Below, piece by piece: positions 1-64,000 of a stretch of 64,000 nucleotides of DNA. Numbering within the stretch: the first letter of the stretch is position 1; every line of letters starts with the position of its first letter. The notes under the pieces were generated by a model. That model was not told the DNA's origin. It made no database searches and saw only the letters and a list, made by a program, of their open reading frames with translations. Origin of the DNA: a virus; IMG/VR virus record IMGVR_UViG_3300048999_000052, positions 1 to 64,000 of that record; one strand, written 5' to 3'. Made by a program: the position numbers and the translations under genes.

Positions 1-88
1 CAGCATCGAGCTGCCCGATCCGAAGCGGATCCTGCAGGGTGGCGGCTTCACGATCATCGCTGGTGAGCTAGCGCTGAGCTTCGCCTGA
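1..88 (+). CDS. C-terminal end of a rightward gene (cut by window start)
   Basis: Frame 2 is open from the first base and ends with TGA at 86-88, giving 28 residues ending GELALSFA. Leucine, glycine and proline content look like real protein rather than a shadow frame. It is the only rightward gene in the first 27 kb, so it is probably the last gene of a preceding rightward block that converges on the leftward arm. The function cannot be judged from so short a piece. Confidence 0.6.
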   Translation, partial: SIELPDPKRILQGGGFTIIAGELALSFA

Positions 89-90
89 AC

Positions 91-130
91 GCAAAAAAAG
101 ACAAAAAGGCCCCCTCCGAAGAGGGGGCCT
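91..130 (-). terminator. Rho-independent terminator of the leftward arm
   Basis: A perfect 10-base-pair stem (107-116 with 121-130) closes a CGAA tetraloop. Read leftward it is followed by a T-rich tract (complement of 91-106). It lies just 3' of the tRNA and so ends the leftward transcript that carries it. It also faces the convergent rightward gene ending at 88. Confidence 0.85.
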
Positions 131-132
131 CG

Positions 133-209
133 TGGTGGCGGGAATCGGATTCGAACCGACGACCTCTGGGTTATGAGCCCAGCGAGCTACCTAACTGCTC
201 CATCCCGCG
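133..209 (-). tRNA. Initiator tRNA-fMet (anticodon CAT)
   Basis: The leftward strand folds into a 77-base cloverleaf with anticodon CAT and an encoded 3' CCA. Three initiator hallmarks are visible: an unpaired first acceptor position (C1 opposite C72), three consecutive G:C pairs in the anticodon stem (GGG/CCC next to the loop), and a purine-pyrimidine pair A11:U24 in the D stem (GAGC/GCTC). Elongator tRNA-Met lacks these. It has its own downstream terminator (107-130) and lies downstream of another terminator (289-314). A separate promoter is therefore likely but was not identified with confidence. Confidence 0.93.
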
Positions 210-273
210 ACGCCGGTAGGCGCTACCCAGGTATCTGGACACCCACCGCAAGACCAACGTACCGCAGACAAAT

Positions 274-314
274 AAAAAAGGCCAGGAGGCCCCCTGACCC
301 GAAGGTCAGGGGGC
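274..314 (-). terminator. Rho-independent terminator after the leftward gene block
   Basis: An 11-base-pair perfect stem (289-299 with 304-314) closes a CGAA loop. Read leftward it is followed within a few bases by a T-rich stretch (complement of 274-280). It ends the transcript of the zinc-ribbon gene whose stop is at 320 and separates it from the tRNA. Confidence 0.85.
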
Positions 315-319
315 TCTGT

Positions 320-661
320 TCACATCTTCAAAGCTCGGGTGGCCTCGCGCTCCTTCCCGCAGGTATCACACAGGGTCAGGTACCAGCCCCGATGCAGCTT
401 GGTCTTGGCTGGCTCCCCGCAGTTCTCGCAGGTCTTGTTGGCCTGCCGCTCGGCGTCAGCGACCAGTTTGTCCATCTGCTCGCGCTGCTCTGGCTCAGCG
501 TCCTCAGAGAAGGAGAAGTAGTACCGCAGCTCGCCGAACTTCTCTTTGATCTGAGCGACCTTGTAGCCCGGATCGATCTTCAGCAGCTCAGCGTGCAGCT
601 TCTCGATGATTGGCTGCCAGCCCTTGCCGACGTGATTGCGCTCCAAATCGAAATCAGCCAC
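320..661 (-). CDS. Phage zinc-ribbon protein, 113 aa
   Basis: Two CxxC pairs near residues 78-81 and 98-101 form a C-terminal zinc ribbon. The N-terminal half has a pattern I recall from many phage hypotheticals (GW..II..L, then IKEKFGELRYY). GTG at 661 is taken as start because the upstream gene stops at 663 and a GGAG site lies at the right distance; the longer frame would overlap it with poor-looking sequence. No enzyme motif is seen. Last gene of the leftward arm before the terminator and tRNA; function unknown. Confidence 0.8.
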   Translation of the reverse strand: MADFDLERNHVGKGWQPIIEKLHAELLKIDPGYKVAQIKEKFGELRYYFSFSEDAEPEQREQMDKLVADAERQANKTCENCGEPAKTKLHRGWYLTLCDTCGKEREATRALKM

Positions 662-662
662 T

Positions 663-974
663 TCACACTCCGGGGTTGCTATGGATCGGCTTGTTCGCTG
701 CGCCCTGCCAGCGGTATGACTTCCGGCCATTGGCGGGGCGGTGAAAGTAGTGCTGGACGCAGCTGTCCTTGTCGTGTTCTTCCTTGGTGACGTAGTGGCC
801 GTGCGGTACGGACCAGATCAGCTCTGCTCCGCACTCCAGGCAGCTGGTGGGCTTGTGCTTGCGCATCGCCCGGCCCCAGTCCTTGGGGTACTTCATCGAT
901 GGCGGGTAGATCCAGAAGTTCGGGACGAGTGGCTTGTCCTTGGGTTTGCCTGGACCCTCACCTCTTCGTGCCAT
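663..974 (-). CDS. Small zinc-binding protein, 103 aa
   Basis: ATG at 974 has a strong ribosome binding site (GGAGG) just upstream. The middle contains a CxxC (SCLECGAEL) followed by histidines and a further Cys (HDKDSCVQHYFH), a plausible zinc site. The basic N-terminus (ARRGEG, then KPKDK) suggests nucleic-acid contact, which is inference. It is adjacent to the next gene with no gap, so the two are probably translationally coupled. Confidence 0.8.
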   Translation of the reverse strand: MARRGEGPGKPKDKPLVPNFWIYPPSMKYPKDWGRAMRKHKPTSCLECGAELIWSVPHGHYVTKEEHDKDSCVQHYFHRPANGRKSYRWQGAANKPIHSNPGV

Positions 975-1000
975 GTTCCTCCAATAGCGAAAGGAGGGAA

Positions 1001-1029
1001 GGCCCCTCCCCAGGGACTCGGGAGGGGCC
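1001..1029 (-). terminator. Strong stem-loop, terminator-like without a good T-tract
   Basis: Ten-base inverted repeat (1001-1010 with 1020-1029) around a 9-base loop, in the 141-base gap between the genes starting at 974 and ending at 1116. No clear T-run follows on the leftward strand, so termination is uncertain. It could instead be a processing or leader structure for the 974 gene. Confidence 0.45.
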
Positions 1030-1115
1030 AACCTTCAGTAGGACACGTCGGTTTCCCCTGAACTAGGCAGCGTGGCTACCCCGGGGCCTTACCGACAAGC
1101 AGGCCAACGCGTGCC

Positions 1116-1334
1116 CTACTGAGCTTCAGGGACGCCGATGTCGTACACCAAGGTGTACTCATCATCAGTTAGGCCAAAGCGGAGTTCAATCCACTCTTCG
1201 GCCATCAAGGACGCGGCGATGACGTCGTACTCGTTGTAGGTCTGGGTGGCGCCGACCTGTTCACCGCCCTCGTAGATGTAGACCACCAAGCCGTGTTCCC
1301 AGCGCTTGGTCCGGAACGCGAAGACCCGGTTCAC
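1116..1334 (-). CDS. Hypothetical protein, 72 aa
   Basis: Small acidic alpha/beta-type protein with many aromatic residues (HGLVVYIYEGG, then TLVYDIGVPEAQ). No cysteine, signal or membrane segment. It overlaps the upstream gene by the tetramer ATGA (1331-1334), so it is probably translated by coupling with the 152-residue gene. Family not recognised. Confidence 0.75.
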   Translation of the reverse strand: MNRVFAFRTKRWEHGLVVYIYEGGEQVGATQTYNEYDVIAASLMAEEWIELRFGLTDDEYTLVYDIGVPEAQ

Positions 1335-1789
1335 AGCCGTTCGCCCGCGATGGCCTCGCAGATCTCCCGGATCGAGTTCGCCGTGTTGTGCGCGTCGAAC
1401 AGGCAGTTCGATGCGACGCGAGTGATGCCTAGTTCTCGGCGGGCGAACTGTGGAATGGTCACCAGCGTGCCGTTGACGTCGACCTCGACGATCTGACCAC
1501 CGAGGTCATACTCGACGAACTTCGCGCCAGCGGCGTAGGCGACGTTGCCAGCGAAGCACCGGTAGGTGTTGCACATGGTCTTGTCCTGCCGCCGCTTCCA
1601 GGCCGCCCACACGCCCTGGCGCCAATCCCGCTTGTGGTAAGGCAGCTCGCTCTGGTTCAGCACCCACTCCAGGTGCTTACGCAGCAGCGGGATATCGCAG
1701 TCCGGCGAGTACAGATCGGCAGCGGTGAAGTCGACACCACCGTGGCGGTAGGAGATGCTGCCGTCCGGGTTGTTGCGGATCGTGGTCAT
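1331..1789 (-). CDS. Hypothetical protein, 152 aa
   Basis: Compact soluble protein. A central stretch with KTMCNTYRCFAGNVAYAAG and the C-terminal part (ARRELGIT, then NCLFDAHNTANSIREICEAI) resemble small phage proteins known only as hypotheticals in actinophages; I recall no function. It is flanked by four-base overlaps on both sides, placing it firmly in the leftward operon. The three Cys are not arranged as a clear zinc site. Confidence 0.8.
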   Translation of the reverse strand: MTTIRNNPDGSISYRHGGVDFTAADLYSPDCDIPLLRKHLEWVLNQSELPYHKRDWRQGVWAAWKRRQDKTMCNTYRCFAGNVAYAAGAKFVEYDLGGQIVEVDVNGTLVTIPQFARRELGITRVASNCLFDAHNTANSIREICEAIAGERL

Positions 1790-2082
1790 GCGGTCTCCGA
1801 CAACTGATTCGCGCGCAGCCAGTGGGTACGGGCCTTCACCCGCTTGGGGGATTCAGCCCGTACCTTGCAGGCGCGCTGCCAAGGAGTCAGTCGCTCGTCG
1901 GCCGACAGCGTCTTGTCCTCGGCGTTCTTCTGGTTGAGCTTGTGTGCGGCCAGCTGGGCAGCGGCCCGGTCCTTCTTGCGACCCTGCCCAGCCGTCCAGG
2001 AGCTAGAGCGGCGAGCTTTCAGCGCGGCGTTGGTCATCCGCTTGCTCGCCGGGTTGCCCTTGTTCGCGTTCTGCTTCGGCAC
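1786..2082 (-). CDS. Basic hypothetical protein, 98 aa
   Basis: Very rich in Lys, Arg, Ala and Gln with hardly any hydrophobic core (RRSSSWTAGQGRKKDRAAAQ). It is probably disordered or helical and nucleic-acid binding (inference). Starts at GTG 2082 behind GAGAGGA. Its first 80 bases overlap the end of the upstream gene in another frame; both frames have good start signals. Confidence 0.7.
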   Translation of the reverse strand: MPKQNANKGNPASKRMTNAALKARRSSSWTAGQGRKKDRAAAQLAAHKLNQKNAEDKTLSADERLTPWQRACKVRAESPKRVKARTHWLRANQLSETA

Positions 2083-2314
2083 CGTGGTTCCTCTCGATGA
2101 CGCCGGCCATGTCCCAGCCCAGGATCAACTTATTGAAACAGAGGCGATGGTAGTTAGTGACTTCCTCCTGACCACCAAGGTGTGGAATCTGAACGCCGTG
2201 ATCATCCGTAGCGAACGGGATCCCGCAGAACTGACACGGCTCGGTCAGCGGAATCGGAATCTCGTAGTCGGGGTGGTTAACCGGCGCACCCCAGGACTCA
2301 CCGAACCAACGCAT
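2003..2314 (-). CDS. Zinc-binding HNH-like small protein, 103 aa
   Basis: ATG 2314 follows GGAGG with six bases spacing and overlaps the stop of the lipoprotein gene as TAATG. A zinc-type pattern CQFCGIPF ... H ... YHRLCFNKL is seen in residues 25-62, like the metal-binding part of HNH folds but without a convincing catalytic HH pair. The last 26 residues are low-complexity acidic and overlap the next gene, so the folded part is about 75 residues. Confidence 0.7.
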   Translation of the reverse strand: MRWFGESWGAPVNHPDYEIPIPLTEPCQFCGIPFATDDHGVQIPHLGGQEEVTNYHRLCFNKLILGWDMAGVIERNHGAEAEREQGQPGEQADDQRRAESSPL

Positions 2315-2448
2315 TACCAACCTCCTGGGCCGGGACCGTGCCCGTCACTCTCACAGGCTGCCATTGCCAGCAGTCCGGCGGTAAGCAGGAGGGCCAGCTT
2401 GAACCCGCGGCCGGGGAACCGGCACTGCAGGTACGTCAGAAGCGTCAT
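2314..2448 (-). CDS. Small lipoprotein, 44 aa
   Basis: ATG 2448 stands 8-10 bases after AAGGGGTGAG. The protein has a basic N-terminus, a hydrophobic run and a lipobox (LLAMAAC with Cys at residue 32) followed by a short Gly/Pro-rich tail, the plan of a bacterial lipoprotein. Mature length would be only 13 residues. Its stop TAA overlaps the ATG of the next gene, and its first 98 bases overlap the 94-residue gene in another frame. A surface or exclusion role is possible but unproven. Confidence 0.7.
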   Translation of the reverse strand: MTLLTYLQCRFPGRGFKLALLLTAGLLAMAACESDGHGPGPGGW

Positions 2449-2635
2449 TGTTTCTCACCCCTTCCCGGATGTTGAACGAACGGATCCGGGTAGCGATGAG
2501 AATGGATAGCCCCACAGCACCACGCTGTTGGACGGCTCGGACTTCAGCTTTGAGCTGGTCGGCTACGCGCGCGCCCAGCTCGGCCTTGTCTTGTTGGAAC
2601 TGCCTGGCCTCCGGCCAGAGTCCCTCCTTGATCAT
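2351..2635 (-). CDS. Hypothetical protein, 94 aa
   Basis: ATG 2635 overlaps the upstream stop (ATGA). The N-terminal 40 residues are a charged, probably coiled-coil helix (EARQFQQDKAELGARVADQ), followed by a moderately hydrophobic segment (GAVGLSILIATRIRSF). The last third is Pro/Arg-rich and lies over the lipoprotein gene, so the functional part may end earlier. No known family. Confidence 0.6.
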   Translation of the reverse strand: MIKEGLWPEARQFQQDKAELGARVADQLKAEVRAVQQRGAVGLSILIATRIRSFNIREGVRNNDASDVPAVPVPRPRVQAGPPAYRRTAGNGSL

Positions 2636-2805
2636 TGCCTCTCTTTCTTGATGAGTTGGCAGTGGCGCTCAAACTCGCGCCAAGCTGCAGGTCGGGTGAC
2701 GGCATCGGATTCGAAGTCGCCACACGAGCAGTGGACGTTGTACTTGTTGCTGATCGGGTTGTGGCCCTCGGGCCAGGTGGTTTTCCCGGCCCGAGGGATG
2801 TGCAC
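2632..2805 (-). CDS. Small Cys/His protein, 57 aa
   Basis: GTG at 2805 follows GGAGGAG; the longer open frame upstream is a shadow of the 165-residue gene. Contains VHCSCGDFESD and a later HC, a possible zinc site similar to SWIM-like CxCx(n)HxC motifs (C-S-C ... FERHC). SWIM domains bind DNA or protein; the match here is by eye only. Confidence 0.7.
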   Translation of the reverse strand: MHIPRAGKTTWPEGHNPISNKYNVHCSCGDFESDAVTRPAAWREFERHCQLIKKERQ

Positions 2806-2813
2806 GCTAGGCG

Positions 2814-3311
2814 TTACTCCTCCTTTGGTTTGGCCAGCATGTCTTCGGTGACGACGTACTCCCGAATACCTGGCGTCATGGTGAACTTGATGTCCGAGGT
2901 CAGGTCGAAGGTGATGGACGTGTTCTGCACGATCTTGGCGTCGTGCGCGTCCAGAACCTCTGTCCAGACCTGGTACTCCTGGTACTTGGTCAGCGGGCCA
3001 CGCTCCGCGCATTTGCGCGTCTTCTCGCCAGCCAGTTCGATCAGGTCGCCTGCCTTCAGCCTGACGATCCGGGTCGTGACGTTAGTGACCAACTTGGCGT
3101 ACTCCGCTCCAGGAGCACCGAGGTCCTTGATATCGGCGGCGTTTTTGAGCGCCTCCTCCCAAACCAAGATGTCTTGGATGGTGGTGGTTGGCCGCCGGAG
3201 CGTTCTCAGGTTCCTGCGCTCCGCATCAACGATCGCCTTATCCTCAGCAGGCATGGAGTTGTAGGCATCGTTGATTGCGTTGATCCGATTCTTTCGCTCC
3301 TCGGCCGTCAT
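2814..3311 (-). CDS. Hypothetical protein, 165 aa
   Basis: Soluble, mixed-charge protein. The N-terminal half looks helical (ERKNRINAINDAYNSMPAED) and the C-terminal half beta-rich (FDLTSDIKFTMTPGIREYVV). Starts at ATG 3311, where no clear ribosome binding site is visible in the usual window; no alternative in-frame ATG/GTG exists before a stop. No cysteine motif apart from a single KCAERG. Function unknown. Confidence 0.75.
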   Translation of the reverse strand: MTAEERKNRINAINDAYNSMPAEDKAIVDAERRNLRTLRRPTTTIQDILVWEEALKNAADIKDLGAPGAEYAKLVTNVTTRIVRLKAGDLIELAGEKTRKCAERGPLTKYQEYQVWTEVLDAHDAKIVQNTSITFDLTSDIKFTMTPGIREYVVTEDMLAKPKEE

Positions 3312-3374
3312 CGTTACGCTTGCGGCGCTGGTGGTCTCCCCACCCGTCGCGTCGGACGGGGCCTCACCAGCACT

Positions 3375-3713
3375 CTAATTGCAGCAGTCGCCCGCGGCGT
3401 CCAAGTCCTTGAAGTTGTCGCCGCACCGGCCGCACATCCACAACTGGTAGCGGGTGAAGTTCGCGTCGGACTCCGCGACCGGGATCGAGCAGCCGTTGTA
3501 GCACCGGTCAGCAACGAGCCGCTCCGGCGGACGGTAGTCCGGGTTCATCGATTCGTTGGCGGTCTCGAAGTCCGGGTACTCCTCGATGGACCCGAAGTAG
3601 TCCTTGTCCTTGTCCACCCAACCGTCGATCCGCTGCGGAGCGCCGGGCATCCTGGTGCCCTGGCAGTTCTTGCAGTCGTAGAAGGTGCCGGGCTTAACGG
3701 GCTTGGCGAGCAT
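3375..3713 (-). CDS. Tandem zinc-ribbon paralogue A, 112 aa
   Basis: Has an N-terminal CxxC (DCKNCQ), a middle IDGWVDKDKDYF segment, a RCYNGC pair and a C-terminal CGRCGDNFKDLDAAGDCC. The same order (CxxC, GWxDxD, CGxC...LDxAxDCC) occurs in the next gene upstream, so the two are paralogues. The stop is followed by a 63-base gap. ATG overlaps the neighbour's stop by one base. Likely zinc-binding; target unknown. Confidence 0.8.
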   Translation of the reverse strand: MLAKPVKPGTFYDCKNCQGTRMPGAPQRIDGWVDKDKDYFGSIEEYPDFETANESMNPDYRPPERLVADRCYNGCSIPVAESDANFTRYQLWMCGRCGDNFKDLDAAGDCCN

Positions 3714-4081
3714 TACTTCTCCTCGTCTGAGCAGCAGTCGGCTGCTTGATCTAGCGTGAGGTACTGGGTCGTACAGACCCCACAGATGTGGATGACGTCG
3801 AAGGCCTCCATCTCCCAGCCGTCATCGGAGTCGTGCTTGTAGCTTGGGCACTCCAGGTAGGACGCGTCAGACAGGGTGTCTTCGTCCCAGTCGTTGGCCT
3901 CAGCTGCGTCGTACTTGTCGTCGTAGTCGTCGGCATCGGCGACCCAGGCGCCGTCTTCATCCCTCCAGCCCTCGATGATGTCCAGATTGCCCTTGCGGAC
4001 TTTCCGATGCTTCCTATCCCCGTCGAGGTTGTCGCAACCTTCGCAAGTGTGGAAGTCACCCTTGATCTGCATCGCCCGCAT
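3713..4081 (-). CDS. Tandem zinc-ribbon paralogue B, 122 aa
   Basis: Parallel to the preceding protein: TCEGCD near the N-terminus, IIEGWRDEDGAW, then an Asp-rich insert (DADDYDDKYDAAEAND), then ICGVCTTQYLTLDQAADCC at the C-terminus. The Asp-rich insert is the main difference. Starts at ATG 4081 inside the end of the upstream gene (26-base overlap). Probably arose by tandem duplication; zinc binding is inferred from Cys spacing. Confidence 0.8.
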   Translation of the reverse strand: MRAMQIKGDFHTCEGCDNLDGDRKHRKVRKGNLDIIEGWRDEDGAWVADADDYDDKYDAAEANDWDEDTLSDASYLECPSYKHDSDDGWEMEAFDVIHICGVCTTQYLTLDQAADCCSDEEK

Positions 4082-4358
4082 GTTCGTCCTTCAGGTCAGG
4101 GCAGTCTGCAGGGTCAAGATCACCCATGAACTTGTCGCAGACCGCACACACGACTTGGTGCCAGCAGTGTTTCCAACCCTCCAAGCCTTCGTCGCCGCAC
4201 TTGATCCCAATCTGTGCTCCCCAGCCGATCTTCTCGATCGTCGGCTTATGCGGTACGCCAGATCTGCCCCGGCACCAACGCCAGGTGTCTTTCTTCTTCC
4301 GACCCAAACGCGGTCGTACTGGATGCTGGTCGGGCTTGTACCTCCTCTTGCTGCTCAT
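4056..4358 (-). CDS. Tandem zinc-ribbon paralogue C, 100 aa
   Basis: The basic N-terminus (SSKRRYKPDQHPVRPRLGRKK) is unlike paralogues A and B. The C-terminal VCAVCDKFMGDLDPADC keeps the CxxC ... LDxAxC core of both, suggesting a diverged third copy. Gly/Trp/His-rich middle (EGWKHCWHQV). Starts at ATG 4358; leftward order C-B-A. Function unknown. Confidence 0.75.
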   Translation of the reverse strand: MSSKRRYKPDQHPVRPRLGRKKKDTWRWCRGRSGVPHKPTIEKIGWGAQIGIKCGDEGLEGWKHCWHQVVCAVCDKFMGDLDPADCPDLKDEHAGDADQG

Positions 4359-4364
4359 GCCAGC

Positions 4365-5165
4365 TCACCATTTGTCGTTTAGATCTTCACCGGGCTTGAG
4401 GTGGATGGCACCGATGCCGGGCGCGCGCTCGGTCAGCACCTTGTTCCGGATCGAACCCTCCTTCGCGTCCAGCGAGACCACCGCCATCACGCCGAGGTGG
4501 GAGGCCACCGCCCGTAGGAAGCTGGCGACAACCAAGTCGATCCGAGCCTCACGCTCTTCGAGCGGCATCACCTTCAACTGGTCCTTGAGCACCTGGGGCA
4601 TCGGCGGCAGATCAGGCCGGTTGCCTTCAGTAGCCGACATGGCGTCCTCGGCCATCGTGGTGTCCAACCACATCGTCGAGACGACCTCAACGAAGTTGCT
4701 GTGCTCCAAACCGTGACCGAGCCGCTGGCCCCAGTTGACTTTCGGGCCGTCGAGGTCGAACAGCAACATGTCCTCGGCCATCTCGCCGGTCCGCGCCCAG
4801 GCATAGACCGCGATGGCCTCATGGATCATCCCCGGACTCAGCCAGTCCGGACGGGTCTCCAGCGCCTCATTCATCTCGTTGTCGGCCCAGGGTTTACCCG
4901 TACCAGGCGAGATCAGCAGATCGCTGTGGTAGGTCTCCATTGCCAGCCAGATCTCATCCGCACCCATTCCGGTGATGGAGAACTTGAGCAACATCTGCAG
5001 GATGTTCTCGTTGGGTTCGGCCACCATCGTGCCCACGGTCTTGTTGCGCCGGCGGATCTCGATCGTGAGCGGGCTGTCCGGCTCAGTTGGGTAGGCCTCG
5101 ACTAGTGCCTCCTTGCTCTTCTTGACGCGTTCAATAAAGACTTCGAGGTTCTCCTGAACAGTCAT
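4365..5165 (-). CDS. Hypothetical protein, 266 aa
   Basis: ATG 5165 overlaps the upstream stop (ATGA); the longer frame to 5240 would lie over the Lsr2-like gene. A mostly helical acidic protein with RVKKSKEALVEAYPTEPD near the N-terminus and a long hydrophobic helix near residue 220 (LVVASFLRAVASHLGVMAVV). No Cys motif or nucleotide-binding motif. One of the larger soluble proteins of the arm; family not recognised. Confidence 0.8.
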   Translation of the reverse strand: MTVQENLEVFIERVKKSKEALVEAYPTEPDSPLTIEIRRRNKTVGTMVAEPNENILQMLLKFSITGMGADEIWLAMETYHSDLLISPGTGKPWADNEMNEALETRPDWLSPGMIHEAIAVYAWARTGEMAEDMLLFDLDGPKVNWGQRLGHGLEHSNFVEVVSTMWLDTTMAEDAMSATEGNRPDLPPMPQVLKDQLKVMPLEEREARIDLVVASFLRAVASHLGVMAVVSLDAKEGSIRNKVLTERAPGIGAIHLKPGEDLNDKW

Positions 5166-5578
5166 CAGCTCAACAGGCTCCCGTGCATCCGGTTGTGGTG
5201 ATTCCCCAAGTGCTGGGGGTAGTCGAATGATCGCTCGCACTTGGTGCCTGACATCTGATCGACTTGCGGACAGATGTACTTGCCCTCCTCGTTCTTGTAC
5301 TTCTCGAACGATCCCCTGGGTAGCTCCGACTGGGACCGCCGCTTGTAGTTCCTGCCGCTGGGTGGTCGCCCCGGACCACGGCGACGCTTCTGCTCAGAGG
5401 CCGAGAAGAGGGGCTGGAGCAGATCGCGGACCTTGTCCATGCAAGGGTTACAGAGCTCGACTAGGTAGTCGACTCCATTCCACGTCCAGTCCCTTTCCTC
5501 GGGGGCCTCTTCATCCTCATCGCTCCACTTGCGCTTGCACCAGTCGCAGATGATGAGGACTTGCACTTGCTTGGCCAT
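5165..5578 (-). CDS. Lsr2-like protein with zinc site, AT-hook and C2H2 finger, 137 aa
   Basis: Residues 1-60 follow the Lsr2 dimerisation-domain pattern (start MAKQVQV, then WTWNGVDYLVEL in place of the FGLDGVTYEIDL I recall for Lsr2), with two CxxC pairs added at 11-14 and 43-46. Residues 66-77 (RRRGPGRPPSGR) are an AT-hook with a GRP core. Residues 103-132 form a C2H2 finger: C103, C114, F117, L124, H127 and H132 in classical spacing. Lsr2 is the actinobacterial xenogeneic silencer of AT-rich DNA, so this may bind DNA and antagonise or mimic the host protein (inference). ATG 5578 has AGGAG upstream. Confidence 0.75.
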   Translation of the reverse strand: MAKQVQVLIICDWCKRKWSDEDEEAPEERDWTWNGVDYLVELCNPCMDKVRDLLQPLFSASEQKRRRGPGRPPSGRNYKRRSQSELPRGSFEKYKNEEGKYICPQVDQMSGTKCERSFDYPQHLGNHHNRMHGSLLS

Positions 5579-5649
5579 CGGTTCTCCTGACACCTACGGG
5601 TGTGCCGGTCGTCTTCCGGCTGAACCTACTGCTTCTCAAAAGGAGGGTC

Positions 5650-5880
5650 TTACTCGATCACAACGGCGGCCAGTTCGCCCCGGGGGTAGGTACGAAGGGT
5701 GACTTCCTCGGCAGGGTACAGGAAGGCCCAGTTCTGGCCGAGACAACGGAAGGCAGCCTCATAGGCCGCCTCTTCGGTTTCAGCCCAGATGCTGACCCAA
5801 CCGTCCGGGTGCGCATCTTCGAAGTAGGGATGTGGCTCGTGCTCGTACTTGGTGCCGAACGTGACCCGGTATTCCTTCAC
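5650..5880 (-). CDS. Hypothetical protein, 76 aa
   Basis: Single small alpha/beta domain with a conserved-looking ETEEAAYEAAFRCLG helix after a WVSIWA strand, resembling small ferredoxin-like phage proteins that start with a strand and a Glu/Ala helix. No Cys pair. ATG 5880 overlaps the upstream stop. The 71 bases downstream hold two short hairpins before the Lsr2-like gene. Function unknown. Confidence 0.75.
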   Translation of the reverse strand: MKEYRVTFGTKYEHEPHPYFEDAHPDGWVSIWAETEEAAYEAAFRCLGQNWAFLYPAEEVTLRTYPRGELAAVVIE

Positions 5881-6077
5881 TCGAACTCCAGTACGTACTC
5901 GTCGGCGTTCTCCGGGTGAAGTTTGGCGGTGACCCGGACGCTGAGACTGGGATCGGAATTCGTATCCAGGACGACGGTGAAGTCATCCATCACGAAGACC
6001 TCATCCATCCGGTCCCGGAACTCTTCCAACGCGTCCGTGAGTACCTTCATGCACTCGAAGGGAACCTGCTTAGCCAC
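5877..6077 (-). CDS. Hypothetical protein, 66 aa
   Basis: Helix at the N-terminus (ECMKVLTDALEEFRDRMDEV) followed by three beta strands ending in DEYVLEFE. Acidic, soluble, overlapping both neighbours by 4-8 bases. No recognised family; likely part of the same translationally coupled set as the genes at 5650 and 6070. Confidence 0.7.
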   Translation of the reverse strand: MAKQVPFECMKVLTDALEEFRDRMDEVFVMDDFTVVLDTNSDPSLSVRVTAKLHPENADEYVLEFE

Positions 6078-6309
6078 CGAACTTCACCCACCACTTCAGG
6101 CCGTCGTGGTGGGCAGCCACCACGTTGTCATTGATACGCAGAACAACATCGGCAGTGACGATCGCCGCGATGCCCTGCAGAGCGACTTCTGTTGCCTCCA
6201 ATGCTTCCTGGATCTCTTCGAGATCGTTGAGTTGCCAGACCTTTTCGTCTCCCGACGCAGCCCGGGCTGGACCCTTCTTAGGCTCTAACTTCTTCTCTGG
6301 GGCGGGCAC
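6070..6309 (-). CDS. Hypothetical protein, 79 aa
   Basis: GTG 6309 is preferred because the upstream gene stops at 6315 and GGAG precedes it by eight bases; the frame could also start at 6360. The N-terminus is Lys/Pro-rich and disordered (PEKKLEPKKGPARAASGD), followed by a helix (DLEEIQEALEATEVALQGIAA) and a strand-rich end. Function unknown. Confidence 0.7.
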   Translation of the reverse strand: MPAPEKKLEPKKGPARAASGDEKVWQLNDLEEIQEALEATEVALQGIAAIVTADVVLRINDNVVAAHHDGLKWWVKFGG

Positions 6310-6314
6310 CTGAC

Positions 6315-6608
6315 CTACTCCAGAGCTGATTTCAGAATTGTCTGAACGTTGTTGCGCCACATCTCCTTGGAGCCGTCCGGGAGCTGTGCCCAGTCCGTTC
6401 CGGTCGAGGAGAAGTAGTTGATGCAGGCCCGTTCCACCGTGCGGGGGTCATACATGTGGTCGGTGAAGGCCTGGATGGCAGCATCAGCTGCCTGCTCTGC
6501 GGTGAAGGTGTCCCCGATGTGGTTGGCGAACCCCATCCGGGTTTCTTCCTTGGAGACCACCGCTTGAGTCAGCTCGGACAGAACGGCTGACTCTTGATTG
6601 TCGGACAA
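6315..6608 (-). CDS. Hypothetical protein, 97 aa
   Basis: All-helical acidic protein (TAEQAADAAIQAFTDHMYD, then ERACINYFSSTGTDW). ATG 6608 is preceded by AGGAGG with correct spacing in the 21-base gap to the membrane gene. No cofactor or metal motif. Not recognised. Confidence 0.75.
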   Translation of the reverse strand: MSDNQESAVLSELTQAVVSKEETRMGFANHIGDTFTAEQAADAAIQAFTDHMYDPRTVERACINYFSSTGTDWAQLPDGSKEMWRNNVQTILKSALE

Positions 6609-6629
6609 AATTCCTCCTGTTAGGGCTTG

Positions 6630-6959
6630 CTACTTCTTCGCGTTCGACTGCATCAACCGCTTCAGATCGAACTCGATGAAGTCAACAGGCTCCGCTATGT
6701 AAGCGGCGAGCGCTTCGGCTTCCTGACGGATGTTCAGGCGACGGGCGGACAGAAACCCCAGTCCCCAAAACGATCCAGTGCAGCCGAGCGAAAGGAACGT
6801 GAACGCCACGTCGAAGCCGAAGCTGAACGTGACGACCATGTTCATGGCGACCCAGGGTAGGAACCAGAGGGCAGTACGAACCGCCCGGGTCTTGGACAGG
6901 GGCGCGGTCAAGAACCACACCCAGATGATCTTGCAACGGCGCCTCACTGCTGTGTTCAC
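6630..6959 (-). CDS. Two-helix membrane protein, 109 aa
   Basis: Basic N-terminus, a hydrophobic run near residues 30-50 (ALWFLPWVAMNMVVTFSFGF) and a second (AFTFLSLGCTGSFWGLGFL), then a charged cytosolic tail. Starts with GTG in a GTGA overlap with the DUF4262 gene. Predicted inner-membrane protein; function unknown. Confidence 0.75.
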   Translation of the reverse strand: MNTAVRRRCKIIWVWFLTAPLSKTRAVRTALWFLPWVAMNMVVTFSFGFDVAFTFLSLGCTGSFWGLGFLSARRLNIRQEAEALAAYIAEPVDFIEFDLKRLMQSNAKK

Positions 6960-7423
6960 TCTGGTGCACTCCCCAGTATTTTCATGTAGTCAATGTCCGA
7001 CCCCTGCTGCCAGGGGAACCGCCCGGAGCTATCCGGGTAGCAGATCTGCACTCCCTTCAGTGGTGTAGTGGGATCGAAGACGACCCGGTTCAGGCTCAGG
7101 ATGTTCTTGGCGTGGAGGTCGCTCAGCTCCACCATCTTGAAGCTGAGGTGTTCAACGGTCTCGAAGAACTCCTTGGTGATCACCCGGCCATGGGTGAACG
7201 GCCCCTGCTTGATCTGCAGCTGCGCCATCCGATCCAAGACCTGGTGGGCCACGTACTCCGGCATTCCGACCACGACCAGCTCCGGCAGGCCCTGCTTGAC
7301 CAAGCCGATGGTGTAGTGGAACTGATCGCGTAGTTCGTTGTTCTCGCCGCCTGCGAGGAAGGCATAACCCTGTCGATCGATCAGGGTTCGGGCCTCCCTA
7401 ATCAGGCTGAGCACGTCGTGCAT
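6956..7423 (-). CDS. DUF4262 family protein, 155 aa
   Basis: Matches the DUF4262 plan I recall from actinobacteria and their phages: an early FHYTIGLVKQGLPELVVVGM segment and, near the end, a conserved (Q)I.YPD..GRFPW stretch, here QICYPDSSGRFPWQQGSDID. The usual length is about 150-200 residues. No biochemical function is established for the family to my knowledge. Starts at ATG 7423 without a strong ribosome binding site. Confidence 0.85.
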   Translation of the reverse strand: MHDVLSLIREARTLIDRQGYAFLAGGENNELRDQFHYTIGLVKQGLPELVVVGMPEYVAHQVLDRMAQLQIKQGPFTHGRVITKEFFETVEHLSFKMVELSDLHAKNILSLNRVVFDPTTPLKGVQICYPDSSGRFPWQQGSDIDYMKILGSAPE

Positions 7424-7455
7424 GTGTTCTCCCGAACTGACGATAGGACGGTGAA

Positions 7456-7495
7456 GGGGGAGAATCGAGGGCCCCGTGACCCCCGATTCTCCCCC
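7456..7495 (-). terminator. Terminator-like stem-loop
   Basis: Twelve-base perfect inverted repeat (7456-7467 with 7484-7495) just downstream of the stop of the exported-protein gene on the leftward strand. The following leftward bases (complement of 7440-7455) have no long T-run, so termination efficiency is uncertain. Confidence 0.6.
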
Positions 7496-7518
7496 TGTCG
7501 CGCTAGGCCGTCACTGGA

Positions 7519-8331
7519 TTAGCAGTGGTTGACGCCCAGGATGTCGCCGGAGTTACCCGACGTCTGCTGGACGTGGTTCTCACAAGTGGCCGCGGCGGCA
7601 TAGCTCCACTTGTAGTCCACCCCGTTGAAGCCGGCGAACTGCGTACCGGCCGGGAAGGCCATCTTCATCCAGTTGCTGGTGCTCGGGCTATTGCCGGTCA
7701 CCGTGGCGTCGACGTTGGTGCTGTTCGGGGCGTCGCTGCTGGCATAGAACTCGATCTCGTAGACGCCGTTGACGGTGCCCTGGACGATGCCGTTGATCGG
7801 GGTGGCGCTGTTCGGGCCGTGTGCCCCGGCCACGGTGGTGAAGGTGCCGTTGTCCTTGATCGTGCCGGTGTAGAACCAGCACTTGACCGCGCCCGCGCCG
7901 CACTTGCTGGCCTCGGCCGCGCTCTGGCGAACCACGGTCAGGGTGCGAGTCATCGCGTCCTTGGCCCAGACCGAGGCGTCAGTGGCAGTGTCGTCGCGGC
8001 CGGTGACCATGGTGTCGGCAGTGACGGTCAAGATGGCGTCCTTGCCGTCAGTGCCCGGCGTACCCGGCACATTGGTCAGACCGGCGAGGATCTTGTCCTG
8101 GGTCGCCTTGTCGAGCTTGTTCCAGCTGACCGCGTGGTCGACCAGCTGCGGGTTGCCGACCGAACGAGGACACAGCGGCCAGGTGGTCGGCGGGTGGTTG
8201 CAGTCCGGCTTGACGGCCGAAGCCACTGCTGCCGGGCTGGCCTGTGACTGCGAGGCGTTCCACACGCCCACCCCAACGAGCCCGGCGACGATTGCGACGC
8301 CAGCCAGGATCTTCTTCGTGCGTGATTTCAC
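7519..8331 (-). CDS. Exported protein with N-terminal signal or anchor, 270 aa
   Basis: GTG 8331 follows AAGGAG and gives a classical export signal: basic KSRTKK, hydrophobic ILAGVAIVAGLVGVGVW, then ASQSQAS. The mature part is Thr/Ser/Ala/Gly-rich and looks beta-rich, with six cysteines in the exported part (e.g. KPDCNHPP, CGAGAVKCW, TCENHV and a final Cys), suggesting disulfides. Probably secreted or anchored on the infected cell's surface. It stands alone behind a 350-base leader and ends at a hairpin, so it is probably its own transcription unit. Role in exclusion or adhesion is speculation. Confidence 0.8.
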   Translation of the reverse strand: MKSRTKKILAGVAIVAGLVGVGVWNASQSQASPAAVASAVKPDCNHPPTTWPLCPRSVGNPQLVDHAVSWNKLDKATQDKILAGLTNVPGTPGTDGKDAILTVTADTMVTGRDDTATDASVWAKDAMTRTLTVVRQSAAEASKCGAGAVKCWFYTGTIKDNGTFTTVAGAHGPNSATPINGIVQGTVNGVYEIEFYASSDAPNSTNVDATVTGNSPSTSNWMKMAFPAGTQFAGFNGVDYKWSYAAAATCENHVQQTSGNSGDILGVNHC

Positions 8332-8664
8332 TTCATTCTCCTTGCGAGAACGCCAGTCAGCCTCCCCATTGGAGGCTGTAACTGGACGGCGGACGGGGAG
8401 GGTTTCGAGCCCTCCGTGGTGGTCGCCATCCACCACCCCCCATACAGGGGCCGCCCTTGGCCGGGAACACGCTGGTCAAGCAAGGTTTCGGTGGCCGTGT
8501 AGCCGCGCCACCCTAACCAACGCTTCGCGTGACTACCCGCTATCCCAGCCCCTCTGACCCACCGGTTCTCCTAGGCAGAGGAGACCGACACACAACACCA
8601 AGCAGATGCCGTCCTACACCTCACCGGTTAGGTCGGCTCCTCTGTGCGCTCTCCGATGGGCAAG
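8332..8664 (-). ncRNA. Gene-free structured leader with several stem-loops
   Basis: No coding frame is convincing in this stretch. On the leftward strand it holds stem-loops at 8353-8385 (interrupted 13-pair stem, right before the ribosome binding site), 8397-8415 (6-pair stem, 7-base loop) and 8416-8436 (7-pair stem, 7-base loop). A CTGCCTAGG ... ATAGCGG(G/T)TAG element (8533-8588) recurs at 27371-27430. It may be a regulatory leader or a small RNA upstream of the exported-protein gene. No known RNA family is recognised. Confidence 0.5.
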
Positions 8665-8695
8665 CAAAAACCCCAGCCGTCCTACTTGGCTGGGG
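8665..8695 (-). terminator. Rho-independent terminator overlapping the SPFH gene stop
   Basis: Eight-base stem (8671-8678 with 8688-8695) with the stop codon of the lipoprotein gene in the loop, followed leftward by TTTTTGC. It ends the transcript of the 8682-12336 gene group and isolates the leader at 8332-8664. Confidence 0.8.
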
Positions 8696-9599
8696 TGTAG
8701 TTGATGGACCCGCCAGCTGGTACCGGCAGGAACGGGATGTTGCCCTTGTTCATGGCATCCCGAAGTAGTTGGAGCTGCTGCAGCTGCAGGAAGCCCTGCA
8801 CGCCGTACAGCTTGATCAGGTCCGCCTGGCTCTGCGCCTGCGACTGCTGAGTCGAGTTGCGCGTGGCCTGAGCGGCCGAGTCGGCCTTGGCGTCAGAGAT
8901 GCTGCTCGGCGGCTGGGCCTGGTTCAGGCTGATGCTGAACTGACCGCAGTCGTCGCTGCTGTTGGGCTTGTAGTTCGGCTTACAAAAGTACGGCTCACCG
9001 CCGGTGACCTGCTCGATCGACTTGACGATCTGCTCGGCGGCCTTCTTCTGCCACTCGTTCTTCTTGGCCGCGTCGCCGGTCAGGTCGTCGACGGTATAGT
9101 CCAGGGTGACCCGGTCCAGAGCGTTCTCCACCGGGACGCCGATGTACTTGGCCAGCATGTCGTTCCACTTGTCGAGCCCGTGATCAGTCGGTCCGAAGGC
9201 CGTGCCGATCTGTTCGTGGAACTTGCGGAGGATGTCCTCCTTGTCGTTCAGGGTGAAATAAACGGCGCCTTGCACGGTCATCTTGATCCCGCCCTTGGCG
9301 AGGACCTCGATGGCACCGCGCTCGGCGCCGGGGGTGTTGTCCAGGAACTGGTAGTCCCGGGAGTTCACTGGGTAGCGGTACTCGTCGTCGTTGGCTCCCT
9401 TGCCACCGGTACGGGTTCCCGCGGGGATGTACTTCTTGAAGTCCTTGGCGTGGAGTCCGCCGTGGTAGATCAGAGCTGCCTGATCAACCGGGGTAGAAAC
9501 GCTGCACGCTGCGGTGCCCATGAGGAGGGCGCCAGCCGCGGCAATGGCCAAGGCGATCCGCCCGCCCCTTTCGGGGCGAGGGAACTTGAAGTTTTTCAC
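8682..9599 (-). CDS. SPFH/band-7-like lipoprotein, 305 aa
   Basis: The N-terminus has basic residues, a hydrophobic run and a lipobox (LLMGTAAC, Cys about residue 32), so it should be exported and lipid-anchored. The body resembles SPFH (stomatin/prohibitin) domains: a beta-rich first half with a VYFTLND segment, an amphipathic helical second half, and an Ala/Gln-rich helix (AQATRNSTQQSQAQSQADL) followed by LQLQQLQLLRDAM. SPFH-type proteins occur in several large actinophages as hypotheticals. Family assignment is by pattern only. An ATG start overlaps the stop of the next gene by one base. Confidence 0.7.
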   Translation of the reverse strand: MKNFKFPRPERGGRIALAIAAAGALLMGTAACSVSTPVDQAALIYHGGLHAKDFKKYIPAGTRTGGKGANDDEYRYPVNSRDYQFLDNTPGAERGAIEVLAKGGIKMTVQGAVYFTLNDKEDILRKFHEQIGTAFGPTDHGLDKWNDMLAKYIGVPVENALDRVTLDYTVDDLTGDAAKKNEWQKKAAEQIVKSIEQVTGGEPYFCKPNYKPNSSDDCGQFSISLNQAQPPSSISDAKADSAAQATRNSTQQSQAQSQADLIKLYGVQGFLQLQQLQLLRDAMNKGNIPFLPVPAGGSINYTPAK

Positions 9600-9904
9600 T
9601 ACAGATTGCTCCTTGCTGACGAGCGAGCGGCCTGCTCGCTTCGATGGGTGGTAATGGCGATCAGGATCGGGTCGGCCAAGTTAGGGCACTCGCTTTGCCA
9701 CAACTTGCACAGATCCACGATCTTCTCGTTGAGCTGGTCCTCAGCCGCCAGCTCAGCGATTTGGCGATCAACCTTGCGCTGTAGGACTCGCTTCGGAGCG
9801 AGCCGGTCGTGCCTGGTGCTGTACCTGTACACCAGGAAGATCCCGAGTGCGATCAACAGAATGACCAGCACCGGGACCAAGAAGTATTTGGCGAGAGTGA
9901 GCAT
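9599..9904 (-). CDS. Single-helix membrane protein, 101 aa
   Basis: ATG 9904 overlaps the upstream stop (ATGA). One transmembrane helix near the N-terminus (YFLVPVLVILLIALGIFLVY) is followed by a basic, probably coiled-coil tail (APKRVLQRKVDRQIAELAAED). Sits between the SPFH lipoprotein and the three paralogues with zero spacing, so it probably works with the lipoprotein. Function unknown. Confidence 0.8.
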   Translation of the reverse strand: MLTLAKYFLVPVLVILLIALGIFLVYRYSTRHDRLAPKRVLQRKVDRQIAELAAEDQLNEKIVDLCKLWQSECPNLADPILIAITTHRSEQAARSSARSNL

Positions 9905-10278
9905 CAATCCAGTCCTACTGTGTGGTTCGAGCTGAAGACCTCGAACGGGCCGAAGTCGTCCAAGAACCCTCGGGTCCACGGCCAAGACCCGTCCCTGGCC
10001 ACGCTGCTGCCGGTCAACATCCGCCACCCGTTCTTGGATCGGGTCCAGAGGTTGCCCTTGCGATCCGCAAGGATCGAGTTGTGATCCGGCTCGTCCGGGA
10101 TCGGCTTGGGGTGAATCCGATCGATCTGGTCGCGGCTGATATCGAACCGGACCCGATCGCCCATCTTGCTCTGTCGGGCCACAGTGACGTAGTTGTCGCC
10201 CGGGGGTGCGTCGTACTCCACCGAGCAGAGGACCGAGACGCGATCGCCCTTTCTCAACTCCTGTTCGTTGTCAGTCAC
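9904..10278 (-). CDS. Paralogue 1 of the EPD/YGPFDE family, 124 aa
   Basis: GTG 10278 in a GTGA overlap with paralogue 2, with GGAGAG upstream. The N-terminus is beta-rich (ELRKGDRVSVLCSVEYDAPPG). The C-terminal 65 residues carry the module shared with the next two genes: P-x-P-I-P-D-E-P-D, an IL strand, W-x-x-x-x-x-x-W, then W...FGPFEVF. It lacks the N-terminal Cys-His-Cys repeats, so it is the shortest version. Unknown function; a ligand- or sugar-binding beta domain is possible. Confidence 0.75.
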   Translation of the reverse strand: MTDNEQELRKGDRVSVLCSVEYDAPPGDNYVTVARQSKMGDRVRFDISRDQIDRIHPKPIPDEPDHNSILADRKGNLWTRSKNGWRMLTGSSVARDGSWPWTRGFLDDFGPFEVFSSNHTVGLD

Positions 10279-10886
10279 TTGATCTCTCCGGTTGGTTTGA
10301 ACTCGTCGAACGGACCGTAGTTTTCCCAGACGTCGGGCCACTCCAGTCCGGTGTCGAACTTCTCGTCGCCGATCACCTGCCAGACGCCACCCGTGAACCC
10401 GAATAGCTGACCAGCTTTGCTCTTCAGCAGCGACTTGCGGTCGGGCTCGTCTGGGATTGGCGCCGGAGTGCGTCCGAGGATGTCGGCTTTGGATACGGCG
10501 ATTGAGTGCGAGCCGTGAGCGTCTTTGATCGCCACGGCTATTGATTTGTGCTGGGCTCTGTCCTTTCCTGCGATCCGACCCCGGATCAGCACGTACTCGC
10601 CGACGTCGTAGTACGGCGCCCAACGGTGGCTTGAGCCGCTGGTACTGATGGTGCTGCGCGTGGCGGGAGTCTTGGTGCAACCCCCGCCGGCGGCGATGTG
10701 CCCGTCGTTGTCGCAGATCCACTTCTGGGCTCGCTCTCCAGGCAGCTTGTCCTCGACCAGCCCGACCAACACCAGTGGATAGGGGTGGCAATCGGAGTCG
10801 TACAGAGCAGTATCGCTGTACGGAACTTTGGTGCAGTTCTTCTCCAGGACGACGTGTTTGGCCTGGTGACAGATGTAGTAGGTCAT
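10275..10886 (-). CDS. Paralogue 2 with two Cys-His-Cys repeats, 203 aa
   Basis: The N-terminal half holds two copies of a short motif: YYICHQAKHVVLEKNCTK and KWICDNDGHIAAGGGCTK. The C-terminal half carries the shared module PIPDEPD ... W..IGD ... WENYGPFDEF. The middle is beta-rich. ATG 10886 overlaps the stop of paralogue 3 (ATGA). Metal binding by the Cys/His repeats is inferred from spacing. No signal peptide, so probably cytoplasmic. Confidence 0.8.
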   Translation of the reverse strand: MTYYICHQAKHVVLEKNCTKVPYSDTALYDSDCHPYPLVLVGLVEDKLPGERAQKWICDNDGHIAAGGGCTKTPATRSTISTSGSSHRWAPYYDVGEYVLIRGRIAGKDRAQHKSIAVAIKDAHGSHSIAVSKADILGRTPAPIPDEPDRKSLLKSKAGQLFGFTGGVWQVIGDEKFDTGLEWPDVWENYGPFDEFKPTGEIK

Positions 10887-12154
10887 CAGCTGATCCGGCC
10901 CTTCGGGCAGTACTCATCGAACGGACCGTAGAGGCGCCAGACCGTGTCCCAGTCGAAGGACTTGTCGGTGCCTACCATGTGCCACGTCTCCCGGTCCTGT
11001 CCCGACCAGAAGACCCCGTCGTCATCACGCAGGCTGATCAGGATGTTGCCGTGGTCCGGCTCCTCAGGCAGCGGCGACTGGGTCTTAGCGATGATCGCTG
11101 AGCTGTTCACCGGCTTGGTGAAGTGTGTGCCGTCCGGGTATTGGAACCGCAGCTCGTAGAAGTCCCTGCCAGCAGCCGCCCCGGTGACGACCTGAGCCCG
11201 GACCAGTACCCAGTCCTCGTACTTGACCTCGGAGTCGTACTCGGCCAGGATCGCACCGGGGCGGCCCCTAGTCAGCAAGCTGGGCTTGTCCTGGAACTCG
11301 ACCGGGTCGGTTGTTACCAATCCGAGCAGTTCGGCGTTCTCCGGCTTGGCCAGCTCCTCGGCTACCTGAGTGGCCAGTGGAGTGACGACATTCGGATTCT
11401 TCCCATGCAGGTACTCGCCGGTGGTGACCAGCTCATCATCATCTGCGCCGACGATGGCTTCAGCCACCTGAGCTGCGTAGCTCTTCGGCGGGGTGTAGCG
11501 CACGTACGGCGAGCGCTGGCCCTTCTTGAAGGCCGACGCGTCGTGGTAACCGTGGGTACTGTCCTTGGGCACGTGCTCGTACCCAACGGTGGTGCAGGCC
11601 TGCTTCTGCTGGACGTGGTCGTACAGCTGGCAGTAGTACCGCAGCGGGTCCACGGCCAGGTCGACGTCCACGTACTGCAGATCAACCGCGACCGGCGAGG
11701 TTGTCAGCTCCTTGGCGCCCGGCTTCTCGACCGGTCCGGGGTGTCCTTCTACTGGCTTAACACCGTTCCAGTCCACTCGATCCAAGACCTTGCCCATGAT
11801 CTCCTGGTTCATCCGCCAGTCCTCTACTGAGACCCAAGTGTGGGTAACTTCTTGGCCCCGGGCCTTGAGCGCGTCCAGTCGCAGCGTGTCAGGGGCCGCG
11901 AAGCCATTGGCGCCTTTGGTGCAGATCAGCTGGCGTTCGACGTGGTCGAGATCGGCGCACAAATATCGCTTCGACAAGTCCAACTTCACTTGCTTCTCCT
12001 TCGGTAGCCGGTATTCATCTGGCGAATGCAAAAGGACCGCAACCGGCCGGTGCGGTCCTTCGCATGTGTGGAACTCGGTTTCAGTCCACACTTTGGTCTG
12101 GATCAGTTGTCTTGGCACGCACCAGACGTACTTCCCGGTGCTGATCCAACTCAC
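10886..12154 (-). CDS. Paralogue 3, large repeat version, 422 aa
   Basis: GTG 12154 in a GTGA overlap. Carries the repeat three times: a degenerate copy at the N-terminus (KYVWCVPRQLIQTKVW), RYLCADLDHVERQLICTKG and RYYCQLYDHVQQKQACTT. It ends with the shared module (PLPEEPD ... W..VG ... WRLYGPFDEY). A strong terminator-like hairpin lies inside codons 31-43 (12026-12060). A second good start, GTG 11989 behind AAGGAG, lies just after it, so a shorter 367-residue product is possible. Function unknown. Confidence 0.8.
   Translation of the reverse strand: MSWISTGKYVWCVPRQLIQTKVWTETEFHTCEGPHRPVAVLLHSPDEYRLPKEKQVKLDLSKRYLCADLDHVERQLICTKGANGFAAPDTLRLDALKARGQEVTHTWVSVEDWRMNQEIMGKVLDRVDWNGVKPVEGHPGPVEKPGAKELTTSPVAVDLQYVDVDLAVDPLRYYCQLYDHVQQKQACTTVGYEHVPKDSTHGYHDASAFKKGQRSPYVRYTPPKSYAAQVAEAIVGADDDELVTTGEYLHGKNPNVVTPLATQVAEELAKPENAELLGLVTTDPVEFQDKPSLLTRGRPGAILAEYDSEVKYEDWVLVRAQVVTGAAAGRDFYELRFQYPDGTHFTKPVNSSAIIAKTQSPLPEEPDHGNILISLRDDDGVFWSGQDRETWHMVGTDKSFDWDTVWRLYGPFDEYCPKGRIS
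12022..12060 (-). terminator. Terminator-like hairpin inside the paralogue 3 gene
   Basis: Stem AAGGACCGCA/TGCGGTCCTT-type inverted repeat (about 12030-12040 with 12050-12060) followed leftward by TTTTGCAT, the same flank seen after hairpins near 17.7 and 27.2 kb. It sits in coding sequence near the 5' end of the gene and immediately before an alternative GTG start. May act as an attenuator. Confidence 0.55.
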
Positions 12155-12336
12155 TTAGCCTTCAGCTTCGCGCGGGCAGCCTTGGCTGCTGGCGTATTGC
12201 GCAGCTGATTGGCCCGGATGAGGTTCTGCTTGGTGTCACCGAGCGGGTCCACTTCACTCCAGGCTTCTTGGTGGATAGCCATGCGAGCGGCCCGCTCGTT
12301 GTTTTCTTCCCTTGCTTTCTTGAGCCACTTCAACAT
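12151..12336 (-). CDS. Small basic helical protein, 61 aa
   Basis: Nearly all Lys/Arg/Ala/Glu (LKWLKKAREENNERAARMA, then AAKAARAKLKAK), probably helical and nucleic-acid or membrane-surface binding. ATG 12336; stop overlaps the GTG of paralogue 3. No family recognised. Confidence 0.7.
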   Translation of the reverse strand: MLKWLKKAREENNERAARMAIHQEAWSEVDPLGDTKQNLIRANQLRNTPAAKAARAKLKAK

Positions 12337-12389
12337 GGCTCATCATCTCCCCAGGAGTGCGGGGAGGCCAGGGGTTACCTGGCCATCCC

Positions 12390-12758
12390 TCACGCGGACT
12401 TTTCAGCGGCGACGGCGGCTTGCTTGAACCGCCGGTTACGGCGCTTGCCAGACTCGGCCCGTACCTCAGCACGGGTGATACGGTGCCCATCGTCTGGCAA
12501 GTTGAGGTAGTAGCCCTCAGGCTCGTCGTAGCTGTAGTTACCTACCAGATCCCAGGACGGGACCATGAATACCCCTCGTCGAAGCATTGAACAGCGCAGG
12601 CAATGGTCCACCTTCGTGCACTGAATCACGACCTTCTTGGTGTTCGAGACTAGCTCCTCGTCTCTGAGCCAGTCCCAAGCATGGCCGTACTCATGGCACG
12701 CGAGAAACTTTGGATTCAGTTTCTCCAGCGTGGATCGTTTCTGCGCCTGTCTTGGCAT
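12390..12758 (-). CDS. Phage HEYGHAWD-type zinc protein, 122 aa
   Basis: Begins with FLACHEYGHAWDW, then two Cys (QCTKVDHCLRC) and a basic tail (ESGKRRNRRFKQAA). The order C-x-x-x-GHAW ... C ... C..C ... is a recurring actinophage hypothetical family I recall without a function. A likely zinc site is formed by CHEYGH and CLRC. ATG 12758 meets the upstream stop. A short hairpin lies in the 53 bases downstream. Confidence 0.8.
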   Translation of the reverse strand: MPRQAQKRSTLEKLNPKFLACHEYGHAWDWLRDEELVSNTKKVVIQCTKVDHCLRCSMLRRGVFMVPSWDLVGNYSYDEPEGYYLNLPDDGHRITRAEVRAESGKRRNRRFKQAAVAAEKSA

Positions 12759-13423
12759 TAGCTCTCCAGTTGGTTAGCGATCTCGTTGAACGTGACATCC
12801 TCTTCCCAGATGCGCCTGGACTTCAGACCCAGCTGGAAGGCTTCGAAGAAGCTGTAGGACATACTCAACTTGCCCCACTCGTGGACGTTCTTTCGGTTGT
12901 GCGGCAGGTCGAGCGTGCGGAACGCCATTGTCAGCGCCTGGGCTCCGGTGGCGATCCCGGTGTTGAATCGATCCCGCAGGAAGTACTCCCCGCGGAACCG
13001 GGTGGTCAGCACCTTGAGGTTGTCTCGGTCCTCGTTCAGTGCTGCCTGGAACGTCTTGTAGTCGTGCACCCGGGTATCCCAGCGCGGGTCACCCAGCAGG
13101 TAGCCGAGGGCAAACACGCCACAGACCACGTCACAGCCGGTGGTGTTGAAAACCCTCTCGTAGGCATCGACGGCTGCCTGTGCCTCCTCATCGGTCTCAT
13201 CCACGTCATTCGGACTGAACTGCTGTGCCTTTTCGGCAGCCGCGACGATCGCGCGACCGACAATGTCGCCCCAACGGTTGACCAGGGGCTTCAGTTCCTG
13301 CAAGTACTCATACTCCGAAGCTTGTGGGTCCAACATGGTGATGCCTGACCGAGACGCCGCCATCGCGAGCTGCGGCATATCGATCATGTCTGCTGCCTTG
13401 GAGACGGCGTCAGACAGTTGCAC
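12758..13423 (-). CDS. Hypothetical protein, 221 aa
   Basis: GTG 13423 follows GGGAGG by six bases and overlaps the 53-residue gene by 14 bases; the longer frame to 13453 lacks a good site. Helical soluble protein with no metal or nucleotide motif (e.g. IVGRAIVAAAEKAQQF, TGCDVVCGVFALGYLLGDPR). Not recognised. It is the second gene after the promoter at 13.6 kb. Confidence 0.8.
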   Translation of the reverse strand: MQLSDAVSKAADMIDMPQLAMAASRSGITMLDPQASEYEYLQELKPLVNRWGDIVGRAIVAAAEKAQQFSPNDVDETDEEAQAAVDAYERVFNTTGCDVVCGVFALGYLLGDPRWDTRVHDYKTFQAALNEDRDNLKVLTTRFRGEYFLRDRFNTGIATGAQALTMAFRTLDLPHNRKNVHEWGKLSMSYSFFEAFQLGLKSRRIWEEDVTFNEIANQLES

Positions 13424-13571
13424 GAGGTACCTCCCGGAAGAACAGCTGAGCAAGTGTGGCTTTGATGTAGCCGAACAGGATCGCTTCGTAAGGTGACGCG
13501 GGAGACGCCAGGTAGAACCTCCGGCCCAGCATGAAGGCCTTCAGCGCGATCGTGCGGATGAGGTGGAACAT
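13410..13571 (-). CDS. Small membrane-type protein, 53 aa
   Basis: ATG 13571 to TGA 13410, sequence beginning MFHLIRTIALKAFMLGRRFY and rich in Phe, Leu and Ala (EAILFGYIKATLAQLFF). Amphipathic or membrane-associated. It is the first gene after the leftward promoter at 13596-13623 and its operator-like palindrome. A weak ribosome binding site (TGGAGTCTC) is present. Confidence 0.65.
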   Translation of the reverse strand: MFHLIRTIALKAFMLGRRFYLASPASPYEAILFGYIKATLAQLFFREVPRATV

Positions 13572-13587
13572 GAGACTCCAGTCCGTC

Positions 13588-13623
13588 GTAGGTAGAGTGT
13601 AACCCTACCTACCCAGATTACAA
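13588..13623 (-). promoter_or_regulatory. Leftward promoter with overlapping operator-like palindrome
   Basis: Reading leftward: -35 TTGTAA (13618-13623), 16-base spacer, -10 TACACT (13596-13601). A near-perfect palindrome covers the -10 region: 13588-13597 (GTAGGTAGAG) pairs with 13603-13612 (CCCTACCTAC), 9 of 10 bases. Such placement is typical for a repressor site. It drives the 13571-to-7.5 kb direction and lies just after the terminator of the AAA+ gene. Confidence 0.65.
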
Positions 13624-13662
13624 AGCAAGAGGGGGAGCAGGCCCCAGTGCCCACTCCCCCTC
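13621..13662 (-). terminator. Terminator after the AAA+ ATPase gene
   Basis: Nine-base stem (13629-13637 with 13654-13662) followed leftward by TTGCTTTG. Lies 45 bases after the stop at 13707 and directly before the next promoter. Confidence 0.7.
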
Positions 13663-13706
13663 CTCCTGCTAGTTACAACGTGTTACGAGAACTGCGACTA
13701 CGGGCC

Positions 13707-15299
13707 TTAGTTGATCTCCTCCGGCTTCAGCTCGATGACGCCGTAGTCGTTGACCTTGTGACGCTGCAGGGTGTCCTCCACGTGAGTCTCGATCAGGTCG
13801 CCGATGGTCAGTCGGTCGGCCTTGTCCTTGGCGTTGTCGTGCAGATCGTGCTGCGGCTTGAGCAGCAACGCGGCGGCGACGAAGTCGTCGGTGTTCAGCC
13901 GGTAGCGCAGGTCATCCTCACGGATGATCGCGGCCCGCTGTGCCGAGACGAAGGTCTCCTTGATGAAGGCAGGCTCGTAGCCCTTCATCGCCTGGTGGAC
14001 ACGCGGCCAGTCGATGTCGGTGGCCAGCTTGCCCTCGGGGATGGAGACCTTGATCAGCCGCTCGACACCGGCCTCGTCCAACGGGCCGATCTCGATGGCG
14101 GCGTCGATGCGACCGGCCCGGAGCATGCCCTTGTGCATGTCCGCGGCCTTGTTCGAGGTCATGACGACCATCACATCGTTGTTCTTCACCGCGATGCCGT
14201 CGAACAGCTCCAGCATCTTGGAGTTGTCCTCGTCGGTGCCAGCCGAGGCCAGCACATCGATATCCTCGATGCCGACGACGCACGGCGCGTACAGCGCCGC
14301 CGTCTGCATCACCTGGGTGAGGTTGTCCTTACCCGTGGTGCACTGGATGAAGGTCCAGCCGTTCTCGATCGCGGTCTGGGCGGTCAGGCCCAGGGCCAGC
14401 GACTTGCCGGTGCCGTACGGACCGTGCAGGACGGCCTTGACGTTGACCGGCAGACCTTCACGCTTCTGGAGTGCCGCAGTGCGGATGGTGCCCCAGATGG
14501 AGTTCTCCAGTCGGATGAAGACCTCCTCGGCGTACACGACCTTCTTGCGGTCGATCCGGTACGGGTCGATGAACATCGGCTTCTCCACGCCGACGAACGC
14601 CTTCCCGCGGTAGATGCTGTTGTCCTTCAGCTCCTGTTCGATCGCGACGAACAGGCCCTCGATCGCGGCACCGTGCTTCTTCGGCGCCTTGACCGTGAGC
14701 CGGAACAGCTCGCCGTACTGGTGGTCCCGGGTGACGCCGGTGGTGATCACGGCGTCCAGCAGCGGGAAGTTGATGTTGCCCCAGGGAACGCTGATCTCCT
14801 TGTTGACGTCCACCTCGATCTGGATTTTCTCGGGCGGCTGCGGCCCGAACATCGTCATCTGCATCGCACCCTCGCCGGCGGTGCCGAAGACCTTCTTCAG
14901 CGCCAGCTGCAGGGCGTTCGCGCCGTCCCACGGGCGGTACTTGAAGATGCGGGTGTAGGCGTGCTCCATCTCTTCGTTCTTCGCCGCCGCCGCGAGGATC
15001 TTGGCGGCTTCCGCCTTGGACATGGTCTGCGGGTCAGTCGGCAGACCGATCGCCGTGCCCGGGATGTAGTTGATGCCGGACTGGTCGGTGATCTTTTTGC
15101 CGCCCAGCTCCACCAGCAGGTGGTAGGTAGCCTGCCGGGCCAGCTCCTGGGCCTCTTCGAAGGTCTGCGGGCGAGCGGCGATGTCCTGAACGTTCATGGT
15201 CACGCGGGTATCTCCTTGTTCAGTCTTGCTGATGAGGTCGTGCAGTCCGCTGCTGAATCCGGTCAGCAGCCCCCGTCGAGGGTCGAGCTCTTCGCTCAC
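13707..15299 (-). CDS. AAA+ ATPase, 530 aa
   Basis: C-terminal AAA+ module: Walker A HGPYGTGKS near residue 292, Walker B VVGIEDIDVLA near 341, a sensor-1-like MVVMTSN, and LRAGRIDAAIEI supplying the arginine-finger/second-region signature of the classic AAA clade (LRxGR). The N-terminal 280 residues are an unrecognised adaptor domain. Classic AAA proteins remodel or unfold protein complexes. The phage copy may remodel host or replication proteins (inference). It starts at GTG 15299 in a GTGA overlap. A 578-codon open frame on the opposite strand is a shadow. Confidence 0.9.
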   Translation of the reverse strand: MSEELDPRRGLLTGFSSGLHDLISKTEQGDTRVTMNVQDIAARPQTFEEAQELARQATYHLLVELGGKKITDQSGINYIPGTAIGLPTDPQTMSKAEAAKILAAAAKNEEMEHAYTRIFKYRPWDGANALQLALKKVFGTAGEGAMQMTMFGPQPPEKIQIEVDVNKEISVPWGNINFPLLDAVITTGVTRDHQYGELFRLTVKAPKKHGAAIEGLFVAIEQELKDNSIYRGKAFVGVEKPMFIDPYRIDRKKVVYAEEVFIRLENSIWGTIRTAALQKREGLPVNVKAVLHGPYGTGKSLALGLTAQTAIENGWTFIQCTTGKDNLTQVMQTAALYAPCVVGIEDIDVLASAGTDEDNSKMLELFDGIAVKNNDVMVVMTSNKAADMHKGMLRAGRIDAAIEIGPLDEAGVERLIKVSIPEGKLATDIDWPRVHQAMKGYEPAFIKETFVSAQRAAIIREDDLRYRLNTDDFVAAALLLKPQHDLHDNAKDKADRLTIGDLIETHVEDTLQRHKVNDYGVIELKPEEIN

Positions 15300-15544
15300 T
15301 CGTTGCCCTGCAGGTCGTCTGCCAGTTCCAGGCAGCCGCGGCAGGACACTCGCATGGTCGAGTTGTGCTCGTGGACGGTGTAGTGCGGCTCCCCGGACTT
15401 CTCGAACGGGATCTTCTGATCGGGAGCCAGCACCACACGGGTGTAGTCCTCGAACGCCTTGATCAGGTGCTTGTACTGGCGTTCGGTCGTCGGCGATTCG
15501 TCAGGGACCATCAGGTCCATGGAGAGCCGAATTCGTTTTGCCAC
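15296..15544 (-). CDS. Hypothetical protein, 82 aa
   Basis: Begins AKRIRLSMDLMVPDESPTTE and ends with a Cys pair (SCRGCLELADDL) that could bind zinc with the earlier HYTVHEH histidines. GTGA coupling to the AAA+ ATPase below it suggests a partner or adaptor (inference). ATG 15544 follows GAAGGAAAAG. Confidence 0.75.
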   Translation of the reverse strand: MAKRIRLSMDLMVPDESPTTERQYKHLIKAFEDYTRVVLAPDQKIPFEKSGEPHYTVHEHNSTMRVSCRGCLELADDLQGNE

Positions 15545-15625
15545 TTTTCCTTCTTTCTCAGGGAACAGTTGGAGCAGGAAACACCCAAGGTCATCACTCT
15601 TGGGGGGCCTCGGCTCCGTGGCATT

Positions 15626-16003
15626 TCATCGCTGGGCAACCTTCAATGCTTCTTTCAGTTGCGCTGCCTCTTGGGTATTGAGTGGCTTCCAATTCAACTG
15701 GCCGGACTTCAGGTTGACGGTGAGCTGGTAGGCCTGTTCGTCACCCTGGACCACCACGTTGAGGCGTAGCGTCTTCTTCCCGCGGTAGGAAAGCACTACC
15801 GCTTTTGCCTCTCGCCACTCCTTGGAGTTCTGACGGCGAGACCGGATTATCCAGGTTTTCAACTTGCCGATGGGATCGAAGCGGAGTCCCAACTGGCTGA
15901 TATCGAAGAAAAACGTGAAGTAGTGATCTCCTATCTCACGCTGGTAGTAGCTTTTAGCGACCTGCTCGATCTTGGCCACCAGGTCGGGATCATCTGGCTT
16001 CAT
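15626..16003 (-). CDS. Hypothetical protein, 125 aa
   Basis: ATG 16003 overlaps the stop of a 31-residue membrane gene (ATGA); the longer frame is a shadow. Beta-rich protein with FTFFFDISQLGLRFDP near residue 30, a YRGKKTLRLNVVV stretch and a C-terminal helix (NTQEAAQLKEALKVAQ). No motif of known function. The 81 bases downstream contain a short hairpin. Confidence 0.75.
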   Translation of the reverse strand: MKPDDPDLVAKIEQVAKSYYQREIGDHYFTFFFDISQLGLRFDPIGKLKTWIIRSRRQNSKEWREAKAVVLSYRGKKTLRLNVVVQGDEQAYQLTVNLKSGQLNWKPLNTQEAAQLKEALKVAQR

Positions 16004-16095
16004 ACGAACATCAAAACCAGCCAGGCCAATTTCGCCTGGAGCCGAAGTACCTGCACTGCTTTGTGGAGGAGCAAGCCTCCGACCAAGAACCACAT
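16000..16095 (-). CDS. Membrane micro-protein, 31 aa
   Basis: ATG 16095 stands seven bases after a strong GAGAGGAGG site and the stop overlaps the ATG of the next gene (ATGA). The sequence starts MWFLVGGLLLHKAV and ends WLVLMFV; nearly all hydrophobic, one transmembrane helix. Too short for ordinary gene callers. Confidence 0.7.
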   Translation of the reverse strand: MWFLVGGLLLHKAVQVLRLQAKLAWLVLMFV

Positions 16096-16109
16096 GGGTG
16101 AACCTCCTC

Positions 16110-16358
16110 TCAAGCCGCTGGGAAGTCTCCGACCAAGGACCGAAGTTGCAGTTCGGAGATGGTGGTGAACTCTCCGATCTGGCTGCGGCCGACAATCACT
16201 CCTTCCTCGTCTCGCACGATGATGGCGACTGCTCCGTGGTCGGAGAAGTCCACCGAAGACTTGACGCGGCTGACCACCCAGGCGGTCATCCTGGCAAGAT
16301 CATCCGCGTCAGTTTCGATGACAATCTCGGCGGTTAGCCGACGTACTTCCTTTGCCAT
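16110..16358 (-). CDS. Hypothetical protein, 82 aa
   Basis: Small alpha/beta protein: strand (LTAEIVIET), helix (ADDLARMTAWVVSRVKSS), strands (AVAIIVRDEEGVIVG). ATG 16358 follows GAGAGGAAACGG. Resembles ferredoxin-like folds by pattern only. Function unknown. Confidence 0.75.
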   Translation of the reverse strand: MAKEVRRLTAEIVIETDADDLARMTAWVVSRVKSSVDFSDHGAVAIIVRDEEGVIVGRSQIGEFTTISELQLRSLVGDFPAA

Positions 16359-16394
16359 CCGTTTCCTCTCTTCATGACCGGCTCACCGGTCGTT

Positions 16395-17612
16395 TCAGAC
16401 CTTCGAAGCAACCTCCTGGTCGTGTTCCAGGGCCGCCTCGAAGCCCTTGAGTGCGTACGGCATCAGGAACCCGGTCTGCGGGTTGCTGGTGTCCTTGGCA
16501 AGGATCGCCCGCGCCCGCGACTGCTGGTTGGTGTCGTTCAGGAAGCCGGTGATCTGCTTGGCCGACTCCCGCAGGAAGGTGACGCCGTACCAGAATGAGC
16601 GCTCCTTGGGATCAGCCAGATCCCGGTAGTTGTCCGGCGGGGTGTTCAGATCGAACTCGACCAGCCCGCTGTGCTTGGGCGCGACCGGCGTCTCGACGAT
16701 CGGCTCGCCCTCCTCAACTACCTCCTCAGCCGGCTCGGGCAGATCGACGGTCTGCACTCGGGCAGGCTTCTGGGTGCTGACACCATCTGGCAGGCTGGCC
16801 CAGAACCGACCCCACCGGTCTTCGCTCAGGGTCATCTCGAACTCGGTCACCCAGGACTCGTCAGTCGCTTCGCGGATGCGTTGTTCGAGGTAGTCCCACT
16901 CGTGTGGCGACTCGACGTTGGTGTCGGGGTAGACCAACAAGAAGCCCTGCGCGAGCTGGCGCTCGTAGTACTGCGCAGCGTTCATGTCGGCTTCGTCCAT
17001 CTGCTCCTTCATCACGAACTCGCCGTTGTGCTCGTAGAAGTCTGCGCCCGGATACCTCTTCTGGAAGTCCTCCATCGTGCCGAAGGTCCTGTGGAAGCCG
17101 ATGTCGTTGCGGATCCGATCGACATAGGCGAAGTCGGCTGCCGACACCGTGCGCACCTTGTAACCGTGCGCGGTACTGCGCCACCAGTCCACCCCGGTCA
17201 ACGGGCTGAGCAACCAGCCCACCAGTGCGACCAGCGGGTACAACGCCAGGTTGGTGAAGGCCACGGCGTTCAGGATCGTGAAGGCCGGGAAGTGGTTGTG
17301 CATGTAGTGGTACTCGGTCTTGCGGATCCAGTTCACCACGTTCTCGCCCGTGCGCAGCAGCCACCACAACACGTTGCCAATCGCCCAGGTGAACGGTGAC
17401 TGAGACATCGAGTAGACCTCGACTGCGCTCATCCAGGTCCAAGACACCAGCCTGGTGATCTTGTGGACGACGAACAGAGCTCCTTCGAGCAGCTTGAGGC
17501 CGCCCAGTGCTCCGTACAGCGCCGTACGCTTCAGCGCCCGTCCTGCTCGTTTCAGCAGTTGGGCAGACTTTCTGCGGCCAGCCTGGGCCGCCTGCCTTAC
17601 TTTTTGGAACAT
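16395..17612 (-). CDS. Large membrane protein, 405 aa
   Basis: Basic N-terminus (KVRQAAQAGRRKSAQLLKRA), a hydrophobic region near residues 35-60, more hydrophobic segments near 70-90 and 108-140 (FTNLALYPLVALVGWLLSP), then a long soluble C-terminal half with an acidic Pro/Glu linker (EPAEEVVEEGEPIVET). Two or more membrane helices anchor a cytoplasmic domain. ATG 17612 follows GAGGAGAGAAG. First gene after the leader with two hairpins and the 17.8 kb promoter. Family not recognised. Confidence 0.8.
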   Translation of the reverse strand: MFQKVRQAAQAGRRKSAQLLKRAGRALKRTALYGALGGLKLLEGALFVVHKITRLVSWTWMSAVEVYSMSQSPFTWAIGNVLWWLLRTGENVVNWIRKTEYHYMHNHFPAFTILNAVAFTNLALYPLVALVGWLLSPLTGVDWWRSTAHGYKVRTVSAADFAYVDRIRNDIGFHRTFGTMEDFQKRYPGADFYEHNGEFVMKEQMDEADMNAAQYYERQLAQGFLLVYPDTNVESPHEWDYLEQRIREATDESWVTEFEMTLSEDRWGRFWASLPDGVSTQKPARVQTVDLPEPAEEVVEEGEPIVETPVAPKHSGLVEFDLNTPPDNYRDLADPKERSFWYGVTFLRESAKQITGFLNDTNQQSRARAILAKDTSNPQTGFLMPYALKGFEAALEHDQEVASKV

Positions 17613-17639
17613 CTTCTCTCCTCATGCTTCTCAAAAGGT

Positions 17640-17674
17640 GAGGGGGCCGCCCGTGCGAGAATGGCGGCCCCCTC
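17640..17674 (-). terminator. Strong GC stem-loop upstream of the 405-aa membrane gene
   Basis: Twelve-base perfect stem (17640-17651 with 17663-17674), followed leftward by CACCTTTTGAG. It lies between the 17.8 kb promoter and the start at 17612, so it is in the mRNA leader and may attenuate rather than end transcription. Confidence 0.6.
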
Positions 17675-17704
17675 TGCCCGGAAACCAGACGGTCATCCGG
17701 ACAT

Positions 17705-17734
17705 GCAAAAGGCCCAGGGCAGCAACCCTGGGCC
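17705..17734 (-). terminator. Rho-independent terminator in a leader, TTTTGCATGTCC type
   Basis: Stem 17711-17719 with 17726-17734 (GGCCCAGGG/CCCTGGGCC) followed leftward by TTTTGCATGTCC. Placed about 75 bases after the predicted transcription start and 100 bases before the gene. The same flank follows hairpins near 20.9 and 27.2 kb and inside paralogue 3. Confidence 0.75.
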
Positions 17735-17793
17735 TTCACATCCGCCTGATGCAGTGGCGGGACTTGCTGCAGCTCAACTGCAGCTCGTTCGGG

Positions 17794-17821
17794 CATAGCT
17801 TCGCCCGATGGCCCAATTATA
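17794..17821 (-). promoter_or_regulatory. Leftward promoter with extended -10
   Basis: Consensus -10 TATAAT (complement of 17816-17821) preceded by TGTGG, i.e. an extended TGn motif. No good -35 is seen. A hairpin CGGGC/GCCCG (17794-17808) starts about where RNA should begin. It serves the 405-residue membrane gene through a leader of about 195 bases. Confidence 0.65.
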
Positions 17822-17849
17822 CCACAATTGGACCCTACCCTCACCTATT

Positions 17850-18047
17850 TCAGGTGAGCAGGTGCGCCACTGTCCCCACAGTAGAGGCAGCACCTGTGGC
17901 GGCGACCAGGATGAGGCAACCCCAGCCACCGCCAGACTTCTTCTTCGGGGGCGGTGGATCGTTGCGATGCCCCCCGAGCCAGTTGATGAGTTCCTCGTCG
18001 GCGTCCTCATCTTTGCGGGGCTTGAACCAGGGCTCGTGCTTGGGCAT
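17850..18047 (-). CDS. Tail-anchored membrane protein, 65 aa
   Basis: Charged N-terminus (KHEPWFKPRKDEDADEELIN), a Pro/Lys/Gly linker, then one C-terminal transmembrane helix (GCLILVAATGAASTVGTVAHLLT). Orientation suggests a C-tail anchor with the charged part in the cytoplasm. ATG overlaps the upstream stop (ATGA). Confidence 0.75.
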   Translation of the reverse strand: MPKHEPWFKPRKDEDADEELINWLGGHRNDPPPPKKKSGGGWGCLILVAATGAASTVGTVAHLLT

Positions 18048-18256
18048 CAGCGATGGCGTTGCTTCTGCTGGGTTCCGCGCCGGACCCTGCGGCGGGCGCG
18101 GGCCTTGTCCTTGCGCCCGCGCATCATTGCCTGATAGTCCGGGTGCTTCAGCTTGCGCTGTTCTTCAGGTTCGCCGGCCGTACCGGGAAGTTGGACATCT
18201 TCCCGAGTCCCAGCTCGCATTCGTTCAGCCGTCAGTAGCCGCTTATTCTGTCCCAC
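18047..18256 (-). CDS. Small basic protein, 69 aa
   Basis: GTG 18256 with AAGGAG six bases upstream; the longer frame is a shadow of the neighbouring gene. C-terminal half is strongly basic (RGRKDKARARRRVRRGTQQK). Probably binds nucleic acid or ribosome (inference). Coupled to its neighbours by ATGA and a 14-base overlap. Confidence 0.7.
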   Translation of the reverse strand: MGQNKRLLTAERMRAGTREDVQLPGTAGEPEEQRKLKHPDYQAMMRGRKDKARARRRVRRGTQQKQRHR

Positions 18257-18620
18257 TGGCTCTCCTTCGCGCCTTTTGGCGCTGGTAGTAGTCGCTGGCG
18301 TAGTAGGCCGCGACCTGCTTTCGGTCAATTTCTGCTTGGCGCAGTTGCTTGTAGTACCAGCCGTTGGGCTTGCCCCACTTCTTCTCCATGGCTTCGCAGT
18401 GGTAGTAGAAGTTAGCCTCGGCCATCTTGGCCTCCCGTAGCCACCACGCTCCCGGGTCACGCTCGTACTCCGCGATCCGGGCCAGCCGACGTTCTTCTCT
18501 CCAGAACCGATCCAGCTCTTGTTGGGTTTGGCGGGTGCGCCACCACGGGATCGTCCAGAGCTTGTCGAGCTTTTGCTTGTAGCGCCTCCACTGCTTGCGC
18601 CGGATGTTGCGTAGCTTCAC
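18243..18620 (-). CDS. Basic aromatic helical protein, 125 aa
   Basis: GTG 18620 in a GTGA overlap. Very rich in Trp, Tyr, Arg and Lys with regular helical spacing (RKQWRRYKQKLDKLWTIPWW; WREERRLARIAEYERDP). No known domain. Possible RNA- or DNA-binding protein by composition. Confidence 0.7.
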   Translation of the reverse strand: MKLRNIRRKQWRRYKQKLDKLWTIPWWRTRQTQQELDRFWREERRLARIAEYERDPGAWWLREAKMAEANFYYHCEAMEKKWGKPNGWYYKQLRQAEIDRKQVAAYYASDYYQRQKARRRASGTE

Positions 18621-18904
18621 GGCAGCAAGAGGCTGACCTGGAAGTCCAACACCCGCTTGCACCTAGTGCAGCTCAGCTCAGCCGACACCTGGCGGTTCTT
18701 GGTGCGCAGCTTCAGCTTCGGCTTATGGCCGATCCGGCACAGCGTCAGGGTCCAGGTGTAGTACTTGATCGCGCCGGCGAAGCCCAGACCCCAGACGAAG
18801 TCGTTCTTGGCCTTGTACAGGATCAGCCGAGACCAAGCCGTCGAGAGCCGAATCACGGTGTCGTTGGCATCCGCCAGGGACGAAGCCATCTTCTTAGATG
18901 ACAT
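18617..18904 (-). CDS. Zinc-binding protein, 95 aa
   Basis: Middle segment YYTWTLTLCRIGHKP and C-terminal LSCTRCKRVLDFQ give a Cys/His plus CxxC arrangement typical of a small zinc ribbon. N-terminal helix (ANDTVIRLSTAWSRLIL). ATG 18904 lies 11 bases inside the upstream gene. Confidence 0.75.
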   Translation of the reverse strand: MSSKKMASSLADANDTVIRLSTAWSRLILYKAKNDFVWGLGFAGAIKYYTWTLTLCRIGHKPKLKLRTKNRQVSAELSCTRCKRVLDFQVSLLLP

Positions 18905-19682
18905 GGTCGGCCAGCCGGTACAGCGCCTCCAGCGGGGACTGGTGCGAGGTGCAGGCGTGCTCCTGGGCGTACTTGGACTGGTCGATCGGGTCGGACTCCC
19001 ACTTGCAGTCGGCGCACAAGTAGGTGAACTTGGTGCACTCCAGCTCTTCGTCGGAGATGTAGTCCCCGGCCCGAATCGTCAATCCCTGTCGGGTCGGCTC
19101 CAGCGCCATCGGCGCCACCTTGCGGCCGACGTAGGTCTCAGCCAGCACCACCCGGCCGCTGCCGCACTTCTCGCAGCGCTTGCGGTACGGGGTGTTGCCG
19201 AGGTTCTCGACCGCGGTGATGATGTGGTCTTCGAGCTCCTTGTACCAGGTCTGGCTACCGGCGGTGGCCGGGTCGCACTTGAGCTCGCGGATGTTGTCGA
19301 ACTCGTCCTCAGTCAGCGGGTACAGCCGAGTGAGGTGGTAGCTGGCGGTGAAGCCCAAGTACAGCTCGGTGGAGAAGAACAGCCCGCGCCGGTAGCCGTC
19401 CGCGTGCTTGGTGGCTTCCTCCTCGTCGGTGCCCATCGGATGATTGGGCGACTTGGCCAACCCGGCAGCCTCCAGCCTGCGCAGGTCGTCGTACTCGTCC
19501 GGCGGGCAGATCCGGCCGACGACCAGGTGCTCACGGGCGATGGACGGGGTCAACAACAACACCTTGGTGCCGTAGTCGATGTAGTTCTGCGCCTTGGCCA
19601 GTGACGACGTGGAGTTGCGATCAGCCTTGGCCTGTTCGCTGGCGACCACACCGTCGATGGTGTCGAAAAACTCGTCGGTCAT
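18894..19682 (-). CDS. Cys-rich hypothetical protein, 262 aa
   Basis: Residues 1-150 are mixed helical with no motif. The C-terminal part has CEKCGSG, FTYLCADCKWESDP and HACTSHQSP, together enough for one or two zinc sites. ATG 19682 overlaps the upstream stop (ATGA). Family unknown. The C-terminal zinc part suggests DNA/RNA or protein binding. Confidence 0.8.
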   Translation of the reverse strand: MTDEFFDTIDGVVASEQAKADRNSTSSLAKAQNYIDYGTKVLLLTPSIAREHLVVGRICPPDEYDDLRRLEAAGLAKSPNHPMGTDEEEATKHADGYRRGLFFSTELYLGFTASYHLTRLYPLTEDEFDNIRELKCDPATAGSQTWYKELEDHIITAVENLGNTPYRKRCEKCGSGRVVLAETYVGRKVAPMALEPTRQGLTIRAGDYISDEELECTKFTYLCADCKWESDPIDQSKYAQEHACTSHQSPLEALYRLADHVI

Positions 19683-20227
19683 GATTCCTTCTTCTCAGTA
19701 ATCTGGCTCGCCTCGATCGCCGGCGGGTCAGTGATCTTGTACTTCGGCTGGAACTCGTACGGGTAGTCGAACACCAGCTTGTGCTTTTGGCGCAGGCTGC
19801 GGATCCGTTCGAAGTCCGGCTTGCCGATCTGACGCTTCGGCTCACCCAAGTCCCAGCGGGGGTGTTCCTCCCACCACTTCTCATCCCGGGCGTAGTACTC
19901 GACCCAGGTGTGCGGGATCAGCGGAATCGTGTCCAGCAGCTGCATGGACACGTCGTAGGCGGCGAACACGGCTTTGCTATCCACCGGTTCGCCAGCAGAC
20001 TCAAGCAGCGCTGCGCAGTGCTCCGCGCTGAACTGCAAGACATCAGCCTTGGCGCCTAGGTCGTAGCCGGGCAGGACCCCAGTGATCATGTCCATTACCT
20101 GCCCAACAGCGACCACGATCAGCGTGCCGATTCGTTCCCACAATCTGACCCGAGCTTGCTGGGCCTCGATGGATTCGGCGTTCACCACCTCGCCTTCAGG
20201 GGTGACGATCGTGGACTGTGCGTTCAC
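19679..20227 (-). CDS. Hypothetical protein, 182 aa
   Basis: Hydrophobic helix at residues 33-55 (IGTLIVVAVGQVMDMITGVL) after an acidic start, then a soluble helical body ending in Lys/Glu. May be membrane-associated. GTG 20227 overlaps the stop of the putative frameshifted micro-gene (GTGA), which supports coupling. Confidence 0.75.
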   Translation of the reverse strand: MNAQSTIVTPEGEVVNAESIEAQQARVRLWERIGTLIVVAVGQVMDMITGVLPGYDLGAKADVLQFSAEHCAALLESAGEPVDSKAVFAAYDVSMQLLDTIPLIPHTWVEYYARDEKWWEEHPRWDLGEPKRQIGKPDFERIRSLRQKHKLVFDYPYEFQPKYKITDPPAIEASQITEKKES

Positions 20228-20341
20228 TGGTCTCTCCTAATGATCAGACCCCGTTGTGGGGTGTGGCGCTTTCGGTACAGCACCGTAGTAGGTACCGCGC
20301 AGAGCAGGACAAGTACGAAGAACAGGCCGACCCCCCCACAT
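20224..20341 (-). pseudogene. Frameshifted membrane micro-gene (about 38 aa) at a G7 run
   Basis: ATG 20341 follows the upstream stop (TGAAAGATG). The leftward strand then has seven Gs (20331-20337). In the zero frame only a poor 34-residue peptide results. With one G fewer the frame reads MWGVGLFFVLVLLCAVPTTV and on to RRDQ, a typical one-helix membrane protein whose stop forms GTGA with the next gene. So this is a natural frameshift, a sequencing error in a homopolymer, or slippage. Confidence 0.5.
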
Positions 20342-20344
20342 CTT

Positions 20345-20845
20345 TCAGGCCAGCTCCGCCTGCTTGGCGGCTTCGATGTCAGCTTCATCCGGCACCGGCG
20401 GTTCGTAGTGGCCGATGAACTGGCTGAGGTTCTGCTCCGGGATCCAGTCCTGGAGCCCGTCCAACAAGTGGGTCAAGACGATGACCCAGTCCTTCTGCTT
20501 GACGTGTGCCATCTGCAGGACGATCGGATCGGCGGCCAAGGACGGGTCGGCCGAGAAGTTCCGGACCGAGTAGACCCCTTCAGCCTGCTTGAAGATGATC
20601 AGGTCGTTGTCCCACTCGAAGTAGATCTCGGGGATCTTTGCGGCATCGCGCAAGGCCTTGTCCAGGCGCTTGACCAACTCGATCCCGGGGACGAAGTCAT
20701 CCCTGAACGTCAACGTCAGGTTGAACCGGCCGTCGCTGTCGTCCTCCAGCTCGTAGGCCAACCGCGAGGTGTAGTACTGACGCTCCGGATTGGTCAGTGC
20801 CTTGATCACGATCGCGGCCATCGAGCTGTTCTGGCTGTGCTTCAC
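20345..20845 (-). CDS. Hypothetical protein, 166 aa
   Basis: GTG 20845 behind AAGGAG; the open frame upstream of it contains the leader hairpin and is not coding. Soluble alpha/beta protein (DGRFNLTLTFRDDFVPGIEL; DNDLIIFKQAEGVYSV). No metal or nucleotide motif. First gene after the 20.93 kb promoter and its hairpin. Confidence 0.8.
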   Translation of the reverse strand: MKHSQNSSMAAIVIKALTNPERQYYTSRLAYELEDDSDGRFNLTLTFRDDFVPGIELVKRLDKALRDAAKIPEIYFEWDNDLIIFKQAEGVYSVRNFSADPSLAADPIVLQMAHVKQKDWVIVLTHLLDGLQDWIPEQNLSQFIGHYEPPVPDEADIEAAKQAELA

Positions 20846-20865
20846 TCTGCTCTCCTTTTGGACAT

Positions 20866-20896
20866 GACAAAGGCCCCGGACCATGTGGTCGGGGCC
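20866..20896 (-). terminator. Leader hairpin with CCTTTGTCATGTCC flank
   Basis: Inverted repeat GGCCCC..GGGGCC (20872-20877 with 20891-20896, extended inward by GACCA/TGGTC) followed leftward by TTTGTCATGTCC. It lies between the 20.93 kb promoter and the gene starting at 20845, the same order as at 17.7 and 27.2 kb. Confidence 0.65.
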
Positions 20897-20931
20897 AATC
20901 AGGGCAGGCGTGGTCACTGCACCTAGGAAGT

Positions 20932-20940
20932 ACTATACCA
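20932..20940 (-). promoter_or_regulatory. Leftward extended -10 promoter
   Basis: Reading leftward GGGTATGGTATAGT: -10 TATAGT (20932-20937) with the extended TGG in front. No convincing -35. It overlaps the stop of the 69-residue gene and precedes the hairpin and gene at 20845. ACAGGG just upstream is shared with the 27.3 kb promoter. Confidence 0.55.
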
Positions 20941-21142
20941 TACCCTGTTCTGATTCACCACTTGGTGCTGGTTGGTACTTGCGGATGAACCGGGACAACT
21001 TGGTGACCATCGTCCCATGGTTGGTGAAGGTGTAGCGGACCTTGGAGTTCAGTCGCTTGACGATGGTGACCGGCTCGCCGTCTTCGATCCGAACCCATCT
21101 GTCACCCCTCTCCAATGGGTAGTCGGCGTAGGGGTCGATCAG
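20933..21142 (-). CDS. Hypothetical protein, 69 aa, probable CTG start
   Basis: The frame is clearly coding (ERGDRWVRIEDGEPVTIVKR; a small beta-rich fold). No ATG or GTG exists between the upstream stop and this segment. CTG 21142 makes a CTGA overlap with the preceding gene, has CGGAG 10 bases upstream, and mirrors the ATGA/GTGA/TTGA overlaps all through the arm. TTG 21115 is the alternative. Function unknown. Confidence 0.65.
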   Translation of the reverse strand: MIDPYADYPLERGDRWVRIEDGEPVTIVKRLNSKVRYTFTNHGTMVTKLSRFIRKYQPAPSGESEQGMV

Positions 21143-21633
21143 AACACGCGGACTCCGGTCTCCTGTTCGATCTCCTCCAGTTCGTGCAGGATCGTCCCCG
21201 GCGGGGTGTCCGGCGCCACCGTGTAGTCCTTGGTCAGCGCCGTGGTGTGGTACGCCTGGATCGTCCCGCCGTCCTCGAAGTGCGTCTCCACGCCCAGCAC
21301 GTACCGGCCCAGCTCCTCGTCGTACCTGCGGCCGACGAACTGGTTGTTTCGCCAGATCGCGAGGAGAAGGTTTGCGCCCTTGACCGGGTACACCCGGTTC
21401 TCCACCAGTTCGCTCTTCGGGATCCATGGGCTTGCCACCTCCGGCCCTTTGGGTGCCTCGTCCGGCACGTTTTCAACGAAGATCTCGGTCTCGATCAGAC
21501 CCTCGAAGCCGGGGTTCACTTCGGCCGCGAAGGCCTCCATGATCGGCTGCAGCTCGTGCACCACCCCGGCTAGCACCTTGGGTGGGGCGTCTTCGCGCAC
21601 CGAGACCTTGAAGCCAATCTTGATCGACTTCAC
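21139..21633 (-). CDS. Hypothetical protein, 164 aa
   Basis: GTGA overlap with the upstream gene. Helical N-terminus (VLAGVVHELQPIMEAFAAEV) and a beta-rich C-terminal half (NLLLAIWRNNQFVGRRYDEE; GTIQAYHTTALTKDYTVAP). No Cys. No match recognised; acidic and soluble. Confidence 0.75.
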   Translation of the reverse strand: MKSIKIGFKVSVREDAPPKVLAGVVHELQPIMEAFAAEVNPGFEGLIETEIFVENVPDEAPKGPEVASPWIPKSELVENRVYPVKGANLLLAIWRNNQFVGRRYDEELGRYVLGVETHFEDGGTIQAYHTTALTKDYTVAPDTPPGTILHELEEIEQETGVRVF

Positions 21634-22595
21634 TTGTCCTCCCGGTCCAGATCGACTTGGACTTCGACCGGTGTTCCCTCAGCGAGGAGCTTGTCGTACT
21701 CCTCGACGGTGATGTTGTCATCGGCCAGCCCAGGGCTGGCCTGCTCGAACTTCCAGAACTCCTGGATCTCCAGCTGCTGCTGGGCGCTGAAGTTTGGGAA
21801 CAACTCCCGCAGCCGGTCGTCGGTGAAGATGTTGAACAGATCCTCGGTATCCAGCTGCTGAATCCCGGCGACGGTGAGGACGACCTCGACCTCCTGGAAT
21901 TCCTCGGCGGGTACCTCGATGCCCAGGTCAGCGGGGCTCAGCTGTCGGACTCCGGGGACGACTCCGACCACGTTGCCTGCGCTCTGGGCCATGGCCTTGA
22001 GCTTGGCCTGGCCGGCGGCATCATTTCGCGCGGGAAACGCGGCGGCGTCGAGCTCTTCCTTGCTGATGTCGCGGTGGCGGCCTTGGGTGTCGGGGTCGAG
22101 ATTGGAGCCCTCCAGCTGGGTATGCAGCTTGCAGGAGGAGTTCCACATCTTGATTGCCCAGCCGTTCGGCCCATCCGTCAGTACGCAGGTGCAGCCCTGC
22201 TCCCTGGGGTTGGAGTGCTCGAACACCGAGCCGTTGACTGGTACCGGCATGGTCGACAGGGTCAAGATGTTGCGCGGGTCGGCCATCGCTTGCCAGGCCC
22301 AGTCCTGGCGGTAGTCGCAGTCGTTGACCGGACAGACCCAGCCGTCGCAGATCGCGACCAGCTTCATCTTGGTCTCGTGCTCGTTCGGGCAGGTGAACGG
22401 GTGGAAGTTGCCCCGCTCCTGGAACAGGTTCAGCTGGCTGACAACCTCGTCGGTCCACGGCGCCCAGATCTTCATGCTGTCCAGATCATTCTGCAGATCC
22501 GGATCGTGACCCTCGGCCAGTACTTCCTCGATCTTGCTGTCGATCTGCTGGCTGGCAGCTTCGAGCAGCTCGTCGAAGTCCTTCTTCTCACCCAC
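21630..22595 (-). CDS. Zinc-finger hypothetical protein, 321 aa
   Basis: Helical start, then residues 65-95 carry FTCPNEHETKMKL and WVCPVNDCDYRQDWAWQ, a C..H..C..C zinc-like site; further Cys follow (CTCVLTDG, SSCKLH). The C-terminal half is acidic and Gln-rich with a hydrophobic core (VEVVLTVAGIQQLDTEDLFNIF). ATG 22595 lies eight bases inside the upstream gene. Function unknown. Confidence 0.8.
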   Translation of the reverse strand: MGEKKDFDELLEAASQQIDSKIEEVLAEGHDPDLQNDLDSMKIWAPWTDEVVSQLNLFQERGNFHPFTCPNEHETKMKLVAICDGWVCPVNDCDYRQDWAWQAMADPRNILTLSTMPVPVNGSVFEHSNPREQGCTCVLTDGPNGWAIKMWNSSCKLHTQLEGSNLDPDTQGRHRDISKEELDAAAFPARNDAAGQAKLKAMAQSAGNVVGVVPGVRQLSPADLGIEVPAEEFQEVEVVLTVAGIQQLDTEDLFNIFTDDRLRELFPNFSAQQQLEIQEFWKFEQASPGLADDNITVEEYDKLLAEGTPVEVQVDLDREDK

Positions 22596-22815
22596 GGTGT
22601 ACCTCCTCGCAGTACGGAAGGCCTAGCGCCTTCTCGTGTTGTTTCTCGGTGAAGCCGAGCCAGCCCCTTTCCGGGGCCAAGCGTCCGCAGTAGATGCAGA
22701 CGCCGTGCTCGGCTTCGTTGGCCCAGACGTTGTGGGCGTACTTGCCGTAGCGGGAAAACACTCGTGGCGAATTGGTGCCATCCCGGCTGGTGTCGATCGT
22801 GTCGGGCGTAGTCAT
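22588..22815 (-). CDS. Zinc-binding protein, 75 aa
   Basis: Central GVCIYCGRLAPERGW and a C-terminal KALGLPYCEEVH form a CxxC ... C ... H set. ATG 22815 overlaps the upstream stop (ATGA). Likely a one-zinc mini-protein; target unknown. Confidence 0.75.
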   Translation of the reverse strand: MTTPDTIDTSRDGTNSPRVFSRYGKYAHNVWANEAEHGVCIYCGRLAPERGWLGFTEKQHEKALGLPYCEEVHRG

Positions 22816-22985
22816 AAGGGCTCCAGATCTTCCGGGTCGCAGAGGTCATAGCCCCTTGGCACCTCTACGACTATCTCCCCCGTGGTCAAGACAGCTACTA
22901 CGTGGCCACGGATGTTCTTACTGATGATGCGTACTTTCTGTCCCACCCGTGCCTCACTGCTACCTAACAAGCTAATCCCCTCCAT
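22812..22985 (-). CDS. SH3/KOW-like small protein, 57 aa
   Basis: ATG 22985 gives a compact all-beta protein: GQKVRIISKNIRGHVVAVLT followed by GEIVVEVPRGY and an acidic end. The V-G-x-x-V-R-I-I...G.V..V pattern is typical of KOW/SH3-like barrels. Could bind RNA or protein. The longer upstream frame overlaps the membrane gene and is not used. Confidence 0.7.
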   Translation of the reverse strand: MEGISLLGSSEARVGQKVRIISKNIRGHVVAVLTTGEIVVEVPRGYDLCDPEDLEPL

Positions 22986-23178
22986 ACTTGTCAATCGCGT
23001 CTTTGATGACGCGGAATTCCAGCAGGCAAGCAAGCGCTGCCAGAAATGCGCAGAGCCTTGCCTGCCACCAGTGGTGTTCCAAAGCATTGATCACCAGCAA
23101 GAAGCCGGTCAAGAACACCACCGCCCCCATGAAGAGCGCGGCCAGGAAGTCAATGACCACCCAGCCGAACCACTTCAG
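22972..23178 (-). CDS. Membrane protein, 68 aa, probable CTG start
   Basis: Two hydrophobic segments (VVIDFLAALFMGAVVFLTGF and ARLCAFLAALACLLEF) followed by a charged tail. No ATG/GTG/TTG precedes the first helix after the upstream stop, but CTG 23178 forms a CTGA overlap with that stop and AAGGA lies just before it. A start at GTG inside the first helix is less likely. Confidence 0.65.
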   Translation of the reverse strand: MKWFGWVVIDFLAALFMGAVVFLTGFLLVINALEHHWWQARLCAFLAALACLLEFRVIKDAIDKYGGD

Positions 23179-23597
23179 TCCTTCAATGCTCGGCCGTCGC
23201 GCCGACCTTCCCAGCGCATATAGTCCCAGCACAAGATTGCCACCGCGGCGCTTAGCACGAAGCTGGCGCCGAGTACGACCTTCGCCGCGGTGTCGAGCTC
23301 GTTGATGAAGGTAAGCAGGAACAGGTTGTTGAGTACGGCCCAGAACGCCATTCCCATCAGACCCAGCGCGAACGCTCCCGACGTGAACTGCAGCCTGGAC
23401 CTGATCCGCAGCCTCCACAGCAAGGCGACGAACCCTCTGGGCGACTCTTGGCTGGCGTCGGTATACCGGTTGCAGTACTGACATCTCTTTCCAATCTGGG
23501 ATTTCTCAGCGCTCGGACCGTCCTGGATGACGATCCACATGTCCCCCACCAACCAGCAGGCTGAGCCATCCCGGTGAATGTACTTTCTTCTTCTCAT
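23175..23597 (-). CDS. Membrane protein with Cys pair, 140 aa
   Basis: N-terminal part has CQYCNRY (zinc-type) after a basic start. Two transmembrane helices follow (FALGLMGMAFWAVLNNLFLL; VVLGASFVLSAAVAILCW) and a basic tail. Topology suggests the Cys-rich part is cytoplasmic. Overlaps its neighbours by four bases on both sides. Confidence 0.75.
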   Translation of the reverse strand: MRRRKYIHRDGSACWLVGDMWIVIQDGPSAEKSQIGKRCQYCNRYTDASQESPRGFVALLWRLRIRSRLQFTSGAFALGLMGMAFWAVLNNLFLLTFINELDTAAKVVLGASFVLSAAVAILCWDYMRWEGRRDGRALKD

Positions 23598-23851
23598 CTC
23601 CCCCTACACCTATCTGCTCGTTCGCCGGCTTTGAAGCTGACGACTGATTCGCCGGCGTGATGCCTAGCGCGTTCTTGGCGGTACGCACAAAGCCCCCAGT
23701 CGATGGCCATCTGGATCCGCCAGTTGTGTGGACGGCGAGCGATGGTGGACAACGATCTGGGGGCGTAGCCGAGCTGCTCCGAAGTGCGCTCGATCGATCC
23801 GTAGTGCTGCATCAGGTAGAAGACCTGCAGCGGGTCCAGGGAACTGACCAT
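23594..23851 (-). CDS. Helix-turn-helix-like protein, 85 aa
   Basis: Residues 10-45 (YLMQHYGSIERTSEQLGYAP then RSLSTIARRPHNW) fit a helix-turn-helix with a recognition helix containing R-S-L-S-T-I-A-R. The C-terminus is basic. ATG 23851 overlaps the upstream stop (TGATG). Candidate transcription regulator of the arm (inference). Confidence 0.7.
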   Translation of the reverse strand: MVSSLDPLQVFYLMQHYGSIERTSEQLGYAPRSLSTIARRPHNWRIQMAIDWGLCAYRQERARHHAGESVVSFKAGERADRCRGR

Positions 23852-24021
23852 CAAGCCCCCAGAAGCATCAACAAGATGCCGCCGAACATCAGCAACATGC
23901 CGACGACCGCAGTACGAAGCAGGGCGAAGCCGATGGCCGTGAGGGCCATCCCGAAGCCCAACCCGATGGCGACGGTGCCGATCCAGAAGAAGACCGCGTT
24001 GTGGACGTCAATGGTGGTCAT
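23851..24021 (-). CDS. Two-helix membrane protein, 56 aa
   Basis: ATG 24021 (ATGA overlap). Two hydrophobic helices (FFWIGTVAIGLGFGMALTAI and TAVVGMLLMFGGILLMLLGA) and almost nothing else. Holin-like in size but located far from the lysis genes; function unknown. Confidence 0.7.
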   Translation of the reverse strand: MTTIDVHNAVFFWIGTVAIGLGFGMALTAIGFALLRTAVVGMLLMFGGILLMLLGA

Positions 24022-24425
24022 TTGCTCGGGGGTGCCTGCTCCTTCGGCAGGCACAGCCCTTCACCTCCCGCCGCGTCCGGCCACCAGGTGTGGTCGCTGT
24101 GGCCCCAGGTGTCGGTTTCCTTGCCGCATCCGATGGCCCGTTCCTTCTTGGCGTTGATCTGGGCGACCTCTGGCGAAACCGGCGGGCCAGACTTGGCGCC
24201 GATGATGATCACTCCCACAGCCGAGCCCAGCATCGAGACCGCCAGGATCGGGGTGACGACCCACCGAGTCCAGGTGGCCATCTGGTTGCGACGGCGTTGC
24301 GCGATCAGGGCGATTTCCTTGTCGGCCTTGACCTTGGCCATGTTCTGTTCGTGCCGGTACTTCTCAACTTGAAAGTCCAACGAGCGGAAATGCTCGATCT
24401 CTTTATCAACCGGCTCCTTGGTCAC
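24018..24425 (-). CDS. Single-helix membrane protein, 135 aa
   Basis: Charged N-terminal helix (EIEHFRSLDFQVEKYRHEQN), basic QRRRNQ, one transmembrane helix (WVVTPILAVSMLGSAVGVII), then an outside part with two Cys (IGCGKETDTWGHSD and GEGLCLPKE). N-in/C-out topology predicted, so the Cys may form a disulfide outside. GTG start in GTGA overlap. Confidence 0.75.
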   Translation of the reverse strand: MTKEPVDKEIEHFRSLDFQVEKYRHEQNMAKVKADKEIALIAQRRRNQMATWTRWVVTPILAVSMLGSAVGVIIIGAKSGPPVSPEVAQINAKKERAIGCGKETDTWGHSDHTWWPDAAGGEGLCLPKEQAPPSK

Positions 24426-24520
24426 CGGTCATCTCCTCCTGTCCACCAAACGTGGATGTAGTAACAGCCGAAGTAGCCCAAAACGACCAGAGACAAGAAG
24501 TCCCAGCCGGATGTGTCCAC
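24422..24520 (-). CDS. Membrane micro-protein, 32 aa
   Basis: GTG 24520 behind GGAGG (8-base spacing), TGA in GTGA overlap with the next gene. Sequence starts MDTSGWDFLSLVVLGYFGCY and ends in GGDDR: one short membrane helix rich in Tyr and Trp. Missed by usual length cut-offs. Confidence 0.65.
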   Translation of the reverse strand: MDTSGWDFLSLVVLGYFGCYYIHVWWTGGDDR

Positions 24521-24718
24521 CTAAAAGACCTCCATGAATTGCGACTTCCGGAAGAACGACGATGGGATGGGTTTACGGAACCAGTGGGTAAACACGTGGG
24601 CCATGGCCACATCCCAGCTATCAAAGAACATGATCGAGTCTTCGTCGCCATCCTTGACCGCGATCCAGTACTCGTCGCCGTTGAAGTGGTCGTAGTACTT
24701 CCAGATTTTGACTTTCAC
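24521..24718 (-). CDS. Hypothetical protein, 65 aa
   Basis: Aromatic-rich soluble protein (KIWKYYDHFNGDEYWIAVKD; DSWDVAMAHVFTHWFRKP). Pattern strand-strand-helix. Starts with GTG 24718 overlapping the upstream stop. No family recognised. Confidence 0.7.
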   Translation of the reverse strand: MKVKIWKYYDHFNGDEYWIAVKDGDEDSIMFFDSWDVAMAHVFTHWFRKPIPSSFFRKSQFMEVF

Positions 24719-24891
24719 GTCATGAACAATGTGATTCCGACCAGGACGAAACCCAGGCCGAGCAGCGACCAGATCGAGATCAGTTCTTTATTGTTCACCG
24801 GGTGGTAGAAGCCGCGCCGGAAGGTGATGATCACCGCCGTCACTGCGAGGAGCAATCCGAGCCCCAGCAGGATGTACTTCTCGGTGCTCAA
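24715..24891 (-). CDS. Two-helix membrane protein, 58 aa
   Basis: TTG 24891 in a TTGA overlap is used; the upstream part of the open frame is a shadow of the neighbour. Two transmembrane helices (YILLGLGLLLAVTAVIITF and ELISIWSLLGLGFVLVGITLF) joined by a short charged loop. Confidence 0.7.
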   Translation of the reverse strand: MSTEKYILLGLGLLLAVTAVIITFRRGFYHPVNNKELISIWSLLGLGFVLVGITLFMT

Positions 24892-25178
24892 AGGGACTCC
24901 TTGACGTAGTAACCTGCCTGGATCCGGTGGACGACGTCCTTGGCTTGGAATGGCAGCCGGGTACCGCAGTACAGGCAGTAGTCGTGTTCGGGCTTCATGC
25001 AGCTGTCCTCGGTGGCCTCGTGGGCCACCAACAGGTGACAGACCAGCCACTGCACCCGCTCGTCGGACGGCCAAGTCAGGGCGGCGTACAGCCTGCCGCG
25101 GATCTTGTGGTCGTAGATGAAGTTGTCCAGCTTGTTGCTGGCCCGGTACAGCTTGAGTCGTAACTCGTATCGGTTCAC
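24888..25178 (-). CDS. Zinc-type protein, 96 aa
   Basis: GTG 25178 behind GGAGGA and in GTGA overlap. N-terminal basic helix (NRYELRLKLYRASNKLDNF), then WLVCHLLVAHEATEDSC and DYCLYCGTRLPF, enough ligands for a zinc site. Small binding protein; function unknown. Confidence 0.75.
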   Translation of the reverse strand: MNRYELRLKLYRASNKLDNFIYDHKIRGRLYAALTWPSDERVQWLVCHLLVAHEATEDSCMKPEHDYCLYCGTRLPFQAKDVVHRIQAGYYVKESL

Positions 25179-25312
25179 CGCAGCTTCCTCCACCGGTACT
25201 CCTCTTCCATGCAGATGCAGCAGCACCTGCAGTCGGAGATCCACGGGTTGAACTTGGGGTTGCGGGTGGATTTATTCCACCAGTAGTGGAGTTCGTGTCT
25301 GAGCCACCTCAC
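25175..25312 (-). CDS. Cys-rich micro-protein, 45 aa
   Basis: GTG 25312 and TGA 25175 both form GTGA overlaps with the neighbours. Basic/aromatic start (RWLRHELHYWWNKS), then a dense cysteine cluster (CRCCCICMEEE) and a basic end. Probably coordinates zinc or an iron-sulfur cluster (inference). Shorter than usual ORF cut-offs. Confidence 0.7.
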   Translation of the reverse strand: MRWLRHELHYWWNKSTRNPKFNPWISDCRCCCICMEEEYRWRKLR

Positions 25313-25578
25313 CAGTGCTCCTGGGGGTCACGACCGAGCAGGTCGTTGAGCTGAGCCATGTAGGCCTGATCCAGTCGAACGACGACGCTGAAGTTGGATT
25401 GGTTAGGTCGGAGGTAGTCGAAGTTCTTGTACTTCTTCTCCGGTTCGTTGTCGTTGAGCTGCTCGGCCACAGCCCGTACTCCGGCCAGGTAGCCAGCGAG
25501 GTAGATGTCGCGGCCGGGAACGTCGGTAGCATCCGGCTGGTGCTCCCAAGACTCCTGAGCGTCGTCTAGCAGACTCAT
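25309..25578 (-). CDS. Hypothetical protein, 89 aa
   Basis: ATG 25578 in ATGA overlap with a membrane micro-gene. A conserved-looking GRDIYLAGYLAGVRAVAEQL helix and a C-terminal VVVRLDQAYMAQLNDLLGRD helix. Acidic; no metal ligands. Not recognised. Confidence 0.75.
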   Translation of the reverse strand: MSLLDDAQESWEHQPDATDVPGRDIYLAGYLAGVRAVAEQLNDNEPEKKYKNFDYLRPNQSNFSVVVRLDQAYMAQLNDLLGRDPQEHW

Positions 25579-25682
25579 AGCACTCCAATCAGGACCAGGG
25601 CCTGGTAGGCCGCCGAGGCCAACAGCAGGCCTACCAGCACGAAGCCCAAGGCCAGCAGTAGCAGGCCGAACAGACCACCCAC
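25575..25682 (-). CDS. Membrane micro-protein, 35 aa
   Basis: GTG 25682 overlaps the upstream stop (TAGTG) and TGA overlaps the next start (ATGA). The sequence is one long hydrophobic helix (MGGLFGLLLLALGFVLVGLL ...). Its coupling to both neighbours is the main support. Function unknown. Confidence 0.6.
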   Translation of the reverse strand: MGGLFGLLLLALGFVLVGLLLASAAYQALVLIGVL

Positions 25683-25846
25683 TACTCCACCGACCTCGGC
25701 CTGTGGGACATGTTGCCAAGAACCTGTCCCTTCGGGTAGCACATCGGCATCCCCGAGTTCTTCTCCACGTACAGCCGCATCTGGGCATCCCAGATCAGCT
25801 CGCTGTCACAAGCCGAGCAGACATCACTGTCAGGCTGAGTTTCCAT
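25682..25846 (-). CDS. Zinc micro-protein, 54 aa
   Basis: ATG 25846, TAG 25682. N-terminal VCSACDSELIWD (CxxC) and a later PMCYPKGQ provide three Cys. Small one-zinc protein. Starts 17 bases inside the upstream gene behind AAGGTGAG. Confidence 0.65.
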   Translation of the reverse strand: METQPDSDVCSACDSELIWDAQMRLYVEKNSGMPMCYPKGQVLGNMSHRPRSVE

Positions 25847-26105
25847 CACTCACCTTCTTTCGGAACTTTTTCACTAGCTTCACTAGCCGGGGTTTGTTCT
25901 GGGTGTAGTAGTCCCCGCACTGCGGACAGGCCGCGAACTTGCAGGGCACACACCAGGTCAGAAAGTTGAAGAGCCTGGCCCGCTCGGGTGGATCGAACCG
26001 GTAGGTCAGGATCTTCGTGTACTTGCCGCAACACCAACAGCCCAGCCCGAGCCGGCGGGCAAACCTACGGTCTGGGCGGTACCACTCAGGGAGTCTCTGG
26101 ATCAT
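25830..26105 (-). CDS. Cys-rich zinc protein, 91 aa
   Basis: GCWCCGKYTK, then WCVPCKFAACPQCGDYY: seven Cys in CxxC spacing, enough for two zinc ions. Basic tail (KLVKKFRKKVSD). Probably binds nucleic acid. Starts at ATG 26105 inside the end of the upstream gene (20-base overlap). Confidence 0.75.
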   Translation of the reverse strand: MIQRLPEWYRPDRRFARRLGLGCWCCGKYTKILTYRFDPPERARLFNFLTWCVPCKFAACPQCGDYYTQNKPRLVKLVKKFRKKVSDGNSA

Positions 26106-26436
26106 CGACTGCTCCCAGAAGCTTGCGGAGCATCGCGTCGGTCTGCTCGATTTGCTTGTTACCTTCTTCCTCGCCCATGACGGCGACGACGGCTTCTCGG
26201 CTGCCGGGCATCACTCGGAGTACCGGAGCCTCTTCCTGCAGGGACGAGTACATCGGACTGCAGTACAGACAGATCTTTTTCGGCGGATCGTCGGTGGAGG
26301 CCAAGAAGGCGACGGCTTCGGCCGAGATCAAGACCATGTGGCCACAGTCACCGGGGACGATCTTGTCTCCGTCTTGTCGGGGTAGGCCAGGGACTACCGG
26401 GGCGACGATCAGGTACGACGGGTCTTCTTCGTTCAC
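26086..26436 (-). CDS. Hypothetical protein, 116 aa
   Basis: Contains GDCGHMVLISAEAVAFLAS and KKICLYCSPMYSS: one CGH and one CxxC, which could make a zinc knuckle between a Pro-rich start and a helical Gln/Glu-rich end. No family known to me. ATG 26436 lies close after the upstream stop at 26444. Confidence 0.75.
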   Translation of the reverse strand: MNEEDPSYLIVAPVVPGLPRQDGDKIVPGDCGHMVLISAEAVAFLASTDDPPKKICLYCSPMYSSLQEEAPVLRVMPGSREAVVAVMGEEEGNKQIEQTDAMLRKLLGAVDDPETP

Positions 26437-26443
26437 TGCTACC

Positions 26444-26746
26444 TCAGACGTAGTACTTGCCCATCATTTCGATGAACAGCAGGATCTGCCAGGCAGGTCC
26501 TTGGACGTGGAAGTGGAAGTCTCTCTTCCCGAAGCTCTTGTCGACCGGGATCTTCAAGAAGACCAGCTTCCAGCCTCGGCCATAGGCCTCCTTGATCAGA
26601 TCGTTCTTCAGACCGTAGTTCCACCAGTACGTGCGTAGGGTCACGACCGTGTACACCTGCTGTGCGGGCTGTAGTACCCCAGTTACCACAAGTTCCTCCA
26701 ACTCCTCTTCGGCAACTTTGTTGCCGGGGAAAGGTAGGACAGTCAC
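26444..26746 (-). CDS. Hypothetical protein, 100 aa
   Basis: Alpha/beta pattern: helix (AEEELEELVVTGVLQPA), strand (YTVVTLRTYWW), helix (LKNDLIKEAYGRGWKLVFLK), strand with KRDFHFHVQGPAWQILLFIE. ATG 26746 overlaps the upstream stop. Soluble, unknown. Confidence 0.75.
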   Translation of the reverse strand: MTVLPFPGNKVAEEELEELVVTGVLQPAQQVYTVVTLRTYWWNYGLKNDLIKEAYGRGWKLVFLKIPVDKSFGKRDFHFHVQGPAWQILLFIEMMGKYYV

Positions 26747-26973
26747 TTCTTGGGCTCCCTTCCCAGCATCTGCATGAAACGCAGATCTTCTGGGCTGAAG
26801 TCTTTTTTGCCAGCCCTGACTTCTTCGGCCAGGGTGTGGATCTTGCTGGTCTCGTCCTGGAGGGACTTAACCAGAGCCCGGTGGATCAAGACCCTGATGG
26901 TGACCAGGATGATGGTCTTGACCAGCAGGTAGATGACCAGGTTCCGGATCGCTTGCTTCTGCTCGGAGTTCAC
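26743..26973 (-). CDS. Membrane protein with coiled tail, 76 aa
   Basis: One N-terminal hydrophobic helix (RNLVIYLLVKTIILVTIRVLI) then a charged helical tail ending in GREPKK. Coupled by four-base overlaps to both neighbours. Function unknown. Confidence 0.75.
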   Translation of the reverse strand: MNSEQKQAIRNLVIYLLVKTIILVTIRVLIHRALVKSLQDETSKIHTLAEEVRAGKKDFSPEDLRFMQMLGREPKK

Positions 26974-27140
26974 AGACTGGCCGCCTTCTTCTCCAGCTTG
27001 ATCCGAGCGTCGATGGCGGCAGCCGCGAGGGTACCGAGGACAGCTACGGTCGGGGTCAGGGCTGCCAGGGCAGACTTCACGCCGATCCGGGTAGCAGTCT
27101 TCTTGAGCTGCTGGGTGTTGGGCTTGCTGAGCTTCTTCAC
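26970..27140 (-). CDS. Small basic/hydrophobic protein, 56 aa
   Basis: GTG 27140 follows GAGGAGAG; upstream frame lies in the leader. Basic N-terminus (KKLSKPNTQQLKKTATRIGV) then an Ala/Val-rich helix (SALAALTPTVAVLGTLAAAA) that could be membrane-inserted. First gene of the long leftward operon. Confidence 0.75.
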   Translation of the reverse strand: MKKLSKPNTQQLKKTATRIGVKSALAALTPTVAVLGTLAAAAIDARIKLEKKAASL

Positions 27141-27167
27141 TGTTCTCTCCTCAGACATCTGGACATG

Positions 27168-27196
27168 CAAAAACCCCGCACCGGTTGGTACGGGGT
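27168..27196 (-). terminator. Leader terminator, TTTTTGCATGTCC type
   Basis: Stem CCCCGCACC/GGTACGGGG (27174-27182 with about 27188-27196) followed leftward by TTTTTGCATGTCC. Lies about 110 bases after the predicted start of transcription and 30 bases before the first gene, so it must be read through or regulated. Confidence 0.7.
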
Positions 27197-27238
27197 TGCT
27201 CTGCTGCTCGCTTCGGCCCTGGGGGGCCTCCACTCGCT

Positions 27239-27303
27239 ATCAGCAGTCCCGGCTCTTCTCTGTGAGGATCTATAGCCTCAGGAAGGCATGCGGAACTGCT
27301 GAT
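27239..27303 (-). ncRNA. Structured leader with 9-base inverted repeat
   Basis: ATCAGCAGT (27239-27247) and ACTGCTGAT (27295-27303) are perfect inverted copies at the very start of the predicted transcript. They would close a 47-base domain ahead of the terminator hairpin at 27174-27196. Possible regulatory leader. Confidence 0.45.
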
Positions 27304-27309
27304 GAGATA

Positions 27310-27338
27310 AATATACCCTAATCTGCCCTGTTTTGCAA
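27310..27338 (-). promoter_or_regulatory. Strong leftward promoter for the left arm
   Basis: Reading leftward: -35 TTGCAA (27333-27338), 17-base spacer, -10 TATATT (27310-27315), the best match to a housekeeping promoter in the window. It lies at the head of the long leftward gene array, in AT-rich DNA, and probably drives its first part. Confidence 0.8.
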
Positions 27339-27634
27339 GCTATCTAGGCTATCTGGACAAGTCGGTCCCTCTAACCGCTATCCAGCGGGAGGGATTGGCC
27401 CTCATTGGTTCGACCTAGGCAGTTTCCGAACACCGTTCTCGGCTTCCGCTGGACCCCTGCCTCGTGTCACGGCCTCCAGACCTCGGTGCTATTCCCACTC
27501 CAGGGTTCTCAACAGGTCCCTGGTCAGCTGTCACACCGACATCTCTGGCTCCACGAGGTGGTCATCTCCCAGCCCCGGCTGCGCCCTAGGTACACCAATC
27601 AGCTACTCGGAGGAGGATGAGACTCTCCGGTAGC
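27339..27634. other. Gene-free stretch carrying the second copy of a leader element
   Basis: No coding frame is convincing on either strand (a 71-codon rightward frame has no ribosome site and odd composition). On the leftward strand bases 27371-27430 repeat the TCGG...CTGCCTAGG...GAACC...ATAGCGG(G/T)TAG arrangement of 8533-8588, with a small CCGCTGGATAGCGG hairpin. Further GC-rich stems occur at 27.5-27.6 kb. May encode a small RNA. Confidence 0.45.
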
Positions 27635-27880
27635 TCAGACCTCCTCGCAGTCGCAGGGAAGTACGAGCCAGCACTTAGGACAAGTCTGGATCGACCTTGG
27701 AGTGGACTTGTGCCGAGCGTGATGGATCTGACCGTTAGCGCCGAACCGCGCTGTCTGGCCGATCTCGATCAGTTCGTTGCACTTCGAACACACACCCTGG
27801 TGCAGAGCCTTGAAGCTGGACCGCGGCTTCTTCCGGGGCTCCTGCATGTACAGGACGGGTGATTCCTGAATGATCTTCAT
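27635..27880 (-). CDS. Zinc-ribbon protein, 81 aa
   Basis: ATG 27880 with GGAGG upstream. Basic N-terminal third, then GVCSKCNELIEIGQ and TCPKCWLVLPCDC, a two-knuckle zinc ribbon similar to those of small transcription-factor-like phage proteins. It is the gene nearest the divergence point, with a palindrome (27914-27928) in its upstream region, so it may be regulatory. Confidence 0.8.
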   Translation of the reverse strand: MKIIQESPVLYMQEPRKKPRSSFKALHQGVCSKCNELIEIGQTARFGANGQIHHARHKSTPRSIQTCPKCWLVLPCDCEEV

Positions 27881-27913
27881 CTTGACCTCCACTGGACAGA
27901 TCCGCGTCGCTGG

Positions 27914-27928
27914 GTGGTACGGTACCAC
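27914..27928. promoter_or_regulatory. Perfect palindrome between divergent genes
   Basis: GTGGTAC-G-GTACCAC: seven-base arms around one base, located 34 bases upstream of the leftward gene at 27880 and 120 bases upstream of the rightward gene at 28048. A candidate operator at the switch between the two arms. Confidence 0.4.
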
Positions 27929-28002
27929 TACCTCCTGGACGCGTCGCTGCAACTGGGAATCAGCCCCCCGGGAACTTGGGCGTTGTGGTCACACTCGACG
28001 AA

Positions 28003-28024
28003 CCCCCCGGGGGGCTTCTTTCTG
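28003..28024 (+). terminator. Rightward terminator-like GC palindrome
   Basis: CCCCCCGGGGGG preceded by GAA and followed by CTTCTTTCTG on the plus strand. Lies just ahead of the first rightward gene, so it may reduce read-through or act as a leader attenuator. Confidence 0.4.
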
Positions 28025-28047
28025 TCCTGGGCCAGGGTTACGCTCAG

Positions 28048-28413
28048 GTGGTGCAGGTCTACGTCACCACTCACGGCCAACATTTCCACCAGGACCCGTC
28101 CTGTCGGTGGCTCTCCTCCACTTTCACCACTGCACCCGCACACGCCGTTCCTGTCTCTTCAGTTGACGGTCTGGCTCCGTGCCGGACCTGCTACCCCGAC
28201 GCGCCCCGGGCCAAGTTCACCAAGCTCCGCTGTAAGCAGTGCAGATCCGTCCGTCCCTGCGCTCACAACGGTGGAGTACTGGTCCTGGTCCCGGTGCGCT
28301 GGCGGAAAGGTACTCACCTCCTTCCAGCCGGCTCGGTAACTTTGCGCCGGGCGTACGTCTGGCCGGACGTGGCCTATCTCTACGATCGGGTTGAAAAAAC
28401 AGAACAGGTATGA
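28048..28413 (+). CDS. Zinc-type protein, 121 aa
   Basis: The first rightward gene after the divergence. THGQHFHQDPSCRW and GLAPCRTCYPDAP, KLRCKQCRSVRPCAHNG give two or more CxxC/His sites. The pattern H-x-F-H-x5-C then PCRTCYP is shared with actinophage hypotheticals that I recall. GTG 28048 is chosen over upstream TTG/GTG codons that lie over the GC palindrome; start uncertain. Function unknown. Confidence 0.7.
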   Translation: MVQVYVTTHGQHFHQDPSCRWLSSTFTTAPAHAVPVSSVDGLAPCRTCYPDAPRAKFTKLRCKQCRSVRPCAHNGGVLVLVPVRWRKGTHLLPAGSVTLRRAYVWPDVAYLYDRVEKTEQV

Positions 28414-28420
28414 GTAGGGT
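28391..28420 (+). promoter_or_regulatory. Possible rightward promoter before the helicase
   Basis: TTGAAA (28391-28396), 18-base spacer, TAGGGT (28415-28420). RNA would begin about 27 bases before the helicase ATG at 28454. The -10 is weak in T content, so this is tentative. Confidence 0.35.
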
Positions 28421-28453
28421 GCTCCCACCCCCGCAGAACCGGACGGAGCAGCC

Positions 28454-29719
28454 ATGCCGAACCCCTCTTCAGAAGCACTGATGATCAGTGCGCTGCTGAA
28501 GAACGCAGATGTCCACGGAGCCCAGAAGTACGGAGTGAGCGATCGTCACTTCCGGGGGTTCAGCAACGAGTACCAATGGCTGCAGAGCTACCACAAGACC
28601 TACGGATCAGCTCCCAGCCTGGATGCCTTCTTCCACCAGTTCCCCGACTTCCCGTTCCGGGACCACTCTGACCTTCGCTACGCCGCCGACGAGGTCCTTC
28701 GTGACTTCGCCCAGTTCAACTTCCACGAGATGGTGGTCCAGGCCAGCCAGCTGAACGCCAACGGCGACGTCCGCGGCGCCTACGAGGCCCTGCAGAACTT
28801 CCACTACACGCCTACCTCGGCCGTACCCACTTCGATCATCAAGGGTGCGGCCTTTCTTGACGCCCCAGACATCGAGCCAGCGGGTATCGGCCTGCCCTGG
28901 GAGACGCCGCAGTACGACACCGCTGGCATCGGCCCGGGACAGTTCTGGACCCTGGCTGCTCGGCTGAACCAGGGCAAGTCCGCCCTACTGTGTGCGATCG
29001 CGGCCCACGCCGTACTGCAGGGCAAGAAGGTCATCTACTACAGCCTGGAGATGACCGAAGCCGAACTACGGACCCGGATCCACGTCTTGTTGGCCGCAGC
29101 CAGGGGTGAGGACTGGCTGAAGGCCAACGACATCAAGCACCGCCGAGTCGATTTGCCGCGCTACCGCGAATTCGTCAAGAGCCTGGAGACCCTGGAGGGC
29201 GAAGTCCACGTCCACACCCCCAAAGACGGCCCCGTCAGCCCAGCAGTGATTGCCTCCCGGGCCGAGGACTACGACTTGGCGGTGGTGGACTACCTGACCT
29301 TGATGCAGACCGACAAGGGCGAGCCAGTCAGCTCCGACTGGCGCACGCTCACCCAGGTGACCAACCGGATCAAGCAGGTCACCTTGGCCACCGGTACGCC
29401 GGTCCTGGCCGCAGCTCAGATCAACAGAGAAGGAGACCACGGTGACGGCCCGCCGAGCGTGGGCAAGCTGGCCCAGGGGGACAGCATCGGCCAGGACAGC
29501 GACGTAGTGATCACCACCCGGCTGAAGCCGCACGGCATGGCTGCGGTGGCCAGCCTGGAGAAGAATCGACACGGTCCGGCTGGGAAGAAGTGGTGGATGC
29601 AGTTCAGTGTCAACGATGGCACCTTCGACGAGGTGAACGAGGAACGAGCTGACTACCTGCAGATGATCGCCGAGGAGCGGGCTGAGTCCCGTCCGGGTTT
29701 GAGGGTGGTGCGTGACTGA
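28454..29719 (+). CDS. DnaB-type replicative helicase, 421 aa
   Basis: RecA-type ATPase core of the DnaB family: Walker A ARLNQGKSALL near residue 168 (DnaB has ARPSMGKTAF), VIYYSLEMTEAEL (DnaB-typical FSLEM motif), Walker B LAVVDYLTLM near 275, and an AAAQINREGD region. The N-terminal 140 residues are shorter and unlike the DnaB collar domain. ATG follows GGAGCAGCC. Unwinds DNA ahead of the polymerase III alpha subunit encoded at 32.5 kb, together with the primase at 29.8 kb. Confidence 0.92.
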   Translation: MPNPSSEALMISALLKNADVHGAQKYGVSDRHFRGFSNEYQWLQSYHKTYGSAPSLDAFFHQFPDFPFRDHSDLRYAADEVLRDFAQFNFHEMVVQASQLNANGDVRGAYEALQNFHYTPTSAVPTSIIKGAAFLDAPDIEPAGIGLPWETPQYDTAGIGPGQFWTLAARLNQGKSALLCAIAAHAVLQGKKVIYYSLEMTEAELRTRIHVLLAAARGEDWLKANDIKHRRVDLPRYREFVKSLETLEGEVHVHTPKDGPVSPAVIASRAEDYDLAVVDYLTLMQTDKGEPVSSDWRTLTQVTNRIKQVTLATGTPVLAAAQINREGDHGDGPPSVGKLAQGDSIGQDSDVVITTRLKPHGMAAVASLEKNRHGPAGKKWWMQFSVNDGTFDEVNEERADYLQMIAEERAESRPGLRVVRD

Positions 29720-29835
29720 TGACAATCGAGTTCAGCGAGGACGAGGTAAAAGACATCCAGGACGCAGCAGAGGAGCGCGGGATCGACGTGGAAAAGCTGA
29801 TCATCGCCGCGGTACTCAATGACCTCGCTCGCTGA
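29719..29835 (+). CDS. Ribbon-helix-helix-like micro-protein, 38 aa
   Basis: ATG 29719 overlaps the helicase stop (TGATG). The sequence MTIEFSEDEVKDIQDAAEER then GIDVEKLIIAAVLNDLA fits one strand and two amphipathic helices, the ribbon-helix-helix plan of Arc/CopG regulators. It overlaps the primase start by 17 bases. No toxin gene lies beside it, so a regulator or replisome accessory is more likely than an antitoxin. Too short for common callers. Confidence 0.65.
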   Translation: MTIEFSEDEVKDIQDAAEERGIDVEKLIIAAVLNDLAR

Positions 29836-30742
29836 GGCCCTGCAGGGACCAGGTGGGGTAGAACGCTCGTTTCACTGCCCAGTCCACGACGACTCCCACC
29901 CGTCTGCTTCGGTGAACATCGTCAGCGGCCTGTGGATCTGCTACTCGTGTGGCGCCAAGGGCAAGGCCGGCGACGGCTACAGCGTCGATCCGGACGCGCT
30001 GGTCAGCTATCTCAAGGACAAGGCCCGGTTGAAAGAGACCAAGTACTTCCCGGAGTCCTGGTTGAACCTGTATGGAGGTGATTGTGAGTACTGGCGGCAG
30101 CGATTCAGCCAGCAGGCCTGCGAGCACTTCCAGCTCGGCTACGACGCCGAGACCGACTCAGCCACCTACCCAGTACGGGACGCTGGCGGATATCTACTGG
30201 GGGTTGTACGCCGACCACTATCGCCGGACTGGGACGGCGGAAAGTACATCTACCCCCGCCACGTCGACGTCACCAGATATCTGTTCAACTACAGCCACCA
30301 AGAAGCCCGGCGGCGTGTTCTCCTGGTGGAGGGAGCTGCTGATGCCATAGCCGCCTGGGAGGCTGGCTACGAGGCCTACGCCATCTACGGTTCCCGGTTG
30401 TCCGAGGAGCAGGTCCGGCTGTTACACCGGGTAGGTGCGGTGGAGATCTGGACCGCGTTCGACAACGACGAGGCTGGCCAGCGGGCTCACAACCGGGTGT
30501 TGGAGCTGTGCGCGGGCTGGGACGTCCACCAGGTGGAGTACGGCAGCTGGAAGGACCTGGCTGAGATCAGCATCACAACTCGATCAGAAGTGCTCAGCCA
30601 GCTTGGGAAACCAGATCATGGAAGGGTAGAGTCCACTACATGCGAATCAAGGCAGCAAACACTTCTGGTGGAGAACGCCGTGCCCTCGTCCAGCGGTACG
30701 TCGAAGCCCGGCAGGCTGCGGATCTCGCGAACGAGGAAGTGA
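29819..30742 (+). CDS. DnaG-type primase, 307 aa
   Basis: N-terminal zinc finger FHCPVHDD ... ICYSCGAKG (CHC2-like, residues 19-44) followed by a TOPRIM domain with the glutamate motif LLVEGAADA near 167 and the DxD-type motif FDNDEAG near 212. This is a minimal primase without a helicase-interaction domain. The last 34 residues overlap the next gene and may be unstructured. Makes primers for the polymerase III alpha subunit (family role). Confidence 0.88.
   Translation: MTSLAEALQGPGGVERSFHCPVHDDSHPSASVNIVSGLWICYSCGAKGKAGDGYSVDPDALVSYLKDKARLKETKYFPESWLNLYGGDCEYWRQRFSQQACEHFQLGYDAETDSATYPVRDAGGYLLGVVRRPLSPDWDGGKYIYPRHVDVTRYLFNYSHQEARRRVLLVEGAADAIAAWEAGYEAYAIYGSRLSEEQVRLLHRVGAVEIWTAFDNDEAGQRAHNRVLELCAGWDVHQVEYGSWKDLAEISITTRSEVLSQLGKPDHGRVESTTCESRQQTLLVENAVPSSSGTSKPGRLRISRTRK
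30603..30632 (+). promoter_or_regulatory. Promoter for leaderless transcript
   Basis: TTGGGA (30603-30608), 18-base spacer, -10 TAGAGT (30627-30632), with the ATG at 30640 only seven bases after the -10, where transcription should start. The AGGGTAGAGT block is repeated before 37244. Lies inside the primase gene. Confidence 0.6.
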
Positions 30743-31068
30743 AGAAGGCCGAGGCCACCCTGATCGCCGTGCTGGAGGCCCAGGAGTTGAAGTCCACCAG
30801 CGCGGAAATCGGGGATGTAAGGTACACCTCGACGGTAACTTCGAGAACTCAGACGACTTTCGATGAACTTGGACTGAAGAAGGCCCTGGGCGCCAGGAGC
30901 TTCAACAAGCTGACGATCAGCAAACTGGATAAGACCAAGCTAGAGACCGCGATCAACGAAGGCACCCTAGATCCAGCAGTAGTCGCGCAGTACACCACGA
31001 TCACTCCGGGGGCGGCGAGCCTTCGACTGACCAAGAAGGCAGCAGATGCCGAAGCTGACGAAGCGTAA
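30640..31068 (+). CDS. Hypothetical replication-module protein, 142 aa
   Basis: Helical N-terminus (RRALVQRYVEARQAADLANE) with long Ala/Glu/Lys heptads, then a soluble basic region (KLTISKLDKTKLETAINEG). Resembles phage proteins placed before SSB/recombination genes, some of which are called Gp157- or Gam-like, but I cannot confirm. Starts at the leaderless promoter. Overlaps the primase by 103 bases in another frame. Confidence 0.7.
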   Translation: MRIKAANTSGGERRALVQRYVEARQAADLANEEVKKAEATLIAVLEAQELKSTSAEIGDVRYTSTVTSRTQTTFDELGLKKALGARSFNKLTISKLDKTKLETAINEGTLDPAVVAQYTTITPGAASLRLTKKAADAEADEA

Positions 31069-31384
31069 GCCCGGGGAATCACTCCCGAGCAACAACACCA
31101 AGGCCTCCCCGGCCGAGACCTACGTACGCGGCCTCAAGGGCGAGTACTACCTACTCGGTGAAGTGGCGGAGATCGTTGGCGTTGCGAAGAACACGCTCCG
31201 GCGGCTGATCAAGACCGACAACGTGAAGGCTCCGTCTCACACGGCGAACCTGGGGAAGATGAGCTTCTACGTCTTCACCGCCAAGGACGTCGAGGAGATT
31301 CGGGACTACTACCAGGGCAAGTACTCAGACTTCAAGAAGACCCACAAGCTCCCGCCAGGCAGACCACGAGGCCAGAAGAAGTGA
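31046..31384 (+). CDS. MerR-like helix-turn-helix protein, 112 aa
   Basis: Residues 30-75 (YYLLGEVAEIVGVAKNTLRR then LIKTDNVKAPS) form the winged helix-turn-helix of MerR/excisionase-like proteins, followed by a KMSFYVFTAKDVEEIRDYY wing and a basic GRPRGQKK tail. Probably a DNA-binding regulator. Overlaps the previous gene by 23 bases. Confidence 0.8.
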   Translation: MPKLTKRKPGESLPSNNTKASPAETYVRGLKGEYYLLGEVAEIVGVAKNTLRRLIKTDNVKAPSHTANLGKMSFYVFTAKDVEEIRDYYQGKYSDFKKTHKLPPGRPRGQKK

Positions 31385-31653
31385 AGCTCCAGCGCGTAAA
31401 TCAGGTAGAACCAGAGCTGTTCCGAGAAGGCGACAAGGTCACGGCCACAGTTACCCACAACATCAAGATCAACGGCGATGACTCCTGGGTGAAGTACGAG
31501 ATCACCTCAACTCAGGGACCTGAAGAGACCATAGATGACGTAGATACCAGAGTGATTCAGCACGCCACGAGAACCGTAGTGAATTTGGCCTACTCGGCCG
31601 CACAGAGAGTTCTAGAAGCCGCTAAGGGAGAACAAGATGCAGTTCGGGACTAG
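31381..31653 (+). CDS. Hypothetical protein, 90 aa
   Basis: GTGA overlap with the HTH gene. Beta-rich first half (DKVTATVTHNIKINGDDSWV) and a helical C-terminus (TVVNLAYSAAQRVLEAAKGE). The last residues overlap the SSB start. No motif; a position next to SSB suggests a role in replication. Confidence 0.7.
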   Translation: MKLQRVNQVEPELFREGDKVTATVTHNIKINGDDSWVKYEITSTQGPEETIDDVDTRVIQHATRTVVNLAYSAAQRVLEAAKGEQDAVRD

Positions 31654-32401
31654 GGCAGCAGACGCCCCGAAGCTCGGCAACACCCCAGGTGAGGGCGACG
31701 CGGGATTCATGCGCACGCTCAAGCCGGGGGAGTACCGGATGCGGTTCCTGCAGGAAACCGACGATTGGCAGCAGTACTGGGAGCACTACAACCCGACGCC
31801 GGGTGGCTTCCCGTTCCCCTGTACTGGTGACCGGCAGACCTGCCCAGGCTGCACCTCGGGGATCGAGAAGATGGAGAAGGCCTCACCCAAGTACGCCGTG
31901 AACGCCAAGGTCGGCAACTACGTGAACGTCTATAAGTTCCCGGTGAAGTTCTACAACAAGATGGTGATCCGCTCCGAGCGCAACGGCGGTACGGTCACCG
32001 ACCGCGACTACCTGGTCACCCGGATCGGCAACGACACGTCCACGGATTACGACATCGAGATGATGATGCCTGCCCCGCTGGACAAGACCTACGAGATCAA
32101 TGACATCGAGAAGCTGCTGGCGAAGGCCTTCGGAGAAGCTTGGCCAGAGTTCGATCCGAGTATCAATCAGGACCAGCCTGCTCCGAGCGTTGACCGCCGC
32201 GAGGGTCTGAACGAGTTCGCTGAACCAGAAGCCAAGCAGGCGCCGAAGGAAGAGAAGGAAGTCACCGAAGCCGAACTCCGGGCGATGAGTGGCGACCAGC
32301 TCCGCGCGCTGTGTGACGAAGAGGGCATCAAGTACCCAGAAGACCTGCGCTACGTAGAAGACAGCGAGAAGTTCGTCGATTGGATGCTGAAGAACCTCTG
32401 A
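31637..32401 (+). CDS. gp32-like ssDNA-binding protein, 254 aa
   Basis: Resembles T4 gp32-type SSBs: a beta-barrel region starting LKPGEYRMRFL and FPFPCTGDRQTCPGC (zinc, C65-like with CxxC) then KYAVNAKVGNYVNVYKFPV, followed by an acidic C-terminal domain (EEKEVTEAELRAMSGDQL). Such proteins coat ssDNA during replication and recombination. Sits between the primase group and polymerase. Acidic tail fits partner binding. Confidence 0.8.
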   Translation: MQFGTRAADAPKLGNTPGEGDAGFMRTLKPGEYRMRFLQETDDWQQYWEHYNPTPGGFPFPCTGDRQTCPGCTSGIEKMEKASPKYAVNAKVGNYVNVYKFPVKFYNKMVIRSERNGGTVTDRDYLVTRIGNDTSTDYDIEMMMPAPLDKTYEINDIEKLLAKAFGEAWPEFDPSINQDQPAPSVDRREGLNEFAEPEAKQAPKEEKEVTEAELRAMSGDQLRALCDEEGIKYPEDLRYVEDSEKFVDWMLKNL

Positions 32402-32424
32402 TGACCCACAAGGTCTAACGGACC

Positions 32425-32446
32425 GCGGGGGACCGCCCTCCCCCGC
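32425..32446 (+). terminator. Hairpin between SSB and polymerase
   Basis: Seven-base stem GCGGGGG (32425-32431) with CCCCCGC (32440-32446), then ACTTGGAGCGAC and ATG. No T-run. May weaken read-through or protect the polymerase mRNA end. Confidence 0.4.
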
Positions 32447-32458
32447 ACTTGGAGCGAC

Positions 32459-35161
32459 ATGAGAATCGTTCGGCAGCGCAAGCTGGTGATCAAACGGGCA
32501 CCGCGCTTTTGGAGCGCACACACTCACTCCACCTTCTCTGCTCAGGATGCTCTGCCCTCGGTACGCGAGATCGTCAACCGGGTCGCTGAGCTAGGCCAGC
32601 CGGCTCTTGGTCTGACCGACCACGGCAACATGGGCGGTTCGGTCCAGCTCTACCAAGCCTGCAAGAAAGCAGGCATCCTGCCCTTCCCCGGCAGTGAGCT
32701 CTATCTGGTCAAGAACATCAACAAGACCAAGTACGCCAAGGGCCGTAAGGCTGACGGTGCCGGTCGCTACCACATGGGCGTGCTGGCCTACACGACCAAG
32801 GGCTACGAGAACTTGGTCAACCTGTCCACCCTGAGCCACAGCCAGTTCTACTTCAAGCCGCTGGTGGACCTGGAAAGCTTCGCCCGGCTGCACCAAGACG
32901 GCCGGACCGAAGGCTTGGCCATCACCACCGGCTGTTACTTCGGCCTGATCGTGCAGTCGCTGATCACCCGCGGCGAGAAGACCGTCAAGCAGTACCTGAA
33001 AGCGCTGGACACCTGGTTCCCCAACTCGGTGTTCGTGGAGATCCAGAACCACAACATCGACCACGGGGATGGTTGGAATGACGACAAGGTCGCTGATGCG
33101 CTTGTCCAGATCGCTGATGAGCTCGGCCTACCCGTGGTCTGTACTCAAGATTCTCACTACACCTTGGAAGGTGATCGAGCAGACCATGAGGCCCTCAAGC
33201 GACTCGTCTCGTTCGGACCAGATCCCGACGATGCCGTCTTTCCCGGAGACGGATTCCACCTCGCTGATGATGCGTGGCTTGATCAACACCATGCTCCAGC
33301 GCGTCTGGAACGGGGACTCGAAGGCTTGGCTGAACTACTTGGACGTCACGATCTGTCCATCCCGGTACTCGACTCTTACCAGTACGCAGTCCCTCTCGCC
33401 CTCACCGATCCACAGGCCCTTCTTGTTTCCAAGTGTGAAGCTGAGCTGCGTCGACGGGGTCTGGATAAGCCAGCCTACCGACAGCGCCTCGCCGCAGAGC
33501 TTGAAGTTGTTGGGGCAGCCGGGATGGCGGGCTATCTAATCCTTTGTCAAGAAGTAACGGAGTACATGCGGAATGAGAAAATTCTGTTCAACGCTCGCGG
33601 TAGTGCTGCTGGCTCTTTGTGCTGCCACCTCCTGCGGATCACCGGACCAGACCCCGTCAAGTGGAACCTGCGGTTCGAGCGCTTCCTGAGCAAGGACCGG
33701 ACCAAGCCACCCGACATCGATCTGGACATCGAGCACGAGCGTCGTGGTGACGTGATGGCCTGGATGCGGTCCAAGTGGAGCGTCCAGCAGATTGCCACCT
33801 GGGCGAAGCTGTCGCTGACTGGAGAAGAGGGCGAGAACAAGGGCAGCCTGCTGGTCAAGTACTTCGCGGCCACCAACAAGAAGGTCGAGACTGATGACGA
33901 CAAGGTCCACGCGTGGAGTGAGGTGCCACGCGAAGATCAGCTGCTGCTCAGACGCTTGAGTGAGCGGGAGACGTACTCCGGCAACGGCAAGAATGCCGCG
34001 GGTGTGGTGGTGACTGCCACCAAGGCCCAGATCGACAAGATGGTGCCGATGCTGTGGATCGCGTCCTCGGAGAGCTTCCTGACCCAGTACCCCAAGGACG
34101 ACATCGAGGCGTTGGGCTACGTGAAGCTGGACGTGATGGGCGTGAAGATGCTCAGCGTGATCCGCCGAACGCTGGAGCTGCTGGGCAAGGAGGATCTGGA
34201 GTGGATTCCACTGACGGACGGGCCAACGTACTCTGCCATCCGCTCGGGGAAGACGGAGGGTGTATTTCAACTGTCTGGATGGAGTGCCCAACAGGGGTGC
34301 CGCGAACTCAAGCCCTCCAAGATCAGCGATGTCATCGCTGCGATGGCGTTGTTCAGGCCGGCGACGCAGTCATCGGGGGCGACGAGCTCATACGTTGCTC
34401 GAAAGAACGGGACCGAAGCTGTCCCTTCCCGGCACGACGTCATCATGAAGGCGACCACATCTACGTACGGCATCATGCTGTACCAGGAGCAGGTGATCGC
34501 GATCCTGCGCGAGCTGGGAATGGGCGCCGACGACCTGACCAAGTTCCTGAAGGCGGTGAAAGCCTCCAACAAAGACATCGGGGACGCCGGGAAGGTGATC
34601 GAGGGCTACCAGTCGATGATCGCTACCTTGGCGCGCAACCAGGGTATGACCGACCAAGACTTGTCCTGGCTCAGTACGGCGATCGACGGTTTCTCACAGT
34701 ACGGATTCAACTCAGCCCACGCGACTACCTACGGCTTGATGGCCTACCAGACGGCCTACTTGATGGTGAAGCATCCGATCGAGTTCCACACTGCGCTACT
34801 TGCAGTTGCGGCGGGCGACGAAAAGAAGGAGTCCAAGTATCTGACCGCAGCCCGATCCCGGGGAGTGAAGATCCTCCCACCGGACGTGACGATCTCGGGT
34901 CTGACCTACACGATGGACCGGCGCCGGATGGCAGTCCGTAAGGGCTTGCTGGCGATCAAGGGCGTTGGGGCCTCGACCGCAGTAGAGATTGCTAACTGCC
35001 AACCATTCGCTAACTTCCAGGACTTCCTGGATCGAGTTGACCACCGCAAGGTGACGGGGGTCAAAGATGTACGGCTGGGCAAGAAGCCAGTCGATCAGGC
35101 AATCGGAGCACTGAAGGCGTTGTATGAGATCGGTGCTCTCAACTCCCTTTTGGAGATGTGA
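32459..35161 (+). CDS. DNA polymerase III alpha subunit (DnaE-like), 900 aa
   Basis: Starts with a PHP domain (AHTHSTFSAQDALPS; LGLTDHGNMGG). Polymerase core motifs: ARGSAAGSL near 380, PDIDLDIEHERRG with the catalytic Asp pair near 419/421, YVKLDVMG near 555 (third Asp), ALFRPATQ near 650, YQEQVIAIL, SAHATTYGLMAYQTAYLM. At 900 residues it lacks most of the beta-clamp and OB C-terminal domains of the 1160-residue bacterial enzyme, but ends in a helix-hairpin-helix-like region (GLLAIKGVGASTAVEI). ATG follows GGAGCGAC. Chromosomal-type replicase of the phage. Confidence 0.95.
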   Translation: MRIVRQRKLVIKRAPRFWSAHTHSTFSAQDALPSVREIVNRVAELGQPALGLTDHGNMGGSVQLYQACKKAGILPFPGSELYLVKNINKTKYAKGRKADGAGRYHMGVLAYTTKGYENLVNLSTLSHSQFYFKPLVDLESFARLHQDGRTEGLAITTGCYFGLIVQSLITRGEKTVKQYLKALDTWFPNSVFVEIQNHNIDHGDGWNDDKVADALVQIADELGLPVVCTQDSHYTLEGDRADHEALKRLVSFGPDPDDAVFPGDGFHLADDAWLDQHHAPARLERGLEGLAELLGRHDLSIPVLDSYQYAVPLALTDPQALLVSKCEAELRRRGLDKPAYRQRLAAELEVVGAAGMAGYLILCQEVTEYMRNEKILFNARGSAAGSLCCHLLRITGPDPVKWNLRFERFLSKDRTKPPDIDLDIEHERRGDVMAWMRSKWSVQQIATWAKLSLTGEEGENKGSLLVKYFAATNKKVETDDDKVHAWSEVPREDQLLLRRLSERETYSGNGKNAAGVVVTATKAQIDKMVPMLWIASSESFLTQYPKDDIEALGYVKLDVMGVKMLSVIRRTLELLGKEDLEWIPLTDGPTYSAIRSGKTEGVFQLSGWSAQQGCRELKPSKISDVIAAMALFRPATQSSGATSSYVARKNGTEAVPSRHDVIMKATTSTYGIMLYQEQVIAILRELGMGADDLTKFLKAVKASNKDIGDAGKVIEGYQSMIATLARNQGMTDQDLSWLSTAIDGFSQYGFNSAHATTYGLMAYQTAYLMVKHPIEFHTALLAVAAGDEKKESKYLTAARSRGVKILPPDVTISGLTYTMDRRRMAVRKGLLAIKGVGASTAVEIANCQPFANFQDFLDRVDHRKVTGVKDVRLGKKPVDQAIGALKALYEIGALNSLLEM

Positions 35162-35985
35162 TGGTAGACGTAAAACTGGAGTCCATCACTCCGGAGCTGG
35201 CAGCCGAATGGCTGGAGAAGAACCTCAGGAACCGCAACCTGCGCGACTCAGCGGTAGCGCAGTACGCCCGGGACATGGTCAACGGTCAGTGGCTACTGAC
35301 TGGCGAAGCGATCAAGTTCGCCGAGGACGGCACGCTGCTGGACGGCCAGCACCGACTGGCCGCGATTGAGAAGTCCGGCCTGACCGTAGACATGTTCGTG
35401 GTCCGCGGGCTGGAGAACGAGTCGCAGAAGGTGATGGACACCAACATCCGCCGCGGCGTGGGCGACATGCTCAAGCTGGCTGGTTACGCCAACCACATGG
35501 CATTGGCCTCGGCAGCTCGGTTGGCGATGACGTACCAGACCAACGTGCCCAACACCCGGCGTAAGTCGATCGCCAAGATGGGTCCGACCCACCTGGAGGT
35601 CAGCGACTTCATCGAGAAGAATCCCGACCTGGTGGACGCCGTCCAGGACTCGATGAAGTACCGGCTCAAGATCGACATCAACCCCTCGGTGCTGGCGGTG
35701 ACGTACTGGGAGCTGATGAAGCTGGACGCGGAAATGGCTGAGAACTTCTTCGAGTCGATCGCCAACAACACCACCAACGGCATCGGTGACCCGCGCAACG
35801 CCCTGATCCAGCGGCTGTCGAGTGCTCGCCGGGCCAGTGAGCAGATCCCCCAGAACGCCTACTTGTCGATGATGTTCCGGGTCTGGAACGCCTGGGTGAA
35901 GGGCGACGAGATGTACCGGGTGCAGGTATCCAACAACCGCGACGGTGGTCTGATCGCGATCCCGGATCCGATCCAGCCGTCATGA
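35161..35985 (+). CDS. ParB-like nuclease-fold protein, 275 aa
   Basis: Residues 20-70 hold a ParB/sulfiredoxin-like pattern: AEWLEKNLRNRNLRDSAVAQY ... GEAIKFAEDG-TLLDGQHRLAA with the conserved DGQHR near residue 61. The C-terminal 200 residues are helical. Phage ParB-like proteins act as CTP-binding or nuclease-fold factors; here it lies in the replication block directly after polymerase (TGATG overlap). Exact role unclear. Confidence 0.75.
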   Translation: MVDVKLESITPELAAEWLEKNLRNRNLRDSAVAQYARDMVNGQWLLTGEAIKFAEDGTLLDGQHRLAAIEKSGLTVDMFVVRGLENESQKVMDTNIRRGVGDMLKLAGYANHMALASAARLAMTYQTNVPNTRRKSIAKMGPTHLEVSDFIEKNPDLVDAVQDSMKYRLKIDINPSVLAVTYWELMKLDAEMAENFFESIANNTTNGIGDPRNALIQRLSSARRASEQIPQNAYLSMMFRVWNAWVKGDEMYRVQVSNNRDGGLIAIPDPIQPS

Positions 35986-36341
35986 AGCGCATCGTGCCCA
36001 CCCCTCGTGACCTGGTGGTGGACAGGTCCGGGGGGCGGTGCGAGGCAATGACCACGGTCAGTGGCCTGGACGTGTGGACCAGGTGCTTTCGCAGCCCGAT
36101 CGAGGTGCACCACCGGCTCACCAGAGCCCGGGGTGGGGATCTGCTGGACGAGCTGGGTGAGACCTACCACCTGATCGCATTGTGTCCCCAGCACCACCGA
36201 GAGGATGCTGATGGTGGGTTGGCCTACGAGTCCGGATTGCTGCTGGACGGTCGGATGTACAAGTCCGGTGGGCTGTACTGGTACGAGGGCTCGGATGACT
36301 ACCTCAAGGACAACTACGAGCAGGGTGTGAGGTTGGGCTGA
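35982..36341 (+). CDS. HNH-type nuclease, 119 aa
   Basis: RCFRSPIEVHHRLTRARGG followed by LIALCPQHHRED matches the HNH beta-beta-alpha-metal motif (HH, then CxxHH), with an extra N-terminal Cys (GGRCEAM). HNH endonucleases cut DNA; phage copies often help packaging or host takeover. ATGA overlap with the ParB-like gene. Confidence 0.85.
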   Translation: MKRIVPTPRDLVVDRSGGRCEAMTTVSGLDVWTRCFRSPIEVHHRLTRARGGDLLDELGETYHLIALCPQHHREDADGGLAYESGLLLDGRMYKSGGLYWYEGSDDYLKDNYEQGVRLG

Positions 36342-36580
36342 TGGCAGAGGAGATGCAGTACTACGAGGACAGCGATCAGCAACAGCTAGCCGATGCCCTA
36401 GCCAAACTGCGAACTGACGAGGCCTACGTGTTGGTAGCGCCGGCTGAGTACAAGCGGCTGTTGGAGTCCGAAGCCAAGTTCGAGCGGCTGGCTGCATTTG
36501 TGGTGGATCACCCCTGGCCCGAAGTACGCGACGCCTGGGAAGAGTGGGTAGAAGTGGAGAACCTTCGTGAAGATGGATGA
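36341..36580 (+). CDS. Acidic hypothetical protein, 79 aa
   Basis: Helical and acidic (DQQQLADALAKLRTDEAYVLVA; YKRLLESEAKFERLAAFVVDH). Similar in build to the two micro-proteins at 37703 and 37866 (V.(V/A)...EYK.L..). ATG 36341 overlaps the previous stop. Function unknown. Confidence 0.75.
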   Translation: MAEEMQYYEDSDQQQLADALAKLRTDEAYVLVAPAEYKRLLESEAKFERLAAFVVDHPWPEVRDAWEEWVEVENLREDG

Positions 36581-37043
36581 CAACCCCGAGTGGAACGTGG
36601 ATGAGTACCGCAAGCAACGGGACAACGACCCACAGATCAAGCAGGTGATGAATCGCCTGGTGGAGGCGATCGAGAACGTCACCAAGGCCATGGGCAGGTT
36701 CCAGTACGTGAACGAGAGCTGGGATCCCCAACCAGTTGCACCCAAGCGGCTGGGCGAGGCCCATCAGATCGGCAACAAGTCAGTGCTGACCCACACCTAC
36801 GACCAGTGCGTTGGGAGGAACTGTGTCATCCACAACCCCTCGGAGCACCGGATGCGGGGATGGGAAAAGAACTACCGACCAGACACCGGCCGAACTGAGC
36901 GGCTCTGTGAGCACGGCGTTGGACATCCTGACCCAGACGACGTGGCGTACTGGCTCACGCTCGGGAAGACACAAAGCTCGGTCACGACGCACGGGTGTGA
37001 CGGATGCTGTGCAGCGTACGAAGTGTCCGATCTGCCGCAGTAG
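36567..37043 (+). CDS. Cys/His-rich hypothetical protein, 158 aa
   Basis: Begins KMDDNPEWNVDEYRKQR, helical, then CVGRNCVIHNPSEH, LCEHGVGHPDPDD and a C-terminal HGCDGCCAAYEV. Ligands for one or two zinc ions are present; the CEHGVGHPD segment is typical of phage zinc proteins. GTG 36567 overlaps the previous gene by 14 bases. Confidence 0.75.
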   Translation: MKMDDNPEWNVDEYRKQRDNDPQIKQVMNRLVEAIENVTKAMGRFQYVNESWDPQPVAPKRLGEAHQIGNKSVLTHTYDQCVGRNCVIHNPSEHRMRGWEKNYRPDTGRTERLCEHGVGHPDPDDVAYWLTLGKTQSSVTTHGCDGCCAAYEVSDLPQ

Positions 37044-37293
37044 TACTGGCGGCAAGAAGTGGAGCTACGCATCTGAGTACGACGCCTGGAAGATGATCGG
37101 GCAGATGATCCGCAGCGGTAAGTACGACAGCGTGCCCAACCGGGTCTACCCGTGTCCGTTTGGTCACGGATATCACAAATCTTCCCAGCCCCAGCGGCAC
37201 AGCTACACGTTGCCTCAAGAAAAGACCAGGGTAGAGTACAGTCATGAAGATCAAGCAGGATCCGGCGAAGCAGGCCAAGGCCCAGATAGCTGA
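36997..37293 (+). CDS. Zinc-ribbon protein, 98 aa
   Basis: GTG 36997 gives RTKCPICRSSTGGKKWSYAS and NRVYPCPFGHGYHKSS: CxxC with C..GHGYH, the plan of a common actinophage zinc ribbon that resembles transcription-factor zinc ribbons. Overlaps the previous gene and its final 50 bases overlap the leaderless gene at 37244. Confidence 0.75.
   Translation: MTDAVQRTKCPICRSSTGGKKWSYASEYDAWKMIGQMIRSGKYDSVPNRVYPCPFGHGYHKSSQPQRHSYTLPQEKTRVEYSHEDQAGSGEAGQGPDS
37210..37237 (+). promoter_or_regulatory. Promoter for a second leaderless transcript
   Basis: TTGCCT (37210-37215), 16-base spacer, -10 TAGAGT (37232-37237); ATG 37244 is six bases later. The block AGGGTAGAGT matches that at 30624-30632, and the coding starts MKIK/MRIK also match. 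Overlaps the zinc-ribbon gene. Confidence 0.6.
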
Positions 37294-37432
37294 CATCCTG
37301 CGCAACCACGAGTGGCTGATCTTGCGCGAAAGTGGTGATCACACCCCGGACTGGATCGACTACGAGATGTTGGCGGACCTGGTCTACGACATCGTCCGAG
37401 GCAAGACCTTCGGTAGAGAGGCAATCAATTGA
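37244..37432 (+). CDS. Hypothetical protein, 62 aa
   Basis: Starts at the second leaderless promoter. Helical N-terminus (KQDPAKQAKAQIADILRNHEWL) and a C-terminal WIDYEMLADLVYDIVRGK helix. No clear ribosome binding site, in line with leaderless initiation. Its 5' 50 bases overlap the zinc-ribbon gene. Confidence 0.75.
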   Translation: MKIKQDPAKQAKAQIADILRNHEWLILRESGDHTPDWIDYEMLADLVYDIVRGKTFGREAIN

Positions 37433-37722
37433 AGACCACCACGTTCTACGTACAGCTAGAGCCGCGTTGGCGTACGTGGAAAGACCACACCACGGGTAAG
37501 TACCCACTGGACTCAGTGGTTGCCACCCGGGTGACCCAGACCAAGCCCACCAGGCCTCGGGTGGGGTCGATCACCGTCAAGCTGTCGATCGATATCCCCG
37601 AAAGTGTGTTCGAGCCGTTTGAGCCCGCAGTAGAGATCAGCATCCCCGAACCAGCCGAAGACATGATCCAGGTGAACGTCGAACCAGTAGAGGAGCCGCA
37701 GAATGCAGAAGCAGCACAGTGA
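37429..37722 (+). CDS. Pro/Glu-rich hypothetical protein, 97 aa
   Basis: TTG start in a TTGA overlap. Beta-rich N-terminus (TTTFYVQLEPRWRTWKDHTT) and a Pro/Glu-rich end (PFEPAVEISIPEPAEDM) likely unstructured. Function unknown. Confidence 0.65.
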   Translation: MKTTTFYVQLEPRWRTWKDHTTGKYPLDSVVATRVTQTKPTRPRVGSITVKLSIDIPESVFEPFEPAVEISIPEPAEDMIQVNVEPVEEPQNAEAAQ

Positions 37723-37873
37723 GCAAACCAAAGTCACTGTCAGTAGCGATGAGTACCAGGAGCTCAAGCGGGATCAGAACTGGCTGCACTGCCTGGAAGC
37801 GGCCGGAGTAGACAACTGGGACGGCTACACCTTCGCCCGGGAGATCTACCGCCAGCGGGGCCACGATGACTGA
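37703..37873 (+). CDS. Micro-protein, 56 aa
   Basis: ATG 37703, TGA 37871-37873. VTVSSDEYQELKRDQNWLHC then AAGVDNWDGYTFAREIYRQR: a strand followed by a helix with ELKRD. Same plan as the next gene, so probably a duplicated pair. Below common ORF cut-offs; a good AGGAG site precedes it. Confidence 0.7.
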   Translation: MQKQHSEQTKVTVSSDEYQELKRDQNWLHCLEAAGVDNWDGYTFAREIYRQRGHDD

Positions 37874-38039
37874 GCTGCCCTACGTCGCGGTCACCATCAC
37901 GCTCACCCGCAAGGAGTATGAGCAGATGAAACGGGACGCGATCTTCGACCGCGACATCGAAGAGCACATCCGGCTGAAGCTGGGTTTGCCGTACGCCCCC
38001 TACGGGTTCAAGAAGTATATGAAGGAGTTGTACGAGTGA
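37866..38039 (+). CDS. Micro-protein, 57 aa
   Basis: ATG 37866, TGA 38037-38039, overlapping both neighbours. VAVTITLTRKEYEQMKRDAI parallels VTVSSDEYQELKRDQN of the preceding gene. C-terminus basic/aromatic (APYGFKKYMKELYE). Function unknown. Confidence 0.7.
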   Translation: MTELPYVAVTITLTRKEYEQMKRDAIFDRDIEEHIRLKLGLPYAPYGFKKYMKELYE

Positions 38040-38887
38040 AGCTCACCCAGCTGCTCCAGGCTCACCAGCAAGAGCTGGTGGTCACCCCTGCCCACGAGCG
38101 CTGGTTGATCGCCAATCCGAACGCGGAGTACTCCGACGATGCCAAAGCGTTCCTGGCTGAACAGATCGGTAAGCCGGATCGGGTCCGCAGTGGCAGCTTC
38201 AGTCCTAGCTCTGCTGGCACCTGTCTACGACGGCGTCAGTTCGAGTATCTGGGGTTGCCGCGGCGCCCTTTTAAGACCTCTACCATCCAGATCTTCCATA
38301 ACGGCACCTGGACGCATTTGCGTTGGCAAGCCGCAGGCCTGTCCGCTGGCTGGCTCGACCAGGCAGAGGTGCCAGTGGCTCACCCCAAGTTGATGATGAA
38401 GGGCACGATGGACGGCCGGCTGGTCAACGGCCAAGGGCTGGAGATCAAGTCGATCAACTCCAACGGCTTTCGCAACGTGATGAAGTACGGCCCCAAGCGT
38501 GAACACCTGTACCAGGTGACCAGCTACTCGATTGCCTCGGGGATCGAAGATTGGGTGGTGCTGTACGAGGACAAGGACACCAACGAGTACCGCGAGTTCA
38601 GGTTCAGCCCAGACAACCAAGGCCTGACTAAGGTGCTGCACGAGTACGAACGGCTGGTGATCGAGACCACCGGCAATCGCCTGATCGAGATGAAGGACGA
38701 GTGCTGGGCCAAGCAAGGGAGTGAGTACTTACAGTGTCCATTTCGGGACGTGTGTCCACTGATGAAGTCGTGGGATCAGGCATGCGAATCCTCCGCGCCG
38801 GGGACGACCCCAGCACTGCCCTCGGGGTCAACCACAAAGGTCAGATCGTTGCGGCTGCGTCTCACGTCCAGTTCTCCCAGCGAGTAA
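38036..38887 (+). CDS. Cas4/RecB-like exonuclease, 283 aa
   Basis: PD-(D/E)XK core: KGTMDGRL with the Asp, then GLEIKSINS with E-x-K, followed by HLYQVTSYSIA (Q-x-x-x-Y). An N-terminal SSAGTCLRRRQFEYLG and a C-terminal QCPFRDVCPLMKSW supply four Cys for the Cas4-type Fe-S cluster. Such phage Cas4/AddB-like nucleases resect DNA ends for recombination. The last 40-50 residues overlap the next gene and look unstructured. Confidence 0.82.
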   Translation: MKLTQLLQAHQQELVVTPAHERWLIANPNAEYSDDAKAFLAEQIGKPDRVRSGSFSPSSAGTCLRRRQFEYLGLPRRPFKTSTIQIFHNGTWTHLRWQAAGLSAGWLDQAEVPVAHPKLMMKGTMDGRLVNGQGLEIKSINSNGFRNVMKYGPKREHLYQVTSYSIASGIEDWVVLYEDKDTNEYREFRFSPDNQGLTKVLHEYERLVIETTGNRLIEMKDECWAKQGSEYLQCPFRDVCPLMKSWDQACESSAPGTTPALPSGSTTKVRSLRLRLTSSSPSE

Positions 38888-39237
38888 CCGATGTACCTCT
38901 GCCTGCGGGTCTGCCCTCTCCTGATGACATCTACGACGAACTCCAGGGATACACGGACGTGCTGTTGGGCCGAAAGCCCAGCCCAATCAACAGCCCCTAC
39001 CTCGCACTTGCCGAAGTCGCCACGGCCTACTACGCCCGCGCCCAAGAGCTAGACATGTTGATCCACGAGGCTGAACGCGCCGGGGACGTAACCAAAAGCG
39101 CTCCGCACTACAAGATCCGTACTGGCGCGCTGCGAAGCTTCCTGGAGATGAGCAAGAAGATGGCCGACCTGGGGAGTAGGCGGCTCACCCAGGAACAACT
39201 GCTGTATGAGGCCCGGCATGACGCCGGGGAGTACTGA
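38734..39237 (+). CDS. Hypothetical protein, 167 aa
   Basis: GTG 38734 or ATG 38782. Ends in helical repeats (ALAEVATAYYARAQELDMLI; GALRSFLEMSKKMADLGSRR). Starts inside the exonuclease gene by 106-154 bases, so coupled translation is likely. No motif known to me. Confidence 0.7.
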   Translation: MSISGRVSTDEVVGSGMRILRAGDDPSTALGVNHKGQIVAAASHVQFSQRVTDVPLPAGLPSPDDIYDELQGYTDVLLGRKPSPINSPYLALAEVATAYYARAQELDMLIHEAERAGDVTKSAPHYKIRTGALRSFLEMSKKMADLGSRRLTQEQLLYEARHDAGEY

Positions 39238-39297
39238 CTGGAATTGAGTAATATCTAGTCTGAAAATAACCATCCAGCTGCCTACAGAGAGTGACCA
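39238..39297 (+). other. Short AT-rich gap
   Basis: AT-rich for this genome (GAATTGAGTAATATCTAGTC). Contains TAATAT as a possible -10 but no good -35, so a promoter before the 39298 gene is only possible. No terminator stem is seen. Confidence 0.3.
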
Positions 39298-39495
39298 ATG
39301 ATACTTACAGTGACTATCCAGCGGGATGGGTACGAAGAGCGCAAGAGCTACAGCAACGCCACCTATCAGGTGGACAACGGGGACCTGAGTATCCACCGCG
39401 GAGAAGAAATGATCGCGTACTTCCCGAAGGGGATCTGGGCTTACGTAGAGGGTGAGCTGGATGACGTACAGGGTGACCAGAACCCACAATCCTGA
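39298..39495 (+). CDS. Hypothetical protein, 65 aa
   Basis: All-beta small protein: LTVTIQRDGYEERKSYSNAT then NGDLSIHRGEEMIAYF and GIWAYVEGELDD. ATG 39298 follows GAGAGTGACC. Overlaps the next gene by 35 bases. Unknown. Confidence 0.7.
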   Translation: MILTVTIQRDGYEERKSYSNATYQVDNGDLSIHRGEEMIAYFPKGIWAYVEGELDDVQGDQNPQS

Positions 39496-39682
39496 GCTGA
39501 TTCCCCGGCGGGCCAAGTACGACGGACAGCTGTTCCACCAGTACAACTGGGGAGTACGCAAAGCCATCAGGGCCTACGACGAGGATCAGGCGATTGCTAA
39601 TGGCAAAGCACAGCGCATCGACGGGCGGGTTCGCTATCCAAACGTGCCCAGTGTGCAAGAACTGGACCCTGCAGGGCAGTGA
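39461..39682 (+). CDS. Hypothetical protein, 73 aa
   Basis: ATG 39461 (MTYRVTRTHNPEL). Basic and aromatic: AKYDGQLFHQYNWGVRKAIR then AYDEDQAIANGKAQ. No motif. Its last 83 bases overlap the zinc micro-gene in another frame, whose Cys/His pattern is clear, so both appear real. Confidence 0.65.
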   Translation: MTYRVTRTHNPELIPRRAKYDGQLFHQYNWGVRKAIRAYDEDQAIANGKAQRIDGRVRYPNVPSVQELDPAGQ

Positions 39683-39767
39683 ACTGGCAACCAACGAGGA
39701 ACTGAATCAGATCGTCCGTGAGCACCTGATGGAGTGCTTCGGCGTACCAGAGGAGCTGGCCTCATGA
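39600..39767 (+). CDS. Zinc micro-protein, 55 aa
   Basis: ATG 39600, TGA 39765-39767. QTCPVCKNWTLQG ... IVREHLMECFG gives C-x2-C ... H-x3-C, a zinc-knuckle-like set, followed by a short helix. TGA overlaps the next ATG (ATGA). Missed by length filters. Confidence 0.7.
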   Translation: MAKHSASTGGFAIQTCPVCKNWTLQGSELATNEELNQIVREHLMECFGVPEELAS

Positions 39768-40135
39768 CCGCAGGCCGACAGTACGACCAGACCGAAACTG
39801 GGATCAGGATCCACGAACGCTGCTCCTGTGGGGCGAATACCGAGATCGAGACCCAGAACGTACAACTAGCCGAACGACTGATTCGTAGGTGGCGTAGGAG
39901 CCACTATCACCTGGCTGACTACTACATCCCCAAGCCGATCAGGTTCAAAGACGACACGTATACCCCGACCGTTACCTCAACCGGGGTGACCTACACCAGT
40001 ACGACCGGGACCAGCGCCAGCGGTACGTTCTCTGGTGGTACGGCTAGCCGAGCCACTCAGACTGGAATCACCCAGCAACACCGGGGACAGTCCCCAGCAG
40101 TACGACGCAAGACGGGTGAAGAAAATGGCAATTGA
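39764..40135 (+). CDS. Zn-type/Thr-rich protein, 123 aa
   Basis: N-terminal ERCSCGANTEIETQ (C-x-C-G) and a helix ending in YHLADYYIPKP, then a Thr/Ser/Gly-rich stretch (TSTGVTYTSTTGTSASGTFS) and a basic tail. The Thr-rich part looks disordered or fibrous. ATG 39764 in ATGA overlap. Confidence 0.7.
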   Translation: MTAGRQYDQTETGIRIHERCSCGANTEIETQNVQLAERLIRRWRRSHYHLADYYIPKPIRFKDDTYTPTVTSTGVTYTSTTGTSASGTFSGGTASRATQTGITQQHRGQSPAVRRKTGEENGN

Positions 40136-40382
40136 TCGGCGCAAGTACCAGATCCTCAAGCACGGGATCGGCCACGAGGCTGCTTCCTACCTGAGCAACC
40201 CGACGTTCTCCCCGCAGAAGGCAGCTACGGTGGCTGCTCCGACTGCAATCGGCTCGGTTGTAGCCGCGGGTGCAAACCCGACCAAGGCCGAGTACGACGC
40301 GCTACGTACTGACGTCACCAACCTTCGGACCACGGTGGCCAACCTGCTCACCAGCCTGAAGAACGCTGGCATCGTCGCGTGA
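40125..40382 (+). CDS. Head-fibre-like trimeric protein, 85 aa
   Basis: C-terminal half PTKAEYDALRTDVTNLRTTV and NLLTSLKNAGIVA matches the coiled-coil ending of phage head-fibre/decoration proteins (TKAEYDALR...L...LNALLTALKNAG). N-terminal Ala-rich segment (PQKAATVAAPTAIGSVVAAG). Likely trimeric virion-surface protein although placed among replication genes. Confidence 0.7.
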   Translation: MAIDRRKYQILKHGIGHEAASYLSNPTFSPQKAATVAAPTAIGSVVAAGANPTKAEYDALRTDVTNLRTTVANLLTSLKNAGIVA

Positions 40383-40918
40383 GGGTAGCTGGGGTGGACC
40401 TGGGGGTGCGGAAAGCAGCCGTCACCGTACTGGATGACAACCAGATGTTGTTCACCGGTGCGTTCGACGTCTCGGCCCAAAAACCTAGGTCCACCCAGCT
40501 GCATCAAGTAGCGGCTTGGGTAGTACGCCAATTGATCCAGTACAAGGCAGAGGCGGTCTACGTTGAGGAACCGCTGGTGGGACGCTCCACTCGTGTATCT
40601 CTGCAGATCGCCCAGACTGCTGGTGCTGTGCTTTGCACCACTGATCATCTACTGGACGCTGATGGGGCTGGGGCTAATAGTTACCTGGTATCGAACACAC
40701 ACTGGAAGAAAATCCTCCTGGGATCAGGCAACGCGAACAAAGTCAAGATCCAGGAGTGGCTTGACCTGAAGTATTCCAGTTACGCTCTCAACTGTGACGG
40801 CGACCAAGACTGCTACGACGCGACCTGTATCGCGCTCTATGGACAGCTCCAACAAGGGCTTGCAGCCAGGCTCCGTGAAGACTCCCAAACTATTCAACAT
40901 GGACAAGCTCTGGCCTGA
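40379..40918 (+). CDS. RuvC-like Holliday-junction resolvase, 179 aa
   Basis: RNase H-fold nuclease signature: VAGVDLGVRKAAVTVLD (first Asp), EAVYVEEPLVGRS (Glu), and a late DQDCYDATCIALY with Asp pair. RuvC-type resolvases cut branched DNA before packaging. GTGA overlap with the fibre gene. Its last 20 bases overlap WhiB. Confidence 0.82.
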   Translation: MRVAGVDLGVRKAAVTVLDDNQMLFTGAFDVSAQKPRSTQLHQVAAWVVRQLIQYKAEAVYVEEPLVGRSTRVSLQIAQTAGAVLCTTDHLLDADGAGANSYLVSNTHWKKILLGSGNANKVKIQEWLDLKYSSYALNCDGDQDCYDATCIALYGQLQQGLAARLREDSQTIQHGQALA

Positions 40919-41396
40919 CTGGCACGAGCAAGCAGCCTGCCTAGACGCTGGCTACACCCGGTTCTTCGGGACCGATTCAGAGGCCCGGCCTGCACTGACT
41001 GTCAAACAGATCAGTGAGGTCCGGGCCATTTGTACGTCCTGCCCCGTATTCGCCACCTGTTTGACCCACGCCTTGACCCAGCGTGAGGAGTACGGGATCT
41101 GGGCAGGCACCACCGGTCGAGCTCGCAGGAAGATCCAGCGTTGGCTCGAATCGGGTGCAGTGAGCGTGGCTGAAGTAGTGGAGGACTACGTCAATGGGAA
41201 ACGACGCAAGTACGAAGGACGAGGCGCCCCTGGAAGGCCAGCTCGTACGGAGCAAGGCGTGGCACGCGTACCAGCTGAAACTGGCGGGGTTGAGCCTGAG
41301 CGAAATAGCCGGCCATCTGAACTACACGTCTGGCGCCGTGGTGGCCAAGGCCATCAAGGACGAGATGATTTCGGCCGCGAGAGATATCGAGCCTGA
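40899..41396 (+). CDS. WhiB-family Fe-S regulator, 165 aa
   Basis: Four cysteines in WhiB arrangement: C14 (AACLDAG), then C46, C49, C55 in ICTSCPVFATC, followed by the GIWAGTTGRAR turn (WhiB G-(V/I)-W-G-G). ATG 40899 is preferred. WhiB proteins are actinobacterial 4Fe-4S transcription factors contacting sigma factor; phage copies can repress host whiB genes. The C-terminal 65 residues are basic, Gly/Pro/Arg-rich with GAPGRPAR, AT-hook-like, and lie over the next gene in another frame. Confidence 0.88.
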   Translation: MDKLWPDWHEQAACLDAGYTRFFGTDSEARPALTVKQISEVRAICTSCPVFATCLTHALTQREEYGIWAGTTGRARRKIQRWLESGAVSVAEVVEDYVNGKRRKYEGRGAPGRPARTEQGVARVPAETGGVEPERNSRPSELHVWRRGGQGHQGRDDFGRERYRA

Positions 41397-41652
41397 GACC
41401 CGGGAGAGTTTGCTCGACCTGGAGATCGAACGGCTGAACTTTGCCCAGTCCAAGATCTGGATGGCAGTCGAGGCCGGTGATGTGAAGGCCATCGAGCTGC
41501 TGCTGAAGATTGTCACCCTGCGGGCCAAGCTCCAGGGCGTGGATGTGCTGGACGCATCCAAGGGTCAGCAGACGGTACTGGTGGTGGGTGGTTCAGAGGG
41601 CGAGTACGTCGCCAAGCTCAAACTGGTGGCTGGTGGCGAACAGCAAGATTGA
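41194..41652 (+). CDS. HTH protein, possible small terminase, 152 aa
   Basis: Helix-turn-helix (AGLSLSEIAGHLNYTSGAVV) near residue 30, then long helices (EPETRESLLDLEIERLNFAQ) and an acidic/Val-rich C-terminus (QQTVLVVGGSEGEYVAKL). This layout fits small terminase subunits, which bind pac/cos DNA and form rings. However it lies 13 kb before the large subunit. GAGG precedes ATG 41194. Confidence 0.6.
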   Translation: MGNDASTKDEAPLEGQLVRSKAWHAYQLKLAGLSLSEIAGHLNYTSGAVVAKAIKDEMISAARDIEPETRESLLDLEIERLNFAQSKIWMAVEAGDVKAIELLLKIVTLRAKLQGVDVLDASKGQQTVLVVGGSEGEYVAKLKLVAGGEQQD

Positions 41653-41672
41653 GGTGAGCAGAAGGAGGACAG

Positions 41673-42056
41673 ATGGCTGGTCGAGTCGACCTGTACGTCG
41701 ATCAGGGCGCGGATTACACCGCTCAGTTGGTGTGGAATGACTTCACTGACAACCCGATCCCCGTCACCTTGCCGATGCGGATGGACGTCAAGTCTCCCTA
41801 CGGCCAGGTGATGTTCTCGCTGTTCCCGCCGGACCCGCTACCCACGGATGAGATCCCGGCGATGACCTATAACACTGACAACGGGATGATCCAGATCCAC
41901 ATCACCAAGGAACAGACTGATCTGCTGGCGGGCGGGATGTACAAGTACGACCTGTTCGCCACCGTGGATGATGGTGATGTCGGCACTGGGGATCAACTGG
42001 TTCGACTGGTGTTCGGTGACCTGATCTGCTCGTCTCGCGTCACTCAGGGGATCTGA
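41673..42056 (+). CDS. Virion protein, BppU/baseplate-like, 127 aa
   Basis: Beta-rich: VDLYVDQGADYTAQLVWND, then MIQIHITKEQTDLLAGGMYK, YDLFATVDDG and a closing VFGDLICSSRVTQG. This (adhesin-like Ig domain, with ITKEQT..L..G.YKYDL) is typical of small tailed-phage baseplate or neck proteins. ATG with AAGGAGGACAG. Confidence 0.65.
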   Translation: MAGRVDLYVDQGADYTAQLVWNDFTDNPIPVTLPMRMDVKSPYGQVMFSLFPPDPLPTDEIPAMTYNTDNGMIQIHITKEQTDLLAGGMYKYDLFATVDDGDVGTGDQLVRLVFGDLICSSRVTQGI

Positions 42057-42057
42057 T

Positions 42058-42765
42058 ATGGGTAACTACCAAGTCGTCAAGGTCGCCTCCGGTGAGACGA
42101 TCCAGATTCGTACTGGCGTACTGCAGGGCATCGGTGCCCAAGGTCCAGTAGGACCGATTGGCCCGCCTGGACCACAGGGTGACCAGGGCACCCAAGGTGA
42201 GCGGGGTGAAACCGGAGCAATCCAGTCCTTCAGCTCCGAGGTCACGATTGGTGGAGCTACTTCCCTGGGCTCTGGTACGGCTGCTCCGATCAGCTTCGAC
42301 ACCAATGTCCGAGATGACCTCGGGGTGGTTACCTCAGCTACCACTTTCACTGCACCGACCGCGATGGACCTGTTCTTCTCGGTCTGGGTGCAGTTCGGCC
42401 TACCTGCGGATGCTGCTGATGGCTATCGCCAGCTGGAGCTGCGTACGGGTAGCTCGTTTGCCACTGCGGTGTGGAAAGTGAACACCATTGCCACTGTTGG
42501 GGTACCAACCCAGTTGGTGATGACCACGACGGTGAAGGCTGCTGCTGGTCAGGCCTTCCAGATCTGGGGTGTGCACAATGACTCGCTGTCGGTGGCTACG
42601 ACCGCTGGCCGGTTGGATATCTACCGGGTTGGCTCTGGTCCCGCCGGTGAACAAGGCCCCGAAGGTCCTGTTGGCGATGTTGGTCCTGCTGGTCCTCCTG
42701 GACCTGCTGGTCCGGATGGCAGCGCTACGTCGGGCTTCGCGCACTACTCGGACCTGCTCCCGTGA
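42058..42765 (+). CDS. Collagen-like tail fibre protein, 235 aa
   Basis: Two Gly-X-Y blocks (near residue 30-55: GAQGPVGPIGPPGPQGDQGT; near 205-225: GEQGPEGPVGDVGPAGPPGP) flank a globular beta-rich domain (FSSEVTIGGATSLGSGTAAP). Collagen-like phage fibres form trimers and often carry the host-recognition tip. ATG 42058 close after the preceding stop. Confidence 0.85.
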   Translation: MGNYQVVKVASGETIQIRTGVLQGIGAQGPVGPIGPPGPQGDQGTQGERGETGAIQSFSSEVTIGGATSLGSGTAAPISFDTNVRDDLGVVTSATTFTAPTAMDLFFSVWVQFGLPADAADGYRQLELRTGSSFATAVWKVNTIATVGVPTQLVMTTTVKAAAGQAFQIWGVHNDSLSVATTAGRLDIYRVGSGPAGEQGPEGPVGDVGPAGPPGPAGPDGSATSGFAHYSDLLP

Positions 42766-42796
42766 TGAAGCGGGTCTAAAGACTAAGGATCAGTAA

Positions 42797-45700
42797 TTGG
42801 CCACCGACCACGCTCAGAGTTTGCGCCTGGGGCAGCGGGGAGTTGCCCCCACCCCAGGCGTACAGCTGGTTGCTGTCGCCTCGCTACCCTCAGTTGCTTA
42901 TCGGGGCCAGCTGGTCTATGCCCTGGACATCGATGAGTTCCGGGTCTTCGACGGCGACGCCTGGCAGATCCCCACCGCAGCTACCACTGGTGGCCTGCAG
43001 ATGTTCGTCCAGGCAACTGCGCCTGTGGCTGACAACGTGGGTGATCTGTGGCTGAAGGACACCACCTACCAGATCTATGTCTGGGACGGTACGACCTGGC
43101 AAGAAGTCCAAGACCCGACTGCGGATGCGGCTGCTGCTGCCGCTGCGGCGGCTCAAGTGGATGCCACCAGTGCGTTGGGTTTGGCTACCAACGCTCAGGC
43201 CACTGCTGATGGCAAGATCACCGCGTTCTACCAGAGCCTGGAGCCGGCGCTTCCAACTGAGGATCCCCAAGAAGGCGACATCTGGTATCGCACGTCGGAT
43301 AACCGGGCCTTCATCTACCACTCGGGCGCGTTTGTGGAGATCCAAGACGCTGCCATTGTCGATGCGCTGACTCAGGCTGGTACGGCCCAGGCCACTGCGG
43401 ACCAGAAGATCAGCTCGTACTTCCAGACTGGACCACCGTGGGCTAATGGCTCAGCTGGCCATGGCAACGACATCGGTGACCTGTGGTACGACACCGACGA
43501 CAACAACAAGCCGTACCGCTGGGATGGGAACTGGACCCCAGTCCAGGACGGCACGATCGCTATCGCCCAGACTGCAGCTAACACTGCACAGGCGGCTGCT
43601 GATGCAGCTCAGGCCACGGCTGACAGCGCACTGACTGCTGCCACCACGGATGGCAATCCACCGAGTAGCTCTCCTACGCCGGAGACCTTGAGTGGGATCG
43701 GGTTGTTCATCACCAAGTGGGCGCCGATCACCAACGCTGACCCAGTTACTTACGAGATCCACGTCAGCGCTGTCTCTGGCTTCACCGCGAACAGCTCTAC
43801 CTTGGTGGGCCAGACCACCGCTTCCCAGTTCGTAGTCAAGGCGCTGCCGGGCTCTCCACCCGCTCCGGGTGACCCAGATCCCCGAGTACTGGACTACGAC
43901 ACCACCTATTACGTGCGGATTATCGCCAAGGACGCTGACGGGGCTGCTGCCCAGAGCGCCCAGACGTCCGCCATGGTCTTTCGGGTCACTGGCGTGGATC
44001 TACAGGCGGACTCCGTCACAGCAGCTAACATCGTCTCCGGCACGATCACTGGCGACCTGCTGGATGCCAACATGATCGTCGCGGGTCAGATCCAGACGGC
44101 TGAGACTGGCCAGCGAGTAGCCCTTGGTAACACCGGCCTGCAGGGCTACAAGCCGGACAACTCGCTGATGATCAACCTGCCCACTGATGGCAGCGAGGGG
44201 CTAATTGACCTTGAGGTTGTTGCTCGTGGTCTGACCGCTCAAGACGGTGCCTCGCTGTACGGGGACAGCGAACTGAATGCTGACTCCACCATCGTCTTGC
44301 AGGCTGGTATCACCTCGCCCAGCTCTACGCCCCAGGTGGGCGTGACCTACGACGCGATTCAGATTTCGACCGCGGCTGTGGCAATGGTCGATAAGACCGG
44401 CGATCTCGGCACGTTCGACCTGGTCCCGTCCGAGGTGTATGCCATCGAGTGGAAAGACGCAGCAACCGATTACTGGGTGCTGCACCAGATTCGGTCCAAT
44501 GGCACTCGGTCGTGGTTCTTCAAAGTCAGCGATGGTACGCCGACTGATGCCGTCACCGGCCGGTACTTCACCGACACCACCGATTGGGCCTTCTACTCGG
44601 TGTGGCAGATCACTGGTGTGGGATCAACCGCTGGTGTGTATCGGATGGCTCGCTGGATCCCGGACGGAGCGGCGAACACGTACTACATGCACTCGCCAGC
44701 TGGTCTGAACAGGTACTCGCGGCAGAACGGTGTGGCCTCGCCAACGATTGGGTCTGACGGCACTAACATCTTCACCGCGGAGATCATTTCAGGCAACCTG
44801 CGGATTAGGTACTGGATCCCGGATGGGTCTGGCAACAACCTGGCCTCCCCGATCGATACCTATGAATCTGGTACGGCGGCTGCCTACACAAACTCTGACT
44901 CGATGTGCACAATCCTGGTCGGCAACTTCGATGTTGGCGCTGGTCGCTACGCAGTTGCCCAGCGGGGTGTCTCCTATAACGCCCGATTGCTGAATGCCGT
45001 CGCCGGCTCGCCTGGCGGACTGTATCCAGCTGGTAGCAGTAACAACTGGGCGTCGGCCAACAAGGAGGCGTTCTCCTGGGAGTCGCCCACCACCAACCGC
45101 CGAGGGATGGCCTGGGATTCGGCCAACGGCGTCTTCTGGACCTTCGGTTCGGATGGCTTCATGTACAAGCACACCGGTGAGCAGTGGGATCCGGCGGTCA
45201 GCTCCAGTACGTTCTGGGCCAAGCAGACCTTCTATGACTCTGTCGGCACCACGCACGAGACTCAACCGCAGAGTCCTAACAAGAGCTACGCGGGCAAGCG
45301 TCGGGCCAAGAACTTCTACACCGTGCCAACCATCCCTTCGGGCGGGGTTGATGACCCCAATCAGGTTCGGTTGTACATGGCTCGGGGCGCAACTGCCCCA
45401 GCTAACACCAGCTATCACTTGCAGTACACCGGGTCCACGAACACCACCTGGACCACGATGGCCACTGCCACTGCTAACCCGCCCACCACCAATAACTTCC
45501 CCGGTGCTACTCCTGGGAAGATCTCCACGGCTGATGGCACCTCGCTGGTGATCTCTGGGGATGGCACGATCAAGCTCGGTGGCACAGATGTATCGGTTGG
45601 CTATCCAACTCGCTTCGTGCTGACCTCTGGTACGTCCTGGAGTAAGCCCGCGGGACTGAAGGCAGCCTACTTCGAGGCTGTTGGTGCTGGTGGCGCAGGC

Positions 45701-46249
45701 GGTGGTGCAGCCTCTGCGTCTGCTGGGAACCACAGCTGTGGAGCGGGCGGTGGAGCTGGTGGTACGGCCAAGGCACTAGTCCTAGCAGCAAACATTCCCT
45801 CCACGGTCACCTACGCGATTGGCGCCGCTGGGACGGGCGTATCAGCTGCTGCGGGTAACAACGGCGGGAACACCACAATCACGCTTACTTCCACCACACT
45901 CACCGGTAACGGAGGTGGTGGCGGACAGAGCACCATCTTGGCGGCATCTGGATTTGGTCCTGCTCCTGGTGCCGGTGGTACAGCTACTGGTGGTGATGCG
46001 AACTTCACGGGTGGCGGTGGTGGTGCTGGCTGGGGTAACGCAGGATTCGCTATCGGCGGAGCGGGTGGCTCTAGTGTCTATGGAGCAGGAGCTGGTGGGC
46101 GCGGTACGGCGACTACCGCGGCGTTCGGTGGTCTGGCTGGTGGGAACTACGGCGGCGGTGGTGGCGGCGCCATCTGTTGTAATGGCACTGGCGCGCAGGT
46201 CGGCGGCAATGGCGGACCCGGAGTCGTTTTCATCACCTGCTACTTCTAG
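42797..46249 (+). CDS. Large glycine-rich tail fibre/receptor-binding protein, 1150 aa
   Basis: TTG start. N-terminus has repeated LWYDTDDNNKPYRWDG/WYRTSDNRAFIYH-type segments, i.e. short WG..Y..DG attachment repeats, plus a fibronectin-like region and coiled Ala-rich stretches (AAAAAAAAQVDATSALG). A middle beta-domain follows, and the last 200 residues are Gly-rich (GAGGAGGGAASASAGNHSCG; GGGGGGAICCNG), like polyglycine-II receptor-binding tips. Probably the main host-recognition fibre; the SGNH enzyme is just downstream. Confidence 0.82.
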   Translation: MATDHAQSLRLGQRGVAPTPGVQLVAVASLPSVAYRGQLVYALDIDEFRVFDGDAWQIPTAATTGGLQMFVQATAPVADNVGDLWLKDTTYQIYVWDGTTWQEVQDPTADAAAAAAAAAQVDATSALGLATNAQATADGKITAFYQSLEPALPTEDPQEGDIWYRTSDNRAFIYHSGAFVEIQDAAIVDALTQAGTAQATADQKISSYFQTGPPWANGSAGHGNDIGDLWYDTDDNNKPYRWDGNWTPVQDGTIAIAQTAANTAQAAADAAQATADSALTAATTDGNPPSSSPTPETLSGIGLFITKWAPITNADPVTYEIHVSAVSGFTANSSTLVGQTTASQFVVKALPGSPPAPGDPDPRVLDYDTTYYVRIIAKDADGAAAQSAQTSAMVFRVTGVDLQADSVTAANIVSGTITGDLLDANMIVAGQIQTAETGQRVALGNTGLQGYKPDNSLMINLPTDGSEGLIDLEVVARGLTAQDGASLYGDSELNADSTIVLQAGITSPSSTPQVGVTYDAIQISTAAVAMVDKTGDLGTFDLVPSEVYAIEWKDAATDYWVLHQIRSNGTRSWFFKVSDGTPTDAVTGRYFTDTTDWAFYSVWQITGVGSTAGVYRMARWIPDGAANTYYMHSPAGLNRYSRQNGVASPTIGSDGTNIFTAEIISGNLRIRYWIPDGSGNNLASPIDTYESGTAAAYTNSDSMCTILVGNFDVGAGRYAVAQRGVSYNARLLNAVAGSPGGLYPAGSSNNWASANKEAFSWESPTTNRRGMAWDSANGVFWTFGSDGFMYKHTGEQWDPAVSSSTFWAKQTFYDSVGTTHETQPQSPNKSYAGKRRAKNFYTVPTIPSGGVDDPNQVRLYMARGATAPANTSYHLQYTGSTNTTWTTMATATANPPTTNNFPGATPGKISTADGTSLVISGDGTIKLGGTDVSVGYPTRFVLTSGTSWSKPAGLKAAYFEAVGAGGAGGGAASASAGNHSCGAGGGAGGTAKALVLAANIPSTVTYAIGAAGTGVSAAAGNNGGNTTITLTSTTLTGNGGGGGQSTILAASGFGPAPGAGGTATGGDANFTGGGGGAGWGNAGFAIGGAGGSSVYGAGAGGRGTATTAAFGGLAGGNYGGGGGGAICCNGTGAQVGGNGGPGVVFITCYF

Positions 46250-46256
46250 GAGTGCC

Positions 46257-46868
46257 ATGAGCTACGTCTACGGGTCGGGGACGCTTGCCGACTACACGCT
46301 GTATGCCCACGGGGTAATTGGCAACTTCGCCACTGCCAACGTTGGGCTGGTGGGTGATTCGATCACCACCCTGGGCCATGCTGACTTCTCCGCGGCGCTA
46401 TCGCTTGCGGGCGGTACGGCAGCGATCGACTACTGGTCGTCTCGGCCGACGACTCCTGCGGTCACCTCTACGCTCGCTCGACCAGTGCTGCCCAAGATCA
46501 TGGTGATGGCCTGTGGTACCAACGACATCTTCGCGCCGACTGGGATGGCTGCTCAGATCGCTCGGATGTCACCTACGGTGCTCGCGGCCAAGGGTTGTGA
46601 GCATCTGTTCTGGGTGGACGTGCACTGCTGCCGGACCAAGGTAGCTCTGCAGACTCAGGTCTACGACGAGCGCAACACCTGTCTGGTGAATGCCCAGATC
46701 CACGACGGGATCGAAAAGGACCACATCATCCCGTGGAACTGGACGCTGAACTACCGGGGCATCACCTGGCCGGGTTACTACCTGTCCGATGGGGTACATC
46801 CCAAGCCCAGTTTGGGGACTAAGTTCTGGGCCGCCTGCATCGTGAACTTCATCAAGGGCTATCTCTAA
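46257..46868 (+). CDS. SGNH/GDSL hydrolase, 203 aa
   Basis: ATG 46257 behind GGAGTGCC. Catalytic blocks: GLVGDSITTLGH (Ser in GDSI) near residue 33, VMACGTNDIF (Asn in GTND) near 86, and YLSDGVHPKP (Asp/His) near 176. SGNH hydrolases remove acyl groups from cell-wall glycans or lipids, so a tail-associated deacetylase is likely. No signal peptide. Confidence 0.88.
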   Translation: MSYVYGSGTLADYTLYAHGVIGNFATANVGLVGDSITTLGHADFSAALSLAGGTAAIDYWSSRPTTPAVTSTLARPVLPKIMVMACGTNDIFAPTGMAAQIARMSPTVLAAKGCEHLFWVDVHCCRTKVALQTQVYDERNTCLVNAQIHDGIEKDHIIPWNWTLNYRGITWPGYYLSDGVHPKPSLGTKFWAACIVNFIKGYL

Positions 46869-46912
46869 GCGACTGTCCTCCGGCGTCAAACTGGTACTGA
46901 CAAGGAGGACAG

Positions 46913-47236
46913 ATGTCTACTACGACTGCCAATCAGGGCCTGCCCGTACCCGTCGCTGGGGATGACCCAGATGTCGTCGGGGACATGACCGCATTGGCTC
47001 AGGCCATCGAGAAGAAGCTGGTGATGGTGTTCACCAGCGCCGCTGATCGAACCACCAGGGTGCCTTCGCCTACCTCTGGGATGTTCTCGGTCCGCACCGA
47101 TACCCATGTGGTGGAGGTCTACGACGGCTCGGCCTGGAAGCAGGTCTATCCGCCGGCTGTGCCTGCGGTGACCAATGGCTCGGCGGTACCCAGCAACTCC
47201 TCGGGTGCCAACGGCGACGTCTTCTTCAAGTTCTGA
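46913..47236 (+). CDS. Virion attachment-type protein, 107 aa
   Basis: Begins with TTTANQGLPVPVAGDDPDVV then GDMTALAQAIEKKLVMVF, a common start of short phage tail/fibre proteins, and contains a SGMFSVRTDTHVVEVYDGSA strand-turn of the VYDGSAWK type. Probably a small fibre or head decoration. AAGGAGGACAG precedes it. Confidence 0.65.
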   Translation: MSTTTANQGLPVPVAGDDPDVVGDMTALAQAIEKKLVMVFTSAADRTTRVPSPTSGMFSVRTDTHVVEVYDGSAWKQVYPPAVPAVTNGSAVPSNSSGANGDVFFKF

Positions 47237-47242
47237 GGCCAG

Positions 47243-48304
47243 ATGACCATCCACACCAAGGACGGCGGCGTCTGGAAGGCTGCCACCCCGTACCTGAAGA
47301 AGACTGGTACTTGGCAGGAGCCGACTCAGGTCTGGACCAAGGATTCGGGAATCTGGAAGCAGGTCTACCAAAAAGACGTCACTCCCCCGCCAGTACCAGC
47401 GCTGAGCCTGGATTTCATCGCCAACCGGTACCTGAACGTCAACGTCACACCGAACACGGTGGCTGATCCGAGTCTGGCCAAGGTCCGGGTGTTGGTGTCA
47501 GCTACGGCCTTCCCGGCCAACCCGTTCAGCTCGGGCTTCGTCTCTGAGCCCGATGTCACTTTCCCCGATGAGACCTGGTCGGACTTCTTGTACAACGTCA
47601 CCGGTGGCCACAGCGTCACTGGTACGACGACCAAGGAGTGGCCGACCAATCCTGGCTCGACCAGAGCGCTGACTGGTGGCACGACGTACTACTTCAGTGC
47701 CTTCGCCCAGGACATGAACGGCAACTGGTCGGCAGGTAACTACAAGAGCTTCAAGGCGCCGGATCGTACTGGTGTTGACCCAGTCCCGCCGGTGCAGTCG
47801 ATCAAGACCGTGGAGATCCCCGCCTTGTGGTCGGCCTGCTACAACGGCGACGACAGCCTGCGCTGGGCTGGGGTGAACCTGTACCAGGGGTTGTGGAACG
47901 CAGTCAACGGTGCCCAGGAGTCGGTCGTTGGTTTCGACCGGTTCAAGATCGTCAACGCCCTGCGAGGGGCATCGGTGATCAACAAGGTTGAGATCTACAT
48001 GTACTCGCGCGCGGCTTACAACCCTGCTCCGGGGTTCTTGGCCAGGTACGGGTTCCACGACGCTACGGCGATGCCTGCCTCGATTGCCACGTTGAACCGG
48101 TTCGGGGTGTTGCAGAACAACATCTTCCACTCCGCTGACGGACACTGGATTGACATCACCTCGATGTCCACCTCGGTCTGGAAGAACGGCACCGCGACTG
48201 GGATGTTCTTCCAGCCCAACACGTTCGATCGGCACTACTCGGGGTTGTTCGACGGTCACACCCAGACACACCCGCCCAAGCTTCGCTTTACCTTCACAGC
48301 GTGA
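47243..48304 (+). CDS. Minor tail protein with fibronectin-like domain, 353 aa
   Basis: Starts with repeats KDGGVWKAATPYLKKTGTWQ then KDSGIWKQVY (VWK... repeats similar to 46913). Then a VTPPPVPALSLDF fibronectin/Ig-like domain and a C-terminal lectin-like beta domain (FKIVNALRGASVINKVEIYM; HWIDITSMSTS). Probably tail-tip or fibre protein. Confidence 0.7.
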   Translation: MTIHTKDGGVWKAATPYLKKTGTWQEPTQVWTKDSGIWKQVYQKDVTPPPVPALSLDFIANRYLNVNVTPNTVADPSLAKVRVLVSATAFPANPFSSGFVSEPDVTFPDETWSDFLYNVTGGHSVTGTTTKEWPTNPGSTRALTGGTTYYFSAFAQDMNGNWSAGNYKSFKAPDRTGVDPVPPVQSIKTVEIPALWSACYNGDDSLRWAGVNLYQGLWNAVNGAQESVVGFDRFKIVNALRGASVINKVEIYMYSRAAYNPAPGFLARYGFHDATAMPASIATLNRFGVLQNNIFHSADGHWIDITSMSTSVWKNGTATGMFFQPNTFDRHYSGLFDGHTQTHPPKLRFTFTA

Positions 48305-48337
48305 GGGTGAACCCTCTCCACGGAAGGTAGGTGTCTG

Positions 48338-48583
48338 GTGATCGACCCAAAGTTGCGGAACTGGATCATCAGCACGGTCACCGTCGTGTGGGCGCTGAAC
48401 TTCCTGGTTGGGATCATCCCGGCCTTCCACTACAAGCCGGACCAGGCAATCAACGCCATCTTCATGGCTATCGTCGGTGGTCTGTTCGCTATCTCAGCTC
48501 GCAAATCGGATACAGACAAGAAAGAGCTCCCCAAGAAGAAGCGGGACGAGGAGAAGGACGACGAGGACGGTGACGAGCCGTGA
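48338..48583 (+). CDS. Membrane protein, possible lysis accessory, 81 aa
   Basis: GTG 48338. Two hydrophobic segments (WIISTVTVVWALNFLVGIIP and AINAIFMAIVGGLFAIS), then a strongly charged tail (KKELPKKKRDEEKDDEDGDE). A two-helix plan with charged tail is holin-like. First of a membrane/lysis group. Confidence 0.7.
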   Translation: MIDPKLRNWIISTVTVVWALNFLVGIIPAFHYKPDQAINAIFMAIVGGLFAISARKSDTDKKELPKKKRDEEKDDEDGDEP

Positions 48584-49050
48584 TGGATGTACTCAACGAT
48601 CTCCTCCCGTCCTTCTCCTGGTCACTGATTGGCTTCATCACCGGTTGGCTGGTTGGCCGGGAGATGCTGTTCTTTAACCGGAGGGTGGAGGCAGCTGTGT
48701 CTGACAAGGAGCAGACCAAGCCCGTCCGTGGCAATCGGTTGCTGGGCTGGGTAGTGATCGTCTTGTCGGTCTTCACGGTGCTGCAGGGCTCGTACTACGC
48801 CTACGAGACCAACCGGAAGGCCAGTTGCCAGGCCCAGTTCAACAACGACTTCGCGCATGTGATCAGCCTGCGCGCGCAGTGGGCCGATGAGGACAAGGCT
48901 GCGGAGCTGAAGCTGTTCCATGATCTGCTGGCCACCACCAAGCCTGGTCAGGGCGGCAAGATCTTGCAGGACTACCTGGTTTCGACCGAGCGCACGGATA
49001 AGCTGCGGCGGGAGAACCCGCTCCCTAAGCTAGAAGATCGTGGCTGCTGA
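48583..49050 (+). CDS. Two-helix membrane protein, 155 aa
   Basis: ATG 48583 (the frame also opens at GTG 48580). Hydrophobic segments near residues 12-30 ([19 protein letters not shown]) and 54-75 ([20 protein letters not shown]), then a soluble helical domain with one Cys. Membrane protein of the lysis group; function unknown. Confidence 0.7.
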
Positions 49051-49051
49051 G

Positions 49052-49786
49052 ATGCGACGTGACCGTACTATCCCCACACCGATCTTGGTGTTGGTGCTGC
49101 TGCTGTCAGCGGTCACGTTGTTCCAGATCTGGCAGACCTCTCAGAAGGTGCAAGACCAGGCCGTCGAGATCTCCAACGGTCAAGCCGAGCGCACCAACCT
49201 GGCCGCCTCGGTGAACAACAGCATCGATCAGTCCCAAGCCCTGGCCAAGCAGGTCGAAGCCCTGGGTGCGACTCCAGTGGTGAAGTCAGTCGATATCCCC
49301 CAGAAGGTTGCGGTTGGCCCGACTGGACCTAAGGGTGATGTCGGCTCTCAAGGCCCGACTGGTCCCCAGGGACCGCAAGGTCCGATCGGACCACAAGGGC
49401 CTATCGGCCCCCAGGGCAAGGCAGGACCTTACCCGGAATGCCTGCTGGCTGCTACCAAGTGCGTCGGCGCCCCAGGAGCCACTGGACCGAAGGGAGACCA
49501 AGGTGCCAAAGGCGAGCAAGGAGCTGCGGGCCAGACTGGAGCAACAGGTGCGCAAGGTGATCAAGGACCAAAGGGAGCAACCGGAGACGCCGGTCCAGCA
49601 GGTCCTCAAGGACCTCAGGGAGATCAGGGACCGCAGGGACCAGTGGGTCCAGTCGGCCCGCCAGGAGCAGATGGCCAAGCAGGCCCGGTCTGCCCAGAAG
49701 GATATGAAGTCACCACCCAGACCGTGATGACCACCGAGAACCCCGCTGGGATCGAAACCAAGATCTGCACCGCCAAAGCGCCGTGA
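49052..49786 (+). CDS. Membrane-anchored collagen-like protein, 244 aa
   Basis: ATG 49052 after TGAG. N-terminal TM helix ([19 protein letters not shown]), a coiled linker, then about 45 Gly-X-Y triplets in two blocks separated by a Cys segment ([18 protein letters not shown]), and a short C-terminal cap ([18 protein letters not shown]). It sits next to the endolysin, so it may span the cell wall during lysis or serve as a rod-like spacer. Unusual for a lysis cassette. Confidence 0.75.
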
Positions 49787-49807
49787 CAGAGGTTGCATCC
49801 TGGAGTC

Positions 49808-50470
49808 ATGGCAGCAAGTCAGAATGGCTACGCGGCGAACGACATTAGTCGCACCCAGTCGTGGAAGATCCCCGGTACGTCCCGGGCGATCCGTCTACGT
49901 AAGGGCTCGCCTGGTGCTCTGCTTGTGGCCTGGGCCGCCTGGTTCGACAAGAACGTCGAGGACATCGACGCTGGCGAACTGGACGACTGGGGCTACGCCG
50001 AGCGCCCGATCCGGGGCAGCACCACCACGCTGTCCAATCACGCCTCTGGTACGGCGATGGACCTGAACTCCACTAAGCACCCGCTCGGAGTTCGTAACAC
50101 CTTCACGCCTGCCCAGACCGCCAAGATCAGAGCCGAGCTCAAAAACTACGAGGGCTGCATCCGCTGGGGTGGCGACTACACCGGCCGCCCGGATGAGATG
50201 CACTTCGAGATCGTCAAGGACGTGGCTACCTGTGATCGCGTCCTGGCCAAGCTCAATAAGGCCCCTGCAGACGTAACCCCGCCCGAGGAGGACGACATGC
50301 CTTTCACTGATGCACAGATCCGAGCCCTGGTACAAGCCGAGCTCGAAGAGTACGGCCAGCGACTGTTTGGCCCTGGTGGCTCGATGGGCGGTCTGATCAC
50401 CAAGATCGACGCCCTTGACGACAAGGTCGACAAGCTGATCGCTGCCCTGCCCAAGGTCCAGGACAAGTAA
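49808..50470 (+). CDS. Endolysin, M15-type peptidase, 220 aa
   Basis: S-N-H-A-S-G-T-A-M-D near residue 76 and D-E-M-H-F-E-I near 128 are the zinc-ligand motifs (SxHxxGxAxD and H) of M15/VanY peptidases, which cut peptide cross-links of peptidoglycan. The C-terminal 60 residues hold a coiled-coil (DAQIRALVQAELEEYGQRLF) that might bind wall or membrane. ATG 49808 is preferred (TTG 49793 possible). Followed by the holin. Confidence 0.88.
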   Translation: MAASQNGYAANDISRTQSWKIPGTSRAIRLRKGSPGALLVAWAAWFDKNVEDIDAGELDDWGYAERPIRGSTTTLSNHASGTAMDLNSTKHPLGVRNTFTPAQTAKIRAELKNYEGCIRWGGDYTGRPDEMHFEIVKDVATCDRVLAKLNKAPADVTPPEEDDMPFTDAQIRALVQAELEEYGQRLFGPGGSMGGLITKIDALDDKVDKLIAALPKVQDK

Positions 50471-50853
50471 TGAGCGACCAGAACATTGCTCCCTCGCAGG
50501 TGAGCACCTCCAAGCCGGTTCGGTACCTGGGCGCGATGGGTGCGGCAGCTACTGCTGCGGTCACAGCGCTGGCTGTCATTCCGGGCATCCCCGCCTGGGT
50601 ACCGGCCGTTGTTGGTGCCCTGGGGTTGGTGTTCACGGTGTTCGTCTCCAAGCTCACCGAGAACAACACCACGCCCTGGACCGACGTCGCGGCCAAGGTC
50701 ACCCCCACCGGTGAGACCATCGCCGGCCCAGCCAGCAACATCCGTACCGGCGCCACCGTAGAGGTTTCGCTGCCGAACACGACCTTGGGCGAAGTACTGG
50801 ATGACCCCAAGGACGGCCGGGCTGTTTGGCCCGCTGATCCCCAGATTCCCTAA
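50470..50853 (+). CDS. Holin-like protein, 127 aa
   Basis: ATG 50470 overlaps the endolysin stop. Two transmembrane helices (YLGAMGAAATAAVTALAVIPG and WVPAVVGALGLVFTVFVSKL) separated by IPAWVPA, and a soluble C-terminal part. Typical size and plan of class II holins, adjacent to the endolysin. Confidence 0.8.
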   Translation: MSDQNIAPSQVSTSKPVRYLGAMGAAATAAVTALAVIPGIPAWVPAVVGALGLVFTVFVSKLTENNTTPWTDVAAKVTPTGETIAGPASNIRTGATVEVSLPNTTLGEVLDDPKDGRAVWPADPQIP

Positions 50854-50862
50854 GGAGCAAGC

Positions 50863-51330
50863 ATGGCTACCGGTCCGTTCGTCTTCAACATCATGAAGGG
50901 CAAGGCGGGGTACTACTCGACCCTGCCCGCAGCCGCTGATGCCCTGATTCTTGTCTGGCTGAAGAGTGCGGGCCTGGAGTCGGATGCCACCCTGAAGGAC
51001 TACGCGAACTTGTCGGTGCTGCTGGCGGCAGCCAACGACGAGTGCGACTTCACCGGTTACACCCGTCGAACGCTGGCCAACGTGACCTCGGCAGTGGACA
51101 ACACGAACGACCTGTGGAAGGTCGACGCTGATGACCCGGCCACCTACACCAACACTGGTACGGCTCAGGTGGCTGGGGCAGCGATCGTTTGCTACGACGA
51201 TGACACCGGCGCTGGTACGGATACCTCGCTGATTCCGATCGCTCAATTGCTGACCGGCACGCTGAGCTTCGACAACAACGTGGTCACCACCATCAGCTTC
51301 AACGCCTCGGGCATCTACACCGCGAGCTAA
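50863..51330 (+). CDS. Virion protein, 155 aa
   Basis: Ala/Thr-rich, with NIMKGKAGYYSTLPAAADAL then LKDYANLSVLLAAANDECDF, and a beta-rich end. Similar actinophage proteins sit near head or tail genes. AAGGAGCAAGC precedes ATG. Function unassigned. Confidence 0.7.
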   Translation: MATGPFVFNIMKGKAGYYSTLPAAADALILVWLKSAGLESDATLKDYANLSVLLAAANDECDFTGYTRRTLANVTSAVDNTNDLWKVDADDPATYTNTGTAQVAGAAIVCYDDDTGAGTDTSLIPIAQLLTGTLSFDNNVVTTISFNASGIYTAS

Positions 51331-51332
51331 CC

Positions 51333-52061
51333 ATGGCCGTGGCTTTCGATGCAGTCGGACCAGCCGCTGCCCTGGGGCAGACTGCTACTACTCCGACCAC
51401 GGTTACGTGGGCGCATATCGTCACAGGGTCCAACACCGCACTCGTGGTGTTCGTTGGCGTGGGTCAGAACTCTGGTTCTGATGCCACCAAGACGATCAGT
51501 AGTGTGACCTATAACGCTGTTGGAATGACCCAGATCGGTACGCCTAAGCACACCAACGACTCAACAGCCGGCTACCTAGCTTGTTATGGGTTGATCAACC
51601 CGACCACTGGAACGAATAACGTAGTGGTCACCTTTGCGTCGGCTCCATCCACAGCTGAGTGTGGATCGGTTTCTTTCACTGGGGTCAACCAAACCACGGC
51701 CTTTGGTACGCCAGTCGTGGGAGCTGGGAACACGACAACGGCTACTGCTGCGGTGGCTTCGAACACGAGTGGCAACATCATCGCCTTCGGGGTGTGCGGT
51801 GGCGTCGACTTCGCCGCAACTCCGACCAGCCCAGCGACCAAGCGCTACTTGGCGAATTTCGGCAACAGCTCGGCGGGTGGTAATGCCGCCGGGGCCACGA
51901 TCCCGTCCACTGGTAGCTCAGTCACCACCGCATGGGCAATGAGCGCTGTGGACTTCTGGGCGGTGATCGCGGTCGAGGTTCTGGCTGCTGGTGGAGCTGC
52001 TGCAGTGTCGAGTGTGCCAGCACAGCGGATCCGCCGCATGCAGCCACTGATTGTCCGATAG
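51333..52061 (+). CDS. Virion/fibre-type protein, 242 aa
   Basis: Beta-rich Thr/Ser/Gly/Ala protein (TTVTWAHIVTGSNTALVVFV; TTTATAAVASNTSGNIIAFG). Jelly-roll-like, often seen in tail-tip or collar proteins. C-terminal RIRRMQPLIVR. No catalytic motif. Overlaps nothing; ATG 51333. Confidence 0.65.
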   Translation: MAVAFDAVGPAAALGQTATTPTTVTWAHIVTGSNTALVVFVGVGQNSGSDATKTISSVTYNAVGMTQIGTPKHTNDSTAGYLACYGLINPTTGTNNVVVTFASAPSTAECGSVSFTGVNQTTAFGTPVVGAGNTTTATAAVASNTSGNIIAFGVCGGVDFAATPTSPATKRYLANFGNSSAGGNAAGATIPSTGSSVTTAWAMSAVDFWAVIAVEVLAAGGAAAVSSVPAQRIRRMQPLIVR

Positions 52062-52069
52062 GAGACACG

Positions 52070-52558
52070 ATGTACCACGCGAGGGCTTACTCGTTCCCGA
52101 TCAACATCACCACCGCCTTCACGGCTCAGATCGACGTGATGGAGCTACTGGCTGGTACTGGTCGTCCACTACTCATCCTTGGCTTCGAATTGGGGCAGAT
52201 CTCAGAGATCGGTGACGCTCAGGAGGAGGGCTTGACGCTGGTGATGAAGCGGGTCACCGGCGCGCCTACTTCTGGCTCCGGTGGTACGGCTGCGGCTGCT
52301 CCGGTAACGATGCAGCCCAACGATGCCGCGGCTACTGCCACGCTGGAGGTCGGCAACACCACCAAGCTCACCGGTGGAACTTCAGTCGATCTGAAGCGCT
52401 TCGACTGGAACGTTCGATCCTCTCTGCTGTACCTGCCGGTGCCTGACGCCCGGTTCGTGATCGACGCTGGCACCCGAATGGTGTTGGAGCTGGTAACCAC
52501 GCCGGCTGACTCGATCAGTGGCATCCACGGCAGCCTGGACATCCTCGAACTGGTCTGA
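52070..52558 (+). CDS. Virion protein, 162 aa
   Basis: ATG 52070 behind GGAGACACG. Beta-rich: YHARAYSFPINITTAFTAQI, RPLLILGFELGQISEIGDAQ. I recall YHAR...TAQIDVMEL..G...PL.ILG..L.Q.SE.GDA.EE.L as a frequent actinophage structural-protein motif. Likely virion-surface. Confidence 0.7.
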   Translation: MYHARAYSFPINITTAFTAQIDVMELLAGTGRPLLILGFELGQISEIGDAQEEGLTLVMKRVTGAPTSGSGGTAAAAPVTMQPNDAAATATLEVGNTTKLTGGTSVDLKRFDWNVRSSLLYLPVPDARFVIDAGTRMVLELVTTPADSISGIHGSLDILELV

Positions 52559-52559
52559 C

Positions 52560-53642
52560 ATGCACGTCCATCGGCCACCCTTCCAGTACTCCGTCTATCG
52601 CAAGCGACGGAGGACTTTGGCGTGGACGGTGCCCGGTCCGGTCAGCATCACGCTGGGGGTAGCTACCGAAACGGATGCTGCCCTTGCGTCGGGCGCCACG
52701 AAGGCCACTACCGTCACCATGTCAGTGGCGACAGAGTCGGACTCCGCGCTCGCACTTACATACGCAAGGGCAGCGACCCTGAGCCTAGCTCAGGAGACTG
52801 AGGCCGCTTACTCAGTAGTCGAGACAAAGACCGCAGGCGTTAGCGCTGCCACTGAAACCGATGCTGCGCTGGCCTTGAGTGCCACCAAGGCCCGGACGGT
52901 CACCCTGGGACTCGCCACCGAGACCGACACCGCGTACACGACTTCGGTCAGTACGGCGGCTGGGACTGTCCTTGGCCTGGCGCATGAAACTGAGGCCGCC
53001 TACACGCTCGGGCTAGCGCGTACGTTCGGGGTCGGTACGTCGGTCGAATCTGACGCTGCGTATTCAATTTCAGTGACGAAGCTCGTGAATTCCGGGGCTG
53101 AGACCGACACTGCTCACGCTCTGTCGTCAACCAAGGCGATCAGCTACACCCTCGGTACGGCGGTCGAAACCGACCAAGCCAGAGGCAACAGCGCGGCTAA
53201 GACTGAGACCTTGGGCCGAGCTCAAGAAACTGATGCGGTCTTCCCGATCACCAGCAACGGTGAGACCTCAGCTTTGCTGGGTCGAGCCCAGGAAACTGAC
53301 GCTGGCCTGAACTTGGTCGCGGTGAAGGCAGTTACCCTCGGCGTGGCTGCTGAGACCGAAGCCGCGTGGTCGCTGGGCTACCTCCGGACAATCACCCTGG
53401 ACCTAGCCCAAGAGACTGACGAGGTCTTCGGGCTGACCCACCACGCTGGAGTACGGCGCAACATCACCATCGTCGCGCTGACCGAGCCGACGAATGGCTG
53501 GTCAACCAGCGCTCCAGCCACCACCATTGTGATGACCGGCACATCACCTACTACCGCCTGGATCAGCTCTGGTCCAGAGACCGATTGGGCAACCACTGAT
53601 CCGGTCAATAACCCGTGGGTCGCTAGCGAGCCCCAGCTGTAA
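52560..53642 (+). CDS. Repeat protein with about 13 ETD repeats, 360 aa
   Basis: ATG 52560. From residue 30 about 13 copies of a roughly 20-residue unit with A-x-E-(T/S)-(D/E)-x-A then a variable part and LG (examples GVATETDAALASGATKATT; GRAQETDAVFPITSN). The regular spacing suggests a beta-solenoid or beads. The last 80 residues are a beta-type cap. Probably a fibre or tape-like virion part. Basic N-terminus (YRKRRRTLAW). Confidence 0.75.
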   Translation: MHVHRPPFQYSVYRKRRRTLAWTVPGPVSITLGVATETDAALASGATKATTVTMSVATESDSALALTYARAATLSLAQETEAAYSVVETKTAGVSAATETDAALALSATKARTVTLGLATETDTAYTTSVSTAAGTVLGLAHETEAAYTLGLARTFGVGTSVESDAAYSISVTKLVNSGAETDTAHALSSTKAISYTLGTAVETDQARGNSAAKTETLGRAQETDAVFPITSNGETSALLGRAQETDAGLNLVAVKAVTLGVAAETEAAWSLGYLRTITLDLAQETDEVFGLTHHAGVRRNITIVALTEPTNGWSTSAPATTIVMTGTSPTTAWISSGPETDWATTDPVNNPWVASEPQL

Positions 53643-53650
53643 GGAGACAG

Positions 53651-53959
53651 ATGAACATCAGGGCTGATTCCACGGAGCTGGCTACCGCCACCATCTCGGT
53701 GGACCACGACATCACCGGCAAGGTGATCCAGGTCGCACTCCCGTTGACCGGGCAGGCCACCTCGTCCTGGATCGTTGCAGATGTACTGAACACGACTCAT
53801 GTCGGCAGTAACTGGGTATCTACCTACCAGATCTTGATCGGTCCGGCCTCTGGCGATATCACGCTGGCTGCGGGAACCTACGACTGGACAGTCAAGGTGG
53901 TAGACGATCCTGAGGTCCCGGTCCGGAAGGCCGGGGTCGTAATCGTCACCGCCAACTAG
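53651..53959 (+). CDS. Virion Ig-like protein, 102 aa
   Basis: ATG follows AAGGAGACAG. ATATISVDHDITGKVIQVAL and AAGTYDWTVKVVDDPEVP give an all-beta Ig-like fold resembling small phage head-tail or decoration proteins. Similar ending VR.AG.V.VTA as others in the 41.7-54.7 kb group. Confidence 0.7.
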   Translation: MNIRADSTELATATISVDHDITGKVIQVALPLTGQATSSWIVADVLNTTHVGSNWVSTYQILIGPASGDITLAAGTYDWTVKVVDDPEVPVRKAGVVIVTAN

Positions 53960-53995
53960 ACCGAGACGGTCCGGAGCCAAGCTCTAGGAGGAGCA

Positions 53996-54088
53996 ATGAC
54001 TCGGTACTACCCCGGGATCTTGATTCTGATCCTGGTCCTCGTGATCCTCGACTTCCTAGTCGACATCGGCGTCATTAAGGTGGGCTGA
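53996..54088 (+). CDS. Membrane micro-protein, 30 aa
   Basis: ATG 53996 follows AGGAGGAGCA. MTRYYPGILILILVLVILDF plus LVDIGVIKVG: one transmembrane helix. Too short for ordinary gene callers. Coupled to the next micro-gene by a two-base gap. Confidence 0.7.
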   Translation: MTRYYPGILILILVLVILDFLVDIGVIKVG

Positions 54089-54090
54089 CC

Positions 54091-54231
54091 ATGTTGATCC
54101 TCGGCATCATCCTCGTAGTCCTCGGCGCGCTGTTGAACATCTCGCTGCTGTACATCATCGGCGCGATTCTGGCCATCGTCGGCGCAGTCCTGCTCTTCAC
54201 TGGCGGTATCGGCGGTCGTAGGCTGTACTAG
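54091..54231 (+). CDS. DUF6131-like two-helix protein, 46 aa
   Basis: ATG 54091, TAG 54229-54231. MLILGIILVVLGALLNISLL then IIGAILAIVGAVLLFTG and GRRLY: two short helices and a GRR-x-Y end, close to the DUF6131 pattern I recall from actinobacteria and their phages. Unknown function, possibly holin-like or envelope. Confidence 0.75.
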   Translation: MLILGIILVVLGALLNISLLYIIGAILAIVGAVLLFTGGIGGRRLY

Positions 54232-54265
54232 CTTTGATAGGGCGCCTGTTTGCCAAGAAGACCGG

Positions 54266-54302
54266 ACAGCCACCTGGACTCCCCCAGACCCAGGTGGCTG
54301 TT
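54266..54302 (+). terminator. Rightward terminator-like hairpin
   Basis: Eleven-base perfect stem CAGCCACCTGG (54267-54277) with CCAGGTGGCTG (54290-54300) followed by TTCTGCGTC. Separates the micro-protein pair from the terminase group, so it probably ends the tail/lysis transcript. Confidence 0.65.
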
Positions 54303-54339
54303 CTGCGTCTGGACCATGAGAGCAAGAGAAAGGACTCCC

Positions 54340-54672
54340 ATGGCTCTCCTCGCAGCGCAGTCCCCGACTGCCACCGGACTGACCCCGACGTACTCGCTCG
54401 TCTCTGCTTCGGACACGGTCCGCTACGTCAACAACCGGATGTTCCTGTTGTGCAAGAACACCTCTGGCTCGGCGAACACCGTTACTGTGGTGGTCCCTGG
54501 CTCGACCTACGGTCAGGCCAACCCGGACATCGCCGTTACCGTTCCGGCCACGACTGGTGAGAAGTGGATCGGCCCGCTGGATCGGGGCATGGTCGACACC
54601 TCTACCGGCCTGATCACGATCACCAACTCGGCGCCGGCTACTGGTGTTTCGGTTGCGGTAGTGGCGCTCTAA
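54340..54672 (+). CDS. Virion protein, 110 aa
   Basis: ATG 54340 behind AAAGGACTCCC. ALLAAQSPTATGLTPTYSLV then TVTVVVPGSTYGQANPDIAV, VTVPATTGEKWIGPLD: beta sandwich of the type found in small actinophage structural proteins. Directly before the large terminase (one-base gap). Confidence 0.7.
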   Translation: MALLAAQSPTATGLTPTYSLVSASDTVRYVNNRMFLLCKNTSGSANTVTVVVPGSTYGQANPDIAVTVPATTGEKWIGPLDRGMVDTSTGLITITNSAPATGVSVAVVAL

Positions 54673-54673
54673 C

Positions 54674-56164
54674 ATGCCCATCGTCTTGGACCGCCCGCCA
54701 AGAACCGACGACGAACTGTGGCATCTGGTTCGGGCGTTGTGGGGTCACACCATTCCGCGCGTGAAAGTGTGCCCGGAGCACAACGCCCCGTTCGAGGCCT
54801 TCTCGACGGCGTACTTCTCCAAGGAGCCGATGTCGCTGATCCACGGCTCGCGTGGTCTGTCGGGCAAATCCCGACTGCTCTCGATCCTGGGTCTGACCAA
54901 AGCTGCCGTTTTGGGCTCGGACGTCAACATCGTCGGTGGCTCGCTGAACCAGTCGAACAACATCCACGAGACCATGCGGGACGCCTGGGAGCACGAACAC
55001 GCGCCCAAGTACCTGATCAAGGACGAGTCGATGACGATCGTCCGGCTGCGCAACGGGGCCAAGATCCGCCCGCTGACGGCATCGCAGAAAACCGTCCGTG
55101 GTCCGCACCCGCCCACGCTGCTGCTGGATGAGATCGACGAAATGGACCAGGCCATCTTGGACGCGGCCCTGGGCCAGCCGATGCCGCAGAAGAACTATCT
55201 GGGTGAGACGATCCCAGCGGTGACGCTGATGTCGTCCACCTGGCAGTACCCGGACAAGACCTTCGCGACCATGTACCAGCGGTTCCAAGACGAGGACCTA
55301 CCGATCTTCTCCTGGTGCATGAAGGACACCTCGAACCCGGTGGATGGCTGGTTGGACCCAGCTTTCATCGAGCAGAAGAAGCGCGAGATCCCGGCCGAGA
55401 TGTGGCGGGTGGAGTACGAGCTGGGTGAGCCTTCGATCGGCACCCGTGCCTTCGACTCGGAGATGGTGGAGAAGACGTTCTCCGAGCCATTGCCCGAGCC
55501 GAAGAAGATCGCCAAGGACTTCGAGCAGTACATGATCCACGACTACCGGATGGACACCGACTACGTCATCGCCGCTGACTGGGCCAAGGAGCAGGACTTC
55601 ACCGTGATCACGGTCTGGTCTTGCACCAACCTGCCGATGCGGTTGTGCTACTACCTACGGCTGCGTAGGCGCCCGTACCCGGTGATGATCGAGTACTACA
55701 ACAAGCTGATGCGCAAGTACAACGCCGAGGGCATCCACGACGCCACCGGTCTAGGCAACGTGGTGGGTGACTACCTGGACACCCGGGTTCGCGGCTTCTT
55801 GATGACCGGTGCGCAGCGCGACAACATGCTGAGCGAGTACGTGGCTGCGGTGGAGAACGACAAGGTCCGCGCAGCCCGCATCCCGTCGATCTACAAGAAT
55901 CACCTCTACTGTTCGGTAGAGGCGATGTACTCCAGAGCCAAGGAGTTCCATCTCCCCGACGAAGTGTGTTCATCTGCGCTGGCCTGGAAGCTGGTCAGTC
56001 AGCGTCCACAAGCGGTGCTACCGCTGATGATCTCGGGTCAGGACGACTCGAACTGGATGCGTCGGCACGTGGATGCCAACACCAAGTCCGGGCGGAAGAC
56101 CGCCTGGGACGTCGGTGAAGTGCACAAGTTGGACAACAGGGACGAGTACTCCCTGATGGTCTGA
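54674..56164 (+). CDS. terL: Large terminase subunit, 496 aa
   Basis: ATPase: Walker A SRGLSGKSRLL near residue 59, Walker B LLLDEIDEMD near 149, motif III-like TLMSSTW. Nuclease (RNase H fold): YVIAADWAKEQDFTVI near 297 (first Asp), then HDATGLGNVVGDYLD near 357 (second Asp). Motor that cuts concatemers and pumps DNA into the procapsid; works with the portal just downstream. Assigned with good confidence by motif order. Confidence 0.93.
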   Translation: MPIVLDRPPRTDDELWHLVRALWGHTIPRVKVCPEHNAPFEAFSTAYFSKEPMSLIHGSRGLSGKSRLLSILGLTKAAVLGSDVNIVGGSLNQSNNIHETMRDAWEHEHAPKYLIKDESMTIVRLRNGAKIRPLTASQKTVRGPHPPTLLLDEIDEMDQAILDAALGQPMPQKNYLGETIPAVTLMSSTWQYPDKTFATMYQRFQDEDLPIFSWCMKDTSNPVDGWLDPAFIEQKKREIPAEMWRVEYELGEPSIGTRAFDSEMVEKTFSEPLPEPKKIAKDFEQYMIHDYRMDTDYVIAADWAKEQDFTVITVWSCTNLPMRLCYYLRLRRRPYPVMIEYYNKLMRKYNAEGIHDATGLGNVVGDYLDTRVRGFLMTGAQRDNMLSEYVAAVENDKVRAARIPSIYKNHLYCSVEAMYSRAKEFHLPDEVCSSALAWKLVSQRPQAVLPLMISGQDDSNWMRRHVDANTKSGRKTAWDVGEVHKLDNRDEYSLMV

Positions 56165-56190
56165 TGTGACAGCGTAGGGAGACTGGGTAC

Positions 56191-58197
56191 ATGGCGAGCT
56201 TCGGCGTGGATGATGTGCGGATCTGGGAGGACGTGTCTGAGCCCGTCTCCCAGAACTGGAATCCGCTCGTCGAGCGAGGCGTCACTGGCGTCAAGCGGTC
56301 AGCTGGTCTGATCGATGAGGAGTTCCTTCCGGCACTGCGCGGGCGCAAGGCCATCGAGGTCTTCCGGGAGATGTCCACCAACGACTCGATCGTTGGCGCG
56401 CTGTTGTTCGCGATCGACAAGCTGATCCGTGAGGTGGAATGGCATGTCGAGGCTCCGGACAACACCCCGGAAGGCACTGAGTGCGCGGACTTCCTGGAAA
56501 GTTGCATGGACGACATGGAGCACAGCTGGGACGACTTTGTCTCAGAGGTGATGACCATGTTGGTCTTCGGCTGGTCCTGGCACGAGATCGTCTACAAGAA
56601 GCGGATCGGTCCGTGGGAGAAGGACGGGCGGAAGAAGTCGAACTACGACGACGGGATGATCGGCTGGCGCAAGATGCCGATCCGGTCGCAGGAGACGATG
56701 CTGCGCTGGCTGTTCGACAAGAACGGTGACGTCGAGGGTCTGGTTCAGCTGGCCCCGCCGTTCTACCAGGTCACCACCATCCCGATGTCCAAGAGCCTGT
56801 TGTTCCGTACTGCACCCTCCAAGGGCAACCCGGAGGGTCGCTCGCTGCTGCGGACGGCGTACCGGTCCTGGTACTTCAAGAAGCGCCTGGAGGAGTTCGA
56901 GGGCATCGGTGTTGAGCGTGACCTGGCTGGTATGCCGGTGGCTCGGGTGCCTGCGGACTACCTGAACGCGCCCACTGGCTCGCAGAAGGCCAAGGTCGTC
57001 GACGGCTTCCGCAAGATGGTCCGGGGCGTACGCCGGGACGAGAATGAGGGCCTAGTGCTCCCGGTGATGTATGACCCGGACACCAAGCAGCCGCTGTTCG
57101 ACTTCGAATTGATGAGCTCTTCGGGAGCGCGCCAGTTCGATACCAACGCGATCATCCAGCGCTACGAGCAGCGGATCTTGATGTCGTGCCTGGCGGACTT
57201 CATTCTGGTCGGGCACGAGCAGTCCGGTTCGTACTCGATGCACACTGACAAGACCGGCATCTTCCGGGCTTCGCTGAACTCGATCACCAAGAACATCGCC
57301 GACACTCTCAACCGCAAGGCCATCCCCAAGCTGTTCGAGCTGAACGGCTGGAAGGTCCGCGAGCTGCCCAAGATCGTCGCCTCCGAGATTGACCCGCCGG
57401 ACCTGACCCAGCTCGGCCAACTGATCAGCTCCACGGCGGGGGCTGGCATGCAGTGGTTCCCGGACCCGGAGCTGGAGAAGTTCATTCGGGATATCGCTCG
57501 GCTGCCGGAGATGCCGGACGAGGTCTTGGAGATCAAGCGCCAGCAGGCCATGCAGGAGCAGGCGATGAGCCTGGCCGACAGCCAGATGCAGATGCTGGGT
57601 CTGCAGCAGAAGGCTGAGCTGACCTCGCAGGGTTACAGCCCGGAGCAGGCACAGATGATCGGTGAGACCCCGACGCCAGAGATGGCCGGCTATCAGACCG
57701 ATCAAATGATGCAGCAGCAGCAGGCTGATCTGGAGATGCAGTCGCAGTACGCGATGAAGGACGACCCGGCGGCAGCTGCTCAGCACAGCCGAGACAACGA
57801 AGCCTTCGCTCGGGACCAGAAGGGCAAGGACGCTGATCTCAAGCGTCAGCAGCAGCAGCTGGCTTTGCAGGACCAATACAAGAACAAGGACCTGGGCCGG
57901 GAGAAGGAGAAGGCCAAGCTCAACGAGCGCGGCCACAAGACCAAGGTCCAGCTGGAAGGCATGAAGGGCAAGGTCGGGGTCCAAAACGAGAAGGGCAAGT
58001 TGAGCCTGGAGGCTCAGCGGGCCAAGATCGCTGACCAGGCCGACAAGTCCAAGTTCGACCGGCAGATGGCCATGCTGAAAGAGAAGGGCAAGCAGACCCG
58101 TACTGCTGCCAGCAAGAAGCCTCTACCGGGCAAGACCGTAGCGGCAGCTAAGAAGACCGCGGCCAAGAAGACGCCGCCGAAGAAGAAGGGGCGCTGA
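56191..58197 (+). CDS. Portal protein with H1-like tail, 668 aa
   Basis: Phage portal of the SPP1/HK97-like type in length to residue about 430 (REVEWHVEAPDNTPEG, ILMSCLADFILVGHEQSGSY), placed directly after the large terminase. Residues 450-600 are Gln/Glu/Met-rich coiled helix (QQAMQEQAMSLADSQMQMLG). The last 30 residues are Lys/Ala-rich (KKPLPGKTVAAAKKTAAKKT), resembling histone H1 or HU tails. The extra tail may contact DNA inside the capsid. ATG 56191 follows GGGAGACTGGGTAC. Confidence 0.88.
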   Translation: MASFGVDDVRIWEDVSEPVSQNWNPLVERGVTGVKRSAGLIDEEFLPALRGRKAIEVFREMSTNDSIVGALLFAIDKLIREVEWHVEAPDNTPEGTECADFLESCMDDMEHSWDDFVSEVMTMLVFGWSWHEIVYKKRIGPWEKDGRKKSNYDDGMIGWRKMPIRSQETMLRWLFDKNGDVEGLVQLAPPFYQVTTIPMSKSLLFRTAPSKGNPEGRSLLRTAYRSWYFKKRLEEFEGIGVERDLAGMPVARVPADYLNAPTGSQKAKVVDGFRKMVRGVRRDENEGLVLPVMYDPDTKQPLFDFELMSSSGARQFDTNAIIQRYEQRILMSCLADFILVGHEQSGSYSMHTDKTGIFRASLNSITKNIADTLNRKAIPKLFELNGWKVRELPKIVASEIDPPDLTQLGQLISSTAGAGMQWFPDPELEKFIRDIARLPEMPDEVLEIKRQQAMQEQAMSLADSQMQMLGLQQKAELTSQGYSPEQAQMIGETPTPEMAGYQTDQMMQQQQADLEMQSQYAMKDDPAAAAQHSRDNEAFARDQKGKDADLKRQQQQLALQDQYKNKDLGREKEKAKLNERGHKTKVQLEGMKGKVGVQNEKGKLSLEAQRAKIADQADKSKFDRQMAMLKEKGKQTRTAASKKPLPGKTVAAAKKTAAKKTPPKKKGR

Positions 58198-61100
58198 TGT
58201 TCATACCGGTCTTCAAGAGTGCCGACCCGGACTTCAACTACCACGCTGCCGACCTGGCGGCGAAGCTCGTCATGGCCATGGACGAGGACGAGGCGCGGAT
58301 GTTCACCACCTGCGTCGTGGCCGACATCCTCTGGGACGACATCGAGAAGAACCAGCGCTCGCTCCAGCGCCACCTCAACTCGGTGGTGTCCAAGCGGATC
58401 CAGATGGTGGCCAAGGCAGCCGATCGGCTGGTGTCCAAGCGGGACAACAACGACTTCGGTACGGCGCTGGTGGAGATCTCCAAGGCCACCCGCAACCCCT
58501 ACGACTTCGGCTACGTTTTCAACGAGTCCGACTTCAACCGTGACCCCAGCTCCGGTCAGTTCCGGTCCAAGGTTAGGTACACGGCCTCTAGGCCGGTGCC
58601 GAACAAGGTCGCCCGGGCTACGCCGAACCTGCCCAACCCGGACAAGACCAAGCACCTGAACGCGGCTGAGAAGGCGCGCTACCAGCAGGGCTACCAGCAG
58701 ATCGCTAACTTCTTGGACACCATGCGCCAGTCCGGGCTGGCTGGCGACACGAAGACCTATGTCACCGTCCACGACACCGCTGAGAACCGGACTTACGTCA
58801 AGGAAGTCAGCGGCACCGACGTGCCCACGATTGACCCCAAAACCGAGGCATTTGTCGGGATCGAAGCACGTCCCACGTCGTTGAACGTGGGCGGCGCTAG
58901 CTTCGGCCTGGTAAGTGCTCTGGGTGGTGGAGCCCATCGAGCTGACCGGGCCGGAGCTACTGCGCAGGCAGTCGATGACAATGTTCGCTCGTTCGCCACT
59001 GACTGGACCTCGGCTGGGATGGACAACCCGTTGTCCAGCAATGCTCGGCTGTATGGCCGGGTGGAGGCTGGCTCGCGGTTCCTGGGTCAGGTCGCTCCGG
59101 CTGGTTCCAAGCTGCACATGGCTGCCACCTTCGGTGAGTTCGTCGGCCGCCAAGGACCGCAGGCTGAGCGCGTGCTGGGACCGCGCGCGCGTACCACCAT
59201 GTACCGCTACCGGGGTACGGAGAAGACCCCGGACAGCGAACTGACTGGCCCCTACAACCGGCAGCGCACCGGTGGTTACGCGATCGAGAACCTGAACCCG
59301 GAGAACCAGGCCAAGATCCGCCAACTCCAGCGCGCGGCAATCACCCGGTACAAGAATGCCCACGGCGGCAAGATCAGCACCAAGGAGGCTGAGGAGGTTC
59401 GCCAGAACGTGCTACGGCGCTCCTTCGGGGTCTCCGACAAGGACGCCCGGATGGGTGCGGAGGGTGGCAAGATCCGCGCCTTCCAGACCGCTCAGGCCTT
59501 CATGATGTCCAAGGTGCCAACCGGCAAGCTCTACGACTTGCAGCTGAAGTCTGGGCACACGCCGCCGTCCGAGGGCGTCATCATCGACAAGGACGGCAAG
59601 ATCGTCACCCAGGCGATTGGCTACGGTGACGACCACTACCTGCCCTTCAACCTGAAGAACCTGAAGGGGCTGCGCGGTGGTGAATACATCCGCACCCGGT
59701 CTGTGGGTGGTCCGACTACCGAAGACATCTACACCGGTTTGGTGTCTGGTGCGCATCGGCTCACCGTGGTCTCTCGTTCTGGCACCTTCACCATCACCTT
59801 CGACGACACTTTCCGTAGTACGCGTCGGTACAACGACAAGGCTGGTCGGATGGTGGACCGGTACGGGAAGATTCTTGATGCGATCAAGTCTGAGCAGGTA
59901 GAACGCCAGCCGCTGGATCCCACTGTCCGGGCGAAGATCGCCAACGACGTGGAGACCGAGATGGGCTGGGCGCCGGCTCGGGAACAGCGCAACGAGATCC
60001 GTCGTCGCGAAGCCGAGTACAAGGAGAACCCGTACCTCACCGATGAGGACGAGGCCCAGATCGAGCGGGTCGTTCAGCGCCACGGTGGCTCGGATGCCGA
60101 CAAGCAGCGGACCCGAGCTGAGCTACGTAACCAAGCGCTGGAGGACAAGGCTTACAACTTCCGGCTTAACGGTGACGGTTACGCAGCTGGCATCAAGGCG
60201 CTGGAGGAGCAGTTCCCGTACTACATCGCTGACGCTACCCACCGACCCACCCGTGAGGGTCGCTACGAGGGTGCTGGCGACCGGGGCTACGTGAAGCCGC
60301 GCTTCAACCGGCCCAGCGAAGCCCTGGAGGGCTACTTCGACCCCTCGATCAGCGGTGAGGGCACCTTCTCCAACCCTCGGGGCGAGAAGACCGGCAAGAA
60401 CCGCGCTGACCGGATGGACTACCAGAACTCCCGGGGACGACTGACTCGGGTGGATGCTACCGAGCGGGCTCCGGGTGAGAAGGAAGCTGAGCCGGCGGTG
60501 GCTCGTCCGCCAGCTGACACGGTGGCTGCTCCCACTCCGGCCGAAGTAATGGCGGATCGGATTGAGACTGCTGCGGCCCGGCAGAGCCTGACTGATCGTG
60601 CCGTTGAGCTGCAGCAGGCAGTAGCAGCCCGGACGGTTGCTGCCGGTGGAGACCCTGGTCCGCTGAAGGACTTCATCAGCCTGAGCCCGGAGGAGTTCCG
60701 GAACTGGTACGCCTCACCGGCCAACCAGGACACCTTCCACCGCCAGGTCGAGGCCACCATCCGACCGAACATGGACCGGCTGGGAGTCAAGGACCAGCTG
60801 ACCAACTACGGAGCAGCGCGCGGGTTGGCAGGCGGGGAGAAGTTCAACCGGGCCAATCACATGGCTACCGTGCCGGATCAGCCCTACACCTTCGAGGGTG
60901 CGCCCTACATGCGTGGCGGCAATCTGGACAAGAAGGAGCGCGAGCTGCAGCGGATCGCGGCTCGGACCAAGGTGCCGGACTTCGGCTCGCTGGCGGACAT
61001 GGAACACGACGATGACTTCAAGGAAGCGCTGCGTTCGGCTCAGAAGCTTCGGGTGATCTCTGACCAGCTGGCGCAATACCCGCCGGATGAGAACGGCAGC

Positions 61101-61628
61101 CGTAACTCCTACCTGATGGCACTGGCTCAGAATGATGAGACGGTGGCGGCGATGTCGCCAGAGGAGAAGCGACTGCTGACCGAGCCCGGTCGAGTCGACC
61201 AGATGGTCGAGGACGTCAACCGGGCCTGGGCACTGCGCAAGCTGATCGGTCCGAAGACCACCCTGACCACCAGTACCGGACGGCTGGAACCTACCGGGCA
61301 GACCATCGCTACACCGCCGCAGACTCCGGTGCAGCGAGCCGAAGCCTCGGTAGTGACGCCAGCCTCGAACCGAAGGGCTGCTCGAAGCTACCGCGAGGCA
61401 TTGTCGACCTACGCTCAGCGGATTGCCGATATCAACCCGCAGGCAGCCGACGCACTCAACGACGTCGCCAGCCAGTTCGACATTGCCCAGCACACGCCCG
61501 AGGCCAGCGTGCAGAGCGAGTTCAACGCTGCTCAGGCAGCATTGATGGACCTGACCACTGACTTCCCGCAGTTCAAGAAGGGGATCGAGGAGGACATCAT
61601 GCGCCGCCTGCATGAGGACAACCGGTGA
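58197..61628 (+). CDS. Large virion-type protein of unknown function, 1143 aa
   Basis: ATG 58197 overlaps the portal stop and its stop overlaps the MuF gene. Located between portal and MuF, so probably a head- or injection-related protein. No signal or TM helix. Contains a NRDPSSGQFRSKV linker (residue about 112), a central beta-rich part near 540 (TVVSRSGTFTITFDDTFRST) and mostly helical remainder. No peptidase, nuclease or transferase motif seen. May be an internal head protein or ejected factor. Confidence 0.8.
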   Translation: MFIPVFKSADPDFNYHAADLAAKLVMAMDEDEARMFTTCVVADILWDDIEKNQRSLQRHLNSVVSKRIQMVAKAADRLVSKRDNNDFGTALVEISKATRNPYDFGYVFNESDFNRDPSSGQFRSKVRYTASRPVPNKVARATPNLPNPDKTKHLNAAEKARYQQGYQQIANFLDTMRQSGLAGDTKTYVTVHDTAENRTYVKEVSGTDVPTIDPKTEAFVGIEARPTSLNVGGASFGLVSALGGGAHRADRAGATAQAVDDNVRSFATDWTSAGMDNPLSSNARLYGRVEAGSRFLGQVAPAGSKLHMAATFGEFVGRQGPQAERVLGPRARTTMYRYRGTEKTPDSELTGPYNRQRTGGYAIENLNPENQAKIRQLQRAAITRYKNAHGGKISTKEAEEVRQNVLRRSFGVSDKDARMGAEGGKIRAFQTAQAFMMSKVPTGKLYDLQLKSGHTPPSEGVIIDKDGKIVTQAIGYGDDHYLPFNLKNLKGLRGGEYIRTRSVGGPTTEDIYTGLVSGAHRLTVVSRSGTFTITFDDTFRSTRRYNDKAGRMVDRYGKILDAIKSEQVERQPLDPTVRAKIANDVETEMGWAPAREQRNEIRRREAEYKENPYLTDEDEAQIERVVQRHGGSDADKQRTRAELRNQALEDKAYNFRLNGDGYAAGIKALEEQFPYYIADATHRPTREGRYEGAGDRGYVKPRFNRPSEALEGYFDPSISGEGTFSNPRGEKTGKNRADRMDYQNSRGRLTRVDATERAPGEKEAEPAVARPPADTVAAPTPAEVMADRIETAAARQSLTDRAVELQQAVAARTVAAGGDPGPLKDFISLSPEEFRNWYASPANQDTFHRQVEATIRPNMDRLGVKDQLTNYGAARGLAGGEKFNRANHMATVPDQPYTFEGAPYMRGGNLDKKERELQRIAARTKVPDFGSLADMEHDDDFKEALRSAQKLRVISDQLAQYPPDENGSRNSYLMALAQNDETVAAMSPEEKRLLTEPGRVDQMVEDVNRAWALRKLIGPKTTLTTSTGRLEPTGQTIATPPQTPVQRAEASVVTPASNRRAARSYREALSTYAQRIADINPQAADALNDVASQFDIAQHTPEASVQSEFNAAQAALMDLTTDFPQFKKGIEEDIMRRLHEDNR

Positions 61629-63613
61629 CGGCTGATCTGTTCGAGGACCCGGGCCAGGAACTCCTGGCTCGGGGCACCGCTGACCCGATTGAGGCGCTCC
61701 AGCTCAGTCAGGCCGAGCAGGACCAGCTCGACGTGGTTCGGGGCGAGGCTAACTCGGCTCGGACGCTAGCCCAGGTCGGGCTGGTCCTCGGTGCCGCCTT
61801 CTTGCTGTACCGCCACTATGTCCACCGCCGGACTTTGGCTCAAGTAAGTTCCCAGCCTGAATCGCGCTTCCTTCAGGCTCTGACCTTGCGCAACGCTCGG
61901 AACTTCATCCCGGCCTGGGTGTACATGGTCACGCCCGCACTGGAGACCGCCTACACGGTCGGCATGGTCCGGGGCGGGAATGCCGCTATCCCGGACGAGA
62001 TGGTTACCCAGTACGCCCAGCGGTACGCAACCGACATCGCTGACTACATCAACGAGACCTCGGCGCAGGCACTGGCTGAGGGCTTCAATGCCTACGTCAA
62101 CAAGAAGGTGGCTCGGCGGGTAGCAGCCGAGAAGGCACTGCAGGGCTTCGGACTGAACAGCAGGATGATGCGTGCCCTGGTCGGGCGGGTAGCCCGGGCC
62201 AAGGTCGACTCGGTGGTTGAACTCAATCACGATGCCTCCACCCGGGACTGGATCGAAATGATGCTGGTCCAGCGGGCGCACGACATCGGGGACAACGAGG
62301 GCTTCAATGTCTCCCAACATGGACAACAGATCACCTGGTTGTACCTACAGCGGACGGGGCGACTGTCGCCAGCCGCACTCAAGGTCTGGCACACCGCCCG
62401 GGACGAACGTGTGTGTCCGTCATGCGGTCCGCTGGATAAGCAGGCCGTACCGGTCAACCAGCCCTTCACGACCGTCTTTGGGAAGCTGTGGGTGCCTTCG
62501 ATGCATCCAAACTGTCGTTGCGAGGTGCGACTCCGGTCTCTGGTGCGAGATGAGTTCGTAGCTGAGCAGGTGGCTAAGGCCGATGCCTTCCTGGAGCGCG
62601 AGCACCCGCGTGGGCGCGATGGTCGGTTCCGGGCGAAGCCAGCGGCTGAGCGCGAGCGCGAAAGCGATCTGGAAAGGTTGCTCCGTGAAGTCGAAGAGCG
62701 CGAAGCACCGCCGGAGCCGGCTGTCGATCTGGGTGAAGCGGTTGATCTGGGTACGGGTGTGGATCTGGGCGCAGCTTCACTCGGAGGCACCTCCCTGGCC
62801 GGAGTCGACCTCGGACCCGTCAATCTTGGCCAAGCCGAACAAGTCGAACTGGCTCAACCAGCCGTAAGCATCCCGGCCGTCTCGCTGCCGCAGGAGCAGG
62901 TTGAGTTGGCTGGTCAGCAGATGGTGTCGCTGGCTACCGACCAGACGGCAGTGATGCTGACCGAAGCTCCTCGGGCGCCAATTCAGGCCAAGGGGCCGGG
63001 GATCATCAATCTGCCCGACACCTTGTACAGGCTGGATACGGCTGGCTTCCACTTCCACCCGGAGTACTCCGATCACCTGACCTGGTCCGATGACGGCGAG
63101 GTGGAGTACGCCTTCTTTGGTCCAGAGCATGAGTTCACTACGCATCAGAACACGGTGGACGCAATAAAGGCGCTGTACGAGCAGGAGATCGAGCGGGAGA
63201 CCACTCGGATCATGACCGAGGGCAGGAACTACGTCGGTGCCCAGGGACGCGACCCGCTGCAGCTGGATCGGCACTTTGTCCGGGCTGCGATCGAGGCTGA
63301 GGTCACTGGCTCTCCTGATCACCCTGGTTTCCGTACCTATGCCAACGCGATGGGGATCCACCGTAGCGAATGGATCCTGCGGGTTTATCGGATGGACCGG
63401 GCCTACTCCGAAGGCTTCGTCGGTGAGATGAGCGCGCACGGCGAGACCGAGTTCTTCCAGGCGCCCGGACGGTACTACGCCGAGGACGAGCTGCTAGCCA
63501 CCGAAGAGTGGGACGGCTGGCCGGTGGCTGTGGTGGATGTCGAGCCGGAAGAGGAGGAGGGGCAATTCGATGACTTCCGCACCCGCAACCGTGATGACTG
63601 GCCACCGAGCTGA
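61625..63613 (+). CDS. MuF-like head morphogenesis protein with long extension, 662 aa
   Basis: Residues 1-310 are a MuF minor-head domain: helical start with a hydrophobic run (VGLVLGAAFLLYRHYVHRRT), then KVWHTARDERVCPSCGPLDK ... PSMHPNCRCEVRL. After REHPRGRDGRFRAKP comes a stretch of VDLG-type hexad/pentad repeats (AVDLGEAVDLGTGVDLGAAS) and an unrelated C-terminal domain (about 200 residues, YRLDTAGFHFHPEYSD, acidic). MuF fusions can carry effector domains; this one is not recognised. Confidence 0.82.
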   Translation: MTADLFEDPGQELLARGTADPIEALQLSQAEQDQLDVVRGEANSARTLAQVGLVLGAAFLLYRHYVHRRTLAQVSSQPESRFLQALTLRNARNFIPAWVYMVTPALETAYTVGMVRGGNAAIPDEMVTQYAQRYATDIADYINETSAQALAEGFNAYVNKKVARRVAAEKALQGFGLNSRMMRALVGRVARAKVDSVVELNHDASTRDWIEMMLVQRAHDIGDNEGFNVSQHGQQITWLYLQRTGRLSPAALKVWHTARDERVCPSCGPLDKQAVPVNQPFTTVFGKLWVPSMHPNCRCEVRLRSLVRDEFVAEQVAKADAFLEREHPRGRDGRFRAKPAAERERESDLERLLREVEEREAPPEPAVDLGEAVDLGTGVDLGAASLGGTSLAGVDLGPVNLGQAEQVELAQPAVSIPAVSLPQEQVELAGQQMVSLATDQTAVMLTEAPRAPIQAKGPGIINLPDTLYRLDTAGFHFHPEYSDHLTWSDDGEVEYAFFGPEHEFTTHQNTVDAIKALYEQEIERETTRIMTEGRNYVGAQGRDPLQLDRHFVRAAIEAEVTGSPDHPGFRTYANAMGIHRSEWILRVYRMDRAYSEGFVGEMSAHGETEFFQAPGRYYAEDELLATEEWDGWPVAVVDVEPEEEEGQFDDFRTRNRDDWPPS

Positions 63614-64000
63614 CCATGAAGTCATGACCAGCGCAATCCAGGATGTAGCCGAGCTGCTATTTGGCGACGGCGCGGACGAGCTGGTGCGTAAGATGAACCC
63701 TACCCAGTCCGACCTGGCTGCCAAGAAAAAGCGTGAGCGGACCCAGGCCCAGGTCGGTCTGGCCTCCAACCTTGTCGGGATCACCGCTGGTACGGCTGCG
63801 ACAGCTGAAGCCGCGGGCAAGTTCAAGGAAGCTCGCCGGCTCAAGCGCGGCCTGTTGACTGAGGCCAAGGTGCCGGGCAAGATCGCCACTTCACTGGGAC
63901 ACATCAAGACCAAGCACGTAGTCGGGCTGGCTGCGGCTGGTCTTGGCCTGCAGGCGGCCAACGTGGCTGGCGATGCGATCGCCAACCGGGTGCTGGCCCG
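63570..64000 (+). CDS. Head-type protein, start only (cut by window end)
   Basis: ATG 63570 behind AGGAGG; the frame is open to the last base. Helical Ala/Lys-rich protein (AAKKKRERTQAQVGLASNLV; GLAAAGLGLQAANVAGDAIA). Overlaps the MuF gene by 44 bases. It could be a scaffolding or capsid-maturation protein, but no protease motif is seen in the 143 residues available. Confidence 0.7.
   Translation, partial: MTSAPATVMTGHRADHEVMTSAIQDVAELLFGDGADELVRKMNPTQSDLAAKKKRERTQAQVGLASNLVGITAGTAATAEAAGKFKEARRLKRGLLTEAKVPGKIATSLGHIKTKHVVGLAAAGLGLQAANVAGDAIANRVLA

What the first reader, a model, noticed from the sequence alone, without database searches (positions are those of the whole stretch)
9904..12154. 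Three tandem paralogues with a Cys-His-Cys repeat and shared EPD/YGPFDE module
All three share a C-terminal module (P-x-P-[IL]-P-[DE]-E-P-D ... W ... W..YGPFDE). Two also carry 0-3 copies of a short repeat (Y-x-C...H...CTK), five in all. Gene order and GTGA/ATGA overlaps indicate one unit with the SPFH lipoprotein and a membrane protein. I know no described family.
Basis: seen in the sequence. Interest (0 to 1): 0.65.

Follow-up and report, generated by a model that had tools for sequence, protein, structure and literature searches.

The report
Three phage paralogues with zinc-like repeats
A divergent phage, probably of actinobacteria, carries three neighbouring genes made by duplication; their shared tail is a divergent version of a motif common in actinobacterial phages, while a short Cys-His-Cys repeat in two of them is so far seen nowhere else.

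Summary
P1 (422 aa), P2 (203 aa) and P3 (124 aa) share a C-terminal module of about 110 residues (pairwise BLASTP E 9e-14, 1e-9, 1e-6). P1 and P2 also carry a strict repeat, [YW]-x-C-x4-H-[VI]-x5-C-T. There are four copies, two in each protein, not five; shuffled DNA gives none. The genes are packed with overlapping stops and starts, from a 61-aa ORF through P1-P3 to a one-helix membrane protein and an SPFH lipoprotein.

"No described family" is only partly right. The last 55 residues of the module look like a divergent member of a recurrent actinobacteriophage motif (P..G...DR.GD.W.....GW...GPF), found for example in PHROG 20128. A profile built only from outside phages ranks P3 and P2 first among all reading frames of the contig, although the signal weakens when seed sequences found with P3 are removed. 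The link to the SPFH pair looks incidental, since phages with that pair lack the module.

The CHC repeat has no relative in the collections searched. I read it as a small zinc-stabilised unit on a cytosolic adaptor protein; that is inference. Structure predictions failed (pLDDT 50 and 35). New variant of a known kind; interest about 0.3.

The parts
10886..12154 (-). P1: 422-aa protein, GTG start, last base of its TGA stop shared with the ATG of P2; two CHC repeats and the C-terminal module
10275..10886 (-). P2: 203-aa protein; two CHC repeats and the C-terminal module
9904..10278 (-). P3: 124-aa protein, GTG start overlapping the stop of P2 (GTGA); the module alone
11919..11965 (-). CHC repeat in P1 (YLCADLDHVERQLICT)
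11592..11638 (-). CHC repeat in P1 (YYCQLYDHVQQKQACT)
10831..10877 (-). CHC repeat in P2 (YICHQAKHVVLEKNCT)
10675..10721 (-). CHC repeat in P2 (WICDNDGHIAAGGGCT)
10889..11248 (-). module of P1 (residues 303-422): first half without known relatives, then P.P.P.EPD...W...W..YGPFDE tail
10278..10628 (-). module of P2 (residues 87-203)
9928..10092 (-). tail of P3 (residues 63-117) matching the recurrent actinophage motif
9599..9904 (-). 101-aa protein with one N-terminal membrane helix; its ATG overlaps the stop of P3 (TGATG)
   Evidence: weak PspB-like match
8682..9599 (-). SPFH/Band_7 protein with lipoprotein-like signal (LLMGTAAC)
12151..12336 (-). 61-aa ORF overlapping the start of P1 by GTGA

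Best explanation
P1, P2 and P3 are tandem paralogues in a minus-strand accessory gene cluster of a divergent phage, probably of actinobacteria. Shown: all three end in a homologous module; P1 and P2 add two copies each of a strict 16-residue Cys-His-Cys repeat. Well supported for P3 and P2: the last ~55 residues of the module belong to a recurrent, freely attached actinophage motif. Inferred: the proteins are cytosolic adaptors. The module is a small strand-rich interaction domain that binds a host or phage partner. Each CHC repeat is a compact zinc-stabilised unit, with a downstream His such as [ST]HxW as possible fourth ligand, that extends the binding surface. Tandem duplication gave versions with and without the repeats.
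For: Module homology. Tail motif: PHROG 20128 was the only PHROG hit of P3 (weak, E 0.05). The three-sequence profile finds Dardanus gp41 (E 8e-6 per record) and Reindeer gp51 (E 0.002). Dardanus gp41 itself matches PHROG 20128 at E 1e-23. An outside-only profile ranks P3 (E 4e-7) and P2 (E 5e-6) first in the contig, best of 900 shuffles E 0.4; hhalign probability 94.8%. Free attachment: in Catfish gp42 the motif precedes a weak KilAC-type domain, in Magritte gp3 it is N-terminal, in other phages C-terminal. Repeat: 4 matches, 0 in shuffles. No membrane helix in P1-P3.
Against: No structure supports the domain or zinc reading: pLDDT 50 for P3 and 35 for P2. The outside profile weakens when Dardanus and Anaya, both found by searching with P3, are left out (P3 5e-4, P2 2e-3), and a non-coding frame then scores 3e-3. 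P1's tail is only marginal. Three ligands per repeat is one short of a usual zinc site. Partner and function are unknown.
Confidence: 0.4

Rival explanations
1. The three proteins work with the downstream membrane protein and SPFH lipoprotein as one membrane-associated complex, for example a scaffold against envelope stress or superinfection.
For: Five ORFs are packed with overlapping stops and starts. A small membrane protein next to an SPFH protein also occurs in phages E3 and PSonyx, and the membrane protein has a weak PspB-like match.
Against: The profile of the module finds nothing in E3, PSonyx or Firecracker, which carry the SPFH gene. P1-P3 have no membrane helix, and a lipoprotein would lie on the other side of the membrane.
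Confidence: 0.2
2. The CHC repeats are worn-down zinc ribbons related to the 122-aa protein two genes upstream (12390-12758), which also has C-x4-H and a C-T-K; they may be structural remnants rather than working binding units.
For: CHEYGH and QCTKVDHCLRC in the 122-aa protein, a PHROG 4480 member (E 1e-6), resemble the repeat by eye.
Against: Spacing between His and the second Cys differs widely (6 against over 20 residues); no statistical test was made, and the exact spacing kept in four copies speaks for selection.
Confidence: 0.2
3. The repeats bind no metal; the Cys residues pair as disulfides or are redox switches.
For: Each repeat has only three conserved possible ligands.
Against: No membrane helix or signal-like hydrophobic stretch was seen, so a reducing cytosol is expected; the invariant His has no role in a disulfide.
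Confidence: 0.15

Closest known systems
PHROG 20128 (Gordonia phage Dardanus gp41 and relatives in Ruthgordonvirinae)
   Same: PDEPD...ADR.GD.W.....GW...GPF tail; profile match both ways
   Different: Their N-terminal part is coiled-coil-like, at least one (Catfish gp42) has a weak KilAC-like C-terminal part, and no CHC repeats were seen
Other actinophage proteins with the same tail: Zeta1847 gp73, Reindeer gp51 (PHROG 15331), Ruthiejr gp78 (PHROG 12358), Antuna gp63
   Same: D..GD.W...W...GP core; Zeta1847 gp73 also has a separate half before the tail, as in the window module
   Different: Otherwise unrelated proteins; similarity of the first half to Zeta1847 is by eye only
SPFH/Band_7 lipoprotein with small membrane protein in phages E3 and PSonyx; SPFH protein in Corndogvirus phages
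   Same: Same kind of neighbours as in the window
   Different: No module proteins there

Membership tests
Recurrent actinophage tail motif (PHROG 20128 and similar) | Profile match of the D..G..W / GW / GPF core (P3 and P2) | tested here: met
   P3 and P2 first in the contig, E 4e-7 and 5e-6; 5e-4 and 2e-3 without seeds found through P3
Recurrent actinophage tail motif (PHROG 20128 and similar) | Same match for P1 | tested here: inconclusive
   domain E 0.0026 in a search of three proteins only, not among the top hits in the contig
PHROG 20128 as a whole-protein family | Significant match of the whole protein | tested here: not met
   P3 E 0.05 over residues 39-118 only; P1 and P2 no match
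Any Pfam or NCBIfam family | Match above curated cut-off | tested here: not met
   no such match for P1-P3
Zinc-binding protein | Metal bound by the Cys and His residues | not testable with these tools
   structure model of P2 too poor to judge
SPFH membrane complex | Conserved gene neighbourhood of module and SPFH gene | tested here: not met
   module absent from the E3, PSonyx and Firecracker records

The most novel reading that the evidence does not exclude
The 16-residue repeat [YW]-x-C-x4-H-[VI]-x5-C-T is a new minimal zinc-binding unit, used in more than one copy on phage adaptor proteins and not related to described zinc fingers.
Probability: 0.25. Interest if true: 0.5.

Novelty: new variant of a known kind. 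Interest (0 to 1): 0.3.

Why it matters
It ties an orphan protein set to a small motif that recurs, unnamed, on many otherwise unrelated actinobacteriophage proteins. A motif attached so freely should have one testable biochemical role, and finding it would help to annotate many phage proteins of unknown function. The CHC repeat is a clear, compact candidate for a metal-binding test.

Tried and rejected
Close relatives: peptide-pattern scans of IMG/VR with P1, with the module alignment and with the SPFH protein found none. DNA patterns for PxP[IL]P[DE]EPD and W..YGPF gave 54 contigs without a significant module match. A pattern for the repeat (GC-favoured codons, CTK form) gave 5 contigs, all in non-coding frames. 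The two genome-contig scans, with the AAA ATPase and with a tail pattern, gave no relative. A first outside profile, drawn mostly from Microbacterium and Arthrobacter members, did not pick out P1-P3. The Pseudomonas phage Dobby match of P2 is antisense to the annotated gene and was rejected. Fold search with the poor P3 model gave nothing significant. Searches of solved structures gave nothing below E 0.1. Homology of the P1 and P2 N-terminal regions beyond the repeat was tested and dropped. Promoter and terminator scans were uninformative.

Full report
Setting. The window is the first 64,000 bases of an 83,490-base virus record. It carries a DnaB-like helicase, a DNA polymerase, a portal protein and a weakly recognisable terminase. 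The terminase has no match among 50,697 phage records; the portal's best named matches are Arthrobacter phages. With a GC content of 61% this points to an actinobacterial host, but the host is not known.

The observation. P1, P2 and P3 are real consecutive ORFs and share a C-terminal module beyond chance. The Cys-His-Cys repeat is real and strict, four copies with identical spacing and none in shuffled DNA.

What the module is. P3's only PHROG match was a weak one to PHROG 20128. A consensus that I wrote from memory of actinophage proteins led to Microbacterium phage Antuna gp63 and, from there, to Arthrobacter, Rhodococcus, Curtobacterium and Mycobacterium phages. A search with P3's tail gave Gordonia phage Dardanus gp41 at E 2, which itself matches PHROG 20128 at E 1e-23. 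The profile of the three window modules finds Dardanus at E 8e-6 and Reindeer gp51 at E 0.002 among 17 phage records.

How firm is this. A profile from 13 outside sequences ranks P3 and P2 first in all six frames of the contig, E 4e-7 and 5e-6, while the best of 900 shuffles has 0.4. Dardanus and Anaya had been found with P3, so they favour the result. Without them P3 falls to 5e-4 and P2 to 2e-3, the best shuffle is 0.06, and a frame at 73405-73674, out of frame with the large ORF there, scores 3e-3. An earlier profile without the Gordonia group failed altogether. I take the relation as likely for P3 and P2, and for P1 through its clear kinship with P2.

The rest of the proteins. The first half of the module and the N-terminal parts have no relatives found. 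Two AlphaFold runs with three-sequence alignments failed (mean pLDDT 50.5 and 35.0); both suggest strands in the first half, which is at most a hint. No membrane helix is seen in P1-P3.

The neighbours. A small membrane protein and an SPFH lipoprotein follow in the same packed unit. SPFH relatives occur in Rhodococcus phage E3, Corynebacterium phage PSonyx and Corndogvirus phages, in E3 and PSonyx also next to a small membrane protein, without the module. The module and the SPFH pair are therefore separable.

Function. I commit, at 0.4, to cytosolic adaptor proteins with a small interaction module and, in two of them, zinc-stabilised repeats. Module kinship, the repeat and the motif's free attachment in other phages are shown; zinc, adaptor role and partner are inferred.

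Limits. Bacterial genomes could not be searched with the profile because the record is viral. Collection scans need exact peptide or DNA patterns and miss distant relatives. No literature describing the tail motif was found in two searches, which is not proof that none exists.

Noticed in passing
window 12390-12758 (-): 122-aa protein with zinc-ribbon-like CHEYGH and CTKVDHCLRC, matching PHROG 4480 at E 1e-6; it shares C-x4-H and CTK with the repeats by eye.
   Followed up: partly
window 13707-15299 (-): 530-aa AAA ATPase (PHROG 10440, E 4e-67) with relatives in Mycobacterium abscessus prophage prophiFSQJ01-1, McProf and four IMG/VR contigs.
   Followed up: partly
window 54674-56164 (+): Terminase large subunit by PHROG (E 1e-8) without any tblastn match among 50,697 phage records at E 1e-5: the phage is highly divergent.
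   Followed up: no
window 9599-9904 (-): One-helix membrane protein with a weak PspB-like match (E 0.0012, far below the curated cut-off) beside an SPFH protein.
   Followed up: no
contig 73405-73674 (+), beyond the window (locus L087): Frame that scores E 0.001-0.02 with the tail profiles and weakly with PHROG 20128; probably chance, as it is out of frame with the large ORF there.
   Followed up: partly
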